A stretch of 64,000 nt of DNA, from positions 62,001-126,000 of the forward strand of contig CACJRL010000001.1 of the NCBI GenBank assembly GCA_902595815.1, written 5' to 3'. This document shows positions 1-64,000 of this stretch, piece after piece. A program made the translations under genes and the position numbers. How positions within the stretch are numbered: position 1 is the first letter of the stretch; each line of letters starts with the position of its first letter. This DNA comes from an uncultured Pelagibacteraceae bacterium (GTDB taxonomy: Bacteria; Pseudomonadota; Alphaproteobacteria; Pelagibacterales; Pelagibacteraceae). The notes beneath the pieces are model-generated. The model saw nothing but the letters and a program-made list of their open reading frames with translations, did no database searches and was not told the DNA's origin.

Positions 1-684
1 TTCCGTAGCAAACCAAAAGTCTTTCGTATTACCTGGGTGACTTTTAAAATTTTTATCAATTAAAATTTTTAGTTTTCTCGTATGAACAGTCTCATTAATT
101 TTAGGAAATTTGGGTATAGATATATTTTTTGGAAGTTTATTTCGATTTTCTTCGTCAAAACTCCATTTGCCTCCTTCTGGATTACCATCTTTTTTCATGA
201 GTATATCCAAATCTCTTCTAGTCTCTTTATAAAAAACTGCCATAAAAGGTTTTTTTGATTTCGATAAATAGTTTTTAAATTTTTCTCTAGAATTTAAAAA
301 CATTGGTGTTTGAATAATATTCCATTTAATTTTTTCCTTTTTTAAAAAATTGGTAATTTTATTTTCAAAAAACTTATCCTCAATTTCAAAACTTGAAATT
401 TCTTTAATTTTTTTTGTTTTAATTATTTTTTTTAATTTTTCTGTGTAATCCAGCTTAAAAGATTTATCCTCGATCGAAGAATATTCTAATTTAAATTTAT
501 TTTTTTTTAGTCTATCTGCGTGAGATCGCATGCAAGATAAGAACAATAATATCTTTTGTTTATGATGCTTTTCGTACGTACAAAGCTGATAATCTTCAGC
601 CATAAAGAAAAAGTGGTCTTTTCTGTACTTTTCTAGATATTTCTCTGAGAAAAGCTGATTTCCAAGTAGAAAAAATAATTTCAT
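1..684 (-). CDS. Cryptochrome/deoxyribodipyrimidine photolyase-related protein (PF04244-like, FeS (6-4) photolyase type), partial, C-terminus beyond window start
   Basis: Manual minus-strand translation from ATG at 684: MKLFFLLGNQLFSEKYLEKYRKDHFFFMAEDYQLCTYEKHHKQKILLFLSCMRSHADRL...PEGGKWSFDEENRKKLPKN...; the GGxWSFDxENRK motif is typical of this family. Missing from the ORF track because it is open at the window edge. Confidence 0.85.
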   Translation of the reverse strand, partial: MKLFFLLGNQLFSEKYLEKYRKDHFFFMAEDYQLCTYEKHHKQKILLFLSCMRSHADRLKKNKFKLEYSSIEDKSFKLDYTEKLKKIIKTKKIKEISSFEIEDKFFENKITNFLKKEKIKWNIIQTPMFLNSREKFKNYLSKSKKPFMAVFYKETRRDLDILMKKDGNPEGGKWSFDEENRNKLPKNISIPKFPKINETVHTRKLKILIDKNFKSHPGNTKDFWFATE

Positions 685-711
685 TAACTATATATAACTC
701 TTTAAAAATTT

Positions 712-1422
712 ATGTCAGAAAAATATTTAGTAGTAGGTGCGACAGGATCTATCGGATCTAATTTAGCCGAACAGTTATACGCAGCCGGCAAAGAAGTACA
801 TTTAATTGGTAGGGATGAAGAAAGAACAAAATCTTTGTCTGAAAAACTAAATTGTAAATATACAGTCTCTGATGTTTTAGAAAATGGTTTTGTTGAAAAG
901 ATTAAGTCCGAAATAGATGATATCAAAGGTATAGCTTATTGTGTTGGTTCAATTGATTTAAAACCTTTAAGAATGGTTTCAGAACAAGATTTTACAAAAT
1001 GTATGAAACTAAATTTATATTCTGCAGTAGATTTAATTAAAGGTTATCAAGAAAGTTTAAAAAAAAATAAAGGATCGATTGTTTTGTTTTCAACTGTTGC
1101 TGCTCAAAGGGGATTTACAAATCATGCAATTATAGCTTCAACTAAAGCAGCTGTGGAAGGATTAACTGTTTCTTTAGCAGCTGAATTTGCTCCTAATATA
1201 AGAGTAAATTGCATTGCTCCAAGTTTAACTAATTCAAAAATTGCAGAGCCAATGCTTAAAAATAAAGTTTTAGCTGATGGTATAGCAAAAGCCCATCCAT
1301 TAAAAAGACTTGGAGAGGGTAAAGACTCGGCTTCGCTTGCAAAATTTCTAATAACTGAAGACAGTTCTTGGGTTACAGGACAAATTATTGCTGTCGATGG
1401 TGGTAGATCAAAACTTTCATAG
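712..1422 (+). CDS. SDR family NAD(P)-dependent oxidoreductase
   Basis: N-terminal GATGSIGxxLA, ASTKAAVEGLT (Yx3K-like region), C-terminal VTGQIIAVDGG. Confidence 0.85.
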   Translation: MSEKYLVVGATGSIGSNLAEQLYAAGKEVHLIGRDEERTKSLSEKLNCKYTVSDVLENGFVEKIKSEIDDIKGIAYCVGSIDLKPLRMVSEQDFTKCMKLNLYSAVDLIKGYQESLKKNKGSIVLFSTVAAQRGFTNHAIIASTKAAVEGLTVSLAAEFAPNIRVNCIAPSLTNSKIAEPMLKNKVLADGIAKAHPLKRLGEGKDSASLAKFLITEDSSWVTGQIIAVDGGRSKLS

Positions 1423-1423
1423 A

Positions 1424-2488
1424 GTGAAGAAATTATTATTTCTTTTATCATTAATACTATTCTCAACTAATTCATTTAGTAAAAATTTAAATTTTAATAA
1501 AATTATTGAATTAGAAGCACCTTGGGGTTCGTCGTTCGTTAATGAAAATGAAATGATTGTTACCGAGAAAGGTGGCAAAATAAAATTTGTAAACATTTCT
1601 ACAAGGGAGATAAATGAAATTGATCATAACTTAAATTTTGTAGAATATGGACAGGGAGGATTATTGGATATTCTGTATCATGAAGATTACATTTACATCT
1701 CATACACAGAAAATAGAAATAATTGGAAGACTAGTACTTCAATTGCACGTGCAAAATTTAATAAAAACAAATTAAATTTTAAAAATATTTTTCAAGCCAA
1801 TCCACCAATTGACTCGCCCTATCATTTTGGTTCAAGACTTGCAATTAAAGACAACTATTTATTTGCTTCTGCAGGTGAAAGAGGCGGGGGAATGATTGCT
1901 CAAGATGGAAATAAACATCCAGGAAGTATAATTAGAATTTATCTAGATGGTGGCATTCCAAAAGACAATCCTCGTTTTGAGGGGAAATCAGACTGGCTAC
2001 CTGAAATATATCAAATTGGTGTAAGAAATCCTCAAGGTTTAGCTTTATCACCTTTTGATGGAAAAATTTATATGAGCAATCATGGTGCAAAAGGAGGCGA
2101 TTGGTTTGGTGAAGCAAAGAAAGGTGAAAATTATGGTTGGAAAATTCTTGGATGGGGTGGCACAAATTATTCAGGTATACCAATAGGGCCAAAATGGAAA
2201 CCTGGCTTTACAAAAGCCATTCAATATTGGGTTCCATCAATAGCCACAAGTGCAATCACAATTTATAAAGGTAATGAATTTAAAGATTGGAATGGTCATG
2301 CATTAATTACTTCTCTTAAAGATAAGTCTTTAAGAAAATTAGAGTTTAATGATTTATCAAACGTAAAAGAGGAAATAATATTTAAAGATAAAATTGGAAG
2401 AATCAGAGACATACAAATTCATCCTATAAATGGTAAACTATATTTTTTAAATCAAGATGGATTGTGGTTGATGGAAAATTCTAGTTAG
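1424..2488 (+). CDS. PQQ-dependent soluble aldose sugar dehydrogenase-like (six-bladed beta-propeller), secreted
   Basis: GVRNPQGLALSPxDGxIYMSNHGAKGGDW and GENYGWKILGWG motifs; GTG at 1424 gives a clean signal peptide (VKKLLFLLSLILFSTNSFS), so the track start at 1388 is probably too long. Confidence 0.8.
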   Translation: MKKLLFLLSLILFSTNSFSKNLNFNKIIELEAPWGSSFVNENEMIVTEKGGKIKFVNISTREINEIDHNLNFVEYGQGGLLDILYHEDYIYISYTENRNNWKTSTSIARAKFNKNKLNFKNIFQANPPIDSPYHFGSRLAIKDNYLFASAGERGGGMIAQDGNKHPGSIIRIYLDGGIPKDNPRFEGKSDWLPEIYQIGVRNPQGLALSPFDGKIYMSNHGAKGGDWFGEAKKGENYGWKILGWGGTNYSGIPIGPKWKPGFTKAIQYWVPSIATSAITIYKGNEFKDWNGHALITSLKDKSLRKLEFNDLSNVKEEIIFKDKIGRIRDIQIHPINGKLYFLNQDGLWLMENSS

Positions 2489-3482
2489 TATCAAAAAGCT
2501 CTTTAAATAATTTAAATTCACCAATTTTAAAAATAATTGCATCATCTTTTTTAAATCCAAATTTTTCTGCATTTTGCTTAAACCTTAAAGGGGGCTCTAA
2601 TATTGGTTCAAGTGATAAGACAAAAGTTCCCCAATGCATTCCAATTACTTTTTTACTTTTTAAATCTTTAGCAAGTCCAAGGGCTTCTTCAGGGTTAGTG
2701 TGGTAAGCAGAAGAATCTTTAATTGAAGCCATAGGATAAAAATTATATGCGCCAATGTTAATAAATGTTAAATCAATTGGACCATACTTATCTCCCAATT
2801 CTTTATATATTTTTCCAACACCAGTATCACATGAAAATAATATTTTTTTTCCTTTGTATTCAATCAAATAGCTGCCCCATAAAGTTTTGTTAGTATCCGT
2901 TAAACTCCTTTTTGACCAGTGGACTGATGGCAAAAAAGTAATATTTAAATTCTGATTTATTCTTATTTGATCATACCAATCCATTTCATTTACATCATTA
3001 AATCTATTAATTTTAAAATATTTTTTTAGTCCTAAAGGTAACAGGACTTTAGATTCTTTATAAGGAAATCTCATTATTGTTTTCATATCTTGATGATCGT
3101 AGTGATTGTGAGTTAGTAGAAAAATATCTGTTCTTGGTATCTCATTAAGTTTTAATGCTGGTTCGGTAAATCTCTTTGGCCCAAAAAATAAAGGTCCTGC
3201 ATTTTTTGAAAAAACTGGATCTGTTATTATTGTTATTCCCCCTAATTTTAATAAAAATGTTGCATGACCTATCCACGCTACATAATCTTCTTTTTGGAAA
3301 TTATTTAAATCAAATAAAACTTTTTCTTTTTTAATGATATTACTTTCAGGAAAAGTCATATCTAATTTTTTTTTTTCTTGGTTAAAGACCTTAAACGACC
3401 AATTGAAATTCATATCAATCACCTTTGATCCTTCAGGATTACGAAATGTGCCATTTGCTAAATGATGATATTTTTTTTTCAT
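2481..3482 (-). CDS. MBL-fold metallohydrolase (UlaG/NAPE-PLD-like)
   Basis: WIGHATFLLKLGGITIITDPVF and LTHNHYDHQD motifs. Confidence 0.85.
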   Translation of the reverse strand: MKKKYHHLANGTFRNPEGSKVIDMNFNWSFKVFNQEKKKLDMTFPESNIIKKEKVLFDLNNFQKEDYVAWIGHATFLLKLGGITIITDPVFSKNAGPLFFGPKRFTEPALKLNEIPRTDIFLLTHNHYDHQDMKTIMRFPYKESKVLLPLGLKKYFKINRFNDVNEMDWYDQIRINQNLNITFLPSVHWSKRSLTDTNKTLWGSYLIEYKGKKILFSCDTGVGKIYKELGDKYGPIDLTFINIGAYNFYPMASIKDSSAYHTNPEEALGLAKDLKSKKVIGMHWGTFVLSLEPILEPPLRFKQNAEKFGFKKDDAIIFKIGEFKLFKELFDTN

Positions 3483-3488
3483 ATCCGA

Positions 3489-4097
3489 TTAATAATTTTT
3501 TGAAATAATATCTTGAATTGTATTACTTATAACTATTGTTCCAGCTTTGTTAGGATGTATGCCATCCTGTTGATTTAGATTTGGGTCAAGAGCAACACCC
3601 TCTAGCAAAAATGGAATTAAGGGTAAATTATATTTTTTTGACAATTTAGGATAAATAGCATCAAAATTTGTTTTATACTTAGTTCCATGAGTTGTTGGCG
3701 CAACCATCCCAGCTATTATAATTTTTATTTTTTTACTTTTAGCGATTTTAATTATTTCTTCTAAATTTCTCTCGGTTTCGTCTGGTTGAATTCCTCTAAG
3801 CATATCATTTGCTCCAAGACCAAGGATGATTAGATCAATACCGGGTTCTGATAAACTCCATTCTGCTCTATTCAATCCACCAGAAGAAGTACTACCTGAA
3901 ACACTTCCATTTATTACCTTAATATTTAAACCACTCCTAACGAGATTACTTTCTAAAACCAAAGATAAGTGTTGCTCTTTAGGTAGACCATAACCCGCCA
4001 TTAAACTATCGCCGAATAATATAACCTTTTCTATTGCACTTGCATTTATGTGCACTAGAAAGAATAACAATATTTTTATAAATAAACTTTTATTCAT
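3489..4097 (-). CDS. tesA: SGNH/GDSL arylesterase (TesA-like)
   Basis: ILFGDSLMAGYGL (GDS block), GANDMLRG, DGIHPN; start reassigned to MNKSLFIKILLFFLVHINASA (signal peptide); divergent from ybbA as in other proteobacteria. Confidence 0.85.
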   Translation of the reverse strand: MNKSLFIKILLFFLVHINASAIEKVILFGDSLMAGYGLPKEQHLSLVLESNLVRSGLNIKVINGSVSGSTSSGGLNRAEWSLSEPGIDLIILGLGANDMLRGIQPDETERNLEEIIKIAKSKKIKIIIAGMVAPTTHGTKYKTNFDAIYPKLSKKYNLPLIPFLLEGVALDPNLNQQDGIHPNKAGTIVISNTIQDIISKNY

Positions 4098-4761
4098 GAA
4101 CACACTTCTTAAATTAAAAAAAATAAATCTCAAATACCAAACTGGGAAGGACAATATCAATGTTTTAAAAAATATTGATTTAACTATAAAAAAAAAAGAA
4201 ACTGTATCTGTGGTTGGAGAAAGTGGGTCAGGAAAAACAAGCTTGATTATGCTTATTGGTGGACTAGAACGTCCAACCTCAGGGAAAATTATATTTCAAG
4301 ACAGGGAAATAACAAATCTTAATGAAGACGAAGTATCTGAAATTAGAAAGCAAAATATAGGAATTATATTTCAATCTTTCTATTTAATTCCAAATTATAC
4401 AGCTGTTGAAAATGTAGCTTTAACACTTGAACTTAATGAATTTAAAAATCCAGAGAAAGAAGCAAAAAGTTTATTAGATCGATTTGGTCTAAAACATAGA
4501 TTCAATAATCTTCCAAGTCAATTATCTGGCGGAGAGCAACAACGTGTGGCGATTGCAAGAGCTATTGCAATGAAACCAGATTTGATTTTAGCTGATGAAC
4601 CAACTGGTAATCTTGATACCGAAAACTCAATAATGATCTCTGAAATTTTATTTAAATACGTCAAAGAAGAAGGGTCTTCTTTAATAATGGTCACACATGA
4701 TCCAAAATTAGCAGACAAAGCAAAACGAAAAATTAAAATCAAAGATGGAAAAATTAAATAA
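4096..4761 (+). CDS. ABC transporter ATP-binding protein, YbbA-like
   Basis: Walker A GESGSGKTS, signature LSGGEQQRVAIARA, Walker B LILADEPTGNLD; start reassigned to MNTLLKLKKINLKYQ. Confidence 0.9.
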   Translation: MNTLLKLKKINLKYQTGKDNINVLKNIDLTIKKKETVSVVGESGSGKTSLIMLIGGLERPTSGKIIFQDREITNLNEDEVSEIRKQNIGIIFQSFYLIPNYTAVENVALTLELNEFKNPEKEAKSLLDRFGLKHRFNNLPSQLSGGEQQRVAIARAIAMKPDLILADEPTGNLDTENSIMISEILFKYVKEEGSSLIMVTHDPKLADKAKRKIKIKDGKIK

Positions 4762-7282
4762 TTCTTCGGAGTTAAGTTTAATATTCAAGTATGCTTTAAA
4801 GGATTTAAGCAGAAATTATAAAAAAATTTCAAGCATTATTGTAACGCTGTTTATCAGTCTTTTTATTTTAAGTGCCATCTTTACAATCGAAGATAGTTTA
4901 AAAAAAGAGCTTAATGATAATGCAAAAGTTCTTTTGGGTGGAGATCTCGAAATCGATTATAACCGTAATCAGGGGGATCTTAATTTAGTCAATAAAGTAA
5001 AGGAATTTTCAACTGTCTCACAAATGATAGAGTTCAGTACAATGCTTTCTACGACAGGCAGAGAAAAAAATAAATCATTATTTACAAGGATTAAAACAGT
5101 TGATGAAAAATATCCACTTTACGGTGAAGTTGTTTATGAGCCAGAAGATGCTTATGAAAGAATGCAAAAGGAACCAAAGACAATTTTGATTAATGAAAGT
5201 TTATCAAAAACTTTAAAGATAAAAATAAATGACAAAGTTAAGGTACAAGATCAAAGTTTCATAGTTGTTGGAATTATAAAATCTGTACCTGATGTCAGTG
5301 GGTTTGTAGCTTTTGGAGATTGGGCATTAGCAGGAAAACAAACTTTGGAGATACTAAAACTAAATGGAATAGGTAGTTTTTTAAATTATGAATATAAAGT
5401 AAAATTTAATCCAAGTGATGATCCAGAAAAAATAGAAAGTAAGATCAAAGATATTTTTAAAGATGACCAAAAAGTAAAACTTAGATTTCCGGAAAATTCA
5501 GCAAGTGGCTTAAAAAGGATAATTAATAATTTTTCCCAATTTCTCTCTTTAGTTTCAATTAGTGCAATGTTAATTGCTGGAATAGGTATCGCTAATACAT
5601 TGTTGTCATTTATAAACCAGAACAATATGTCTATAGCTGTAAGAAAAGCTGTAGGATTTTATTCAGGGAATATAAAAACACTTTATTATCTTCAATTATT
5701 TATATTATTATTTATTATTACTGTAATTTCTTATGGCTCAAGTTTTTTAATTGTACCAATTGCAGACAAATATTTATCTGATGGGTTGGGATTAAATGTT
5801 TATCCAAAATTCTCTTTTATTAATTTTATAAAAATATTTATTGTAGGTTTGTTAGTTCTTATAATTTTTTCAATACCAACAATAAGTTCAATTGATCAAG
5901 TTAAAGCATCAAACCTATTTAGAAATGTATTCCAAAACCTACAATTTTATTACTCAAAAAAGTCAGTTATTTTAAGTTTTATCTTGTTATCATTTTTAGT
6001 TTTATTGTTTACGCTGGGATCTGAAAGACCTTCTTATAGCTTGGGTTATTTTCTGGCTTTTTTTATATGTCTAATTGTATTTTTTTTACTTTCAAAGATT
6101 ATAATTTATTTACTAAAAAAGTTTAATTTTATTTCAAATATCTCTTTAAAAGTATCGATTAAAAATATAACTCAAACAAAAAGTATCACTCCTATCACAA
6201 TCATGTCTTTAGGCTTAGGTGTAACTTTATTATTAACTTTAGCTTTGGTTGGAACAAATTTTAAGAGAGAAATTGCAAGATCTATTCCAGATATTGCACC
6301 TGATTATTTTTTTGTTGGAATTCAAAAGGGTGAAAAGAAAAAATTTGAACAAGGTGTTTACAAAATGGACCCTGATGCGGACATTGAAATAGTACCTATG
6401 GTTTCTTCCGGAATAGTAAAAATTAATGGTGTGAATCCAAATAGCTATATTAAACCAGATAATGATAGTTATTGGGTAATTGGAAGTGAAAGAAGATCTT
6501 CTTGGGTTGAAAATATTCCTAAAGATAACCCAATTTTGAAAGGAGAATGGTGGGATTTATCTAAACCTAACCAACTTCAGATATCACTTGATGCAAAAGT
6601 GGCTAAAGATTTTAATATTGAGTTGGGAGATATTTTTACTTTAAACATTTATGGTCGAGAAATTGATGGAGAAATAGTTAATTTTAGAGAAGTTGATTAT
6701 CGTGATCTAAGTATTAATTTTGCCATGTTATTTAATCCACAATTTGCAAAAAAAATTCCTCATGAATATTTGGCAACTGCTAAATTTAAAAATCCAGATA
6801 ATTTTGATGAAACCAAAATGTTAGAAGTATTACCGAGTTTGTCTATGATAAAAATTGCTGATTACTTAAATAAAGTAACATCAGTTTTAAATAAAGTCTT
6901 CATAGCTGTAACCCTAATTTCTGGTGTAACAATTGTCATTGGATTGATTGTTATCTCAAGTGCTATAATGGTCCAAGGAAAAGTAAAAGAGTACCAAAAT
7001 CTTGTATTTAAAATTTTAGGTTTTTCAAAAAAAGAAATTATATTTTCATCTTTGATAGAATTTATAATTATTTTTATGTCGGTAATATTAATTGCAATTT
7101 TTTTTGCAGTAATTGGATCAAAGTTTATTATGGAGAATATTTTTGAATTAGTTTGGCAATTTGATTTTAAAGTTTTAATTTACCTTGGCGCCTCTATAGG
7201 AACTGTGACCTTGATTTTAATTATGCTAACTAATCTTAAATACTTAAGTCCTAAAGTTTATCCTTTAATTAGAAATCAGTAA
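4745..7282 (+). CDS. FtsX-like ABC transporter permease, YbbP-like
   Basis: Large multi-TM permease overlapping the YbbA-like gene; two FtsX-like TM blocks. Confidence 0.85.
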   Translation: MEKLNNSSELSLIFKYALKDLSRNYKKISSIIVTLFISLFILSAIFTIEDSLKKELNDNAKVLLGGDLEIDYNRNQGDLNLVNKVKEFSTVSQMIEFSTMLSTTGREKNKSLFTRIKTVDEKYPLYGEVVYEPEDAYERMQKEPKTILINESLSKTLKIKINDKVKVQDQSFIVVGIIKSVPDVSGFVAFGDWALAGKQTLEILKLNGIGSFLNYEYKVKFNPSDDPEKIESKIKDIFKDDQKVKLRFPENSASGLKRIINNFSQFLSLVSISAMLIAGIGIANTLLSFINQNNMSIAVRKAVGFYSGNIKTLYYLQLFILLFIITVISYGSSFLIVPIADKYLSDGLGLNVYPKFSFINFIKIFIVGLLVLIIFSIPTISSIDQVKASNLFRNVFQNLQFYYSKKSVILSFILLSFLVLLFTLGSERPSYSLGYFLAFFICLIVFFLLSKIIIYLLKKFNFISNISLKVSIKNITQTKSITPITIMSLGLGVTLLLTLALVGTNFKREIARSIPDIAPDYFFVGIQKGEKKKFEQGVYKMDPDADIEIVPMVSSGIVKINGVNPNSYIKPDNDSYWVIGSERRSSWVENIPKDNPILKGEWWDLSKPNQLQISLDAKVAKDFNIELGDIFTLNIYGREIDGEIVNFREVDYRDLSINFAMLFNPQFAKKIPHEYLATAKFKNPDNFDETKMLEVLPSLSMIKIADYLNKVTSVLNKVFIAVTLISGVTIVIGLIVISSAIMVQGKVKEYQNLVFKILGFSKKEIIFSSLIEFIIIFMSVILIAIFFAVIGSKFIMENIFELVWQFDFKVLIYLGASIGTVTLILIMLTNLKYLSPKVYPLIRNQ

Positions 7283-7288
7283 TAAATT

Positions 7289-8134
7289 TTATTTATTTGC
7301 TCTCTTAAAACACTCAATTGTATTTTTAAGTAAACATGCAATAGTCATAGGTCCGACTCCACCTGGAACTGGAGTTAAAGCTTTTGCAACTTTTGATACT
7401 TCATCAAATGCCACATCGCCAACTAGGCCGTTTTCAGTTTTATTAATACCAACGTCAATCACAATTGCATCTTTTTTTACCCAATCACCTTTTACAAGCT
7501 CGGGGATCCCAACAGCAGCGACTATAATGTCTCCTTTTAAACATTCTCCTTTAAGATCATTTGTTTTTGAATGAGTAATTGTAACTGTACAATTTTCTTT
7601 CAACAACAACTGTGTCATTGGCTTACCATTTAAATTTGATCTTCCAACAATTACAGCCTTTTTTCCATTAAGGTTTGGTTCAATTTTTTTTATTAATAAA
7701 TAACAACCTAAAGGAGTGCACGGAATAGAACTTTCATAACCTGACGACAGATTACCAACATTCATGGGATGAAATCCATCTACATCCTTCTCTGGCATAA
7801 TTGCCTCTATAACTTTTTGTTTATCAATATGTTTAGGAAGTGGGAGCTGAACTAAAATTCCTGAAACAGAATCGTCATTATTAAGTTCATCGATTTTTTT
7901 TAAAACTTCACTTTCTTCAACATTGTCAGGGTATCTAATCACCTCTGATTTAAGGCCCACTTCATTGGCAGATTTCTCTTTATTTCTAACATAAATTTGA
8001 CTAGGTGCTAAATCACCAATCAATATGACTGTTAAACCTGGTACTTTATTATGCTTATCTTTTAAAGATAAGACTTCTTTCTTGAGCTCTTCTCTTAAAT
8101 CAGCAGCAGCTTTTTTTCCATCAATTAAAATCAT
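7289..8134 (-). CDS. folD: Bifunctional methylenetetrahydrofolate dehydrogenase/cyclohydrolase
   Basis: SGILVQLPLPKHID, PEKDVDGFHPMNVG, VIVGRSNLNGKPM, TPVPGGVGPMTIACL. Confidence 0.97.
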   Translation of the reverse strand: MILIDGKKAAADLREELKKEVLSLKDKHNKVPGLTVILIGDLAPSQIYVRNKEKSANEVGLKSEVIRYPDNVEESEVLKKIDELNNDDSVSGILVQLPLPKHIDKQKVIEAIMPEKDVDGFHPMNVGNLSSGYESSIPCTPLGCYLLIKKIEPNLNGKKAVIVGRSNLNGKPMTQLLLKENCTVTITHSKTNDLKGECLKGDIIVAAVGIPELVKGDWVKKDAIVIDVGINKTENGLVGDVAFDEVSKVAKALTPVPGGVGPMTIACLLKNTIECFKRANK

Positions 8135-8137
8135 TTA

Positions 8138-8428
8138 TTAAAATATTAGTGGTGCAATGTAGAGTTTCATACACATTTCTATGAACCATATCAACAAAAG
8201 AAGTACGATAGGAGAAATATCAAAAGCACCAAGGTTAGGTAAAAATCTTCTTATTCTCATTAAAATCGGTTCTGTCATTTTATAAGTGAAATCTAATATT
8301 AAATATACAAACCGATTGCTTGTATTTAGTACATTAAAAGCAACCAACCAACTTATAACTACATTGGCAATTACAACATATGAATAAAGTTTTAAAATTT
8401 GAAGAGCTAAATAAAATATAGCAATCAT
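8138..8428 (-). CDS. YggT family membrane protein
   Basis: Short hydrophobic protein with TEPILMRIRRFLPNLGAFDISPIVLLLLI. Confidence 0.85.
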   Translation of the reverse strand: MIAIFYLALQILKLYSYVVIANVVISWLVAFNVLNTSNRFVYLILDFTYKMTEPILMRIRRFLPNLGAFDISPIVLLLLIWFIEMCMKLYIAPLIF

Positions 8429-9510
8429 TTTTTTTCAACATAAATAGACTGACTTGGGAATGCAAATGCAGCTCCCTTACCTTCAACAATTTTTTTTATT
8501 TCAAGTGCCAAATTTTCTTTTACTTGTAAATAATTAGTCCAACTATTTGTTTTTGTAAAACATCTTACATACATATCAATTGAGCTATCTGAAAACTTAT
8601 CTATTCTTACGGCGACTCCTACAGATTGGTCATAATCGTCACCTTTATTTATGTGATCTTCAATTTCGTCTCTTATTGTTTTTAATTGATCAATAGTGGT
8701 GTCATATTGAAGAGTTATTATCCAACTAATAGCCCAATTAGTCTTTCTTGTGTTATTAATCACTGCATTTTCTGCAAATTGAAAATTAGGAATAATTGCC
8801 AGTGATTTGTCAAATTTTCTTATAACGGTTGATCTAAATCCAATGTTCTCAACAACCCCTTCAATAACTCCCTCAACCTTAATCCAATCACCAATTCTAA
8901 ATCTTTTTTCAACTAATACTAAAATTCCAGATATTAAATTTTTAAATAAATCCTGAGCGCCTAATGCTACTGCTACTCCAAATAAACCTAATCCAGCAAT
9001 TATTGGTCCAATTTTAATTCCCCATAACTCAAGAACAGCAGCTGCTCCTAAAATAAAAATTAAAATTTTAAGAGATTTTATAATCCAGCCTATTAATTCT
9101 TTTGTCAGTACTTTATCTAATCCACTTAAAATATATGATATTGGCTCAATTATTTGATGTATTATCCAAAATATTAAAATTGTTATTAGAGTTCTGTTCA
9201 CGTTATCTATGAAGCCTCTAGTCTCATTATCAAATGACATATAGTAACTGGCAAAAAAGACACCAAGAACAATTGGAAGAAACCTTGCAGGACCTTCCAT
9301 AGATTTTACAAAAGTATCATCTAATTTATTAGTTGTTCTTTTTGAAATTAGTTCCAATTTTTTTATTACGAGTTTACTGATTAGACCTCTAAATATTAAA
9401 AATAATACAAATATTCCAAGACCTACTATTATCTGAAAGAAATCTACCCCAAGAATTCCCTGCTTCCATACAGATAAAAATAACTCATTAAGTTTATTTA
9501 AAACGTCCAT
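8425..9510 (-). CDS. MscS-family mechanosensitive ion channel
   Basis: TM helices plus GLGLFGVAVALGAQDLFKNLISGILVLVEKRFRIGDWIKVEGVIEGVVENIGFRSTVIR. Confidence 0.9.
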   Translation of the reverse strand: MDVLNKLNELFLSVWKQGILGVDFFQIIVGLGIFVLFLIFRGLISKLVIKKLELISKRTTNKLDDTFVKSMEGPARFLPIVLGVFFASYYMSFDNETRGFIDNVNRTLITILIFWIIHQIIEPISYILSGLDKVLTKELIGWIIKSLKILIFILGAAAVLELWGIKIGPIIAGLGLFGVAVALGAQDLFKNLISGILVLVEKRFRIGDWIKVEGVIEGVVENIGFRSTVIRKFDKSLAIIPNFQFAENAVINNTRKTNWAISWIITLQYDTTIDQLKTIRDEIEDHINKGDDYDQSVGVAVRIDKFSDSSIDMYVRCFTKTNSWTNYLQVKENLALEIKKIVEGKGAAFAFPSQSIYVEKK

Positions 9511-9512
9511 TT

Positions 9513-10211
9513 TTAAATTTTATATAGCAAAAACTCTTCTTCACCAGGGTTAAAAAGAAAAATTTTTTTCCATTTTATGTCATTCAATGCTGATGATGCT
9601 TTTTCACCCATACACATTAGGTTAGTTTCCATCCAAATATTATCTAAATTATATTTTTTTATTAACGTAAAAAATGTCTTCGCACTATTTTCAGAATATA
9701 TGTAAACAATTTCTGGCACAGAAGATTTGATATCTCTTAGAAAGTCATCACTTAAATTCTCATTAGGTACTGCCGTATAATTTATAATTCTCTTTATGAC
9801 ATAATTTTCTGAAATTAAATCTTTATCAAGATTATAAGAAACAATTTCACCACTAATGTAGGCCATTGGTCCAATCTTTGGGTCAAAGTTTTGTAAAATT
9901 AATTCTTTAAGATTATTTACATTACCCTCAGCACAGAAAATATTTTGAAAGCCTACTTCTTTTGCCTTTCTTTCTGTTGCAAGACCAACACAAAAACAAA
10001 TTATTTTTTTATCTATTTTTGAAATATTTAAATTTTTTAAAGAATTAGCGCTCGTAAAAATAACACCTTTGAATTGGGTAAAATCTATTTCTTGTGTTTC
10101 TATTTTTTTTATTTGTAATAAGGGTAAATGAGAAACTTTATGATTCATCGAAGTAAATTTTATAATTAATTCTTTGCTATCATCTAATGGCCTTGTTAAT
10201 AAAATATGCAT
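9513..10211 (-). CDS. hemD: Uroporphyrinogen-III synthase
   Basis: ILLTRPLDDS N-terminus, GVIFTSANSL, downstream of hemC. Confidence 0.85.
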   Translation of the reverse strand: MHILLTRPLDDSKELIIKFTSMNHKVSHLPLLQIKKIETQEIDFTQFKGVIFTSANSLKNLNISKIDKKIICFCVGLATERKAKEVGFQNIFCAEGNVNNLKELILQNFDPKIGPMAYISGEIVSYNLDKDLISENYVIKRIINYTAVPNENLSDDFLRDIKSSVPEIVYIYSENSAKTFFTLIKKYNLDNIWMETNLMCMGEKASSALNDIKWKKIFLFNPGEEEFLLYKI

Positions 10212-10212
10212 T

Positions 10213-11124
10213 TTAATTTTTATAAGAACCTTTTGATTTTAATTTAAGCTCTTCTCCTACCATTCTACTAGTAGACTCAATATTATCTTTTTGCAGACTT
10301 TTTTTTATGAAATATCTATTTTTTCCATCGACAGAAAACAATTCGGTCAATAGGTCTACTTTTTCCCCATTTAATTTTGCAAATACACCAACTGCAGTGT
10401 CACAATCTCCTTCAAGGACTTTTAAAACCTCTCTTTCTGCTTTTGCAACAGTTCTTGTTTCTTGATCATTAATGTTTTCAAGTAATTTTTTAATTTCATT
10501 ATCATCTTCTCTGCATTGAATTGCTATAATTCCTTGACCTGCACAAGGTATAAGTTCATCAACACTAAATTCTTGTGAAATTTTATGTTGTAAATTTAAA
10601 GAATCTACTCCTGCTTTTGAGAGAATTATCGCATCATATTCGCCTTTTTCTAACTTTTGAACTCTAGTATCAACATTTCCTCTGATAAGTTTATATTTTA
10701 AGTTGGGTCTTTTTTTCTTTAGTTGATATTCTCGTCTATATGATGATGTACCAATAATTGAGTTTGGTTCTAAATCTTCAAATTTTATATTATTTTTACT
10801 TATTAAAATTTCATTAGGAGAATTTCTTTTTAAAAAATTATTAGTTAAAAGATTTTCAGTTTCTTCAGTAGGCATATCTTTGAAAGCATGTACTGCTATA
10901 TCTATATTTTTATTTAATAAATCTTTTTCAATTTGTTTTGAAAATAATCCTTTGCCTCCTATTTCAGATAATCTCTCATCTTGCTTTTGATCTCCTGTTG
11001 TTGCAATTTTTTTTAATTCAATCTCTTCCGAAAAATATTTTTTTAGTTCTTTTTTCACATTTTCTGCGTAAATCATTGCTAACTTACTTCCACGAGTTCC
11101 AATTATAAGATTAGCTCTTTTCAT
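10213..11124 (-). CDS. hemC: Hydroxymethylbilane synthase
   Basis: IGTRGSKLAM, HAFKDMPTE, RGNVDTRVQKL, EGDCDTAVG. Confidence 0.97.
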   Translation of the reverse strand: MKRANLIIGTRGSKLAMIYAENVKKELKKYFSEEIELKKIATTGDQKQDERLSEIGGKGLFSKQIEKDLLNKNIDIAVHAFKDMPTEETENLLTNNFLKRNSPNEILISKNNIKFEDLEPNSIIGTSSYRREYQLKKKRPNLKYKLIRGNVDTRVQKLEKGEYDAIILSKAGVDSLNLQHKISQEFSVDELIPCAGQGIIAIQCREDDNEIKKLLENINDQETRTVAKAEREVLKVLEGDCDTAVGVFAKLNGEKVDLLTELFSVDGKNRYFIKKSLQKDNIESTSRMVGEELKLKSKGSYKN

Positions 11125-11182
11125 AAAAGTTATTTTTATTACATTCTTATAGATTAATTGTATTAATTATAAAAAATAATTT

Positions 11183-12253
11183 ATGAATAAAAGCCCAATA
11201 ATATTAGGAATTGAGACAAGTTGTGATGAAACAGCGGTTTCAATTATTCAAGATAACGAAAGTGGTATACCAAAAATTTTATCAAATATAGTTTCAAGTC
11301 AATTTGACATTCATAAAGAATTTGGGGGTGTTGTTCCAGAATTAGCTGCAAGGTCACATGTTGAAAAAATTAATTTAATTGCAAAAAAAGCTTTGGATGA
11401 AAGTGGTGTAACTCTTGATAAAATATCTGCTATTGCCGCAACATCTGGACCTGGTTTAATAATTTGTCTTAGTGTTGGTTTAAATTTTGCAAAATCACTC
11501 GCATCATCTTTAAAGGTTCCATTTATTGGTGTTAATCATCTAGAGGGTCATGCTTTAAGTCCAAGACTTCAAACTAATATTAAGTATCCTTATTTACTTC
11601 TGTTGATTTCGGGTGGACACAGTCAATTTTTAAGTGTGAATGGATTAGGCAGTTATACAAGATTAGGAACTACAATTGATGATGCTTTAGGAGAAGCATT
11701 TGACAAAACTGCAAAACTTTTAGGAATAGAATTTCCAGGTGGTCCAAATTTAGAAAAATTTGCAGAAAAAGGGGATCCAAATAAATTTAAATTACCCAAA
11801 CCAATAATAAATAAAGGTGGATGCAATTTGTCTTTTGCAGGACTTAAAACTGCAATACTAAGAATAACTAAATATATAAAGTCAGAACAAGAAAAATATG
11901 ATTTAGCAGCGTCTTTTCAAAAAACTATTGAAGAAATATTGTATATTAAATCTAAGATTGCTTTTAAGGAATTTTTGAAAAACTCATTTAAAGAAAAATC
12001 TTTTATCGTTGCAGGAGGAGTTGCAGCAAACAAAGGTATAAGAAAAAAACTAATCGAAGTGAGTAATGAGAATGGCTTTAAGGCAATTTTTCCAGATATT
12101 AAACTATGTGGAGACAACGCAGCAATGATCGCATTGGTAGGTCTAGAAAAATATAAAATAAAGAAATTTGATAATATGGATTTAGAAGCTAGTCCAAGAT
12201 TAGCTTTGGATGCAAGTGCTAAATTTTTAAAAGGAGCTGGCGTAGTTTTGTAA
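11183..12253 (+). CDS. tsaD: tRNA N6-adenosine threonylcarbamoyltransferase
   Basis: ILGIETSCDETAVSI, GVNHLEGHA, LLISGGHSQ, VAGGVAANKGIR. Confidence 0.97.
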   Translation: MNKSPIILGIETSCDETAVSIIQDNESGIPKILSNIVSSQFDIHKEFGGVVPELAARSHVEKINLIAKKALDESGVTLDKISAIAATSGPGLIICLSVGLNFAKSLASSLKVPFIGVNHLEGHALSPRLQTNIKYPYLLLLISGGHSQFLSVNGLGSYTRLGTTIDDALGEAFDKTAKLLGIEFPGGPNLEKFAEKGDPNKFKLPKPIINKGGCNLSFAGLKTAILRITKYIKSEQEKYDLAASFQKTIEEILYIKSKIAFKEFLKNSFKEKSFIVAGGVAANKGIRKKLIEVSNENGFKAIFPDIKLCGDNAAMIALVGLEKYKIKKFDNMDLEASPRLALDASAKFLKGAGVVL

Positions 12254-12666
12254 TGAATTATTGGTTACTCAAATCAGAGCCAAATGTTTGGTCGATAGAT
12301 CAGCAGTTAAAAGTTGGTGCAAAAGGTGCCGACTGGGATGGGGTAAGAAATTATCAAGCAGCAAATAATTTGAAAAAAATGAAAAAGGGTGATCTTTGTT
12401 TTTTTTACCATTCAAATATTGGTAAAGAAATCGTTGGAATTGTTGAAGTAATTAAAACAGCTTTTATAGACCCAACAGATAAAGAGAAGCGATTTGTAGC
12501 AGTAAAAGTTAAGTATAAAAGCAAACTAAAAACACCAGTTTCTCTTGAAAATATTAAAAAAAATAATGATTTAAAAGATATTGCACTAATAAAACAAAGT
12601 AGACTATCTGTCATGCCAATTGACACTAAATGCTGGAAAATTATTTTGAAGATGGGTAGTATCTGA
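12253..12666 (+). CDS. EVE domain-containing protein
   Basis: YWLLKSEPNVWSIDQ, WDGVRNYQAANNLKKMKKGDLCFFYHSN. Confidence 0.92.
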   Translation: MNYWLLKSEPNVWSIDQQLKVGAKGADWDGVRNYQAANNLKKMKKGDLCFFYHSNIGKEIVGIVEVIKTAFIDPTDKEKRFVAVKVKYKSKLKTPVSLENIKKNNDLKDIALIKQSRLSVMPIDTKCWKIILKMGSI

Positions 12667-12680
12667 ATAATTTATAACTC

Positions 12681-14702
12681 ATGCCAAAAAAAAAAGTTAA
12701 AAAAAGAAAGAAAAAAAAAATCACTAAAAAGAAGTCTAAAGTAAAGTCTTTTGCACCAAAGCAAGAGAAAGAGCTTATATACAAAACAAAGAAAGATTGG
12801 ATTAGTAAAGCTTTAGTAAATAAATCTCAGTATGAAAAAAAATATAAAGCTTCAATAAAAGATAATGATGGCTTCTGGAAAAAAGAAGGAAAAAGAATTA
12901 ATTGGATAAAACCATATACAAAAATTAAAGATGTTAAATATAGTAAATCGGATGTTAAAATAAAATGGTTTTATGATGGTACTCTTAATGCTTCAGTAAA
13001 TTGTATTGATAGACACTTAAAGAAGAATAAAGATAAAACCGCGATTATATGGGTTGGAGATGATCCAAAGGTTCAAAAAAAAATTTCTTATAAAGAATTA
13101 CACAAAGAAGTTTCTAAAGCTGCAAATGGTCTTAAAGAATTAGGAGTTAAAAAAGGTGATAGAGTAACAATTTATTTAACTATGATACCAGAACTTGCAT
13201 ATACAATGTTGGCATGTGCAAGAATAGGAGCAGTGCATTCAATAATCTTTGGAGGATTTTCTCCAGACAGTATTTCTGGTAGAATAAACGATTGTGAATC
13301 TGATTATCTAATTACAGCTGATGAAGGTGTAAGAGGTGGAAAAATAATTCCATTAAAATCAATTGCTGATGAAGCTTTAGTAAATTGCCCAAATGTAAAA
13401 AAATGTGTTGTTGTTAAAAGAACGGGCAATAGAATAAATTGGGATGAGCGAAGAGATGTTTGGTACCACGAGTTAACAAAAAAAGTTTCAAATAAATGTG
13501 AACCCGAAGAAATGAATGCAGAAGATCCTTTGTTTATTTTATATACATCAGGTTCAACAGGTAAACCAAAAGGGGTGATGCACACAACTGGTGGGTATAT
13601 GGTTTACGCATCGATGACGCATCAATATATATTCAATTATAAACCTAAAGATATTTATTGGTGTACAGCTGACATTGGTTGGGTAACAGGTCATAGCTAT
13701 ATTATTTATGGACCACTATCAAATGGAGCAACAACTATTATGTTTGAGGGAATCCCAACGTATCCTGACAGTTCAAGATGGTGGCAAATAGTTGATAAAT
13801 ATAAAGTAAATATTTTTTATACTGCTCCGACAGCAATTAGAGCTTTAATGAGGGAAGGTGATAAGCCTGTTAAAAAAACATCAAGAAAATCACTTAAATT
13901 ATTAGGAACTGTAGGTGAACCAATTAATCCAGAAGCATGGGAATGGTATTATAAAACTGTTGGAGATTCTAATTGTCCGATTGTTGATACTTGGTGGCAA
14001 ACAGAAACTGGTGGAATATTGATTAGTCCACAAACAGGAGCTATAAATTTAAAACCAGGTTCAGCAACAAAACCATTTTATGGGATTAAACCAGTAATAG
14101 TTAATAAAGAAGGGAAAGTTTTGAAAGGAGAAGCTGAAGGTCGATTATGTATTGCACAATCTTGGCCCGGTCAGATGCGGACAGTTTACGGTGATCATCA
14201 AAGATTTATTGATACTTATTTTTCTCAATTTGATGGAAAATATTTTACAGGAGATGGATGCAGAAGAGATAAAGATGGATATTACTGGATTACAGGAAGA
14301 GTTGATGATGTAATTATTGTTTCAGGACATAATCTTGGAACTGCCGAAATAGAGAGTGCTTTTGTAGCTCATCCAAAAGTTGCTGAGGCAGCTGTGGTTG
14401 GATTTCCGCATGATATTAAAGGTAATGGCTTGTATTGTTATGTAACTTTAAATGTGGGAGAAAAATCAACTTTAGATTTAGAGAGAGATTTAAAGCTATG
14501 GGTAAGAAAACAAATCGGTCCAATAGCTACACCAGATCTAATACAATTTTCACCTGGACTTCCAAAAACTAGATCAGGGAAGATTATGAGAAGAATTCTC
14601 AGAAAAATTGCAGCAAATGAACATGACCAATTAGGTGACACAACAACTTTGGCAGATCCAAGTGTAGTAAAAAGCTTAGTTGAGAATAGAAAAAATACTT
14701 AA
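12681..14702 (+). CDS. acs: Acetyl-CoA synthetase with lysine-rich N-terminal extension
   Basis: [65 protein letters not shown]. Confidence 0.95.
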
Positions 14703-15328
14703 AAATTTATTAATTCAATAAATTCCTTTTTAACATTGTCCCATTTTAAGATCATAGAATTCAAAACTATTTTTTTGTCTAAAGATTTTAATTCTTCAGC
14801 GATTGGAGACCATTCATATAATGATAGCGCGCTTGTATTAAATGGTAATGACTCGTGATACTCATTCCAATTAATCTTTTCATATCTTTCAAGAAAATTT
14901 TTTTTTGCATTTTCATATATTTCTTTTGGCATTTCATTTTTCTGAAGTTCATTATCCAAAATTTCAAAATAAATTTCATTTGCTTTTTCAGTATCATGTT
15001 TATTTCTGATATTTTTTAAAAAAGAGATTGTATAAAAAGTTAAATCCTGTAATGCAGTTGAATAAATATTCCATTTAGCTTTATTAATCGATCCTAAAAA
15101 TATTTCATCTTCAAACATCAATACATATTTTGCCCCCATTCTAGTTTTCAGATATCCATAAAGAGTTACTTGACTTACCCATGCAGATTTTTTTTGGATA
15201 AATTCTTTTAAGTCAGAATAGTTTTCAATTTTTTTTGTTTTTTTGAAATATTTTAAGAATGGAATGAAATATTCCTTTAAATACTCAAATTTCAAATCTT
15301 TGAGCTTTAATTTGTATTTAATGCCCAT
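14699..15328 (-). CDS. Conserved hypothetical protein between acs and symporter genes
   Basis: Long ORF with plausible composition; no motif I can name. Confidence 0.7.
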
Positions 15329-15439
15329 TTAGAACCGATATTACCACTTTTACTATAAATATATGCCATTTTTTACTCTTTAATTATTACTTTAAATGAG
15401 TATGAATTATATCTTTAACCTATAGGGAGGATTAAAATA

Positions 15440-15697
15440 ATGTCAAACAAAGAAAAGCACTGGGAAAAAACCAAAGGGTTAATGATTATTACATTAATTA
15501 TTTGGTTTGTTTTCGGTTATCTGATCTTCATGTTTGGTTCTGACCTAAACACTTCAAGTTTTATGGGATATCCATTAGCGTATTACATGTGTGCGCAAGG
15601 TTCCATCATTGCATTTGTGGTCCTAATTTTCTGGTTTGCAAATAGACAAGAAAAAATCGATGAAGAGTTTGGTTTTACCGAAAAGGAGGATGATTAA
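15440..15697 (+). CDS. DUF4212 sodium/substrate symporter small subunit
   Basis: Two-TM protein ending FWFANRQEKIDEEFGF; strong SD (gggagga) at about 15425; directly upstream of the SSS permease. Confidence 0.88.
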   Translation: MSNKEKHWEKTKGLMIITLIIWFVFGYLIFMFGSDLNTSSFMGYPLAYYMCAQGSIIAFVVLIFWFANRQEKIDEEFGFTEKEDD

Positions 15698-17535
15698 TGT
15701 TTAAAGGCAATTTTATTGACAACCTACCAAAAATTTACGGAACATATACTGGGGGCTTCATTGTATTCATCATATTGATGGCGATAGCCGAACAAGCAGG
15801 TATGACCGCTAAAACAATTGGTATTTTGTTTGTCGCCTTTACAGTTTGTATATACGCCTTGATTGGGTATTTATCTAGAACTGTTCAGGTCGATGCTTAT
15901 TATGTTGCTGGAAGACAGGTACCAACAGTATTTAACGGAATGGCAACTGCAGCTGACTGGATGTCAGGTGCATCATTCGTTGCAATGGCTGGTGGTATTT
16001 ATTTTGGTGGTTATACTTATATGGCTTTCTTGGTCGGTTGGACTGGGGGATACGTTTTAGTATCATCACTTTTAGCACCATACTTAAGAAAATTTGGATG
16101 TTATACTGTGCCAGATTTCATTGGAACAAGATACGGCGGAAACTTCGCAAGATTCTGTGCTGTAGTTGTTTTAACATTGGCATCTTTCACTTATGTAACA
16201 GCTCAAATTAACGCAACAGGAACAATTGCATCAAGAGCACTAAGTATTCCATTTGAATTAGGAGTTTGGGTTGGGCTAGTAAGTATTTTACTTTGCTCAA
16301 TGCTAGGCGGAATGAGAGCGGTAACTTGGACACAGGTTGCACAATACATAGTATTGATTATTGCTTATCTAATTCCGGTATTCTGGATTAGTAACAAATC
16401 TGGATTTGGTTTCTTTCCACACTTTATGTTAGGTGAGGAAGTGGCTAGATTAGGTGATCTTGAAGCTCAATTTGGATTAGTCAAAAATGCTGCTGCAGAC
16501 GTCAAAGCTGCAGGTGTACCAGGTGGTCTAAAATCTATCGCTGTATCACACGCAGGTGTGCCAGAAGGTGGAATGGCTGCATGGAAGTTTATTTCATTAG
16601 CACTATGTATGATGGTAGGAACAGCTTCTTTACCACATATTTTAATGAGATACTTCACTACTCCAAGTGTTAAAGCTGCAAGAAAATCAGTGGCATGGTC
16701 ACTATTCTTTATTGCATTGCTTTATACTTCAGCGCCAATGCTTGCAACATTATCCAAAATCTCACTAATAGATCCAAACTTACCGACAGGTATTATTGGA
16801 AAACCAATTGCTGAAATTATGCAAATTGAGTGGGTAAATGCTTGGATTAATGTAAAACAAGCCTTCATAGCAGACTTTAACGGAGATGGTATTCTTCAGT
16901 TAAATGAATGGTTTATGAGAGGTGACGTAGTTGTATTAGCAACTCCTGAAGTTGCTGGACTACCATACGTAATCTCTGGACTAGTTGCTGCAGGAGGAAT
17001 GGCTGCTGCGATGTCAACTGCTGATGGTCTAATTCTTGCTATCGCAAACGCTTTATCACATGATATCTATTACAAAATCATTGATCCAAAAGCGGATGTA
17101 AGAAAAAGATTGTTAGTTGCTAGAGCACTTCTAATAGTTATTGGTGCTGCTGGAGCATATATTGCATCTATGAGGATCACTAGTATCCTTGGTGCAGTTG
17201 CTTGGGCATTTGACTTTGCAATGTCAGGATTGTTCTTCCCATTAATACTTGGTGTATGGTGGAAGAGAGCAACAAGACAAGGAGCAATTGCAGGTATGAT
17301 AGCAGGTCTTGCATCAGGAACAGCTTATCTAATTTATGTGTATCCTAAGTTTATGGGTAATGCACCTTGGTTAGGTATTGACCATTTACGTTTCGGTATT
17401 ATCGGAGCGTCTGTCTGTTTAGTTGTAATGGTTGTAGTAAGTTTAATGACTGAAGAACCAGATAAAGCTACACAGCAAATGGTAGACGAAGTTCGTGTTC
17501 CGTCAGGTAAGACAATACTTGGTAAGCAACACTAA
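15697..17535 (+). CDS. Sodium:solute symporter (acetate/monocarboxylate type, VC_2705-like subfamily)
   Basis: YYVAGRQVPTVFNGMATAADWMSGASF, GGMAAAMSTADGLILAIANALSHDIYYK; paired with DUF4212 subunit. Confidence 0.9.
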   Translation: MFKGNFIDNLPKIYGTYTGGFIVFIILMAIAEQAGMTAKTIGILFVAFTVCIYALIGYLSRTVQVDAYYVAGRQVPTVFNGMATAADWMSGASFVAMAGGIYFGGYTYMAFLVGWTGGYVLVSSLLAPYLRKFGCYTVPDFIGTRYGGNFARFCAVVVLTLASFTYVTAQINATGTIASRALSIPFELGVWVGLVSILLCSMLGGMRAVTWTQVAQYIVLIIAYLIPVFWISNKSGFGFFPHFMLGEEVARLGDLEAQFGLVKNAAADVKAAGVPGGLKSIAVSHAGVPEGGMAAWKFISLALCMMVGTASLPHILMRYFTTPSVKAARKSVAWSLFFIALLYTSAPMLATLSKISLIDPNLPTGIIGKPIAEIMQIEWVNAWINVKQAFIADFNGDGILQLNEWFMRGDVVVLATPEVAGLPYVISGLVAAGGMAAAMSTADGLILAIANALSHDIYYKIIDPKADVRKRLLVARALLIVIGAAGAYIASMRITSILGAVAWAFDFAMSGLFFPLILGVWWKRATRQGAIAGMIAGLASGTAYLIYVYPKFMGNAPWLGIDHLRFGIIGASVCLVVMVVVSLMTEEPDKATQQMVDEVRVPSGKTILGKQH

Positions 17536-17548
17536 ATTAAACTTTATT

Positions 17549-17575
17549 GGGGGCGATATTCGCCCCCATTTTTTC
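17549..17575 (+). terminator. Rho-independent terminator downstream of SSS symporter
   Basis: GGGGGCGA-TAT-TCGCCCCC perfect 8-bp stem followed by ATTTTTTC. Confidence 0.9.
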
Positions 17576-17583
17576 AGAAAATA

Positions 17584-17919
17584 ATGCCAATATATATTTT
17601 AGTAATAGATTATATTCTAGGTATAATCATGTGGACATTAATTGGAAGATCCGCAATGAATATTTTTCAAAAAGAAGATTCAGAATTTTTTTTCATGAAG
17701 GTCTTCGTAAAATATACAAATCCAATAATTAAAATTTTTAAATTCATAACTCCTAGCTTTATTATAGGACCGTTAGTGCCACTTTATGTTGCATGGTTTT
17801 TTTATATGTTTAGGTTTTATTTAATGCCTTATTTAATGGGTTATTCTGTTATGGGAATGTTATCGTTTCCATTAGAAAGTGAAATAGCTGCAGAAATTTA
17901 TAAAGTATTTGGTAAATAA
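17584..17919 (+). CDS. Conserved small membrane protein (possibly YggT-like)
   Basis: Hydrophobic ORF MPIYILVIDYILGIIMWTLIGRSAMNIF; function not established. Confidence 0.65.
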   Translation: MPIYILVIDYILGIIMWTLIGRSAMNIFQKEDSEFFFMKVFVKYTNPIIKIFKFITPSFIIGPLVPLYVAWFFYMFRFYLMPYLMGYSVMGMLSFPLESEIAAEIYKVFGK

Positions 17920-17966
17920 TAATTCAAATATATTCAAAAATTGATAGTACTAGTTTTTATTTATTA

Positions 17967-18626
17967 ATGAAAAATATACAAATTTCCCCTTCAATACTTT
18001 CGGCAGATTTTAGTCAATTAGGTAAGGAGATTAAAAAATTAGAGGACGGTGGCGCAGATTTAATCCATGTTGATGTAATGGATGGACATTTTGTTCCCAA
18101 TATAACAATTGGGCCCCCGGTGATAAAAACACTTAGGAGCTATACAAAATTACCTTTTGATGTACATTTAATGATCTCACCAGTTCATAAATATATTAAA
18201 AATTTTGCTGAAGCGGGATCTGATATAATAACAATTCACCCTGAAGCAACTGATAATTTAATTGAGTCAATTCAACTTATAAAGCAATTAAAGAAAAAAG
18301 TAGGAATATCTTTAAATCCAAATACGAAAATAAATATCATAGAAAAACTTTTAAAGGATATTGATTTAGTTTTAATCATGAGTGTACATCCAGGGTTTGG
18401 TGGCCAGAAATTTATGCCAGAGGTAATCGAAAAAATTAAAAAGCTTCATCAAATAAAAAAAGATAATAAATTAAACTTTGATATTGAGGTTGATGGTGGA
18501 ATTAATTTTTCTAATTCAAGAGAAGTTATATCAGCAGGAGCAAATATATTGGTTTCAGGAACAACTATATTTAATGAAAATAATGGTGATATTAAAAAAA
18601 ATATAGAAATGCTAAGATCGATGTAA
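17967..18626 (+). CDS. rpe: Ribulose-phosphate 3-epimerase
   Basis: PSILSADFSQLG, HVDVMDGHFVPNITIGP, SVHPGFGGQKFM, EVDGGI. Confidence 0.97.
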   Translation: MKNIQISPSILSADFSQLGKEIKKLEDGGADLIHVDVMDGHFVPNITIGPPVIKTLRSYTKLPFDVHLMISPVHKYIKNFAEAGSDIITIHPEATDNLIESIQLIKQLKKKVGISLNPNTKINIIEKLLKDIDLVLIMSVHPGFGGQKFMPEVIEKIKKLHQIKKDNKLNFDIEVDGGINFSNSREVISAGANILVSGTTIFNENNGDIKKNIEMLRSM

Positions 18627-18627
18627 G

Positions 18628-20253
18628 ATGTATTCAAAAAATTCTTTATCTTTTATAAATGAATTTTTTAAAACATCAAAAAATCAAATAAGAAAATTAT
18701 ACTTAAAATCAAATTTTTATAATAAAAAAATTTCAAAAATTGAAATAAGTAATATTACATATAGACCAAGTCTAAGCATTCTGAGTTGCTTAGTTAAATA
18801 TGATAAAAAAAAAATTAAAGTTGAGGAATTAGATAAAGATAATATTTGGGAAAATAAATTATTAAGTGGGTATAACTTATATAAACTTAATAATTTTTAT
18901 TGGTTGTTTAGTATCGATTTAAAATCTTCTCCAAATATTACACAATCAATAATTATTAAATGGATTGAAAAAAATCGAAATTACAATTCATTAACATGGC
19001 AAATAGATGTTTTATCAAAGAGAATAATATCTTGGATTGCAAACTCTAAATTATCTTACGATGAAAGTGATACTAAATATAAGAATAAATTTAATTTTTC
19101 TGTAAACAAACAAATTAACCATTTAATAAATGAAATAAGCAAATCTCAATCTGTTAATGATAAATTATTAGGATGTACTGCAATAATAATCACAGGATTA
19201 TCATACGAAAATGAGAAATTTTTAAATTATGGATTAGAATTACTAAGAAAAATTATTATCAATTCTTTTGACGATGAGTATTTTCCAAAAACTAGAAGTA
19301 TTAGACAATTAAATTTTTATTTAAAATATTTTGTTCTTGTTAGAGAAATATTAAAGGAGTCTTTTAATGATATTCCTGAATACCTCGATGAAATAATTTT
19401 CTATCTAGGAAAATCTTATTCTGTTTTTTCTAAAATCGAACAAAGTTTACTATTCAATGGGAATCATCAAAATGATTTAAAGGAATTTAATAAATATCTT
19501 TCACTTTATAAATATAAGTTTGAAAACTCAAATAATGAAGTAGGAGGATATGCCATTTTAAAAAACAAAAATTGTATTCTTGCAATGGATGTTGGAAATT
19601 CACCCCAAAAAGCTTTTTCACATAACTATCAAAGTGGAGCTCTTTCATTTGAATTCTTCTACAAAGATAAAAAACTTATTTCAAATTCTGGTTACTTTCA
19701 GGATTATAAAAATAAATTAAATCTAATTTCAAAATCTACTGCTGCTCATTCAGCACTCATAATTGATAATCATTCAAGTTGTTCATTTAGAAACAATGGA
19801 AACTATAAAACATTGGAAAACGGTTTGAAAATTAGTGATAAAAATATTGTTAATGAAAAAAACTATTGGTTAATCAAAGCATCTCATAATGGTTTTTTAA
19901 AAAAATTTGGAATTTTATATGAAAGATCTTTAGAATATTTCGTTGAAAAAAATAAATTGATAGGAACCGATAAAATAATTTCAAAAAACAAGTTAGAAAC
20001 AAAAAAATATGATATCAGATTTCATATGGAACCAGGTATTAAATTAACAAAAACTCTAGATAACAAAACTATATTAATTGAAATTGAAAATTCTGGATGG
20101 AAATTTTCAACTAACTGCGAGATTATAAATATTGAATCAGGTATATATTTCGGTAATAAAAATGTAACTAGTGAAAACCAAAATATATGTTTATCAGGTA
20201 AAATAAAAGATATAACTCAGGAAATTAAATGGGCATTCGAAAAAATACAATAA
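18628..20253 (+). CDS. Heparinase II/III-like protein
   Basis: Long ORF with C-terminal SGALSFEFFYKDKKLISNSGYF...STAAHSALIIDNHSS (heparinase II/III C-terminal-like) and rpe/purH neighbourhood. Confidence 0.75.
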   Translation: MYSKNSLSFINEFFKTSKNQIRKLYLKSNFYNKKISKIEISNITYRPSLSILSCLVKYDKKKIKVEELDKDNIWENKLLSGYNLYKLNNFYWLFSIDLKSSPNITQSIIIKWIEKNRNYNSLTWQIDVLSKRIISWIANSKLSYDESDTKYKNKFNFSVNKQINHLINEISKSQSVNDKLLGCTAIIITGLSYENEKFLNYGLELLRKIIINSFDDEYFPKTRSIRQLNFYLKYFVLVREILKESFNDIPEYLDEIIFYLGKSYSVFSKIEQSLLFNGNHQNDLKEFNKYLSLYKYKFENSNNEVGGYAILKNKNCILAMDVGNSPQKAFSHNYQSGALSFEFFYKDKKLISNSGYFQDYKNKLNLISKSTAAHSALIIDNHSSCSFRNNGNYKTLENGLKISDKNIVNEKNYWLIKASHNGFLKKFGILYERSLEYFVEKNKLIGTDKIISKNKLETKKYDIRFHMEPGIKLTKTLDNKTILIEIENSGWKFSTNCEIINIESGIYFGNKNVTSENQNICLSGKIKDITQEIKWAFEKIQ

Positions 20254-21788
20254 AAATTAAGACTGCTTTAATTTCATTGTCAGATAAATCCAATTTAAGG
20301 CCATTATTAAATTTACTAAAAAAATATAAAATCAAAATAATAAGCTCAGGTGGAACATACAAAAAAATTAAAAGTATGGGTTTTAAATGCTTAGAAGTAT
20401 CTAAATTTACAAATTCAAAAGAGATGCTTGATGGAAGAGTAAAAACATTACATCCAAAAATTCATTCTGGGATTTTGAATGTAAGGCAGAATAAAAAACA
20501 TCAAAAAGAAATGAAAATTAACAATTATGAAAATATAGATTTAGTTATTATAAATTTTTATCCGTTTGAAAAGGTTTTGTTAAGCAATTCTGACCACAAA
20601 AATATAATTGAAAATATAGATATTGGAGGACCAACAATGGTCAGATCAGCTGCAAAAAATTATAATGATGTAGTTATCCTCAGTAACACAAAACAGTATC
20701 AAGATTTAACTATTGAATTAAATAAAAATAAAGGTTCAACGAGTTTAAAATTTAGAGAAAAATTGGCTGAAGAAGCATTTATGGAAACAGCGTATTATGA
20801 ATCAAAAATTTTTAATTATTTTAATCAGAAGTCCAAAAACCTTTTTCCAATTAAGAATATTTTTTCTGGAAAATTAGTTGAGAAAACAAGATATGGGGAA
20901 AACCCTCATCAAAAAGGAGCAATATATTCACAAAATAATAATCAGGAAATTATTCAAATTAGTGGAAAACAACTAAGTTACAACAACTATAATGATCTTT
21001 ATTCTGCACTAAGTATATCTAAAACTTTACCAAAAAATAAGGGTGTAGCAATAATTAAGCATGCTAATCCCTGTGGAGTTTCCATTAATACAAGCAAAAT
21101 CAAATCTTTTAAAGAGGCTTTAGAAAGTGACCCAATTAGTGCCTATGGTGGCATTGTATCATGTAACTTTAAATTAAATATTAGTTTAGCTAAAGAGATT
21201 AATAAAATATTTTTCGAGGTAATAGTTGCAAATGGATTTGACGAAAAATCAGTCAAACTTTTAAAAAAGAAAAAAAACCTAAGACTAATTGATTCTAGTA
21301 AAGTAGAAAAAAATTTTAAATTTAATTTTATAAATAAATTTAATTCTATTTTAGTTCAAGATCCAGATACTCAACATTTTTCTAAGAAAGAATTTAAAAT
21401 TGTATCAAAACTAAAACCTACAAATAAAACTTTAAACAAACTTATTTTTGCATTTAATATATGCAGAAGTGTAAAATCGAATGCGATAGTCATTACAAAA
21501 GATTTCAAGACAATAGGCATAGGTTCTGGTCAACCAAGTAGGTTGGATAGTTGCAAAATAGCAATTAATAAAATGAAAAAGTTTCAGAAAATAAACGATA
21601 GTGATGAAATCTTAGCAGCTTCTGATGCGTTTTTCCCATTTGTGGATGGTATAGAAAAATTAGTGCAAGCAGGAATATCAGCAGTTATTCAACCTTCGGG
21701 TTCGAAAAATGATAAAGAAATTATTAAATTTGCTAACCAAACAAATACTATTTTAGTATTTTCCAAAACAAGACACTTTAATCACTAA
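20229..21788 (+). CDS. purH: Bifunctional phosphoribosylaminoimidazolecarboxamide formyltransferase/IMP cyclohydrolase
   Basis: ALISLSDKSN, LDGRVKTLHPKIHSGIL, IDIGGPTMVRSAAKN, RYGENPHQKGA, IKHANPCGVS; overlaps preceding CDS by 25 nt. Confidence 0.96.
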   Translation: MGIRKNTIKIKTALISLSDKSNLRPLLNLLKKYKIKIISSGGTYKKIKSMGFKCLEVSKFTNSKEMLDGRVKTLHPKIHSGILNVRQNKKHQKEMKINNYENIDLVIINFYPFEKVLLSNSDHKNIIENIDIGGPTMVRSAAKNYNDVVILSNTKQYQDLTIELNKNKGSTSLKFREKLAEEAFMETAYYESKIFNYFNQKSKNLFPIKNIFSGKLVEKTRYGENPHQKGAIYSQNNNQEIIQISGKQLSYNNYNDLYSALSISKTLPKNKGVAIIKHANPCGVSINTSKIKSFKEALESDPISAYGGIVSCNFKLNISLAKEINKIFFEVIVANGFDEKSVKLLKKKKNLRLIDSSKVEKNFKFNFINKFNSILVQDPDTQHFSKKEFKIVSKLKPTNKTLNKLIFAFNICRSVKSNAIVITKDFKTIGIGSGQPSRLDSCKIAINKMKKFQKINDSDEILAASDAFFPFVDGIEKLVQAGISAVIQPSGSKNDKEIIKFANQTNTILVFSKTRHFNH

Positions 21789-22127
21789 TCAATTTATCTT
21801 ATCTATTTTAGCAGCTAAAATAAAATCACTCTCAGCAAGACCCTTAATTGCATGAGTAAATATTTTAATTCTTGCATAGCCCCATCCAAACCATAGATCA
21901 GGGTGATGTCCTTCTGTTTCAGCAATTTCTCCAACTTTATTCACAAATTCTTGACTTTGTAAAAAATCATCAAATTTAAAATTTTTTAATAAATGAAATC
22001 CATCGATTTTATCCTCTATAACTTCCCATCCATCAACTTGTTTTAAATATTTATGAATTTCTTCTGTGTTAAATGGTGGGATGTTACCTTCGCACGGGAT
22101 ACATTTTTTACTTGCTAAATCACTCAT
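21789..22127 (-). CDS. 4a-hydroxytetrahydrobiopterin dehydratase (pterin-4a-carbinolamine dehydratase)
   Basis: AETEGHHPDLWFGWGYARIKIFTHAIKGLAESDF. Confidence 0.92.
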   Translation of the reverse strand: MSDLASKKCIPCEGNIPPFNTEEIHKYLKQVDGWEVIEDKIDGFHLLKNFKFDDFLQSQEFVNKVGEIAETEGHHPDLWFGWGYARIKIFTHAIKGLAESDFILAAKIDKIN

Positions 22128-22143
22128 AATATAATTCCTTTAA

Positions 22144-22218
22144 TGGAGCGGGCAATGGGACTTGAACCCACGACCTTCTCGTTGGCAACGAGACGCTCTA
22201 CCACTGAGCTATGCCCGC
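22144..22218 (-). tRNA. tRNA-Gly(GCC)
   Basis: Reverse complement GCGGGCATAGCTCAGTGGTAGAGCGTCTCGTTGCCAACGAGAAGGTCGTGGGTTCAAGTCCCATTGCCCGCTCCA: full cloverleaf, GCC anticodon, encoded CCA. Confidence 0.97.
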
Positions 22219-22305
22219 TTGTTAAAATATAATTATATTTAAGGGTTTTTTTATTTCAACAAATATTTATATAATTTAACAGGAGATAATAAAAATTAAA
22301 CTTAA

Positions 22306-23607
22306 GTGAACTCAGTAGACAAAAATTCTAAATTTGCCAATGTTATTAATGAAATCAAAAATAATAACTATAACAATGCATTAATATTATTATCTAAGAT
22401 TAATGCTGAACCAAATGAATTATATTTGGAAAAAAAATTATATGCTGCAATTTATTTCAAAAAGGAAGATTGGGTTAAATCTGTAGAATACTATTATAAA
22501 ATACTACAAATTGAAAATAAAGATTTAGTTGCATTGAATAATTTAGGAGTAGCATTATTCAAAATAGAAAAATTTAATGAGGCTATAAATATTTTCAAAA
22601 AATTGTTAAAAATTGAAAAGAAACCTCTTAATGTATACAGAAGTCTAGGTTTAACATTTAAAAATATTGGCAAATATGAGGAAGCAATATCAAATTTTTT
22701 GGAAGCACTAAATATTGATAAGAATAATAATTCTATTAAACAAGATTTAATAAATATTTGTAATTATCACATTCCAAATGAAACGAAGAATAACGATATA
22801 TTAAATTTAAATAAAAAAATTATAGATTTGAACAATAACTTAAATTTTAACAACTTAATTGATAGTAGATTTATAAAAGAGTTTGTTATTAAAAATTTTG
22901 ATTTATTAGATAAATTTAAAATAACATATGAAGAAAGTCAAATATTTAGAAGAAATCAAATTAATTTAAATTGTGATAGACATTTTAAAATTTTTAATAA
23001 ATTTCAAATTATACCCAAATATTGCTTTAACTGCTTTAAAGTTCAAATCAACTTAAAAAATGTTAAAGATTTAATTAAGTTATTTTTTGTATTTAATAAT
23101 ATAGAATTAAAAAATAATAATATTAGAAAATGTGTAACTGAGACTAGGGAAAATGTATCAGGAAATTATAAAGGTTATATTTTTTGCACGGGGTTACTGG
23201 ATGCGAAAGAAGTGTTAAAAATTATTTCAAATGAAATTAAAAAAACTAAACTTCTACCATTAAAAATTGATATTAAACATGGTTGCACAGAATTTTACAA
23301 TAAGTTTCCTGAATACAAAGAAATTAATTTAGATGGGGAACAAAATTTTAAATATTCAAAAGAATGGCAAATAATTGAAAATTCTTTTGACAGAAAATTA
23401 CCAGGAATTTTAGATCATGATAAAAAAGTTGTGGGTCCAACACATAATAAAATAAACTTATCTGATATTTTAATAATTAAAAACTGGTTAAAATATGCAA
23501 AACTTATTGGGGACAATACTTATCTTGATATCTGCAATAGAGATTTTGGACAAGATTTTTTAGATAAATTAATAAAAAATCAAATAAATTTTAGAAAGCA
23601 AAATTAG
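22306..23607 (+). CDS. TPR-repeat protein with uncharacterised C-terminal region (GTG start)
   Basis: Tandem TPRs (VALNNLGVALFKIEKFNEAINIFKKLLKIEK, NVYRSLGLTFKNIGKYEEAISNFLEALNID); C-terminal ~200 aa not recognised. Confidence 0.8.
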   Translation: MNSVDKNSKFANVINEIKNNNYNNALILLSKINAEPNELYLEKKLYAAIYFKKEDWVKSVEYYYKILQIENKDLVALNNLGVALFKIEKFNEAINIFKKLLKIEKKPLNVYRSLGLTFKNIGKYEEAISNFLEALNIDKNNNSIKQDLINICNYHIPNETKNNDILNLNKKIIDLNNNLNFNNLIDSRFIKEFVIKNFDLLDKFKITYEESQIFRRNQINLNCDRHFKIFNKFQIIPKYCFNCFKVQINLKNVKDLIKLFFVFNNIELKNNNIRKCVTETRENVSGNYKGYIFCTGLLDAKEVLKIISNEIKKTKLLPLKIDIKHGCTEFYNKFPEYKEINLDGEQNFKYSKEWQIIENSFDRKLPGILDHDKKVVGPTHNKINLSDILIIKNWLKYAKLIGDNTYLDICNRDFGQDFLDKLIKNQINFRKQN

Positions 23608-23608
23608 T

Positions 23609-24922
23609 TTATTTTAACAAAAAGTAATATTGCTCATATTTTGATTGATTCTCTTTACTTATCTTTTTTCTAATTTGTGAAGAACTAAGAGTTTTTGTAA
23701 AAAGATCTGTTCTTTTGTAATACTCTAAAGAGCTCTTGTTCCATTTTAATTCACAAAAATTAAATATTTCTTTAGATAATTTTTCTGAATTAGATGTTAA
23801 TTTTTCTAAGCTAATATCCAATATTTTTTTTGGAAACTTTTTTCTAAAAAATGAAATGGTTTTATTATATTTATGAACATAGTCTTTTATTGTATTTAAA
23901 GAAAGTGTCCAAGATAATTCTGGCAACATTGAAAAATAGATAGAAAGAATTGAATCATTTAAATTTCTACTGGTATGAATAAACTTTGCTTTAGGAAATA
24001 TTTTAAGTATCACCTCAATATTAAATACATTTTCTAAAGATTTATCTAGAAATATTGCTTCATTATATATTTTGTATCTGTCTTGAAGTGACTTTTTTAA
24101 TAAAGATAAATCAATGATGTATTCAAAATTTTTTATATCAAAATTTTTATTAAAAATTTGATCTTTTATTTGATCAACAATTGCAATATTGAAAAAATTA
24201 CTTTCACCGTAAGTTTTAATTTTTTTTTCACTTGAAACTAATAAAGCCTCTATTAGTGTGGAACCTGATCTAGGGAGACCTATAATAAAAATTGGTTTGA
24301 TATTATTAAAAGATTTTTCGCTTTTAATAAATTTGATTTTATCATTAAAATTACCAATTATATTTTCATAGTAAAATTGAGATTGTTTATTATAAGATAA
24401 ATTAGAATTAAAAGATTGTTTGTGATAATTTTCAATAAATTTCAATTCTTTTTCTATATTTTTTTCTTTTTTTTTCTTCTTGGAAAGTAAAAAATTAATA
24501 ACACTTTTATCACTTAAATTAAGACTATTATTGTTATTTAAAATAAATTTCAAATAATCGAACTCTTTTTCAGTAAGTAAATCATTTGATAAATTAAATA
24601 GTCCATAGTAAGCAAGTATATAGTTTTTATTTAATTTAATAACTTTTTTAAAATATTGTTCCGAGTTTTTTTTATTTCCAATATTAAAATAAAGTATAGC
24701 TAAATTTATCAAACAGTTAATTGAATCTTTGTCATGATCTAAATATTTATTGTAGTAATTTAAGCTATTTTCGAAATCTTGTAATTCTGAATAAACTCTT
24801 CCAAGATAAAAAAAAATTTCTGGTTTATTCGGTTTTAGGGCTAATATAGTCTTAAAAAATTGAAGAGCTGCAAAGTATTTTTTTTGCCTTATGAAATTTT
24901 GTCCTGTTGTCAGTTTCATCAA
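23609..24922 (-). CDS. TPR-repeat protein with C-terminal sulfotransferase domain
   Basis: N-terminal TPRs, then PIFIIGLPRSGSTLIEALL (5'-PAPS binding) and KAKFIHTSRNLNDSILSIYF. Confidence 0.88.
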   Translation of the reverse strand: MMKLTTGQNFIRQKKYFAALQFFKTILALKPNKPEIFFYLGRVYSELQDFENSLNYYNKYLDHDKDSINCLINLAILYFNIGNKKNSEQYFKKVIKLNKNYILAYYGLFNLSNDLLTEKEFDYLKFILNNNNSLNLSDKSVINFLLSKKKKKEKNIEKELKFIENYHKQSFNSNLSYNKQSQFYYENIIGNFNDKIKFIKSEKSFNNIKPIFIIGLPRSGSTLIEALLVSSEKKIKTYGESNFFNIAIVDQIKDQIFNKNFDIKNFEYIIDLSLLKKSLQDRYKIYNEAIFLDKSLENVFNIEVILKIFPKAKFIHTSRNLNDSILSIYFSMLPELSWTLSLNTIKDYVHKYNKTISFFRKKFPKKILDISLEKLTSNSEKLSKEIFNFCELKWNKSSLEYYKRTDLFTKTLSSSQIRKKISKENQSKYEQYYFLLK

Positions 24923-24955
24923 AATTAATATATTTGACAGAATAAATATTTAAAT

Positions 24956-25597
24956 ATGAATATACAAAATCTTCCAAAAACGATACCAGTTTTTCCACTT
25001 TCTAACTTTATAATGTTTCCTGGTACAACAGTACCATTGAATATATTTGAACCTCGATACCTACAAATGGTAAATGATAGTATGAAGAAACATAGAATGA
25101 TAGGTATGATACAACCAAAGAAAACTGGCATGATAAAAAAGCCAGACTTATATGATATTGGATGTATTGGTAAAATTACAAGTTTTAATGAAACAGAAGA
25201 TGGTAGAATTCTGATAATTTTAAACGGAATTTGCAGATTCAAAATTGATAAAGAGTTAGTTACAGATAAACTTTATAGAGAATGTGATGTTGGATATAAT
25301 AATTTTACAAATGATATTACAAAGACAAGCAACGAAGTGAATTTTTCCGACTTAAGCTTAATTATGCAGAACCTAAAAAAATTTTTTAAAAAACAGGGTT
25401 ATATTGTAAATCTTAAGGATTTAGAAAAGAAAGATCTTAGTCAAACTCTAAATGACCTTTCAATGGCATCTCCGTTCTCACTAGAAGAAAAGCAAATATT
25501 GCTTGAAAGTCTTGATATTAATATAAGAAAAGAAAAAATGGAGCAGATTTTAAACAATTATATTAAAGATGAATTCGAAAATAAAACTATTCAATAG
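24956..25597 (+). CDS. LON peptidase substrate-binding (N-terminal) domain protein
   Basis: IPVFPLSNFIMFPGTTVPLNIFEPRYLQMVNDSM, YDIGCIGKI. Confidence 0.92.
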   Translation: MNIQNLPKTIPVFPLSNFIMFPGTTVPLNIFEPRYLQMVNDSMKKHRMIGMIQPKKTGMIKKPDLYDIGCIGKITSFNETEDGRILIILNGICRFKIDKELVTDKLYRECDVGYNNFTNDITKTSNEVNFSDLSLIMQNLKKFFKKQGYIVNLKDLEKKDLSQTLNDLSMASPFSLEEKQILLESLDINIRKEKMEQILNNYIKDEFENKTIQ

Positions 25598-25598
25598 G

Positions 25599-26681
25599 CT
25601 ATAAATTTAATCCTTTATCAGATAAAATATTGGAATATTCTTTGAAGACAGACTTTTTATTTAAAATTCTAAAGACAGGTTTTGAAATTGAATTTTTAAT
25701 TTTATTATCTAGTTTAAAAAATTCATAAATACCATCAATCGCTTTACCGTAAAGATAATTTAAATGTTTAGTTGAATTTTGGAAATCATCACCAACGGAA
25801 ATGTCAATCGGTAGACCTAACGATATTTTGTTTTCAACTATTTTTGAAATAATTTTAATATCTCTAATTGTCATATTAAAACCTTGCCCTGCTAGTGGAT
25901 GTATACGATGAATTAAATCACCAAAAGCAAGAATATTATTGTGTGTATAATTTCTAAGCATTTCAAATCCTAGACTGATTTTTTCAATCTCGGTTTTTTT
26001 TGTTAAAGAGTAAAAGGAATTATATTTTTCAAATATATCTAAGATTTTCTGATCACTCATTTTATTTCCTTTGCAGGAAAAAACGATTGAGGTTTGTTTA
26101 TTAGATAATGGAAGGAAAGCTAATGGTCCAAATTTTGTGAAGATTTGGATGGCTGTATTATTATTTTGTTTTTTGTGATTAATTAAAAATGTATATGCTT
26201 GACCTTTATAATCTTTTTTTATTTTGTTAGTAAAAAATTTTTTTGAGATAAAATTTTTATTTTCAGTGTTAAATACTAAATCATAATTTTTAACTTTTTT
26301 TATAATAGAAGGTTTAGATGTATCCGAATAAATTAATTTCACATGTTTTGACTTAATTATTTTTTTTAAAAATAATTCATACAATTTCGAATAATATGTT
26401 AAATTAAAAACTTCTCTATTAGTCTTATCAAAATTAATTATTTCTTTGGAAGGAGAATCCTCTGTAAAAATTTTTATTTCCTCACTTTTCCAAGAATTAA
26501 TTCTTGAATTTGCCAAAAGTTCTAAATAATCAAAATTTCCAGGTGAGATAGCTATTGTTCTATTTGTTTTTATTTTTTTTGTTTTTTTATTTAAATATAT
26601 GTCTACGCTGAGATTATTTTCAGTAAATACATTCGTAAGAATTAAATTTGTTAAATTTTGGCCTATAAGACAAATTTTCAT
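25599..26681 (-). CDS. FAD-dependent UbiH/Coq6-family hydroxylase-like protein (divergent)
   Basis: ILAFGDLIHRIHPLAGQGFNMTIRDIK motif (UbiH/Coq6 signature); N-terminal GxGxxG degraded. Confidence 0.8.
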   Translation of the reverse strand: MKICLIGQNLTNLILTNVFTENNLSVDIYLNKKTKKIKTNRTIAISPGNFDYLELLANSRINSWKSEEIKIFTEDSPSKEIINFDKTNREVFNLTYYSKLYELFLKKIIKSKHVKLIYSDTSKPSIIKKVKNYDLVFNTENKNFISKKFFTNKIKKDYKGQAYTFLINHKKQNNNTAIQIFTKFGPLAFLPLSNKQTSIVFSCKGNKMSDQKILDIFEKYNSFYSLTKKTEIEKISLGFEMLRNYTHNNILAFGDLIHRIHPLAGQGFNMTIRDIKIISKIVENKISLGLPIDISVGDDFQNSTKHLNYLYGKAIDGIYEFFKLDNKIKNSISKPVFRILNKKSVFKEYSNILSDKGLNL

Positions 26682-26742
26682 AACAAAATAATTTTAACAA
26701 TAAAAATTAAGTGATACAAAGTGACAAATGCAGATTTGATTC

Positions 26743-28821
26743 ATGATAATTAAAAATTATATCAATAAAATAAGCGATTTTATTATAAGGAGATTGGCAG
26801 AATTATTTGGCATTTTTCTGGTAGGTATTTCTATATTACTTTTTATATCTTTAATTAGCTATTCACCAGAAGACCCAAATTTTATATTTCCAGAAAATCA
26901 AGATATAAAAAATTTGCTTGGATTTCGGGGGAGTTTCATTGCTGATATATTTTTTCAATCAATTGGTATAATATCGCTTCTAATTCCTTTTTCTCTTTTA
27001 TTCACTGGGCTAGCGATAACAATTAACAAAAAATTTATTGTTATTATAGAAAATATTTTTTTCATAATTCTTTACATTATTCTTGCAACACTATTCTTTG
27101 GTATTTTCCATAAGGATACTTATTGGTTAACAATAAATGGAAATAATGGCTTTGTTGGTGATTTAATGTCTGAGACTATAATCGCAGACTTGCTGAATAT
27201 TAACAAATTATTTAGTTATTATTTACTAATATTTTTTATTTTATTATTTTTTTTATTAAGCAGTAATTTTAAAATTTCTCATATTTTAAATTTTTTCACA
27301 ATTATGAAAAAAGTATTTTCTTCAAAAAAGGTCAATTCTGTTAAACAAGAAAATACTTTTAAGGAAAGCTCTGTATTCGAAAAAACTAAAGAATCTCCTG
27401 TCCAAGAAAATCTATTTGAAAATAGCAGGCCAAGCACAAATGAAATAAGAATAAAATTACCTCTAATTGATTTTTTGAAAAAACCTGAGAAAAACTCTAA
27501 CAAAAAGGAAGATATTAAAATAGATGAGGATGGATTAGAAAGAATACTTCTCGATTTTGGTGTTCAAGGAAAAATAAAAAAAATAAGTCATGGTCCAGTT
27601 GTATCACTTAATGAGTTTGAACCAGCTGCAGGAGTAAAAGTATCTAAAATAATTAATTTATCTGAAGACATAGCTAGAAATACAAGTTCTGAATCTGCAA
27701 GAATAGCAACCATACCTGGGAGTAATACAGTTGGCATTGAGTTACCAAAGATTTCAAGAGAAAATGTTTTCTTAAGAGAAATAATTTCAGATAAAAATTT
27801 TAAAAAAAAAGAAATAAAATTACCGATTGCTCTTGGTAAGAGTATATCAGGTGAACCCATAACAAGTGATTTAAGTTCAATGCCTCATTTATTGATAGCG
27901 GGAACTACTGGCTCAGGGAAATCAGTATGTATTAATACAATTATCCTATCGCTCATTTACAAACATACACCAGAAGTCTGTAAATTTATTTTGATTGATC
28001 CAAAAATGCTTGAACTTTCAACTTATGAAGGGATACCACATTTATTATGTCCTGTTATTACTGAAGCAAAAAAGGCAGCATCTGTTTTGGGTTGGGTAGT
28101 TAAAGAAATGGAAAGCAGATACAGGTTAATGACAAAAGTAGGTGTGAGGAACATTGACGGTTATAACGAAAAACACAAAGTTAAGATGCCTTATATTATT
28201 GTAATTGTTGATGAAATGTCAGATCTCATGTTAGTAGCTGGAAAAGAAATTGAAAATTATATTCAAAAATTATCACAAATGGCTAGGGCAGCTGGAATTC
28301 ATATAATTATGGCTACTCAGAGACCAAGTGTGGACGTAATAACTGGAACGATAAAAGCTAATTTTCCTACTCGTATTTCATTCCAAGTAACTTCTAAAAT
28401 TGATAGTAGAACTATTTTAGGTGAGCAGGGAGCCGAGCAACTTTTAGGAAAAGGAGACATGTTGTATATGTCTTCAGCAAATAGGATAACAAGGATACAT
28501 GCACCTTACGTTTCAGAGATAGAAATAGATAAAGTAAACAACTTTTTGAGAAATCAAGCTGAGCCAGACTATGTAGACGAAATTTTAAATTTTGCTGACG
28601 AAAAAGAGATTAATGAAAAAAACAAAGATAGTTCTGAAACTGATGAATTATATAATGAGGCTCTTGAAATAATTAAGTCCGAAAGAAAAGCATCAACGTC
28701 TTTTTTGCAAAGAAAGTTGCAAATTGGATATAATAGAGCTGCAAGAATTATTGACCAAATGGAAGCAAATGGTGAAGTAAGTAAAGCTAATCATGTTGGA
28801 AAAAGAGAAGTTTTAAAGTAG
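26743..28821 (+). CDS. ftsK: DNA translocase FtsK
   Basis: N-terminal TM helices; PHLLIAGTTGSGKSVCINTI; IIMATQRPSVDVITGTIKANFPTRISFQV; C-terminal gamma winged helix. Confidence 0.96.
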   Translation: MIIKNYINKISDFIIRRLAELFGIFLVGISILLFISLISYSPEDPNFIFPENQDIKNLLGFRGSFIADIFFQSIGIISLLIPFSLLFTGLAITINKKFIVIIENIFFIILYIILATLFFGIFHKDTYWLTINGNNGFVGDLMSETIIADLLNINKLFSYYLLIFFILLFFLLSSNFKISHILNFFTIMKKVFSSKKVNSVKQENTFKESSVFEKTKESPVQENLFENSRPSTNEIRIKLPLIDFLKKPEKNSNKKEDIKIDEDGLERILLDFGVQGKIKKISHGPVVSLNEFEPAAGVKVSKIINLSEDIARNTSSESARIATIPGSNTVGIELPKISRENVFLREIISDKNFKKKEIKLPIALGKSISGEPITSDLSSMPHLLIAGTTGSGKSVCINTIILSLIYKHTPEVCKFILIDPKMLELSTYEGIPHLLCPVITEAKKAASVLGWVVKEMESRYRLMTKVGVRNIDGYNEKHKVKMPYIIVIVDEMSDLMLVAGKEIENYIQKLSQMARAAGIHIIMATQRPSVDVITGTIKANFPTRISFQVTSKIDSRTILGEQGAEQLLGKGDMLYMSSANRITRIHAPYVSEIEIDKVNNFLRNQAEPDYVDEILNFADEKEINEKNKDSSETDELYNEALEIIKSERKASTSFLQRKLQIGYNRAARIIDQMEANGEVSKANHVGKREVLK

Positions 28822-29375
28822 TGAAATATATATTCTTTATATTAATTATTTTTTACCCACTGAATATTTTTGCATCATCGAAGCAACTAATAAAAAATAA
28901 ATTAGAAGAGACAGATAATATATCTTTTAAATTTATACAAAAAGTTGGTGAAAAGACTGAGCAAGGGGAATGTATAATTTCATACCCAAAAAAAATTTTT
29001 TGTAAATACGATGATATTTATAACAAAGTTTTAGTATCTAACGGGCAGTCACTTATAATTAACAGCAAAAAAATTAAAAATTATTTAAGATACCAACTTA
29101 AAGACACTCCTCTTGATTTAATTTTAGATAAGAAATTTCTATTAAGTAAACTAGATCAGGTGGAAACAATTAAAGAGAGTAATGAAACGTTCTCTTTTAA
29201 AATTATACATAACAATAATTTGTTAAATATTTTTTTTGATAAAATTAGTTATGAAATTAAAGGATGGACAACAACTGATATTTATCTTAACAAAGTTGAA
29301 ACCAAGTTATCTTATATAGAAACAAATATAATGATTGATGATAGATTATTTAGAATTCAAAATTATATCAATTAA
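28821..29375 (+). CDS. Outer membrane lipoprotein carrier protein LolA-like
   Basis: Signal peptide, GECIISYPKKIFCKYDD, position after ftsK. Confidence 0.8.
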   Translation: MKYIFFILIIFYPLNIFASSKQLIKNKLEETDNISFKFIQKVGEKTEQGECIISYPKKIFCKYDDIYNKVLVSNGQSLIINSKKIKNYLRYQLKDTPLDLILDKKFLLSKLDQVETIKESNETFSFKIIHNNNLLNIFFDKISYEIKGWTTTDIYLNKVETKLSYIETNIMIDDRLFRIQNYIN

Positions 29376-29880
29376 TATCTAAATTAATACTTTCAGATTT
29401 AAAAATTTTCATTCCTCTTCCTAAATAATTTTTTAGAGCATGTTTATGATCTAAAGAGCAAGTATGCAACCAAACTTTTTTAGTGTTTTTTCTAAACCCT
29501 AACTTCAAAGCCTCCGATAAAAGATAACCGCCATATTTTTTTCCTATAAATTGATCGAGAATACCAAAATAAGCCACTTCACATTTTCTTGTCTCTGGAT
29601 GAAATAAAAGTTCAAAAAAGCCAATTAAATTCTCATTTTCTGTAAGGATGTAAGTCTCTAGATTTGAATTATTAGTATAATCCATCCATTTAGTGTCATT
29701 CCAAACTAATCTATCGATCCAACGGTAACTTCTACCAATCTGCTTATAAAAAAATTTGTTGATTTGAAAATCTGGTGGATTTTTTTTTTCTACTTTACAA
29801 TTTTTTTTTGGTTTGTCTGACAAATTAATTTCATCCGGTGAATTAATTTCTAAGTATTTTCTATCTACTTTAGTTATCAT
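29368..29880 (-). CDS. GNAT family N-acetyltransferase
   Basis: ETRKCEVAYFGILDQFIGKKYGGYLLSEAL, VWLHTCSLDHKHAL. Confidence 0.85.
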   Translation of the reverse strand: MITKVDRKYLEINSPDEINLSDKPKKNCKVEKKNPPDFQINKFFYKQIGRSYRWIDRLVWNDTKWMDYTNNSNLETYILTENENLIGFFELLFHPETRKCEVAYFGILDQFIGKKYGGYLLSEALKLGFRKNTKKVWLHTCSLDHKHALKNYLGRGMKIFKSESINLDIN

Positions 29881-30242
29881 GAAACCATTTTTCCAACTTT
29901 TTCACCTCCAAATAAATGGAAATGTAGGTGTGGTACTTCTTGGCCACCATAATCACTTATATTAGCAAGAGCTCTATAACCTTTGCCATCTATTGATGAG
30001 ATACCTAATTTTTTTGCAACAGTAGTAACACCTTTAATTAAGCCGATTATTTCATCATTGGATGCATTTGAACTGAAATCGTCTAAGTCAATATATTTTC
30101 CTTTTGGAATTACTAATGCATGTATTTTTTTTTGAGGGTTTATGTCATAAAAGGATAAAACAAAATCATCCTCATAAATTTTATTACAAGGAATTTCACT
30201 TCTTAAGATTTTTGCAAATATATTATTCTCATCATATTTCAT
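29877..30242 (-). CDS. HIT family protein (HINT-like)
   Basis: NIFAKILRSEIPCNKIYEDD, ALVIPKGKY, PHLHFHLFGG (HxHxH). Confidence 0.93.
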   Translation of the reverse strand: MKYDENNIFAKILRSEIPCNKIYEDDFVLSFYDINPQKKIHALVIPKGKYIDLDDFSSNASNDEIIGLIKGVTTVAKKLGISSIDGKGYRALANISDYGGQEVPHLHFHLFGGEKVGKMVS

Positions 30243-30248
30243 AGATTT

Positions 30249-30551
30249 TTATTTATCTCCCAAAGGTTTGCCTGTTATATCCGTTGTAAAGTATTGATAA
30301 AACATTACAGATATAACTTCAATATTTTCCATCATTCTAATCATATCAAAATTTAAATCAGCTTTTTTACAATTCAATTCTCTAAAATAATAAACTCTCG
30401 TATTTCCTAATGAAATATCAATCTCTTTACTCAATTCTTCAATAATATTACTTTTTTTTTTGATAACGTAATTATAACTGCATACATTAGCAGTAGCCCA
30501 AGTAAGTATGCTAAATATTATTGCAGCAATAATCAAAGACAACTTTAACAT
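30249..30551 (-). CDS. Small hypothetical protein with N-terminal TM helix
   Basis: ORF MLKLSLIIAAIIFSILTWATANVCSYN... adjacent to pilin genes on the same strand. Confidence 0.55.
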   Translation of the reverse strand: MLKLSLIIAAIIFSILTWATANVCSYNYVIKKKSNIIEELSKEIDISLGNTRVYYFRELNCKKADLNFDMIRMMENIEVISVMFYQYFTTDITGKPLGDK

Positions 30552-30573
30552 TTATTAATTATTTAAATAATAC

Positions 30574-31125
30574 TTAATAATTTATAGGCGAGTCAACAAA
30601 GACCCATTCATTCTTATCATTACCATTATTGTCACCTATATTTGATAATATTGCTGTTTTATTTTCACCACCTAAATTAAAAAACATAATTTCACCTTTC
30701 TGAACATAAGTGTTAGAGAGAGTTTTAGTGCCCCCTCTAGTAATATTAAATGAGCTTGTAACCGCTTTTGATGCAATTGCATTATTCCCATTGTAAGGAT
30801 TTTTAAAGTCTCCATTGTTATAAAAGAAATGGCTTGCCGCATATGCCAATGCCGTACCATCATCTGAGCATTTTATAAAATACCTAAAATTACTACTATC
30901 ATTATTTAAATACATGCCATTATTGTAATTTCCTTGATAGGCTGAACAAACTTTTGTTGACTCTGCAGCTAGCCAACTAGATAGAGTTTTAAGGTTTTGT
31001 TTAGCTGTTTTTATTTTAGCTCCTTTAGTATAGCCACTGTAAGCAACTACACCAACTGCAGCTAAAATTCCAATTATTGCTACTACAACAAGCAATTCAA
31101 TTAATGTGAAACCTTTTTGTTTCAT
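30574..31125 (-). CDS. Prepilin-type protein (type IV pilin-like) 1
   Basis: MKQKGFTLIELLVVVAIIGILAAVGVVAYSGYTKGAK: class III prepilin signal. Confidence 0.92.
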   Translation of the reverse strand: MKQKGFTLIELLVVVAIIGILAAVGVVAYSGYTKGAKIKTAKQNLKTLSSWLAAESTKVCSAYQGNYNNGMYLNNDSSNFRYFIKCSDDGTALAYAASHFFYNNGDFKNPYNGNNAIASKAVTSSFNITRGGTKTLSNTYVQKGEIMFFNLGGENKTAILSNIGDNNGNDKNEWVFVDSPINY

Positions 31126-31607
31126 TAATTTATTGTTATATCTTTGCTACAAAGATGGTTTGGCACAGTGCACATAGTTCCTGTGCAAGGAGTAGTGACA
31201 CAAGTTAAAACTTGAATTGTAGTCCCTGGTGATCTCATCCTATTATATCCAACATCTGTATCATTGGAAACACCTCCTCCATGGGTTACAGAAGTTTTTG
31301 AACTATCATATGGGTTCTTAAAATCCACTAATGCTTTTTCAGTTGCTTTTGCAACAAAATCTTTCCAATTAGCCAAGCTTTGTTTTGAACAATCTAATTC
31401 GCCGTTCATTGCTTTAGATTCACCCAATGAACATTTCATTGTTTCACTCATAATATATTTAACAATTGCATTATGATTAGACTTTGCTGCAGATTTTTTT
31501 GCACCAGAGGTGTATCCACTATAAGCAACAACACCAACTGCAGCTAAGATGCCAATAATTGCTACTACAACAAGTAATTCGATTAATGTGAACCCATTGC
31601 GCTTCAT
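31125..31607 (-). CDS. Prepilin-type protein (type IV pilin-like) 2
   Basis: MKRNGFTLIELLVVVAIIGILAAVGVVAYSGYTSGAKK; start reassigned from 31676 to the canonical prepilin leader. Confidence 0.92.
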   Translation of the reverse strand: MKRNGFTLIELLVVVAIIGILAAVGVVAYSGYTSGAKKSAAKSNHNAIVKYIMSETMKCSLGESKAMNGELDCSKQSLANWKDFVAKATEKALVDFKNPYDSSKTSVTHGGGVSNDTDVGYNRMRSPGTTIQVLTCVTTPCTGTMCTVPNHLCSKDITIN

Positions 31608-31697
31608 TTTGAAAAATATTCTATTAAATTTTTTAAAATTTTGCATTGTTAAAATATATGCAACTAATAAGATCAATTTTTAAAAAAGAGAGGAAAA

Positions 31698-32714
31698 ATG
31701 AATAAATTTAAATCAATTTACAAAGCTATTATTAGCTTAACATTTATTTTTTCTTTTGTTCTTACTTCAACAGCTGCTTTTTCAGAAATAGTGGGACGAT
31801 TATCTGTTCACTGGAGTCCAAAGCACCACAGTGCAAAACATGCTCAAATTTTTGCAGATGAAGTAAATAAAAGAGCAAAAGGAAAATTAACAATCGAAGT
31901 TTATCCATCTAAACAATTATTTGGAATTAGAGAAGTAATGGGAGCGGTAACTTCTGGTGCAGTTGAACTTGGAGGAATCGTTGGAGTGGTAAGTTTTCCA
32001 CCAATAAACAAAAACTTTAATGTTGCTTCATTCCCAGGATTATTTAATTCGTGGGAACAACAAAGAGGTTTCTTTCAAAATTCACCTAAAGGAAAAGAAA
32101 TTTGGGGTGAATTAACAAAAAAAACTAATTCTACATTAGTAATGTATAACCCGGTTGGACCAGTAATGACTTTTTCAAGCGCAAAAGAATTAACTGGTAT
32201 CGATGCTATGAAAGGTCTGAAGGCTAGAAGACTTTTAAAAAGTGAAGAGCCTATGTGGGATGCTTTAGGAGCAAATAGAGTGTCACTACCAACTGGCGAA
32301 GTTTACACATCTTTACAAAGTGGAATGATTGATACGATAAATAGTCCTCCAGGAAGTATCGAAGCATATAGCTGGTGGGAGTTTTTAAAATACGCTCAAA
32401 AGCCTTATCAATATTATGCTGATGCATATATTATGGCCAACTCAACTTGGTTTAATAGTTTGTCTCCAGACTTACAAAAAATCATAATGGATGTTGGTAA
32501 AAAAATAGGAAAAAGATCAACTGACTTAATTATGGATACTGGAGAAAGCACTCTTAAAAAATTCCAAGAAAGAGGTGGAGTTGTTACTACGCTTTCAGGG
32601 GCTGAAAAAGCTAAGTTTGATAAGCTTATGAAAGATGAAGTAATGCCAGCAATGGCTAAAATGATTGATGCTGACGCTTTAGAAGCAGCACAAGCATATG
32701 CTAAGAGTAATTAG
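31698..32714 (+). CDS. TRAP transporter substrate-binding protein (DctP family)
   Basis: Signal peptide; FADEVNKRAKGKLTIEVYPSKQLFGIREVMGAV; LKARRL; followed by DctQ and DctM. Confidence 0.93.
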   Translation: MNKFKSIYKAIISLTFIFSFVLTSTAAFSEIVGRLSVHWSPKHHSAKHAQIFADEVNKRAKGKLTIEVYPSKQLFGIREVMGAVTSGAVELGGIVGVVSFPPINKNFNVASFPGLFNSWEQQRGFFQNSPKGKEIWGELTKKTNSTLVMYNPVGPVMTFSSAKELTGIDAMKGLKARRLLKSEEPMWDALGANRVSLPTGEVYTSLQSGMIDTINSPPGSIEAYSWWEFLKYAQKPYQYYADAYIMANSTWFNSLSPDLQKIIMDVGKKIGKRSTDLIMDTGESTLKKFQERGGVVTTLSGAEKAKFDKLMKDEVMPAMAKMIDADALEAAQAYAKSN

Positions 32715-32742
32715 AAGAAGTTAAACTTTTTCTTAAAAGATT

Positions 32743-33237
32743 ATGAGGGCATTGCGAGCTATTAATAATTTGCTAGCAAAAGCTGCAATTTCGCTCGCAA
32801 TGTTCATCGTCTTTTTAATGGTGGCAGCTTTAGCATTAAGCGCCACAACAAGATTTATTACAGGTACAGGATTTGCATGGTTTATTGAATTGCCACCCGT
32901 AATGGTGAGTTGGTTGGTATTTCCATTACTTGGTCCATTATTAAAACAAGGACAACATATTAAAGTAGATTTTTTAAGTCACTATTTATCAGAAAAATCA
33001 AAAAATATTATTGGAACAATAGTAAATTTAATTGCATTAATTTCTGCATGTGTATTCTTTAAAGCAGGAGTTGATGCAACAAAGATGTATTACAATTTAG
33101 GACAAATGATGGAATTAGAAATTAACATTCCTATCTGGTGGATGTTTTTAGCTTTTCCAGTTGGGTTTTTAATTTTAGCATTAACTTCATTAGAACTTAT
33201 TTTAGATAATTTAAAAAAGCTTTCAAGGAAAGAATAA
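32743..33237 (+). CDS. TRAP transporter small permease (DctQ)
   Basis: Four-TM small permease between DctP and DctM; GQHIKVDFLSHYLS. Confidence 0.9.
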   Translation: MRALRAINNLLAKAAISLAMFIVFLMVAALALSATTRFITGTGFAWFIELPPVMVSWLVFPLLGPLLKQGQHIKVDFLSHYLSEKSKNIIGTIVNLIALISACVFFKAGVDATKMYYNLGQMMELEINIPIWWMFLAFPVGFLILALTSLELILDNLKKLSRKE

Positions 33238-34503
33238 ATGTTTGGGCTAGCTTTTATTATTTCTCTTATAACATTGGTTATTTCCGTACCTATTTTTTTA
33301 GTTTTTGGTTTAGGAAGTTCTTTAGCTGCAATCGCTGGATTAAATTTACCCTGGTCAGTACTTATCCAGGTTTCATTTGGTGCATTAACTAAACATGTCC
33401 TAATCGCCGTTCCATTATTTATTTTTACTGGAATGGCTATGTTAAAAGGTGGAGCAGCATCAAGATTAGTTAAGTTTACAACAACTCTAGTTGGTCATTG
33501 GCCAGGTGGATTAGGTGTTGCTATGGTTATCGCGATGGGTTTCTTTGCAGCTTTTTGTGGTTCCATACTTGCAGCAATCACTGCAGTTGGAACAATTATG
33601 ATGCCAAAGATGATTGAACAAGGTTACCCAACTCCATTCGTAGTCGTCTTAGCAGCTTCAGCTGCTCTACTTGAAGCATTGATACCTCCATCTAATGCTG
33701 CAATATTATTTAGTGCCCTAACAAACGTTCCAGTCTCAAAAACTTTTGCAGCAGGCGTTATTCCAGGCCTTGTTCTCCTTGTTTTGATGGTCCTTCTAGT
33801 TTTGTTTAAATGCAGGCATATTAGAACAGATGAGAAGGCATCATTAAAAGAAAGAATAAGTTCTTTCATAGCTGCATTACCAGCATTGATCACTCCAGTA
33901 ATAATTTTGGGAGGAATTTATGCTGGAATACTTACACCATCTGAATCAGCAGCTGTTGCAGGAGTATATGCAGTGCTTATAGGATTTTTAATTTACCGTG
34001 AACTTACTTTTTCGTCTTTAATGAGCTGTTTAAGGGAAACTGCAATCATTACAGCTGTAATTTTTGCAATTATAGCAACTGCAACATTTTTAAGTGTTGT
34101 TTTAACTTACACTCAAGCTCCTCAAAAAATTATTACATTCTTTACAGATAAAGGAGTTAGCGTAAATCTGTTCTGGATAATGCTTGGAGCAATTTGTTTA
34201 ATACTCGGAACTTTTATTGAAATAGTTCCTGTGTTTTATTTAACTGTACCAATTTTTGCAGCGATTACATTATCATTCAACCAGAGTTTACTTCATCTTT
34301 ATGTTGTTTTTGTTGCCTTCGCTGGTATAGGAATGATCACACCCCCCGTATGTGTTGGTATTTATACAGCTGCAGGTGTGATCAAAGAAAATCCAGCGAA
34401 AGCTTTCAAAGAAGTTCCTTTATTTACAATCGTAGGAATAATTTATGGAATACTAATGATACTATTTCCAATATTCTCAACATGGTTACCTGGTAAATTA
34501 TAA
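33238..34503 (+). CDS. TRAP transporter large permease (DctM)
   Basis: VPLFIFTGMAMLKGG, FCGSILAAITAVGTIMMPKM, LIPPSNAAILFSALTNVPVSKTFAAGVIPGL. Confidence 0.94.
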   Translation: MFGLAFIISLITLVISVPIFLVFGLGSSLAAIAGLNLPWSVLIQVSFGALTKHVLIAVPLFIFTGMAMLKGGAASRLVKFTTTLVGHWPGGLGVAMVIAMGFFAAFCGSILAAITAVGTIMMPKMIEQGYPTPFVVVLAASAALLEALIPPSNAAILFSALTNVPVSKTFAAGVIPGLVLLVLMVLLVLFKCRHIRTDEKASLKERISSFIAALPALITPVIILGGIYAGILTPSESAAVAGVYAVLIGFLIYRELTFSSLMSCLRETAIITAVIFAIIATATFLSVVLTYTQAPQKIITFFTDKGVSVNLFWIMLGAICLILGTFIEIVPVFYLTVPIFAAITLSFNQSLLHLYVVFVAFAGIGMITPPVCVGIYTAAGVIKENPAKAFKEVPLFTIVGIIYGILMILFPIFSTWLPGKL

Positions 34504-34505
34504 AA

Positions 34506-34778
34506 TTATTTTTTTCTACTATTTAATTCATCCATCACTTCTTCAATTTTTATACCACTTTTTTCTAGATACATAATTAAGTGATATAAAACATCTGCAG
34601 CTTCATGAATTTTATTTGAGTCTTGCTCTACAGCTTCTATTAGTTCATTTATTTCTTCTAAGACTTTTTCTTTCGCTAAAAATTTATCTTCTAAAAGCCT
34701 ATTGGTATATGAGCCCTCAACAGGATTGCTTTTTCGCTCTCTTGCAAGGGTAACGAGATCTTCTAATATTTTTAACAT
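34506..34778 (-). CDS. hisE: Phosphoribosyl-ATP diphosphatase
   Basis: EEINELIEAVEQDSNKIHEAADVLYHLIMYL; start reassigned to MLKILEDL at 34778. Confidence 0.9.
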   Translation of the reverse strand: MLKILEDLVTLARERKSNPVEGSYTNRLLEDKFLAKEKVLEEINELIEAVEQDSNKIHEAADVLYHLIMYLEKSGIKIEEVMDELNSRKK

Positions 34779-34779
34779 A

Positions 34780-35532
34780 CTAAATTCTAACAGGTATATC
34801 TTTTGAAGCCAAATATTGCTTAACCTCATTTACTGAATAAGTACCATAATGAAATATAGATGCGGCTAAAACAGCGCTAGCTCCTGATTTTATTCCATCT
34901 ACTAAATGATCTAATGTACCAACTCCACCTGATGCAATAACTGGAATATTGATCATGGATGATATCTTTTGCATTAATTCAATGTCATATCCAGATTGAG
35001 TTCCATCTTTATCCATAGAGGTCACAAGAAGCTCTCCCGCACCACAATTCTCCATTTTAGAAGCAAATTCTAATGCATTTATGCCAGTTGGATTTCTTCC
35101 TCCATGGGTGAAGATTTCCCATCCGTCATCTTTTCTTTTAGCATCAATTGCAACAACAATGCACTGTGATCCAAATTTTCTAGAGCTATCTTCAACAACT
35201 TTTGAATTTTGAACAGCAGCTGTATTTATAGATACTTTATCAGCTCCACAATTAAGTAATTTATTAATATCATCAATACTTCTAACACCACCACCAACTG
35301 TTAAAGGAACAAAACATTTTTTAGAAGTTTTCTCTACTACTTCATAAATAGTATCTCTATTTTCATTTGAGGCAGTTATATCTAAAAAGCAAATCTCGTC
35401 AGCACCACCGTCACTATAAATCTTCGCTTGTTCTACAGGATCTCCTGCGTCTTTTAGATCAACAAAGTTAATGCCCTTTACAACACGACCATTTTTAACA
35501 TCTAAACAAGGTATAATTCTATTTTTAAGCAT
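34780..35532 (-). CDS. hisF: Imidazole glycerol phosphate synthase subunit HisF
   Basis: [32 protein letters not shown]. Confidence 0.97.
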
Positions 35533-36244
35533 CTATTTCTTTTGCAAGTTCATCTAACTTTATGTCTCCGTCGTATATAGCTTTTCCAACTATAACACCT
35601 TCAATATTATTTAAATTTTTAGCTCTTTTAATATCATTAATTGATGAAACACCACCAGATATAACCACTGGACAATTTGAAATATTTGCCACTTTTTGTG
35701 TTTCTTCAAAGTTTGGACTTTGCTTTGTTCCATCTCTATTAATATCTGTATAAATAATTCTGCTTACTCCATAATTATTTACTTTTTTTAAATATTCAGT
35801 TGTTAGCTTATCCGATTCTTCGGTCCAGCCAGAAATTGCAAGATGCCCATCCTTTGCATCCAATCCTAATGCAATTTGGTTTTGAAATTTATTACAAGCT
35901 TCTTCTAAAAATCTTCTATCTTTTATAGCAGCACTTCCCAAAATTACTTTTTCAACACCAGCATCAATATATTTTTGAATAGTCTCAAAATTTCTTACGC
36001 CACCTCCTATTTCTATTTTGAGGTCAAATTTTCCAATAATATCTTGAATAATATCAGTGTTAATTGGCTCTCCGGTTAATGCGCCATCCAGATCGACTAT
36101 ATGTAAATTTTTAAATCCATTTTCTTTATATTTTCCAGCTTGCTCCACAGGAGACATTTCATATTCAGTTTTATTTTCAAAGTCTCCTCTAATTAATCTT
36201 ACGCATTTTTTATCTTTAATATCAATTGCAGGAAATATTTTCAT
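35525..36244 (-). CDS. hisA: Phosphoribosylformimino-5-aminoimidazole carboxamide ribotide isomerase
   Basis: [40 protein letters not shown]. Confidence 0.97.
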
Positions 36245-36871
36245 TTATAAATTTATAAAATTATCAATTATTTTTAGACCAGTTTTGTCACTTTTTTCAG
36301 GATGAAATTGCGTTCCAAATAAATTTTCTTTTTCAACTGTACACACAATATTTGATGAATAATCAGTTGTAGCAGCAATGACTGACTTATCATTTGGAAT
36401 AAATTCATAACTATGAACAAAATACATATGTGAGTTATTTTCTATATCTTTAAAAATTTTACTTTCCTTAACAATATTTATTTGGTTCCAACCAATGTGG
36501 GGTAGTTTATATTTTCCATTTTGATTATCAATTTTAGATACTTTGCCAGAAATCCATCCTAAACCTTTTGTTTCAACCTCCTCATATCCAACATCTGCAA
36601 ACATTTGAAGTCCTACGCAAATACCAAGAAGTGGTTTTTTATTATTTAATGCAAATTCGCTTAGAGTATCTATTAAGCCATTTATGCTGTTTAAACCATC
36701 TATGCAGCTCTTGAATGAGCCCTGCCCTGGTAAAACTACCTTATCGCTTGATTTAATTTTATTTAAATCTGAAGTTACTTCGATATTAACTTTATCTTTA
36801 GCAACTTCCTTAAAGGAGTTAATTACAGAGCTAATATTGCCCGATTTATAGTCAACAATTGTGACGTCCAT
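36245..36871 (-). CDS. hisH: Imidazole glycerol phosphate synthase subunit HisH
   Basis: VLPGQGSF, LLGICVGLQMFADVGYE, GTQFHPEKSDKTG. Confidence 0.96.
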   Translation of the reverse strand: MDVTIVDYKSGNISSVINSFKEVAKDKVNIEVTSDLNKIKSSDKVVLPGQGSFKSCIDGLNSINGLIDTLSEFALNNKKPLLGICVGLQMFADVGYEEVETKGLGWISGKVSKIDNQNGKYKLPHIGWNQINIVKESKIFKDIENNSHMYFVHSYEFIPNDKSVIAATTDYSSNIVCTVEKENLFGTQFHPEKSDKTGLKIIDNFINL

Positions 36872-36876
36872 TAATT

Positions 36877-37467
36877 TTATAAAGAGCCCTTTGTCGAAGG
36901 AATTGTACTTTTGTTTCTTGGATCTAACTCTAATGCAGCTCTTAAAGTTCTGGCTAGTCCTTTATAACAAGACTCTATAATGTGGTGACTATTATCACCG
37001 TAAATATTTTCAACGTGCAATGTAATTCCTGCAGCTTGCGAGAATGCTTGGAACCATTCTTTAAATAATTCAGTGTCCATCTCACCAAGTTTTTCAACTT
37101 TTAATTTTACATTCCAAATCAAATAAGGTCTGTTTGAAACATCTATTGCTACTCTTGTTAATGTTTCATCCATTGGCAACAAAATGTGAGCATATCTTTT
37201 AATGCCTACAAATTTTTTTGAGGCTTTCTTTAAGCATTCTCCAATAGCAATCCCGGTATCTTCTGTTGTGTGGTGAAGATCGATGTGTGTGTCACCTGTA
37301 GCTTTAACAGTTAAATCCATTGATGAGTGTTTAGATAACTGCTCAAGCATGTGATCTAAGAAACCTATTCCTGTGTCAACTTTGTACTTACCTTTGCCAT
37401 CAATATTAAGGTCGACACTGATATTGGTTTCTTTTGTTTTTCTAGCTATTTTTGCTTTTCTTTTCAT
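36877..37467 (-). CDS. hisB: Imidazoleglycerol-phosphate dehydratase
   Basis: [49 protein letters not shown]. Confidence 0.97.
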
Positions 37468-37522
37468 AATTTAAATTAGGTATATAGGTATTTTTGATTA
37501 TATCAATAATACTAAACCTAGA

Positions 37523-37550
37523 CTTGAACTATTAAAATTCGTATCCATTT
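37523..37550 (+). promoter_or_regulatory. Candidate RpoH (sigma32-like) promoter for hslVU
   Basis: CTTGAAC - 13 nt - ATCCATTT resembles CTTGAAA-N13-CCCCATNT, directly upstream of hslV. Confidence 0.45.
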
Positions 37551-37557
37551 ATAGGTT

Positions 37558-38073
37558 ATGACAACCATTGTACTTGTAAGAAAAAATAATGACGTAGTAG
37601 TGGCCAGTGACGGTCAAGTTAGCATGGGTAATACTGTAATTAAGAAAACTGCTAACAAAGTTCGTAAAATTGAGAAAAGAAATGTGATCGCAGGTTTTGC
37701 AGGATCAACGGCAGATGCCTTAACATTGTTTGAAAGATTAGAATCAAAGCTTGAAAAACATGCAGGCAACCTGACAAGAGCTGCTGTAGAATTAGCAAAA
37801 GATTGGCGTACAGACAAATACTTAAGAAGATTAGAGGCCTTAATGGCAATAGGTGATAAAGAAAAAAGTTTTATAATTTCGGGAACAGGTGATGTTCTTG
37901 AACCTGAGGGAGATGTAATTGGAATTGGTTCAGGTGGAAATTATGCCTTGGCAGCTGCAAAGGTATTAATGGATACTGATATGTCTGCAGAAGAAATTGC
38001 TAAAAAGTCTATTAAAGTTGCTTCTGATATTTGTGTATTTACTAACGACAATTTGAGCATGGAGAAAATATAA
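37558..38073 (+). CDS. hslV: ATP-dependent protease subunit HslV
   Basis: [26 protein letters not shown] with N-terminal catalytic Thr. Confidence 0.96.
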
Positions 38074-39440
38074 TGGAAAACTCAAACGTAACAAAGTTTC
38101 CCAAAGGTAAAGTAGAAAAAGAAAAGACAACAATTGCAAATTCATTATCACCTAGGGAAATTGTTTCAGAATTAGATAGATTTGTTGTTGGGCAAAATAA
38201 AGCTAAAAGAGCTGTTGCTATCGCTTTAAGAAATAGATGGAGAAGACAAGCATTAGAAGATGATATGAAGGATGAAGTTCTTCCAAAAAACATTTTAATG
38301 ATTGGACCAACAGGAGTTGGTAAAACTGAGATCTCAAGAAGACTTTCAAAATTAGCAGAAGCACCATTTGTAAAAGTTGAAGCAACAAGATTTACTGAAG
38401 TAGGATATGTGGGACGTGATGTAGAGCAAATTGTTAGAGATTTATTAGAAATTGCAATTGCAATGGAAAAAGTTAAGAAAAGAAAAGAAGTACATGCTCA
38501 AGCACAAAAATTAGCTGAGGACAGGGTTTTAGATGCACTAGTTGGTAATAAAGCGAGTGTAGCAACTCGAGAAAGTTTTAGAAAAAGACTAAGAGATGGA
38601 GATTTAGATGATAATGAAATTGAAATAGCTGTTAGTGAGTCTAATCAGATGCCGTCCTTTGAGATACCTGGAATGCCTGGTGCAAATGTTGGGATGATTA
38701 ATATTTCAGACATGCTTGGAAAATCTATGGGTCAAAAGCCTAAGAAAAAGAAAATGTCAGTTAAAGAATCTCACGAAATTTTAATTAATGAAGAGTCAGA
38801 TAAACTTATCGAACAAGATAAAATTATAAAATCAGCAAAAGATTCAACAGAGAATAATGGTATCGTTTTTTTAGACGAAATAGATAAAATTTCTGCAAGA
38901 ACAGATAGGGTTGGTGGTGATGTCTCAAGAGAAGGTGTTCAAAGAGATTTATTGCCATTAATTGAAGGAACAACCGTTAGCACAAAATATGGACCTGTTA
39001 AAACAGATCATATTTTATTTATTGCCTCTGGTGCGTTTCAATTGGCAAAACCGTCAGATCTTTTACCAGAACTACAAGGTAGGCTTCCAATAAGAGTTGA
39101 ACTTGATGCGTTAAATAGCGACGATTTCATTAGAATATTAAAAGAACCAGATAACAGTTTAATAAAACAATACAAAGCACTTTTAAAAACAGAAAATGTG
39201 GATTTAGAATTTACAGAAGATGGAATAAATACTATTGCACATATAGCAAGTGAAGTTAACTCATCTGTAGAAAATATTGGTGCAAGAAGACTACATACAA
39301 TTATTGAAAGAGTCTTAGATGAAATTAGCTTTACAGCAACAGATAGAGCTGGAGAAAAAATTACTGTAGATGGTAAATATATTAAAGATAATATTGGTGA
39401 ATTAGTAAAAGATACTGACCTATCTAAGTTTATTTTATAG
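38073..39440 (+). CDS. hslU: ATP-dependent protease ATPase subunit HslU
   Basis: [49 protein letters not shown]. Confidence 0.97.
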
Positions 39441-39867
39441 TTTTCAAAAATATATCAAAATTTCCTTTTGAAGGGCTGTTAACCGACTCAAAGTCAATTT
39501 TAATAATTTTATCCATCAATTCATTATTATTTTTAATATACTCTGGGACGGAATATTTTAAGATACTTAAGTCTTTAGATTGGTATGGATCCTCCAAATT
39601 TTTTGACCTCATCCCTTTACCAGTAATCACATTAATTTTTTTTACTTTATTTAAATAACAATTCTTGAGAAATTCAGAAATTTTTTTGTTAGCTTCTTCC
39701 AAAGTATATCCATGAAGATCGATTGATCTTTCTGAAATTAAATCATTATTTATCTGATCAAGGTCTTTACTCTGAAGTTTTTCAGAACTGTCTAAGAAAT
39801 TTTGCCAATCTTTTTTATCTTTGTCTGATAGCTTATTTTTCAAGCTTGAGTATCGATTAGTAACCAA
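39430..39867 (-). CDS. Smr domain-containing protein
   Basis: [30 protein letters not shown]. Confidence 0.9.
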
Positions 39868-40427
39868 TTTGGGTTATTAGATCTACTGTCTTTGGAAAAC
39901 TTCCAAGTATCTAATACTTTTTTAATTTTTTCAGGATCTCCAGAAACTATTTTATTATCTTTGTCTTTAACGCATGATATAATTTCACTAACAAACTCAA
40001 CTGTGACTTCCAACATGTTTTTATTTTGTTGGTGCTCTTTTACTTCAGCTGAATTAATTCCTATAAATGTTGTTTCCGATGAATAATTTTTTGAATCTCT
40101 GTCTTTTATTGCTTCTTCAAACTGCTGGTATACATTTTTGTCTAATAATGATTTTATGTCTTTTAATTTTCCTTTAGCAAAATTAGTAATTATCGTTTCA
40201 TAAGCAATTCTTGCTCCTTTAATAAATTCTTTCTTAGCATTTTCATCAAATGTACTTGCATTCAAATCAACAGTTGGTTTAGCTGGTGGTGCCTCGTGAG
40301 CAAAACTTGAGTCTATATCTTCTTCAAAACCAGTCTTTTTACCTAAAATTCCTCTTAATCTGAGAAAAATAAAACCTGCAATCATTGCAAGTAGTATAAT
40401 ATCAATGTATTCAAAGCTATAACTCAT
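39840..40427 (-). CDS. Tim44/TimA family membrane-anchored protein
   Basis: N-terminal [68 protein letters not shown]. Confidence 0.88.
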   Translation of the reverse strand: MSYSFEYIDIILLAMIAGFIFLRLRGILGKKTGFEEDIDSSFAHEAPPAKPTVDLNASTFDENAKKEFIKGARIAYETIITNFAKGKLKDIKSLLDKNVYQQFEEAIKDRDSKNYSSETTFIGINSAEVKEHQQNKNMLEVTVEFVSEIISCVKDKDNKIVSGDPEKIKKVLDTWKFSKDSRSNNPNWLLIDTQA

Positions 40428-40484
40428 ATAACTATATTATTTACTATGTTGATAATTTCAACCTGCTAATTAAATAATAGACAA

Positions 40485-40916
40485 ATGAACACAGCATTAC
40501 TTTTTATTATTGGAATTCCACTTATCGAAATCTACCTATTTATCAAAATTGGTTCTCAAATAGGTGCATTTAACACTGTTTTACTAATTTTATCTACTGC
40601 AGTAGCTGGTGTTGCTTATGCAAGGTATGAGGGATTTAACACCCTTAAGTCAGGCTTAAGTCAGTTAGTAAAAAATCAAATACCGGTGTACGAAATAATA
40701 TCAGGTGCCACTTTGGCATTTGCAGCATTATTGTTAATATTGCCAGGCTTTGCCACTGACATAATTGGGATTTTGCTTATTATTCCATTTACGAGAAAAG
40801 TTATGTTAAGCAAATTCATAAATAAAAATAAAAAGAAATACGAAAGTGAAAATAATAAAAATTACATTGATGGTGATTATGAAGATATAAGCGACGATAA
40901 TGACAAAAAACTATGA
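40485..40916 (+). CDS. FxsA family membrane protein
   Basis: GIPLIEIYLFIKIGSQIGAFNTVLLILSTAVAGVAYARYEG, LPGFATDIIGILLIIPFTR. Confidence 0.92.
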   Translation: MNTALLFIIGIPLIEIYLFIKIGSQIGAFNTVLLILSTAVAGVAYARYEGFNTLKSGLSQLVKNQIPVYEIISGATLAFAALLLILPGFATDIIGILLIIPFTRKVMLSKFINKNKKKYESENNKNYIDGDYEDISDDNDKKL

Positions 40917-41322
40917 AATAATTTTGCAGTACATACAAGATCTTTCAGTTGAAATTCCAAGTGCTGAAACATTCGTATATAGCAGAGAATATATTACAAA
41001 GTATTCTCTAGGGATAAACATTACAAATAAAACGTTAAAAAATGAAATGATAGAAGTTATAACTAAATTAAGTTACAAAGATCCAAATGAAAGTAAAAAA
41101 AAATCACACTTTGAGATCTCATATTCTACTGTAATTAAAATTACAGATAAAACAATTAAAAAAGCGGAATTAGAAAAAATATTATTGTGTGATTTACAAG
41201 TTGAAATATATCCTAGACTTGAGAAAATATTTATCAATCTTATAAAGGATGCGGGTTTTCCAGAATTAAAATTAGAAAAAAAAGTTGACTTTGAAAAGCT
41301 TTACCAACAAAGATTGAATTAG
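40900..41322 (+). CDS. secB: Protein-export chaperone SecB
   Basis: ILQYIQDLSVEIPSAE, C-terminal IYPRLEKIFINLIKDAGFPELKLEKKVDFEKLYQQRL; secB/dnaQ/coaE neighbourhood. Confidence 0.9.
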   Translation: MTKNYEIILQYIQDLSVEIPSAETFVYSREYITKYSLGINITNKTLKNEMIEVITKLSYKDPNESKKKSHFEISYSTVIKITDKTIKKAELEKILLCDLQVEIYPRLEKIFINLIKDAGFPELKLEKKVDFEKLYQQRLN

Positions 41323-41984
41323 TAAAAATTTTTTTTTAATTCACTTTTTAAAAACTTAGCGTGTAATTTATTTTCTTCTTCTGTAATTTTAATTATTTTT
41401 TTTGAATAATCAGTTACTTTAATATTTGTAGTCACATTTTTTTTTATATCTTTATTAAATTGGAAAACTGGTTCTTTTTGATCAATTAAATTTATATAAA
41501 CTTTAGATAATAGTTCACAGTCAATTAATGCTGTATGCTTTTTTCTTCTTGAATTATCCACCCTATACCTTTTACAAAGAGCATCTAAGCTTATGCTAGA
41601 TCCTGGAAATTTATTTCTAGCTAATTCAAGGGTATCAATGACATTTTCTTTAGCAATAGTTTTCATATTTATTAATGATAACTCATTATTAAGATGTCCT
41701 ATGTCAAACTCTGCGTTATGAATTATAATTTTTTTTTCTGCAATAAATTCTAAGAATTGATCAGCTACATCTATAAATTTTTTTTTATCGGATAGAAACT
41801 CATCGGTATAACCATGAACTTTTAATGCGCTTTCAGAAACTTTTCTCTCGGGGTTTAAATAACAATGAAAGACATTATTTGTTGGAATTAGATTATCTAA
41901 CTCAATGCAACCTATTTCAACAATTCTGTGACCTTCTTTTACTGATAATCCTGTTGTCTCTGTATCAAGAACTATTTCTTTCAT
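41319..41984 (-). CDS. dnaQ: DNA polymerase III epsilon subunit
   Basis: EIVLDTETTGLSVKEGHRIVEIGCIEL, HNAEFDIGHLNNEL, RRKKHTALIDCELLSKVY. Confidence 0.95.
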   Translation of the reverse strand: MKEIVLDTETTGLSVKEGHRIVEIGCIELDNLIPTNNVFHCYLNPERKVSESALKVHGYTDEFLSDKKKFIDVADQFLEFIAEKKIIIHNAEFDIGHLNNELSLINMKTIAKENVIDTLELARNKFPGSSISLDALCKRYRVDNSRRKKHTALIDCELLSKVYINLIDQKEPVFQFNKDIKKNVTTNIKVTDYSKKIIKITEEENKLHAKFLKSELKKNFY

Positions 41985-42552
41985 ACAAAATCTTCTTTTT
42001 TAATAAATTTACTTTATGTTTCATTATATTCGGTGGAAAATTATTATCTATTACATAATTTGCCAATTTTCTTTTTTCGAACAGATTAGATTGGTTTTTT
42101 TTTAAATTTTTTAAAATTATTTTATTATAATATTTCCTTTTTTTTACTCTAGCTAAAATTTTTTGTTTTTGGGCATTTATAAATACCAATACATCATCTT
42201 TTTTATTTAGTTTATTTTCTAATAAAAGAGGGATGTCTAGAACTATCATCTTCGAATTTTTTTTTTTTTTTAGAAATTTTCTCATTCTTTTTCTTACAAT
42301 AGGGTGAACTATAGATGATATAAATTTTAAACTTTTTTTGTTTGACGATATTGCATTAACTAATTCAATTTTTCTAATTGGGAAAGACTTAACATAATCA
42401 GGAAATTTTTTATTCAATTTTCTAAAACAACTTTTATCCTTTTTATATATATCACTCACTTCTTTATCAGCATTGAAAATTGGGCAATTGAATAATTTTG
42501 ATATAAATGATTTCCCAGAGGCAATACTCCCTATCACACAAACTCTAATCAT
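41965..42552 (-). CDS. coaE: Dephospho-CoA kinase
   Basis: CVIGSIASGKSFISKLF, FNADKEVSDIYK, IVLDIPLLLENKLNKKDD. Confidence 0.93.
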   Translation of the reverse strand: MIRVCVIGSIASGKSFISKLFNCPIFNADKEVSDIYKKDKSCFRKLNKKFPDYVKSFPIRKIELVNAISSNKKSLKFISSIVHPIVRKRMRKFLKKKKNSKMIVLDIPLLLENKLNKKDDVLVFINAQKQKILARVKKRKYYNKIILKNLKKNQSNLFEKRKLANYVIDNNFPPNIMKHKVNLLKKKILYERNSS

Positions 42553-42570
42553 TAATCCCTTTAGTAATTT

Positions 42571-43311
42571 TTATATACATCTTCCACCATCAACTTCTAG
42601 CACAGCGCCCGTAATCATGCTTGCTTCGTCTGAACATAAAAAACAGGCAGCATTTCCCATATCTTGTGGTGTTGAAAATCTACCAATAGGAATTGTTGAT
42701 AGAAATGCTTGTTTTTTTTTATTTGAGCTACCTCCCATAAAAGATTTTAATAATGGTGTTTTTCCTGCTACTGGAGCAATTGCATTCACTCTAACATTAT
42801 AAGGAGCAAGTTCTACAGCCATCGCTTTAGTTGCTGTTATCATCCAACCTTTACTGGCATTGTACCAATTTAATTTAGGTCTGGGTGATAAACCTGCAGT
42901 TGATGCAACATTTAATATTACACCTCTTTTTAGCTTTTTCATTTTCGGTACAAAATATTTTGCACTTAAATAAACTGATTTAGCATTCACATTAAATACT
43001 CTATCAAATTCCCTTCCTGTTACATCTTCCATATTTTTTGGTTTATGTGTTATTCCAGCATTATTAACAATTATATCTACTGCCTTATATTTTTTGAAAG
43101 AATATTTTAATAAAGATTTAAAATTAGAGTCTTTTGAAACGTCAGCAACAAAGTGATCTTGGGATAATGATTTTGAAACCTTCTTTAATAAATTTGAGTT
43201 AATATCAACTAGTATTAATTTTGCCCCTTCTTCAGAAAATTTTTTTGCAATTCCTTTCCCAAAACCTGATGCTGAACCCGTAATAATTGCTATTTTATTT
43301 TTTAATCTCAC
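42571..43311 (-). CDS. SDR family oxidoreductase
   Basis: KIAIITGSASGFGKGIAKKF, NNAGITHKP, WYNASKGWMITATKAMAVELAPYNVRVNAIAP, VDGGRCI. Confidence 0.92.
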   Translation of the reverse strand: MRLKNKIAIITGSASGFGKGIAKKFSEEGAKLILVDINSNLLKKVSKSLSQDHFVADVSKDSNFKSLLKYSFKKYKAVDIIVNNAGITHKPKNMEDVTGREFDRVFNVNAKSVYLSAKYFVPKMKKLKRGVILNVASTAGLSPRPKLNWYNASKGWMITATKAMAVELAPYNVRVNAIAPVAGKTPLLKSFMGGSSNKKKQAFLSTIPIGRFSTPQDMGNAACFLCSDEASMITGAVLEVDGGRCI

Positions 43312-43316
43312 AATTT

Positions 43317-44111
43317 CTAACTCTTTAAAAATTTTATTAACTGATCATTAACAATTGGATTAATATCATGCCAAATATTAAATGCCTTTTGTGCTTGGAA
43401 TAAAAACATATTTAATCCATTTTCATATATGTTTCCTGTAATCTTTGCAGCATGAGAAAACTCAGTATCATAAGGTTCATATATAACGTCGTAGAATAGT
43501 TTATTTTTTCCAGCTTTTGTAAAGTCTGTTCCAAATTTATCATTTTCTTTTAAACCCAAGCTTGTTGCATTAATTATCATATCAAAATCCACGATTTCAC
43601 CCCAATCTAAAACACTTAAATCTTTGAATATATTTTTTAATGCTTCAGCTTTTTCTCTAGTTCTATTGCTTAAAATGATTTTTGATGCATTCATTTTTTT
43701 TAATGCGTAAACTATCGAAGGAACAACCCCTCCTGCACCTAGTATTAATATAGTCTTATTTTTAACATCATAATTTAATTTTTTTATGCTAATTTCAAAA
43801 CCGTCAATATCTGTATTGTGTCCAATTAAATTACCATTGTGTAAAGAAATAGTATTGACTGATTGTGTTCTTAAAGCATGACCACTAAGAACATCAACAT
43901 AAGGAATGGCTGTTTTTTTATATGGGACTGTAATATTTATTCCATCCAATTTTTTTTCTTTTAAATTTTTAAATAGTTCTGGTAAATCACTTTCATGGGT
44001 CTCCAATTTTCCATAAATTGCTTCAATATTATTATTTTTAAACCAATAATTGTGTAATTTTGGTGATAAAGTATGTTCAATAGGATTTCCAATTACTAAG
44101 AATTTTTTCAT
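43317..44111 (-). CDS. aroE: Shikimate dehydrogenase
   Basis: VIGNPIEHTLSPKLHNYWF, GINITVPYKKTAIPYVD, GHNTDIDGF, ILGAGGVVPSIVYAL. Confidence 0.96.
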   Translation of the reverse strand: MKKFLVIGNPIEHTLSPKLHNYWFKNNNIEAIYGKLETHESDLPELFKNLKEKKLDGINITVPYKKTAIPYVDVLSGHALRTQSVNTISLHNGNLIGHNTDIDGFEISIKKLNYDVKNKTILILGAGGVVPSIVYALKKMNASKIILSNRTREKAEALKNIFKDLSVLDWGEIVDFDMIINATSLGLKENDKFGTDFTKAGKNKLFYDVIYEPYDTEFSHAAKITGNIYENGLNMFLFQAQKAFNIWHDINPIVNDQLIKFLKS

Positions 44112-44692
44112 TTAAATTTGCTTAAGTACTTCTTTATTTTATTAATAGGTAAACCCATAATTGTATTTTCGTCTCCATCTATGTTAACAAATAAATTTCT
44201 ACCTTCTCCTTCAATTTGATACACATTGTAAGCAAATAAAATATCATCTGGTATTTTTTTAAGGTAATCTAAAAGTTCTTTATTTGTAAATTTTTTCATG
44301 GTTAAATAGGCTCTTTCAGTATAATTCCAAATCATAGAACCATTTTTAGATATACAAACTGAACTAATTAACGAGTGCTTTTTACCATTAAGCTTTTTTA
44401 AAATATTTAATGCTTCGTTTCTATTTTGTGGTTTAGATATTAATTCTCCATCAAGATCTATGACACTGTCTGCACCCAAAACTATAACATCATGAAACTT
44501 ATTACTTACTTTGTTTGCTTTTAATTCTGCTAAATTTTTTGATATTATTTCAGGACTTGCGCCTTCTTTTATTAAACTTTCTTTTACAGGTTCTTCATCA
44601 ACATTTGATGGCTGAATATTGCAATTAAAGTTGTTGTTTTTCAATATTTCTTCTCTGACCTTGCTTTTTGAAGCTAAAATTATCTCAAACAT
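44108..44692 (-). CDS. maf: Maf family nucleotide pyrophosphatase
   Basis: MFEIILASKSKVREEIL, ADSVIDLDGELISKPQNRNEALNIL; start reassigned. Confidence 0.92.
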   Translation of the reverse strand: MFEIILASKSKVREEILKNNNFNCNIQPSNVDEEPVKESLIKEGASPEIISKNLAELKANKVSNKFHDVIVLGADSVIDLDGELISKPQNRNEALNILKKLNGKKHSLISSVCISKNGSMIWNYTERAYLTMKKFTNKELLDYLKKIPDDILFAYNVYQIEGEGRNLFVNIDGDENTIMGLPINKIKKYLSKFK

Positions 44693-45506
44693 TTTTATTT
44701 TGAATTTCAAAAATTTTAATTATAGAAGCTGCTGTTTCTTCAACAGATTTTCTAGTTACATCAATTACAGGCCATTTATTTTTCTTGAATAATATTTTAG
44801 ATTGGTCAACTTCATTTCTAATTTTTTCTAAATTTGTGTAATCAGAAGCTTCATTTTCTTTTAATGAGTTAAGTCTATTTCTTCTTATATCAAACAATCT
44901 TTCTGCTTCAGTTGTAAGTCCAATTACGCAAATATTTTTTGTTTCTATAACTCCCTTTGGTATACTCATTTCATTGACCAATGGTATATTGGAAGTTTTA
45001 AATCCTTTATTTGCAAGATAAATTGAGGTTGGGGTTTTGCTGGTCCTGCTAACGCCAACTAAGATAATATCAGATTCCGATATATTTTCTGTATTATTTC
45101 CATCATCATGGTTCATTGTAAACTGTATTGCTTCAATTCTTTTGTAATAGTCCTCATCTAAAACGTGTTGAGCACTTGGTTGATGAGTTGCTTTTTCATT
45201 TAATATTTTAGAAAAATTTAAAATTAGATCTCCTAAAACACCAAAGCAGGGAATTTTTCTCTTGTTTGCTTCATCAGCTAAAAACTTAGCTAGTTTACTA
45301 TTCACTACAGTGTATAAAATTATCGGACTTTCTTTTTCTTGAGCACCACTTAAAATTGATGAGATTTGATTTTCTGTTCTTGTAAATGAAAATTGATTTA
45401 GATCATAATTAAAATTATTAAACTGGGCTTTAAGTGCCATAAATATTCTGTCAAGTGTTTCTCCAGTTGAATCAGAAATTAAATAAACTTGGTGTGTATT
45501 TTTCAT
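44685..45506 (-). CDS. Pyruvate, phosphate dikinase regulatory protein (kinase/pyrophosphorylase, PPSR family)
   Basis: QVYLISDSTGETLDRIFMALKAQF, DIILVGVSRTSKTPTSIYLANKGFKTSNIPLV. Confidence 0.95.
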   Translation of the reverse strand: MKNTHQVYLISDSTGETLDRIFMALKAQFNNFNYDLNQFSFTRTENQISSILSGAQEKESPIILYTVVNSKLAKFLADEANKRKIPCFGVLGDLILNFSKILNEKATHQPSAQHVLDEDYYKRIEAIQFTMNHDDGNNTENISESDIILVGVSRTSKTPTSIYLANKGFKTSNIPLVNEMSIPKGVIETKNICVIGLTTEAERLFDIRRNRLNSLKENEASDYTNLEKIRNEVDQSKILFKKNKWPVIDVTRKSVEETAASIIKIFEIQNKNV

Positions 45507-45787
45507 GTATAATTTGTCAACAAAGTATTACTAAAATTAAAGATATTTTCAATTAAGCAACAAATGATAGTTTTATTTATTTGTAATCATTTAATTAACA
45601 TATTTATAAATGTTAATATCTTTTCAACAATTTTATATTTATTTAAAATGTTGAAATAAGCCATCTTTTTAGAGAGTTTTTTTTCATATTAAATGTATAA
45701 AAAGTGAGAAAAGTGTTGAAATTGAGTAATTTACGTTATCTACAAATCATACTAATAATAAATCTAAATATATTATTCTTATTATAA
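45507..45787. other. Candidate chromosomal replication origin (oriC)
   Basis: 281-bp AT-rich gap between divergent ppsR-type gene and hemE; DnaA-box-like TTATCTACA at 45736-45744; inverted repeats; nearby parAB and parS. Confidence 0.65.
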
Positions 45788-46789
45788 ATGACACCAATAA
45801 AAAATTGTATATTAAACAGAGACACAAGCATTAATCCTATTTGGCTTATGAGACAAGCTGGAAGGTATTTACCTGAATTTAGAGAAATTAGAAAAGAAAA
45901 TACAAATTTTATAAAACTATGTCTAAATTCAAAATTATCAGAGGAAATAACACTTCAACCAATTGATAGATTTGGCTTTGATGCTGCCATTATCTTTTCC
46001 GATATACTTATGGTTCCATATGGACTTGGTCAAAAAGTAGAATTTAAAAAAAATTTTGGCCCCAGTCTTGGAAATATAGATTTAGATAAATTTGAAGAAT
46101 TAGATGATAAATTTTTAACCAATAAATTATCACCCATATATGATTTATTAGAGAATTTAAGTAAGAACGATAAGTTAAAAAATAAAGATTTAATAGGTTT
46201 TGTGGGAGCACCATGGACGTTGTTAGTATATATGATAAATAGAGTTTCGCCTAAAAACGGGCTCTCTAATACTTTTTTCAAAGACAATATTTTAATAGAT
46301 AATTTGCTAAATATTTTGGATAAATTTATTAAAATACATATTAGAAACCAAATAAGAGCAGGGGCAACAATAATACAAATATTTGATAGCTGGGCAGGAT
46401 TGATTAATACTAATTTTGAAAAATATTTATATAAACCCACATTATCTTTAGTTGATTATACCAAAAAACTTGGAGTACCTGTAATTTGTTTTCCAAGAGG
46501 TATAAAAAATTATGTTGAATTTTGCAAAATTGTAAAACCTAATATGATAAATATAGATTATAATACAGATCCAAAAAGATTACTCAATGATGTTGATATA
46601 CCAATACAAGGTGGACTAGACCCCAAAATCTTATTAACTGACAAAAATAATTTGAAAAATGAAGCAACAAAATATTTAGAAATTTTTAATAATCATCCTT
46701 ATGTGTTTAACTTGGGCCATGGTATTCTGCCTGAAACAAAAATTGAAATGGTAGAAGAATTAGTAAGAATTGTTAGGGAATTTAAATGA
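45788..46789 (+). CDS. hemE: Uroporphyrinogen decarboxylase
   Basis: PIWLMRQAGRYLPEFREIR, IFSDILMVPYGLG, GFVGAPWTLLVYM, NLGHGILPETKIE. Confidence 0.97.
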   Translation: MTPIKNCILNRDTSINPIWLMRQAGRYLPEFREIRKENTNFIKLCLNSKLSEEITLQPIDRFGFDAAIIFSDILMVPYGLGQKVEFKKNFGPSLGNIDLDKFEELDDKFLTNKLSPIYDLLENLSKNDKLKNKDLIGFVGAPWTLLVYMINRVSPKNGLSNTFFKDNILIDNLLNILDKFIKIHIRNQIRAGATIIQIFDSWAGLINTNFEKYLYKPTLSLVDYTKKLGVPVICFPRGIKNYVEFCKIVKPNMINIDYNTDPKRLLNDVDIPIQGGLDPKILLTDKNNLKNEATKYLEIFNNHPYVFNLGHGILPETKIEMVEELVRIVREFK

Positions 46790-47778
46790 GTGTAGATCAT
46801 CCCCAAGTCAAGTATGGAAAAACAGGTGTTTTAATCATTAATCTAGGCACACCAGATTCGACCAGCTGGTTAGATATTAGAAAATATCTAAAAGAGTTTC
46901 TGTCTGATAGAAGAGTTATAGAGATAAACCCAATCTTATGGCAGATAATTTTGAACGTTTTTATACTTAACCTAAGACCATCTAAAACTGCTAAGGCCTA
47001 TAAAGAAATTTGGATGAAAAAAGAAAATATGTCACCTCTTTTATATTATACACAGAAACAAGCAGAAAAGGCACGAAAGTTTATATCAAACGAAAATTTA
47101 ATTATAGATTTTGCAATGAGATACGGAAACCCAAGCATAAAAAGTAAAATAAAAAAATTACATGATAATGGCTGTGAAAATCTTATAATTCTGCCTTTGT
47201 ACCCTCAATACGCTGCAGCAACTACAGCAACAGTTTGTGATGAAGTTTATAGAACTTTAATGAAAATGAGATGGCAACCATCTTTAAAAATTATACCTCA
47301 TTACGAATCAGATCCTTTGTATATTGATGCTTTGGTAAACTCTATTAATTCAAAGATAGAAAAAATAAATTGGAAACCAGATTTAATATTGGCTTCTTAT
47401 CACGGAATACCAAAAAAATATTTTGATAAAGGTGATCCATATCATTGTTATTGTCATAAAACTACAAGATTAATTTCTGAAAAGTTTAGCTCAATTGAGA
47501 TTAAAACTACTTTCCAATCGAGATTTGGACCCGAGGAATGGTTACAACCATATACAGATAAAACTTTAGAAAATTTACCAAATGAGGGAATAAAAAACGT
47601 GCTTGCTATTTGCCCAGGATTCTCTTCAGATTGTGTTGAAACATTAGAAGAAATATTAATACAAGGAAAAGAGAGCTTCATGGAAGCTGGTGGTGTAAAT
47701 TTTGATATGATACCATGTCTTAATGATAATGATGATCACATAAAACTAATTAATAGTTTAATTAAAAGAAATATTTAA
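46786..47778 (+). CDS. hemH: Ferrochelatase
   Basis: KTGVLIINLGTPDS, ILPLYPQYAAATTATV, SYHGIPKKYFDKGDPYHC, FQSRFGPEEWLQPYT. Confidence 0.97.
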   Translation: MSVDHPQVKYGKTGVLIINLGTPDSTSWLDIRKYLKEFLSDRRVIEINPILWQIILNVFILNLRPSKTAKAYKEIWMKKENMSPLLYYTQKQAEKARKFISNENLIIDFAMRYGNPSIKSKIKKLHDNGCENLIILPLYPQYAAATTATVCDEVYRTLMKMRWQPSLKIIPHYESDPLYIDALVNSINSKIEKINWKPDLILASYHGIPKKYFDKGDPYHCYCHKTTRLISEKFSSIEIKTTFQSRFGPEEWLQPYTDKTLENLPNEGIKNVLAICPGFSSDCVETLEEILIQGKESFMEAGGVNFDMIPCLNDNDDHIKLINSLIKRNI

Positions 47779-47781
47779 TTT

Positions 47782-48216
47782 ATGAACTATTATCTTCTTT
47801 TTAAATCTTTACATTTAATCTCAGTTATCTCATGGATGGCTGGCTTATTATATTTACCAAGAATTTTTGTATACCATGCTGAAAATAATGATGACAGAAA
47901 AGTTTCGGATGTGTTTAAGGTTATGGAAAAAAAATTATATTTATATATTATGACTCCAGCTATGATTCTGTCATGGTTATTTGGCTTGCTTTTAATCCAC
48001 AGTATAGGATTTCAACAATTAGGCCAAACATGGATGATATTAAAAATAATATTTGTGATTTTCCTAAGCTTGTATCATTTTTATTTAGGGCAAACTTTAA
48101 ATAAGTTTAAAATTGATCAAAATACTCATTCTCATAAATTTTACAGATTAATTAATGAAATTCCTACAATATTGCTTATTTTAATCATTTTTGTAGTGAT
48201 ATTTAAGCCTTTATAG
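47782..48216 (+). CDS. hemJ: Protoporphyrinogen IX oxidase HemJ
   Basis: KSLHLISVISWMAGLLYLPRIFVYHAE; downstream of hemE-hemH. Confidence 0.92.
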   Translation: MNYYLLFKSLHLISVISWMAGLLYLPRIFVYHAENNDDRKVSDVFKVMEKKLYLYIMTPAMILSWLFGLLLIHSIGFQQLGQTWMILKIIFVIFLSLYHFYLGQTLNKFKIDQNTHSHKFYRLINEIPTILLILIIFVVIFKPL

Positions 48217-48278
48217 ACTTGAAATTTTATAAACAGATTACTATATTAACTGCATCTATTTAAAAAAACCTCCCATTT

Positions 48279-49550
48279 ATGAACATTCAAGAATTAAAAG
48301 AAAAAAGCTCAGAAAAAATTATCAATGAAGCAGAAAATTTAGGAATTGAAAATGCTAGCACCCTAAGAAGACAAGAAATTTATTTCGCAATATTAAAAAA
48401 ATTAGCAGAAAAAGGAGAGGAAATTACTGGTGGTGGAGTACTTCAATTACTTCAAGACGGATTTGGATTTCTTAGAGCAATAGAGTCGAATTATTTGCCT
48501 GGCGCTGATGATATTTATGTTAGTCCAAATCAAATTAGAAGATTTGGATTGAGAACAGGCGATACTGTAGAAGGACCAATAAGAGCTCCTAAAGAAGGTG
48601 AAAGATATTTTGCCTTGCTTCAAGTGAGCAAAATTAACTTTGAAGAAACTGACAAGTTTAAACATAAAATAGCTTTTGATAATCTAACTCCTCTTTATCC
48701 AAACAAGCAATTGGTAATGGAAGTTGAAAGTGCAAAAGTAGAGAAAAAAGTTGATTTAACTCCGAGGCTAATTGATTTAGTAAGTCCGATAGGTAAAGGA
48801 CAAAGATCATTGATTATATCACCCCCTAAAGCTGGGAAAACAATGATATTACAGAGTATCGCAAATTCAATAACTGCAAATCATCCAGAGTGTTATTTAA
48901 TGGTTCTATTAATTGATGAAAGACCAGAGGAAGTAACAGATATGCAGAGAACAGTTAAGGGCGAAGTTATAAGTTCAACATTTGATGAACCAGCACAAAG
49001 GCATGTTGCAGTAGCAGAAATGGTAATTGAAAAAGCTAAAAGATTAACAGAGCATAAAAAAGATGTAGTAATTTTATTAGACTCTATAACAAGATTAGGA
49101 AGAGCATATAATGCTGTTGTTCCAAGTTCAGGTAAAGTACTAACAGGTGGTGTTGACGCAAATGCTCTCCAAAGACCAAAAAGATTTTTTGGTGCAGCAA
49201 GAAATATTGAGGAAGGTGGTTCTTTAACTATAATAGCAACGGCATTGATTGATACAGGAAGCAGGATGGACGAAGTTATTTTTGAAGAATTTAAAGGTAC
49301 CGGTAATAGTGAAACAATATTGGATAGAAAGATTTCAGAGAAAAGAATATTTCCTGCAATTGATATAACTAAATCTGGAACTAGAAGAGAAGAGTTAATT
49401 TTTGATAAAAATGATCTTCAAAAAATGAATGTTTTAAGAAGAATTATAGCCCCAATGGGCTCAATGGATGCAATTGAGTTTATTAATTCTAAATTAAAAG
49501 ATACAAAGAATAATTCTGATTTCTTCAATTCGATGAATAAACCAGCTTAA
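48279..49550 (+). CDS. rho: Transcription termination factor Rho
   Basis: [60 protein letters not shown]. Confidence 0.98.
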
Positions 49551-49552
49551 TC

Positions 49553-50389
49553 TCATAAATATTCTAATTCACTCATTTCTTTGTAAAAAAATTTTTCTAA
49601 TTCTATGGTAGTTTCCTTGCTAAGAAGCTTTTTGTAATCGTTATCTTTCCCTAAGTTAAAAAATGTTTTCCTTGTTCCATCTGAAGAAAAACTAGCTTCA
49701 TCAAAACCTTTACTTTTTTCCATCTTTTTTAATTTATTAAAATTAGTGCTTCTAATTGATTTACTTAATTTTCTTTTATCAACTTCTTTTTTATTATTAA
49801 GTAGTTTATTAGTAAATTGAATAATTTTTTCAAATGTGCTTTTAGAATCTTTTTCTAAATCTTCATATTTTATAAAAAGTTTGTTTTTTATATTTGAGTT
49901 TTTCCATGAATTATAATTCTTCGCCCAAGAACTTATAAATGAATAACTTGCATAATTATCAGAGTCATTCTTATCTTTTAAATTTCGATAAGTGCTTTTT
50001 ATCATTTCAAGTGCTTCTTTCTCATTAATTGAATAATGATTCATTAATGAAGTGATTACATTTCTAGGATCTCTCACAATAATAATTGCTCCCAACGTAA
50101 CCTCTGGTGTTGTAAAATGGTTTCCCTTATATGCCCCATACACATTGTGAGTTTTAAGGAAACGTGCCTTATTAAGTTTTTTAAGATTTTTTTGAATAAT
50201 AAGCCACTTTTCTGCAGCCTCTTCGACGCTGTAAATCTTCTTACTAAAAAATTCTCTACTAGGGAATTGTTTTATATTTTTTAATAATTTGAATTCAAAA
50301 TCTCCATCTTTTGAAAAATAATATGAAGATAACAATGACCTGATCCAAGTATTTCCACTCTTTGGGTAAGATGCTATCCAAATAATCAT
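49553..50389 (-). CDS. Sulfotransferase domain protein A
   Basis: MIIWIASYPKSGNTWIRSLLSSYYFS (PAPS-binding loop), IIVRDPRNVITSLMNHYS. Confidence 0.92.
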   Translation of the reverse strand: MIIWIASYPKSGNTWIRSLLSSYYFSKDGDFEFKLLKNIKQFPSREFFSKKIYSVEEAAEKWLIIQKNLKKLNKARFLKTHNVYGAYKGNHFTTPEVTLGAIIIVRDPRNVITSLMNHYSINEKEALEMIKSTYRNLKDKNDSDNYASYSFISSWAKNYNSWKNSNIKNKLFIKYEDLEKDSKSTFEKIIQFTNKLLNNKKEVDKRKLSKSIRSTNFNKLKKMEKSKGFDEASFSSDGTRKTFFNLGKDNDYKKLLSKETTIELEKFFYKEMSELEYL

Positions 50390-50407
50390 ATATATATTCT
50401 ATCCATC

Positions 50408-51232
50408 TTATAAATATCTTAGATTTCTCATTGTATCTCTGTATTTATTTTCAATTTCATCGGATATATTTTTTGCAATATTATTTTTCCAATTATTTTC
50501 TGGACCTTTATAAAAAAAATTAAACTCCTTTTCTCTATTTTTATATTCATCGAAATTGCCTTCTTTCTCAAGTTTTTGTAATTGTCTAAACTCTGTTGTT
50601 TCAATTATTTTCTTAATTTTGTTTTCATTAATATTTAGAACCATATAATTTTTCAGAAATTCGTAAATTCTTATAATTTCTTTATCGATATTATCTATTA
50701 AATTTTCATATTTTATTAGTAATAAATTATCATTGTGTTTTGTCCAAGATTTATAGTGATCGCCCCAATCGGTAATTGGAGTAATCACACCTTCTTTTCC
50801 ATCAATACTTTGTTTCAATGCCCTATTTTCAATTAGAAAATTTTTTGCTTTCTCATTTGTCATTTTAAAATGATTGGCAATTGAACTAACTAAATTTCTT
50901 GGGTCTCTAACTATGTATATTGTTGCTAAAGTATTTTTTTTGTTTGTGAAAGAATAATTTGCAATCTTGATATTTGCATTATGTGTTTTAAAGAAAAATA
51001 TTTTTTTTTCTTGGTTAACTTTTTCTTGGGCCGTTATCCAATGTTTACAAACTTCTTCTATATCTGAGTATCTTTCTGTTACTTCTCTAAAATGAGCTTC
51101 TCTTGGGAATTGAGGTATTTTTTTTAACAGACTCATTTTAAATTGTCCATTAGAGGAGAAAAGCATGGAAGAGATTATAGTACGCACCCAAGTATTCCCA
51201 CTCTTTGGGTAAGATGCAATCCAAATAATCAT
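50408..51232 (-). CDS. Sulfotransferase domain protein B
   Basis: MIIWIASYPKSGNTWVRTIISSMLFS, YIVRDPRNLVSSIANHFK; start reassigned from 51436, which would run antisense through mnmE. Confidence 0.92.
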   Translation of the reverse strand: MIIWIASYPKSGNTWVRTIISSMLFSSNGQFKMSLLKKIPQFPREAHFREVTERYSDIEEVCKHWITAQEKVNQEKKIFFFKTHNANIKIANYSFTNKKNTLATIYIVRDPRNLVSSIANHFKMTNEKAKNFLIENRALKQSIDGKEGVITPITDWGDHYKSWTKHNDNLLLIKYENLIDNIDKEIIRIYEFLKNYMVLNINENKIKKIIETTEFRQLQKLEKEGNFDEYKNREKEFNFFYKGPENNWKNNIAKNISDEIENKYRDTMRNLRYL

Positions 51233-51278
51233 AGAAAAATTTATATATTTAAATTCAATACTAGCTATAATTGATTTA

Positions 51279-52610
51279 ATGACAATATATGCTCTATCCT
51301 CAGGTCCAGGTATTGCTGGAATTTCTGTCATAAGAGTATCTGGCTCGAAAACAAGGGATGTTATTGTTAATTTAACCAAGCAAAAAGCACCAGAGCCAAG
51401 AGTTGCAACATTAAGAAAATTTAACAAAATCAACAATAATGAGCTTATAGATGAAGGAATATTAATATGGTTTCCAGGACCTAACAGCTATACAGGTGAG
51501 GATATGGCTGAATTCCATGTTCACGGCAGCAAAGCAGTTGTAGATTCTATCCAGGACACAATATCAAAAATTGATGGCTGCAGATTGGCAGATCCAGGCG
51601 AATTTACTAAGATAGCTTTTCAAAACGGTAAAGTAAATCTTTTAAAAGCTGAAAGTATCTCAGACTTAATATCTTCTGAAACAGAAATTCAAAGGCAGCA
51701 AGCTATTAAAATCATGTCTGGAAAAAGTTCAGAAAAATTTAATTCTTTAAGATCAAGATTGATAAAAATTCTATCTAATGTTGAAGCAAAAATTGATTTT
51801 CCAGAAGACGATTTACCTAATGATATTTTAGAAAATATTCATACTGAAACTGATTATATTATAAATGAAATAGAAAAAATATTAAATGACCAAAGAGTAG
51901 GAGAAAGAATTAGAGAAGGTTTTAAAATTGCAATTGTCGGTCCAACTAATGCTGGCAAGTCTTCACTCTTAAATTATTTATCAAGAAGAGATATTGCAAT
52001 TGTTTCAGAAATTGCTGGAACTACAAGAGATGTGATTGAGGCTCATCTAAATTTAGACGGCTTCCCAGTTATTGTATCGGATACTGCTGGAATAAGAGTT
52101 TCAAAAAATGAAATAGAAAAAAAAGGAATTAAATTGGCCCTAAAGAAGGCTGAAAATGCTGATTTAAATATAATTGTACTAGAGCCTAAAAGTCAGGATT
52201 TTAGTGACTTTTTCGATGAATCTGCAATAAAGAAGTCAATTTTAGTGGTAAACAAATCAGATTTGGGTGTTAATCAAATTAGCAATGAAATTAGAAAATA
52301 TAACCCAATATTTATATCCGTAAAGAAAGAAAAAAATTTAGATCAACTGATTGATCTTATTAAAGAAAATTTAAAAAATAAATTTATATCAATTAAAGAT
52401 ATTTATATTACAAGAGAAAGACATAGATCTAATCTTAAGAATTGTGTTGAACATTTAAAAAGTTTTATAGAAAAAAAATCTCTTCAAGATTTCGATAAAG
52501 GAGCAGAAGATTTAAGATTGGCTGTAAGATATCTTGGAATGATAGTTGGTAAAGTTGATGTTGAAGAGGTATTAGGATCAATTTTCAATGATTTTTGCAT
52601 TGGCAAATAA
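51279..52610 (+). CDS. mnmE: tRNA uridine-5-carboxymethylaminomethyl(34) synthesis GTPase MnmE
   Basis: IYALSSGPGIAGISVIRVSG, IVGPTNAGKSSLLNYLSRRDIAIVSEIAGTTRDVIEAHL, C-terminal FCIGK. Confidence 0.97.
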   Translation: MTIYALSSGPGIAGISVIRVSGSKTRDVIVNLTKQKAPEPRVATLRKFNKINNNELIDEGILIWFPGPNSYTGEDMAEFHVHGSKAVVDSIQDTISKIDGCRLADPGEFTKIAFQNGKVNLLKAESISDLISSETEIQRQQAIKIMSGKSSEKFNSLRSRLIKILSNVEAKIDFPEDDLPNDILENIHTETDYIINEIEKILNDQRVGERIREGFKIAIVGPTNAGKSSLLNYLSRRDIAIVSEIAGTTRDVIEAHLNLDGFPVIVSDTAGIRVSKNEIEKKGIKLALKKAENADLNIIVLEPKSQDFSDFFDESAIKKSILVVNKSDLGVNQISNEIRKYNPIFISVKKEKNLDQLIDLIKENLKNKFISIKDIYITRERHRSNLKNCVEHLKSFIEKKSLQDFDKGAEDLRLAVRYLGMIVGKVDVEEVLGSIFNDFCIGK

Positions 52611-52686
52611 TCGTTGATAATGCTCATTTTTTTAATAATTTTTAGTGTTTTCTTGTAAATTTTAAGATCAATAATAAATTACAACT

Positions 52687-54558
52687 ATGAAAAATGAGTT
52701 ATTCTTTGATGTAGTTGTAATAGGTGGAGGTCACGCTGGATGTGAGGCTGCGGCAGCATCAGCAAGATTAGGTGTTAATACCGCACTATTTACTCATAGT
52801 TTTGATACAATTGGTGAGATGTCATGTAATCCTGCAATAGGAGGATTGGGCAAAGGACATTTGGTAAGAGAAATAGATGCCCTAGATGGAGTTATGGGTG
52901 AAGTAGCAGATAAATCTGGTATTCAATTTAGACTATTAAATAGAAGCAGAGGACCAGCTGTTAGAGGGCCTAGAACTCAAAGTGACAGGTCATTATATAA
53001 AAAATTTATGCAAGAAAAACTTGTAAACTATTGTAATTTATGCATTTTTTCTGATCCTGTAATTAAGTTTATATTTAAAAAAAATAATATAAGTGGATTT
53101 ATCACTCAATCTGGTAAAGAAATAAAATCATCCAAGATAATTCTAACAACTGGCACTTTTTTGAATGGTTTAATTCATATTGGCGATAATAAAACTCCTG
53201 CCGGACGATTTAATGAAAAACCCTCAACAGGTTTAAGTGAGCAGTTAAAAAAATATAATTTTAAAATAGGAAGATTAAAAACTGGAACACCTCCAAGACT
53301 TGATGGTCGTACAATCAATTTTAAAAACTTAGAAGAGCAACATGCAGACGATGATCCTTATTTTTTTTCATTTCTAACTAAGAAAAATCTTAACAAACAA
53401 ATTTCATGCCGAATGACATATACTAACGAAGCAGTTCATAAAATTATTTCTAAAAATCTAAAAAGGAGTGCAATGTATTCAGGAAGTATCGCAGGTGTGG
53501 GTCCGCGATATTGTCCATCAATTGAGGATAAGATAAAAAAATTTGCAGATAAAGAAAGACATCAAATTTTTTTAGAGCCAGAAGGATTGAATGATAACAC
53601 AATATACCCAAATGGGATCTCTACATCCTTACCAGAAGCTGTACAGCAAGAAATATGTAGTAAAATCAATGGTTTAGAGAGTGTAAAAATATTAAGGCCA
53701 GGATATGCTATCGAATATGATTTTGTAGATCCAAGGGAGCTTTTTATAACACTAGAAACAAAAAAAATAAAAAATCTTTTCCTTGCTGGGCAAATTAATG
53801 GAACAACTGGTTATGAAGAGGCAGCAGCTCAAGGTTTGATTGCAGGAGCAAATGCAGCTCTCGCTGTAAAAGGGAAAGAACCATTTATTTTAGACAGATC
53901 AGAGGCATATATAGGCGTTATGATAGATGATCTCATAACCAAAGGTGTTGCAGAACCATATAGAATGTTCACATCAAGAGCAGAATATAGACTTTCTCTA
54001 AGGTCAGATAATGCAGATATTCGATTAACAGATAAAGGAATAAATTCGGGACTGGTTTTAAAAGAAAGAATGGAAAAATTCCAGGAAAAACACAAAGAAT
54101 TAAAAAAAATTAGAGTTAAAATGGACAGGTTAATGATTACGCCATCAAAAATTGCAAAATTTGGCATAAATATCGCAAAAGATGGTATTAGTCGTACAGC
54201 ATACCAAGTATTAGGCCAGAAATCCGTAAATATGAGAAAAATAAGAGAAATATGGCCAGAAATTAAATATGTTTCACGTGAAATTGATGAACAATTAGAA
54301 ATAAGCTCCCATTATAAAGGTTATTTAAAAAAACAAAAGGCAGATATATTGGCTTTTAAAAGAGATGAAAACCTAATTATACCAGAAAACATAAATTATG
54401 ATAGATTTTCTGGGCTTTCAAATGAAGTAAAGTCTAAATTTAAGAAAATTAAACCTAAAACTATGGGCCAGGCTTTAAGAATTGATGGAATTACACCGGC
54501 CGCCGTATATATTTTGTTGTCTCATCTTAAAAGAAAGTCTATTAAGCATATAGCTTGA
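52687..54558 (+). CDS. mnmG: tRNA uridine-5-carboxymethylaminomethyl(34) synthesis enzyme MnmG
   Basis: [65 protein letters not shown]. Confidence 0.98.
54270..54285. promoter_or_regulatory. parS-like site (14/16 match), inside mnmG
   Basis: TGTTTCACGTGAAATT vs consensus TGTTTCACGTGAAACA. Confidence 0.75.
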
Positions 54559-55199
54559 TTGATTCGAATATTTTAAAAATTGACAAATTATCATTCTCAA
54601 ATGTTTCACGTGAAACATTGAGAGAACTTAATGATTATTCAAATGAAATAATTAGAAGAAATAGTTCTATAAATTTAATTAGTAAAAGCACAGAAAAGTC
54701 AATAAATTCAAGGCATATTGAAGATAGTGCACAAACCATTGATTTTATTAATAAAAATGACATTAAAGTTTGTACTGATCTTGGATCTGGAGCTGGTTTA
54801 CCTGGTATAGTTTTAGGTATTTTGATGAAATCAAAAAAACCAATATTTAAGCTAATTTTTTATGAAAAGAGCTATCACAAAAGCATGTTCTTAAAACAAA
54901 TGACTAAAAAATTTAATTTAAACTCTGAAATTCATCAGAAAAATATTTTTAACGAAAAAAATTTAAAAACTGATGTAATTATTTGCAGAGCATTTAAACC
55001 TTTGCCCATAATATTTCAAATAGCAAAAACAAATTTTAAAAATTTTAAGTACATTATTATTTTTTTAGGCAAGAGTGGAAAAAAAATTTTAAATGATACG
55101 CATAAATTTTGGAATTTTGACTATGAAGAAAAAAAAAGTTCAACAAATGATGGTTCATTTATTGTTAAAATTTCAAATCTTAGAGAAAAGAATGTATAA
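54555..55199 (+). CDS. rsmG: 16S rRNA (guanine(527)-N7)-methyltransferase RsmG (TTG start)
   Basis: [48 protein letters not shown]. Confidence 0.94.
54602..54617. promoter_or_regulatory. parS centromere site, perfect 16-bp palindrome, inside rsmG
   Basis: TGTTTCACGTGAAACA, identical to the conserved chromosomal parS consensus; about 0.6 kb upstream of parA. Confidence 0.95.
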
Positions 55200-55992
55200 A
55201 AAAATAATTTCAGTCATTAATCAAAAAGGAGGGGTAGGCAAAACAACAACAGTCATAAACCTTGCAGCTGGATTATCTATGAAAGGAAAAAAAATTCTTG
55301 TAATCGATCTAGATCCTCAAGGAAATGCCACAACTGGGTTAGGATTATCTAATACTACCATTTCGGATAAGACAATTTATAGTGTTTTAAATGGAGATAA
55401 AAATATTTCAGATGTAATACAAAGAACTAGCTTTGATAATCTTAGTTTAATAACTTCAAATGTTGATTTATCGGGTCTAGAGGTAGAAACGGCTGGTGAC
55501 AGTAGAAGAGCATTTAAATTAAAGGACGAATTAGGCCTGATTTTAAATGATTCGAGAGCATCGTATGATTATATACTAATAGATTGCCCTCCGTCATTAA
55601 GTTTGCTTACAATAATGGCTTTGGTTGCTTCAGATGCCTTAGTTGTTCCACTTCAAACAGAATTTTTTGCTTTAGAGGGTTTGACTCAGCTTATGAAAAC
55701 GATCGAGAGGATAAAATCTAATTTAAACCCTTCGTTAGAGATAAGGGGCATCCTTCTTACAATGTTTGATAAAAGAAATAAGCTTTCTGGTCAAGTTGAG
55801 ATAGAGGCAAGAAATTATTTTAAAGAAAAAGTCTATTCAACTGCCGTTCCAAGAAATGTGAGATTATCAGAAGCACCCTCTCATGGTATACCAGTCCTTC
55901 TATATGATAAGTTTTGCCCTGGCAGCAAAGCTTATTTTAAATTTACAGAAGAATTTTTAGAGCAGGATAAGAAAGTTGAGAGTGCGGCTTGA
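55192..55992 (+). CDS. parA: Chromosome partitioning ATPase ParA
   Basis: [42 protein letters not shown]; start reassigned from 55093. Confidence 0.96.
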   Translation: MYKKIISVINQKGGVGKTTTVINLAAGLSMKGKKILVIDLDPQGNATTGLGLSNTTISDKTIYSVLNGDKNISDVIQRTSFDNLSLITSNVDLSGLEVETAGDSRRAFKLKDELGLILNDSRASYDYILIDCPPSLSLLTIMALVASDALVVPLQTEFFALEGLTQLMKTIERIKSNLNPSLEIRGILLTMFDKRNKLSGQVEIEARNYFKEKVYSTAVPRNVRLSEAPSHGIPVLLYDKFCPGSKAYFKFTEEFLEQDKKVESAA

Positions 55993-56840
55993 TAAATCCA
56001 TTCAAAAATAAAAAGGGTCTTGGAAGAGGACTGTCCTCATTGATAGGAGATGGTGGGATAAAAACTTCAAATGATAAAATATCTATAAGCTCAATAGTGC
56101 CCAACAAAAATCAACCAAGAAAATTTTTCGAAAAAGATGCTATTGAAGAACTTAAAAACTCAATTAAGGAGAGAGGTATAATCCAGCCATTAATAGTCAG
56201 AAAATCAGATGAACAAGACGATAAATTTGAAATAATAGCTGGAGAAAGAAGATGGCAGGCTGCTCAGTCAGCAGGTTTACATGAGGTGCCAGTTATAGTT
56301 ATTGAAGCCGACAATTTAAAATCATTAGAGTTGGCAATTATTGAGAACGTACAAAGAAAAGATTTAAATCCAATTGAAGAAGCTGAAAGTTACAAAAAAT
56401 TGATAGAAAATTTTGGTTATGATCACGAAAAAGTTTCACAATTTATAGGGAAAAGTAGATCTCATATTTCAAACTGTTTACGTTTACTTTCACTCCCAGA
56501 AAAGTTAATTGAAATGATAAGATTTGGAAAAATTTCGCAGGGTCATGCTAAAATTTTAATTGGTCTTGAAAATGCTATGTTGATTGGAGAAAAAATAATT
56601 AAAAAAAAATTATCAGTTAGACAAACAGAAAACCTTGTAAGATTCTTAAAAAATGGGAGTAAAATGTTACAAAAAAAGAAAGACTCCAATGTTATTTCAA
56701 CTGAGGAAGATTTATCTAGCAGAATTGGAATGAGAGTTTTCTTAAATAATAAAAAAAATAATTCAGGAACATTAACTTTTGAATATAAAGGTTTAGATCA
56801 GTTAGACAGATTAATCAGCGTAATTAAGAAAAATTATTGA
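55989..56840 (+). CDS. parB: Chromosome partitioning protein ParB (TTG start)
   Basis: KKGLGRGLSSLIGD, IVPNKNQPRKFF, EIIAGERRWQAAQSAGLHEVPVIV, ENVQRKDLNPIEEAESY. Confidence 0.97.
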   Translation: MINPFKNKKGLGRGLSSLIGDGGIKTSNDKISISSIVPNKNQPRKFFEKDAIEELKNSIKERGIIQPLIVRKSDEQDDKFEIIAGERRWQAAQSAGLHEVPVIVIEADNLKSLELAIIENVQRKDLNPIEEAESYKKLIENFGYDHEKVSQFIGKSRSHISNCLRLLSLPEKLIEMIRFGKISQGHAKILIGLENAMLIGEKIIKKKLSVRQTENLVRFLKNGSKMLQKKKDSNVISTEEDLSSRIGMRVFLNNKKNNSGTLTFEYKGLDQLDRLISVIKKNY

Positions 56841-57811
56841 TTATTTATCATGAAATCAGAAACAATATTTAAAGAATTTTTAGAGTTTACTTTTACTAAA
56901 GTTTCAATCTCGTTTATTTTATAAATTATTTTCCTTAATTCATTTATTTCCCATGAAACTGCTTGTTTTTTAACATTATTTTTATCTTTCCAGAAAATGG
57001 GAGGTTTTGTACCAGATATAACCTCGTCAATATTTTTGTTTTCTTTATACTTTTCAATAATATTTAATAATCTTTTAGATTTACTCATAATAGTCCTAAG
57101 TATCAAAATACAATCATCATCAGAATAATTATTTTCGTTTAAAATTTTTGCTATATTTTTTTTGTCTTTGGATAAATAATTATCAACTAATTCATTTACA
57201 CCATAATTTTCAGCTAAATTGGTTAGCCTCAAAATTTGATCATAATTAATATTTTTATTTGAAAGTGAAAAATTATAGATTTTATCTAATTCATTTTGCA
57301 GATTTTTTCTGTCTCCACTGGCTCTGATAATTAGTAAATTTATAGCTTCCCTTGATAATTTTATTTTTCGATTATTTAAATATTCAACTATTATTTTGGA
57401 TAAATTTCTGTAGTCATCTTCATACACCGGTATAGCAACTAAACTGCTATCTTTTTCAAATAACGATCTTAATTTAGATTTTTTATCTAGAATAGCGCTA
57501 TTTATAATAATTTTTGTATCAAAAATTTCACTCTCTAATATTTTTAATATATATTTATATACTTTGTCTGTAGCTCTCAATATAATTATAATAGTCTCAT
57601 CATTAAAAAGAGACTTATTGTTAATTTCAGATAATATATTGTAAAAATTATCTATAAATTCATTTTCTTCATATTTATTTATTTGTCCTTTGAAGTCTTT
57701 TGTTAAAGTTTCTATTAAATTATATTTAAGTCCCTCATTTTTTCCATGAAGTAAATAAAGACTGAACTCACTTAGATTTAATTTATTTAATTCATAATAT
57801 TTTTTAATCAT
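56834..57811 (-). CDS. holA: DNA polymerase III subunit delta
   Basis: LYLLHGKNEGLKYNLIETL, GDRKNLQNELDKIYNF; holA-lptE-leuS order. Confidence 0.88.
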   Translation of the reverse strand: MIKKYYELNKLNLSEFSLYLLHGKNEGLKYNLIETLTKDFKGQINKYEENEFIDNFYNILSEINNKSLFNDETIIIILRATDKVYKYILKILESEIFDTKIIINSAILDKKSKLRSLFEKDSSLVAIPVYEDDYRNLSKIIVEYLNNRKIKLSREAINLLIIRASGDRKNLQNELDKIYNFSLSNKNINYDQILRLTNLAENYGVNELVDNYLSKDKKNIAKILNENNYSDDDCILILRTIMSKSKRLLNIIEKYKENKNIDEVISGTKPPIFWKDKNNVKKQAVSWEINELRKIIYKINEIETLVKVNSKNSLNIVSDFMINNQ

Positions 57812-58260
57812 TTTTCTAAACTTGAAACAGAAATTAAAATTTCATCTGCAATCATTTCTGAGAGGCTTTCATGTATATTTTCTTCCAATTTAAGTAACTC
57901 AAATTTGTCTTCAATATTGTTGTACACATTTTGTTTTTTAATGCTGTTATTATAAGTTTTACCAGAGCCTTTAATAAGGTAATCCACAGTTATTTCCAAT
58001 TTATATGAATTTGGATTACCCGAATTGTCTAAGGAAATTATTTCTTTATTTTTAAAAGAGATAAAATCTATATTATATTCTTTCTTACCTTTACTTTTAT
58101 TCAATAAATTTCTTTTAATGATATCATTAATTTTATTTTCACCACTTGCATTTATATTTTTAAAACTGAAATTAAAATTTTTTTCAATAAGTATTGGTTC
58201 ATATGAACACGAATACAAAACTATAAAGGACAATAATAATAAAATTTTTTTATTCATCAA
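57808..58260 (-). CDS. lptE: LPS assembly lipoprotein LptE-like
   Basis: Lipoprotein signal [13 protein letters not shown]; between leuS and holA. Confidence 0.8.
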
Positions 58261-60793
58261 TTAACACATTGATTAATCTATTTTTTACAAATATCACTTT
58301 TTTTATTTTTTCTATTTTGAGATATTTTTTCAAATTATTGTTTTCTTTTAATAATCTCATTATTTCATCTTCGGGCATGTCCTTTTTCACTTTTAATAAA
58401 GCTCTTTTTTTTCCGTTTATTTGTACAACTAAATCAAAATCTGTTTTCTCAAATATTGAAGTATCATATTCTGGCCATTCAAATTTATCTTGAAATCCAA
58501 GTTGTTTTAAACATTCGTTAGTAAAATGTGGTATAACTGGAGAGAAACATATTAAAATTTTTTTATAATTTTCTTTTAGGTTTCTTAAATTATCACCCTT
58601 TTTAATCAATGAAATCAATGAATTGTATGTTTGATACATGTTTGCTATAATTACATTATAATTAAATTTCTCCAAATTGTTTGTAATATTTGCAATTGTT
58701 TCATTTGTAAAATTATCAAATTCTTTATTTTCAATATCATCTTTATTTGTTGCAATTTTATTAATGATTTCGTTATGCAGTATCCAAAGTTTTTGAACAA
58801 ATTTATAAGATGATTTCATCCCTTGTTCAGACCATTGCACATCTTTTTCTGGAGGACTATCTGATAATATAAAAATTCTAACTGAGTCCGCACCATAATT
58901 ACTAATAATAAATTCAGGATCTACAACATTTTTTTTTGACTTAGACATGGACTCCGAAGGACCAACTTTTACAATTTTGTCTGGTTTTCCTTTAACTATA
59001 ATTTTATCATTTATCTTTTCAATTTCTGAAGGACTGAGCCAATTATCATTCTCATCTTTGTAAGTTTCGTGGCAGACCATACCCTGTGTGAATAAACTTT
59101 TGAAAGGCTCCTTAATATTAAAATCTTTATTTTTGTAATTTATCGCTCGCATAAAAAAACGCGAGTATAAAAGATGCAAAATTGCGTGCTCAACGCCCCC
59201 TATATATTGGTCTACTGGCATCCAATAATTTAAATCTGATTTTGTAAAACCATAATTTTTTTCCCGTGGAGAACAAAACCTCAGGTAGTACCATGAGGAA
59301 CATACAAATGTGTCTAAAGTATCAGTTTCTCTATAATATTTTTTTCCATTCAGCTTTACTTCTTTCCACTCTTTTTCGTTATCTAGAGGGTTCCCTTTTA
59401 CGTTTAAATTAATTTTTTCAGGCAATTTTATAGGTAATTCGGATTTTGGAACTGGGTGAATATTTCCATTTTCATCATACAGAATTGGAATTGGGCATCC
59501 CCAATATCTCTGACGTGAAACACCCCAGTCCTTTAATCTATAATTTATTTGTTTTTTACCTATTTTTTTACTTTCAAGTATTTTAATTGTTTCAATTACA
59601 GATTTTTCAGGTGCCTCTAAACCATTAAGAAATTTTGAATTTATTAATATGCCAGATCCAGGGTATGCCTCATTAATTACTTTATAACTGTCATTTTCTT
59701 CAAGAGGTTTTACAACCGTTTTGATTTCAAGATTATATTTTTTTGCAAAATCAAAATCCCGCTGGTCATGTGCAGGGCATCCAAATATAGCACCAAATCC
59801 GTAGTCCATTAAGACGAAATTAGCAAAATATACTGGAACTTTTTCGTTTGGATCAAGAGGATTAATTGCTTTTAAGTTAGTTTTAAAACCAATTTTATCT
59901 CCTACTGCTATAGCCTCTTCTGTAGTACCAGTTTTAGAGCACTCCTCTTTAAATTTAATAAATTCAATGTCATCTTTAAAGTATTTAGAAATTTCATGAT
60001 CGGTTGATAGAGCTAAAAATGAAAAGCCAAAAAGTGTATCAGGTCTTGTTGTAAAACATTTAATTTTGTCTACTGGTAAGTCGCCCTCAACTTTAAACTC
60101 TATTTCGCATCCAAAAGATTTTCCAATCCAATTCTTTTGCATAGTTTTAACTTTGTTAGGCCAATTATCTAAATTTTCTAATCCATCTAATAGATCTTGA
60201 GAAAATTTAGATATATTAAAGAACCATTGACTTAACTTTTTTCTCTCTACAGCAGCCCCTGATCTCCACCCTTTTCCATCAATTACTTGTTCATTAGCCA
60301 AAACTGTTTCATCGATAGGATCCCAATTAACATAATTTTCTTTTCTATAAACTAATCCTTTTTCAAATAATTCTAGGAAAAATATTTGCTGATGTTTATA
60401 GTAATCTTCAGAACATGTTGATATTTCTCTATCCCAATCTATTGATAAACCCAATTTTTTTAATTGTTTTTTCATTGAATTAATATTTTCATTAGTCCAA
60501 TCTTTAGGGTCTAGTTTGTTTTCTCTGGCGGCATTTTCGGCTGGCATTCCAAATGCATCCCAACCCATTGGATGCAAAACATTAAAACCTTTAAGAGATT
60601 TAAATCTGGATAGCACATCTCCGATAGTGTAATTTCTTACGTGCCCCATATGAATTTTTCCTGATGGGTATGGGAACATCTCTAGGCAATAAAATTTCTT
60701 TTTCTTTGGATTTACATTAGTTTTGAATACTTCGTTATTTTCCCAGAATTTTTGCCATTTCTCTTCTATTTCTCTAAAATTATATCTTTCCAC
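58250..60793 (-). CDS. leuS: Leucyl-tRNA synthetase
   Basis: [58 protein letters not shown]. Confidence 0.98.
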
Positions 60794-60813
60794 TTTTTTA
60801 AATTTTATTTAGA

Positions 60814-61362
60814 TTAATCTTTTAAAGCTTCGTTTATGTATTTCCTTTTTTTCTTTGTTTCGTTTTGTTTTTCATAAACTGCAGCTTTGCTTAAAATCTT
60901 TTTAGTAAGCTCTACTGAAAGTGAACCTGACCTATCAGTAATTTTGCAAGATTGCTCTGTTGAGCAATTCTTGTAAAACACTTTTACGGCAAGTGCATCT
61001 GACCTAATATCATTACTTAAAAATCTTATTGATATTTTAACAGACTCGTTTTGGCTTTCGCCATCACTATACCAGTCAGTTACAATTATACCCCCACTGT
61101 AATTTGCTAACGCTAAAGGCATAAATTCCAATGTATCAAGAGAGGCTCTCCACAGTTCATTAGAACTTGCAAAATCAAATTCACCTGAATTCTTCTTGTT
61201 ATTTCCTAGAAGCCTAAACCCTCTTCCCTCCTCAAGATTTTTTTGAACTCTATCCTTAGGGTTCGGTGAAATCTTTCTTGCATCAGCACCTGGGATTTTA
61301 CCTCCCGAACAGGATGCTATATAAAAAAAAGATATTAGAGTAATTAATAGTCGAATTTTCAT
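60814..61362 (-). CDS. DUF3576-type lipoprotein
   Basis: Lipoprotein signal (IASCSGG), LWRASLDTLEFMPLALANYSGGIIVTDWYSD, adjacent to leuS. Confidence 0.85.
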   Translation of the reverse strand: MKIRLLITLISFFYIASCSGGKIPGADARKISPNPKDRVQKNLEEGRGFRLLGNNKKNSGEFDFASSNELWRASLDTLEFMPLALANYSGGIIVTDWYSDGESQNESVKISIRFLSNDIRSDALAVKVFYKNCSTEQSCKITDRSGSLSVELTKKILSKAAVYEKQNETKKKRKYINEALKD

Positions 61363-61544
61363 TTTTTAGTTAATTTCTTTATTATTTAGATTATTTATCA
61401 ATTTTTTGAAAACCATATATAAAATCATTAAAAAGTAGCAATTAAGTGTATTTTTTGTGATGTATTATTGCAACACATTAACATTAAATTTGTTATTTTT
61501 TCTCATATTTCATCAGTTTTTAACGAATTTTGCTAAAAGAGACC

Positions 61545-61560
61545 TGTTTAATATTAAACA
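61545..61560. promoter_or_regulatory. Perfect 16-bp palindrome in porin upstream region
   Basis: TGTTTAATATTAAACA, about 20 nt before the porin ATG; function unknown. Confidence 0.5.
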
Positions 61561-61580
61561 ATTAACAAGGAGTACTTAAT

Positions 61581-62525
61581 ATGAACAATTTAAAAAAAGT
61601 AGGGTTAACAGCACTTGCTGGTTCCCTTGTTGCTGGTTCAGTATCAGCAGCTGAATTGTCAGTCACAGGTTCTGCTACTATGTCGTACGGCGGCGGAGAT
61701 AGCAAAGCTACATCTGGAAACGGATGGTCAATGGCTGACTCAGTTACATTTTCTGCTTCAGGAGATGTGAATGACATCGGTGTAACATTATCATTAGAAT
61801 TAGATGGTGATGGTGCTGATGGAACAAACCAATTAGATAGCCAATCAATTAAATTTGATTTAGGTGATGCTGGTACACTTACATTTGCTGGTCATGGTGG
61901 AAGTTCTGCTATGAGTGCAAAAGATGACGTTATGCCAACAGCACACGAAGAGCCATGGGATATCTTAACTGGTGCAGAAGCTAACTTAGTAGGTGGTCAT
62001 TCAGGAAATAACATGTTTACTTACAGTTACTCACATGATTCAGGTGTAACATTAACAGCAGCTTACATTAATGCATCTGCTGCAGTATCTGATGTTTCAT
62101 ACTCAGACTTCGGTATCGAGTACACTGGTATGGAAGGTTTAACAATTGGTTATGCACAAGGTGATGTAGAAGCTACTACAAATACTAAAAGTGATGAAAA
62201 CACAATGTATGCTAAGTATGCAATGGGTGGAATCACTGTAGGTATACAGGTTTCAGAAGCTGATTTTGAAACTGGAACTGACTATGAGTCAACTAGCATG
62301 GGTATATCATACCAAGTTAATGATGACTTATCAGTTTCTTATGGTGCACAAGACATGGAAGCAGTTGGATCATCAAACCCAGATCAAGAAACATCTGCGG
62401 TTTCTGTTTCTTACACAATGGGATCATTAAGCATTGGAGCATCAGTGCATAATGGTGATAGCATTGGTAACACTGCAGGAAATGACAGAGAAGCATACAA
62501 CCTATCATTAGGTTTTGCATTCTAA
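61581..62525 (+). CDS. Outer membrane porin
   Basis: MNNLKKVGLTALAGSLVAGSVSAAELSVTGSATMSYGG signal peptide; amphipathic beta-strand repeats; terminal aromatic ...LSLGFAF. Confidence 0.9.
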   Translation: MNNLKKVGLTALAGSLVAGSVSAAELSVTGSATMSYGGGDSKATSGNGWSMADSVTFSASGDVNDIGVTLSLELDGDGADGTNQLDSQSIKFDLGDAGTLTFAGHGGSSAMSAKDDVMPTAHEEPWDILTGAEANLVGGHSGNNMFTYSYSHDSGVTLTAAYINASAAVSDVSYSDFGIEYTGMEGLTIGYAQGDVEATTNTKSDENTMYAKYAMGGITVGIQVSEADFETGTDYESTSMGISYQVNDDLSVSYGAQDMEAVGSSNPDQETSAVSVSYTMGSLSIGASVHNGDSIGNTAGNDREAYNLSLGFAF

Positions 62526-62545
62526 GTTATTTTAATAAAGAATAT

Positions 62546-62577
62546 AAAAAGGGCCCCTTTTTTGGGGCCTTTTTTTT
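62546..62577 (+). terminator. Rho-independent terminator downstream of porin
   Basis: GGCCCC-TTTTTT-GGGGCC stem flanked by A-tract and T8. Confidence 0.92.
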
Positions 62578-63115
62578 ACTCAAAATAACTAATTCCACTA
62601 AAACCAAAGCTGTTTGTTAGCATTATTTTTTTCAAGTTTTTCTTTGATATTCCACCAAGGCAAACAATTTTTTTTTTTGTTAAATAACTTAAACTATTAA
62701 ATCTATACAGTCCTAAATAGTTTTTATTCTTCTTAAATAACGAAGATAAAAATAATATATCTACCTTTTGAAGTTCTTTAATATTTATTTGTTTTTTATT
62801 ATGTGCAGATCCTAAAATTTTGAATTTTTTAGGTATCTTGTAAGAAAGGTGTCTAAAATTAATATTAAAAGATGGAATATAGGCACCGTCCAGGCCCAAT
62901 TTTAGAGCTAACTTAAAATTATTTGATAAAAAGAATTTTATTTTTTTATTTCTACAATAATATCTGATTTTGATTATCTCATTTATATTATTTTTATTTT
63001 CATAATTTCTATAAATAATGGCTGTATTATTTGGTATTTTATCAATATTATTTTTTTTAAATTTATTTATAAAATAAAATTTACTAAGATAATTTATATG
63101 CATGAAACTGTTCAA
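62576..63115 (-). CDS. ThiE/TenI-like thiamine-phosphate synthase family protein (divergent)
   Basis: KLGLDGAYIPSFN, KILGSAHNKKQ, VCLGGISKKNLKKIM; a shorter start at 63103 (MHINYLSKFYF) is possible. Confidence 0.7.
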   Translation of the reverse strand: MNSFMHINYLSKFYFINKFKKNNIDKIPNNTAIIYRNYENKNNINEIIKIRYYCRNKKIKFFLSNNFKLALKLGLDGAYIPSFNINFRHLSYKIPKKFKILGSAHNKKQINIKELQKVDILFLSSLFKKNKNYLGLYRFNSLSYLTKKKIVCLGGISKKNLKKIMLTNSFGFSGISYFE

Positions 63116-63751
63116 AATCTAATTAACATACAAAATGAACTTAAGCAAAAATTGTCAAATGATAATCAAATTCCAAATATAATAGCCGTCTCAAAAACAT
63201 TTAAAATTAATCATATTAATCATTTAATCGAATTTGGACATTTGCATTATGGAGAAAACAAGGTTCAAGAAGCATTAGAAAAATGGTCAGAAATTAAAGA
63301 AAATAATGATCAGATTAAATTGCATTTAATTGGAAAATTACAATCAAATAAAGTTAAATTTGCTGTAAAACTTTTTGATTACATACATTCTTTAGACAGT
63401 GAAAAATTAGCAAAAAAAATATCAGATATCCAAAATCAAAATAATATTTCAACAAAAATTTTTATTCAGGTCAATATTGGAGATGAAAGTCAAAAATCTG
63501 GAATAAATAAGAAAAATTTAAATAGTTTTTTTAATTACTGCAAAGAATTAAATTTAAATATTATAGGGTTGATGTGTATACCTCCAATCGACAAAGATAG
63601 TAAATTTTTTTTTAGAGAAATGAATGAACTTAAAAACCAATTAAAACTTGAAGATTTAAGTATGGGAATGTCAGCAGATTATATTGAAGCTACTAATTTT
63701 GGATCTACATATTTAAGAATTGGATCTAATATATTTGGAAGCAGATATTAA
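63098..63751 (+). CDS. YggS family pyridoxal phosphate homeostasis protein
   Basis: IIAVSKTFKINHI, HYGENKVQEALEKW, LHLIGKLQSNKVKFAV, MGMSADYIEATNFGSTYLRIGSNIFGSR. Confidence 0.96.
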   Translation: MHETVQNLINIQNELKQKLSNDNQIPNIIAVSKTFKINHINHLIEFGHLHYGENKVQEALEKWSEIKENNDQIKLHLIGKLQSNKVKFAVKLFDYIHSLDSEKLAKKISDIQNQNNISTKIFIQVNIGDESQKSGINKKNLNSFFNYCKELNLNIIGLMCIPPIDKDSKFFFREMNELKNQLKLEDLSMGMSADYIEATNFGSTYLRIGSNIFGSRY

Positions 63752-64000
63752 AGTATCTTTATCTTTGTTTTTCCATTTATTAATTTAATGAGTATTAGAA
63801 AGTCTTTCTTAGATAGCCCTATACATCCAGCTGTAGGCTTATAATTTTTAGTTAAATGAATAAAAATAGCACTGCCTTTTGGTATTTTTGGTTTATGCCA
63901 GTTATATTTTATTGGTATAAGAAAATCATATTTATAATCTTTTCGATATAACTTTTCGTGCTTAACTTTGTTTCTTATATTAACCAATTTATTATAATAT
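63748..64000 (-). CDS. L,D-transpeptidase (YkuD-type) catalytic domain protein, partial, N-terminus beyond window end
   Basis: YDFLIPIKYNW...KGSAIFIHLTKNYKPTAGCIGLSKKD (HX-SxGC-type motif); the frame is open to the window edge. Confidence 0.88.
   Translation of the reverse strand, partial: YYNKLVNIRNKVKHEKLYRKDYKYDFLIPIKYNWHKPKIPKGSAIFIHLTKNYKPTAGCIGLSKKDFLILIKLINGKTKIKIL

Follow-up and report, generated by a model that had tools for sequence, protein, structure and literature searches.

The 281-bp gap between ppsR and hemE (positions 45507-45787) is very probably the chromosomal replication origin (oriC) of this SAR11 (Pelagibacteraceae) bacterium. The original prediction to this effect gained support from the gene context, from conserved sites, from a GC-skew turning zone, from a parS site near parAB and from a dnaA locus poor in DnaA boxes. 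Judged by its sequence, it would be a conventional oriC of the alphaproteobacterial, DnaA-dependent kind, situated in the classical place. Gene context, gap length, box positions, phased trinucleotides, parS and skew were determined by computation. The window, i.e. the whole stretch of 64,000 nucleotides that was analysed, corresponds to positions 62001-126000 of contig C1 in a 35-contig, 83%-complete genome. Among named relatives, the most similar hemE genes were found in Pelagibacteraceae (SAR11) single-cell and metagenome genomes.

Gene context of the ppsR-hemE gap

The gap has a GC content of 16.7%, compared with 28.7% for the window (AT 83.3% versus 71.3%); its coordinates, length and AT-richness were borne out by the sequence. 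When the window was tiled with ORFs of at least 60 aa, the gap was its largest intergenic region, as had been claimed, followed by one of 218 bp at 61363-61580. This second gap, divergent too, with 19% GC and without a strict match to the DnaA-box pattern TTATNNACA, is a possible control region. A search for RNA genes within the 281-bp gap found none; the sole RNA gene found in the window, a tRNA-Gly, lies outside it.

To the left, the putative oriC is bordered by ppsR (44685-45506, minus strand; PF03618, 308 bits), whose product is a Kinase-PPPase (DUF299/COG1806/RP001) and which is the left border gene of alphaproteobacterial origins. Its ATG ends at 45506. To the right, the ATG of hemE, coding for uroporphyrinogen decarboxylase (45788-46789, plus strand; PF01208, 269 bits), begins at 45788. 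Genes had been predicted to point away from the gap on both sides. This holds for the divergent pair ppsR/hemE, but not for the whole right side, where two adjoining sulfotransferase-type ORFs between rho and mnmE (49553-51436) run on the minus strand, opposite to the surrounding genes; the first of them matches PF00685. To the left of the gap, an SDR-type ORF sits between coaE and aroE and has to be added to the gene list given earlier.

The arrangement was conserved. All 57 Pelagibacteraceae examined, namely 30 same-genus genomes including that of the window (261-285 bp) and 27 named Pelagibacteraceae (262-286 bp), have divergent ppsR and hemE with 261-286 bp between them. The sample contained 25 further alphaproteobacterial loci with this divergent pair; in 24 of them the two genes are about 301-573 bp apart, and in the remaining one 820 bp. 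The hemE/COG1806 interval is the experimentally mapped origin of Caulobacter and also the origin of Rickettsia (PMC1914354). In the sister family (L196-L209), the search for ppsR gave no match beside hemE. There, the neighbor of hemE across the gap is a different divergent gene that looked maf-like on visual inspection, and a DnaA box followed by a trinucleotide element is retained before hemE. Another observation concerned the relative G027, whose DnaA is 98.9% identical to that of the window genome (L107), but whose HemE and PpsR are only 75% and 88% identical (L014). This contrast points to recombination near the putative origin or to rates that vary strongly there.

DnaA boxes and a trio-like element

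The original prediction cited one DnaA-box-like sequence and a 22-bp inverted repeat, which are insufficient alone for an origin call. The box is indeed present at 45736-45744 (box H, TTATCTACA, plus strand). As evidence for an origin, a single box did not hold: the chance expectation is about 0.35 TTATNNACA per gap (20/57), so that a lone TTATCTACA does not rise above chance level, and the window as a whole contains 21 TTATNNACA versus 25.7 ± 5.3 expected. No box enrichment was found in the window genome by itself, and per-genome box density discriminated nothing. The inverted repeat TTAACATATTTATAAATGTTAA was correctly located (45595-45616), but falls short of a perfect 22-bp palindrome: its perfect 7-bp arms, TTAACAT and ATGTTAA, enclose an 8-bp centre. 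It is explained by two box-like sites, B and C, in face-to-face orientation.

The box cluster, weak in this genome (one strict and four one-mismatch sites), became evident across the clade. The 57 gaps hold 187 TTATNNACA, with at least one in every gap, compared with 20.1 ± 4.6 in dinucleotide shuffles, which ignore the kinship of the sequences. Of the 16,384 possible patterns with the layout XXXXNNXXX, TTATNNACA took rank 1 in the 57 gaps. Since this ranking was unsupervised, TTATNNACA was also weighed against any other motif conserved by shared descent. Its positions are fixed in the alignment: the main sites are strict in 35, 28, 18, 20 and 40 of the 57 sequences and have at most one mismatch in 50, 47, 28, 36 and 52 of them, the first three values in each series referring to sites A, B and C and the last to box H.

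In the window gap, only H is a strict TTATNNACA, and sites A to D are conserved sites with one mismatch each. Site A (TTGTTGACA) lies at 45515-45523 on the minus strand. Site B (TAATTAACA, 45592-45600, plus strand) and site C (ATATTAACA, 45611-45619, minus strand) form the left and right arms of the inverted repeat, and close relatives carry a TGTGAATAA-type box in the place of C. Site D (TTTTCAACA) follows at 45621-45629 on the plus strand, where six close relatives have TTATTAACA. In many relatives, minus-strand boxes precede H at a spacing of 11 bp, about one helical turn; in the window they are degenerate. The sites are kept in close as well as distant relatives, and the check for conservation came out in favor of the prediction.

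Four nucleotides past box H, on the plus strand, we observed the element ATA CTA ATA ATA (45749-45760), a T/A pattern phased by 3 nt which, read on the complement (3'-TAT GAT TAT TAT-5'), is a run of 3'-NAT-5' trinucleotides resembling DnaA-trios. With the first base of box H as position 1, an A occupies positions 16, 19, 22 and 25 in 53, 51, 55 and 56 of the 57 sequences, mostly with a T before it. At least three consecutive NTA trios occur in 30 of the 57 sequences, versus 2.0 in shuffles, and in one phase of three only. The rule for a basal unwinding system (BUS), a DnaA box and then at least three NAN trios within 16 nt (PMC8287927), describes the window gap, with box H, 4 nt and four trios. 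This rule is loose in AT-rich DNA, and it is therefore the conservation of phase that carries the weight. In the sister-family loci L198, L203 and L206, ACAGG is followed by near-perfect CTA runs in the same slot before hemE, and in L160, a low-GC Rhodospirillales MAG, TTATCCACT is followed by five CTA. In GC-rich Rhizobiales and Rhodospirillales gaps, the simple rule mostly picked up no DnaA-trios. Unwinding probably starts at 45749-45760. From the DnaA-trio literature (PMC8287927, PMC6669920, PMC10721633), we infer that the trio strand would be the one bound by DnaA.

A gap between divergent genes might also be nothing more than the promoter region of ppsR and hemE, with the conserved motif as a transcription factor site. 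Any divergent pair requires promoters, and in the well-conserved block before hemE, a -35/-10 pair might be situated around box H. The motif that emerged from the unsupervised ranking, however, is the DnaA box, and it recurs over the entire gap, on either strand. Promoters alone would moreover leave the skew zone and parS, presented below, and the synteny with alphaproteobacterial origins unexplained, and promoters and an origin can coexist in one gap. We therefore consider it very unlikely that the gap is merely a promoter region.

Position on the chromosome

The chromosome-scale data agreed with an origin in the ppsR-hemE gap. For the complete same-genus chromosome G012 (one contig of 1,343,202 bp, of which 1.04 Mb was sampled for the skew fit), the GC skew turns in a zone of about 1.22-1.32 Mb, which includes hemE at 1.261 Mb and the gap at 1.262 Mb. 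The GC-skew check proposed with the original prediction thus came out in its favor, at poor resolution. A two-segment fit placed the origin at 1.232 Mb, -30 kb from the gap (5-95% range -130 to +26 kb), and the terminus at 0.616 Mb, compared with an antipode at 0.590 Mb. The minimum of the skew curve is flat over about 100 kb, and within this plateau the gap is not separable from dnaA, 63 kb away; 65% of the bootstraps favored the gap over dnaA. In the sister-family genome G037, the turning zone at about 345-465 kb takes in the hemE gap (423.6 kb) but not dnaA (489 kb), and the base-level skew minimum lies 38 kb from the gap. The skew of the window's own 201-kb contig was uninformative.

The expected proximity of parAB and parS was confirmed as well. 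A perfect parS centromere site (TGTTTCACGTGAAACA, 54602-54617, plus strand), situated inside rsmG, lies 9 kb from the gap and adjoins parAB, and a second parS-like site with two mismatches (54270-54285, plus strand) lies inside mnmG. The gene parA (55162-55992, plus strand, start approximate) encodes AAA_31/CbiA/MipZ/ParA domains, and parB (55989-56840, plus strand) matches PF02195, PF17762 and PF23552.

As stated in the original prediction, dnaA is absent from the window. The contig nevertheless carries it, in the order rpsT-dnaA-dnaN, at a distance of about 64 kb to the right of the gap. The encoded DnaA aligns over its full length with solved DnaA structures, among them the domain IV structure 1j1v, and its domain IV retains the box-reading signature RDHTTVIH. 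As in many bacteria, the origin could be located beside dnaA instead, in the rpsT-dnaA gap (about C1:171140-171384). This gap of about 245 bp is AT-rich, and GC skew by itself is compatible with such a location. Yet a set of 13 rpsT-dnaA gaps, comparable in length and composition, contains a single TTATNNACA in total versus 3.3 expected, 12 of the 13 having none, and in both G012 and G037 dnaA lies on the flank of the skew curve and not at its minimum. We rejected an origin at dnaA on this box content and regard it as highly improbable.

A further reading takes the boxes for a datA-like site that titrates DnaA, or for a promoter under DnaA control, with initiation elsewhere. It is scarcely credible: E. 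coli does have DnaA-box clusters outside oriC, but no competing site was found here that also has the gene context of an origin, and the trinucleotides next to box H are in keeping with unwinding but not with titration.

For the ppsR-hemE gap as oriC, we infer DnaA binding, the opening site and initiation itself as follows. DnaA, supplied by the gene 64 kb away, would occupy several relaxed copies of the TTATNNACA box, located on both strands. Box H, the last of them, would nucleate a DnaA filament on the adjoining trinucleotides, and this filament would open the A+T-rich stretch ahead of hemE for helicase loading. Forks would then depart in both directions, and ParB on the parS site 9 kb away would segregate the new origins.

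Comparison with known origins

The origin of Caulobacter crescentus (Cori, between hemE and CC0001, COG1806) has its border genes, an AT-rich gap and DnaA boxes in common with the SAR11 gap. The latter, however, is shorter and its boxes are more relaxed. It also shows no sign of CtrA control. No CtrA orthologue was found: the best match to Caulobacter CtrA in five genomes had 32-33% identity. We take these matches to be other OmpR-type regulators. The CtrA site TTAA-N7-TTAA is absent from the window gap. Across the 57 gaps, it occurs 30 times versus 13.5 by mononucleotide shuffle, an excess that could possibly stem from TTAACA boxes. Because of the low identity of the best match and the lack of TTAA-N7-TTAA in the gap, control by CtrA as in Caulobacter is unsupported and was rejected.

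The origins of Rickettsia prowazekii and R. typhi (hemE/RP001) share the border genes and have a similar AT content (about 82.5%, compared with 83.3% here), but their gaps measure 383-395 bp and have described CtrA and IHF sites (PMC1914354), compared with 261-286 bp in Pelagibacteraceae. In DNA of 83% AT, the IHF consensus was considered so degenerate as to carry little information. The predicted element past box H shares with the B. subtilis-type BUS a box, a 4-nt spacer and at least three trinucleotides with a middle A on the complement strand. Two loci of the sister family, L198 and L203, and also L160 contain BUS-like 3'-GAT-5' repeats, whereas the window has a single 3'-GAT-5' among its four trios, the others being 3'-TAT-5'.

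A limited search of the open literature yielded no description of a SAR11 origin. The present analysis adds a clade-wide box map and a probable trio-type unwinding element. With slightly less than even confidence, we suggest that the SAR11 oriC is a stripped-down, CtrA-free origin of less than 290 bp, composed of relaxed boxes and a box-trio element, the trio having been kept though the sister family lost ppsR from the slot. If this is true, the box-trio element would date back to the ancestral hemE-type origin. SAR11 bacteria are among the most abundant cell groups of the ocean, and coverage peaks at the origin allow growth rates to be estimated in the sea. A mapped and conserved oriC would provide an anchor for such coverage-based estimates, and the alignment offers a small, testable candidate origin without CtrA.
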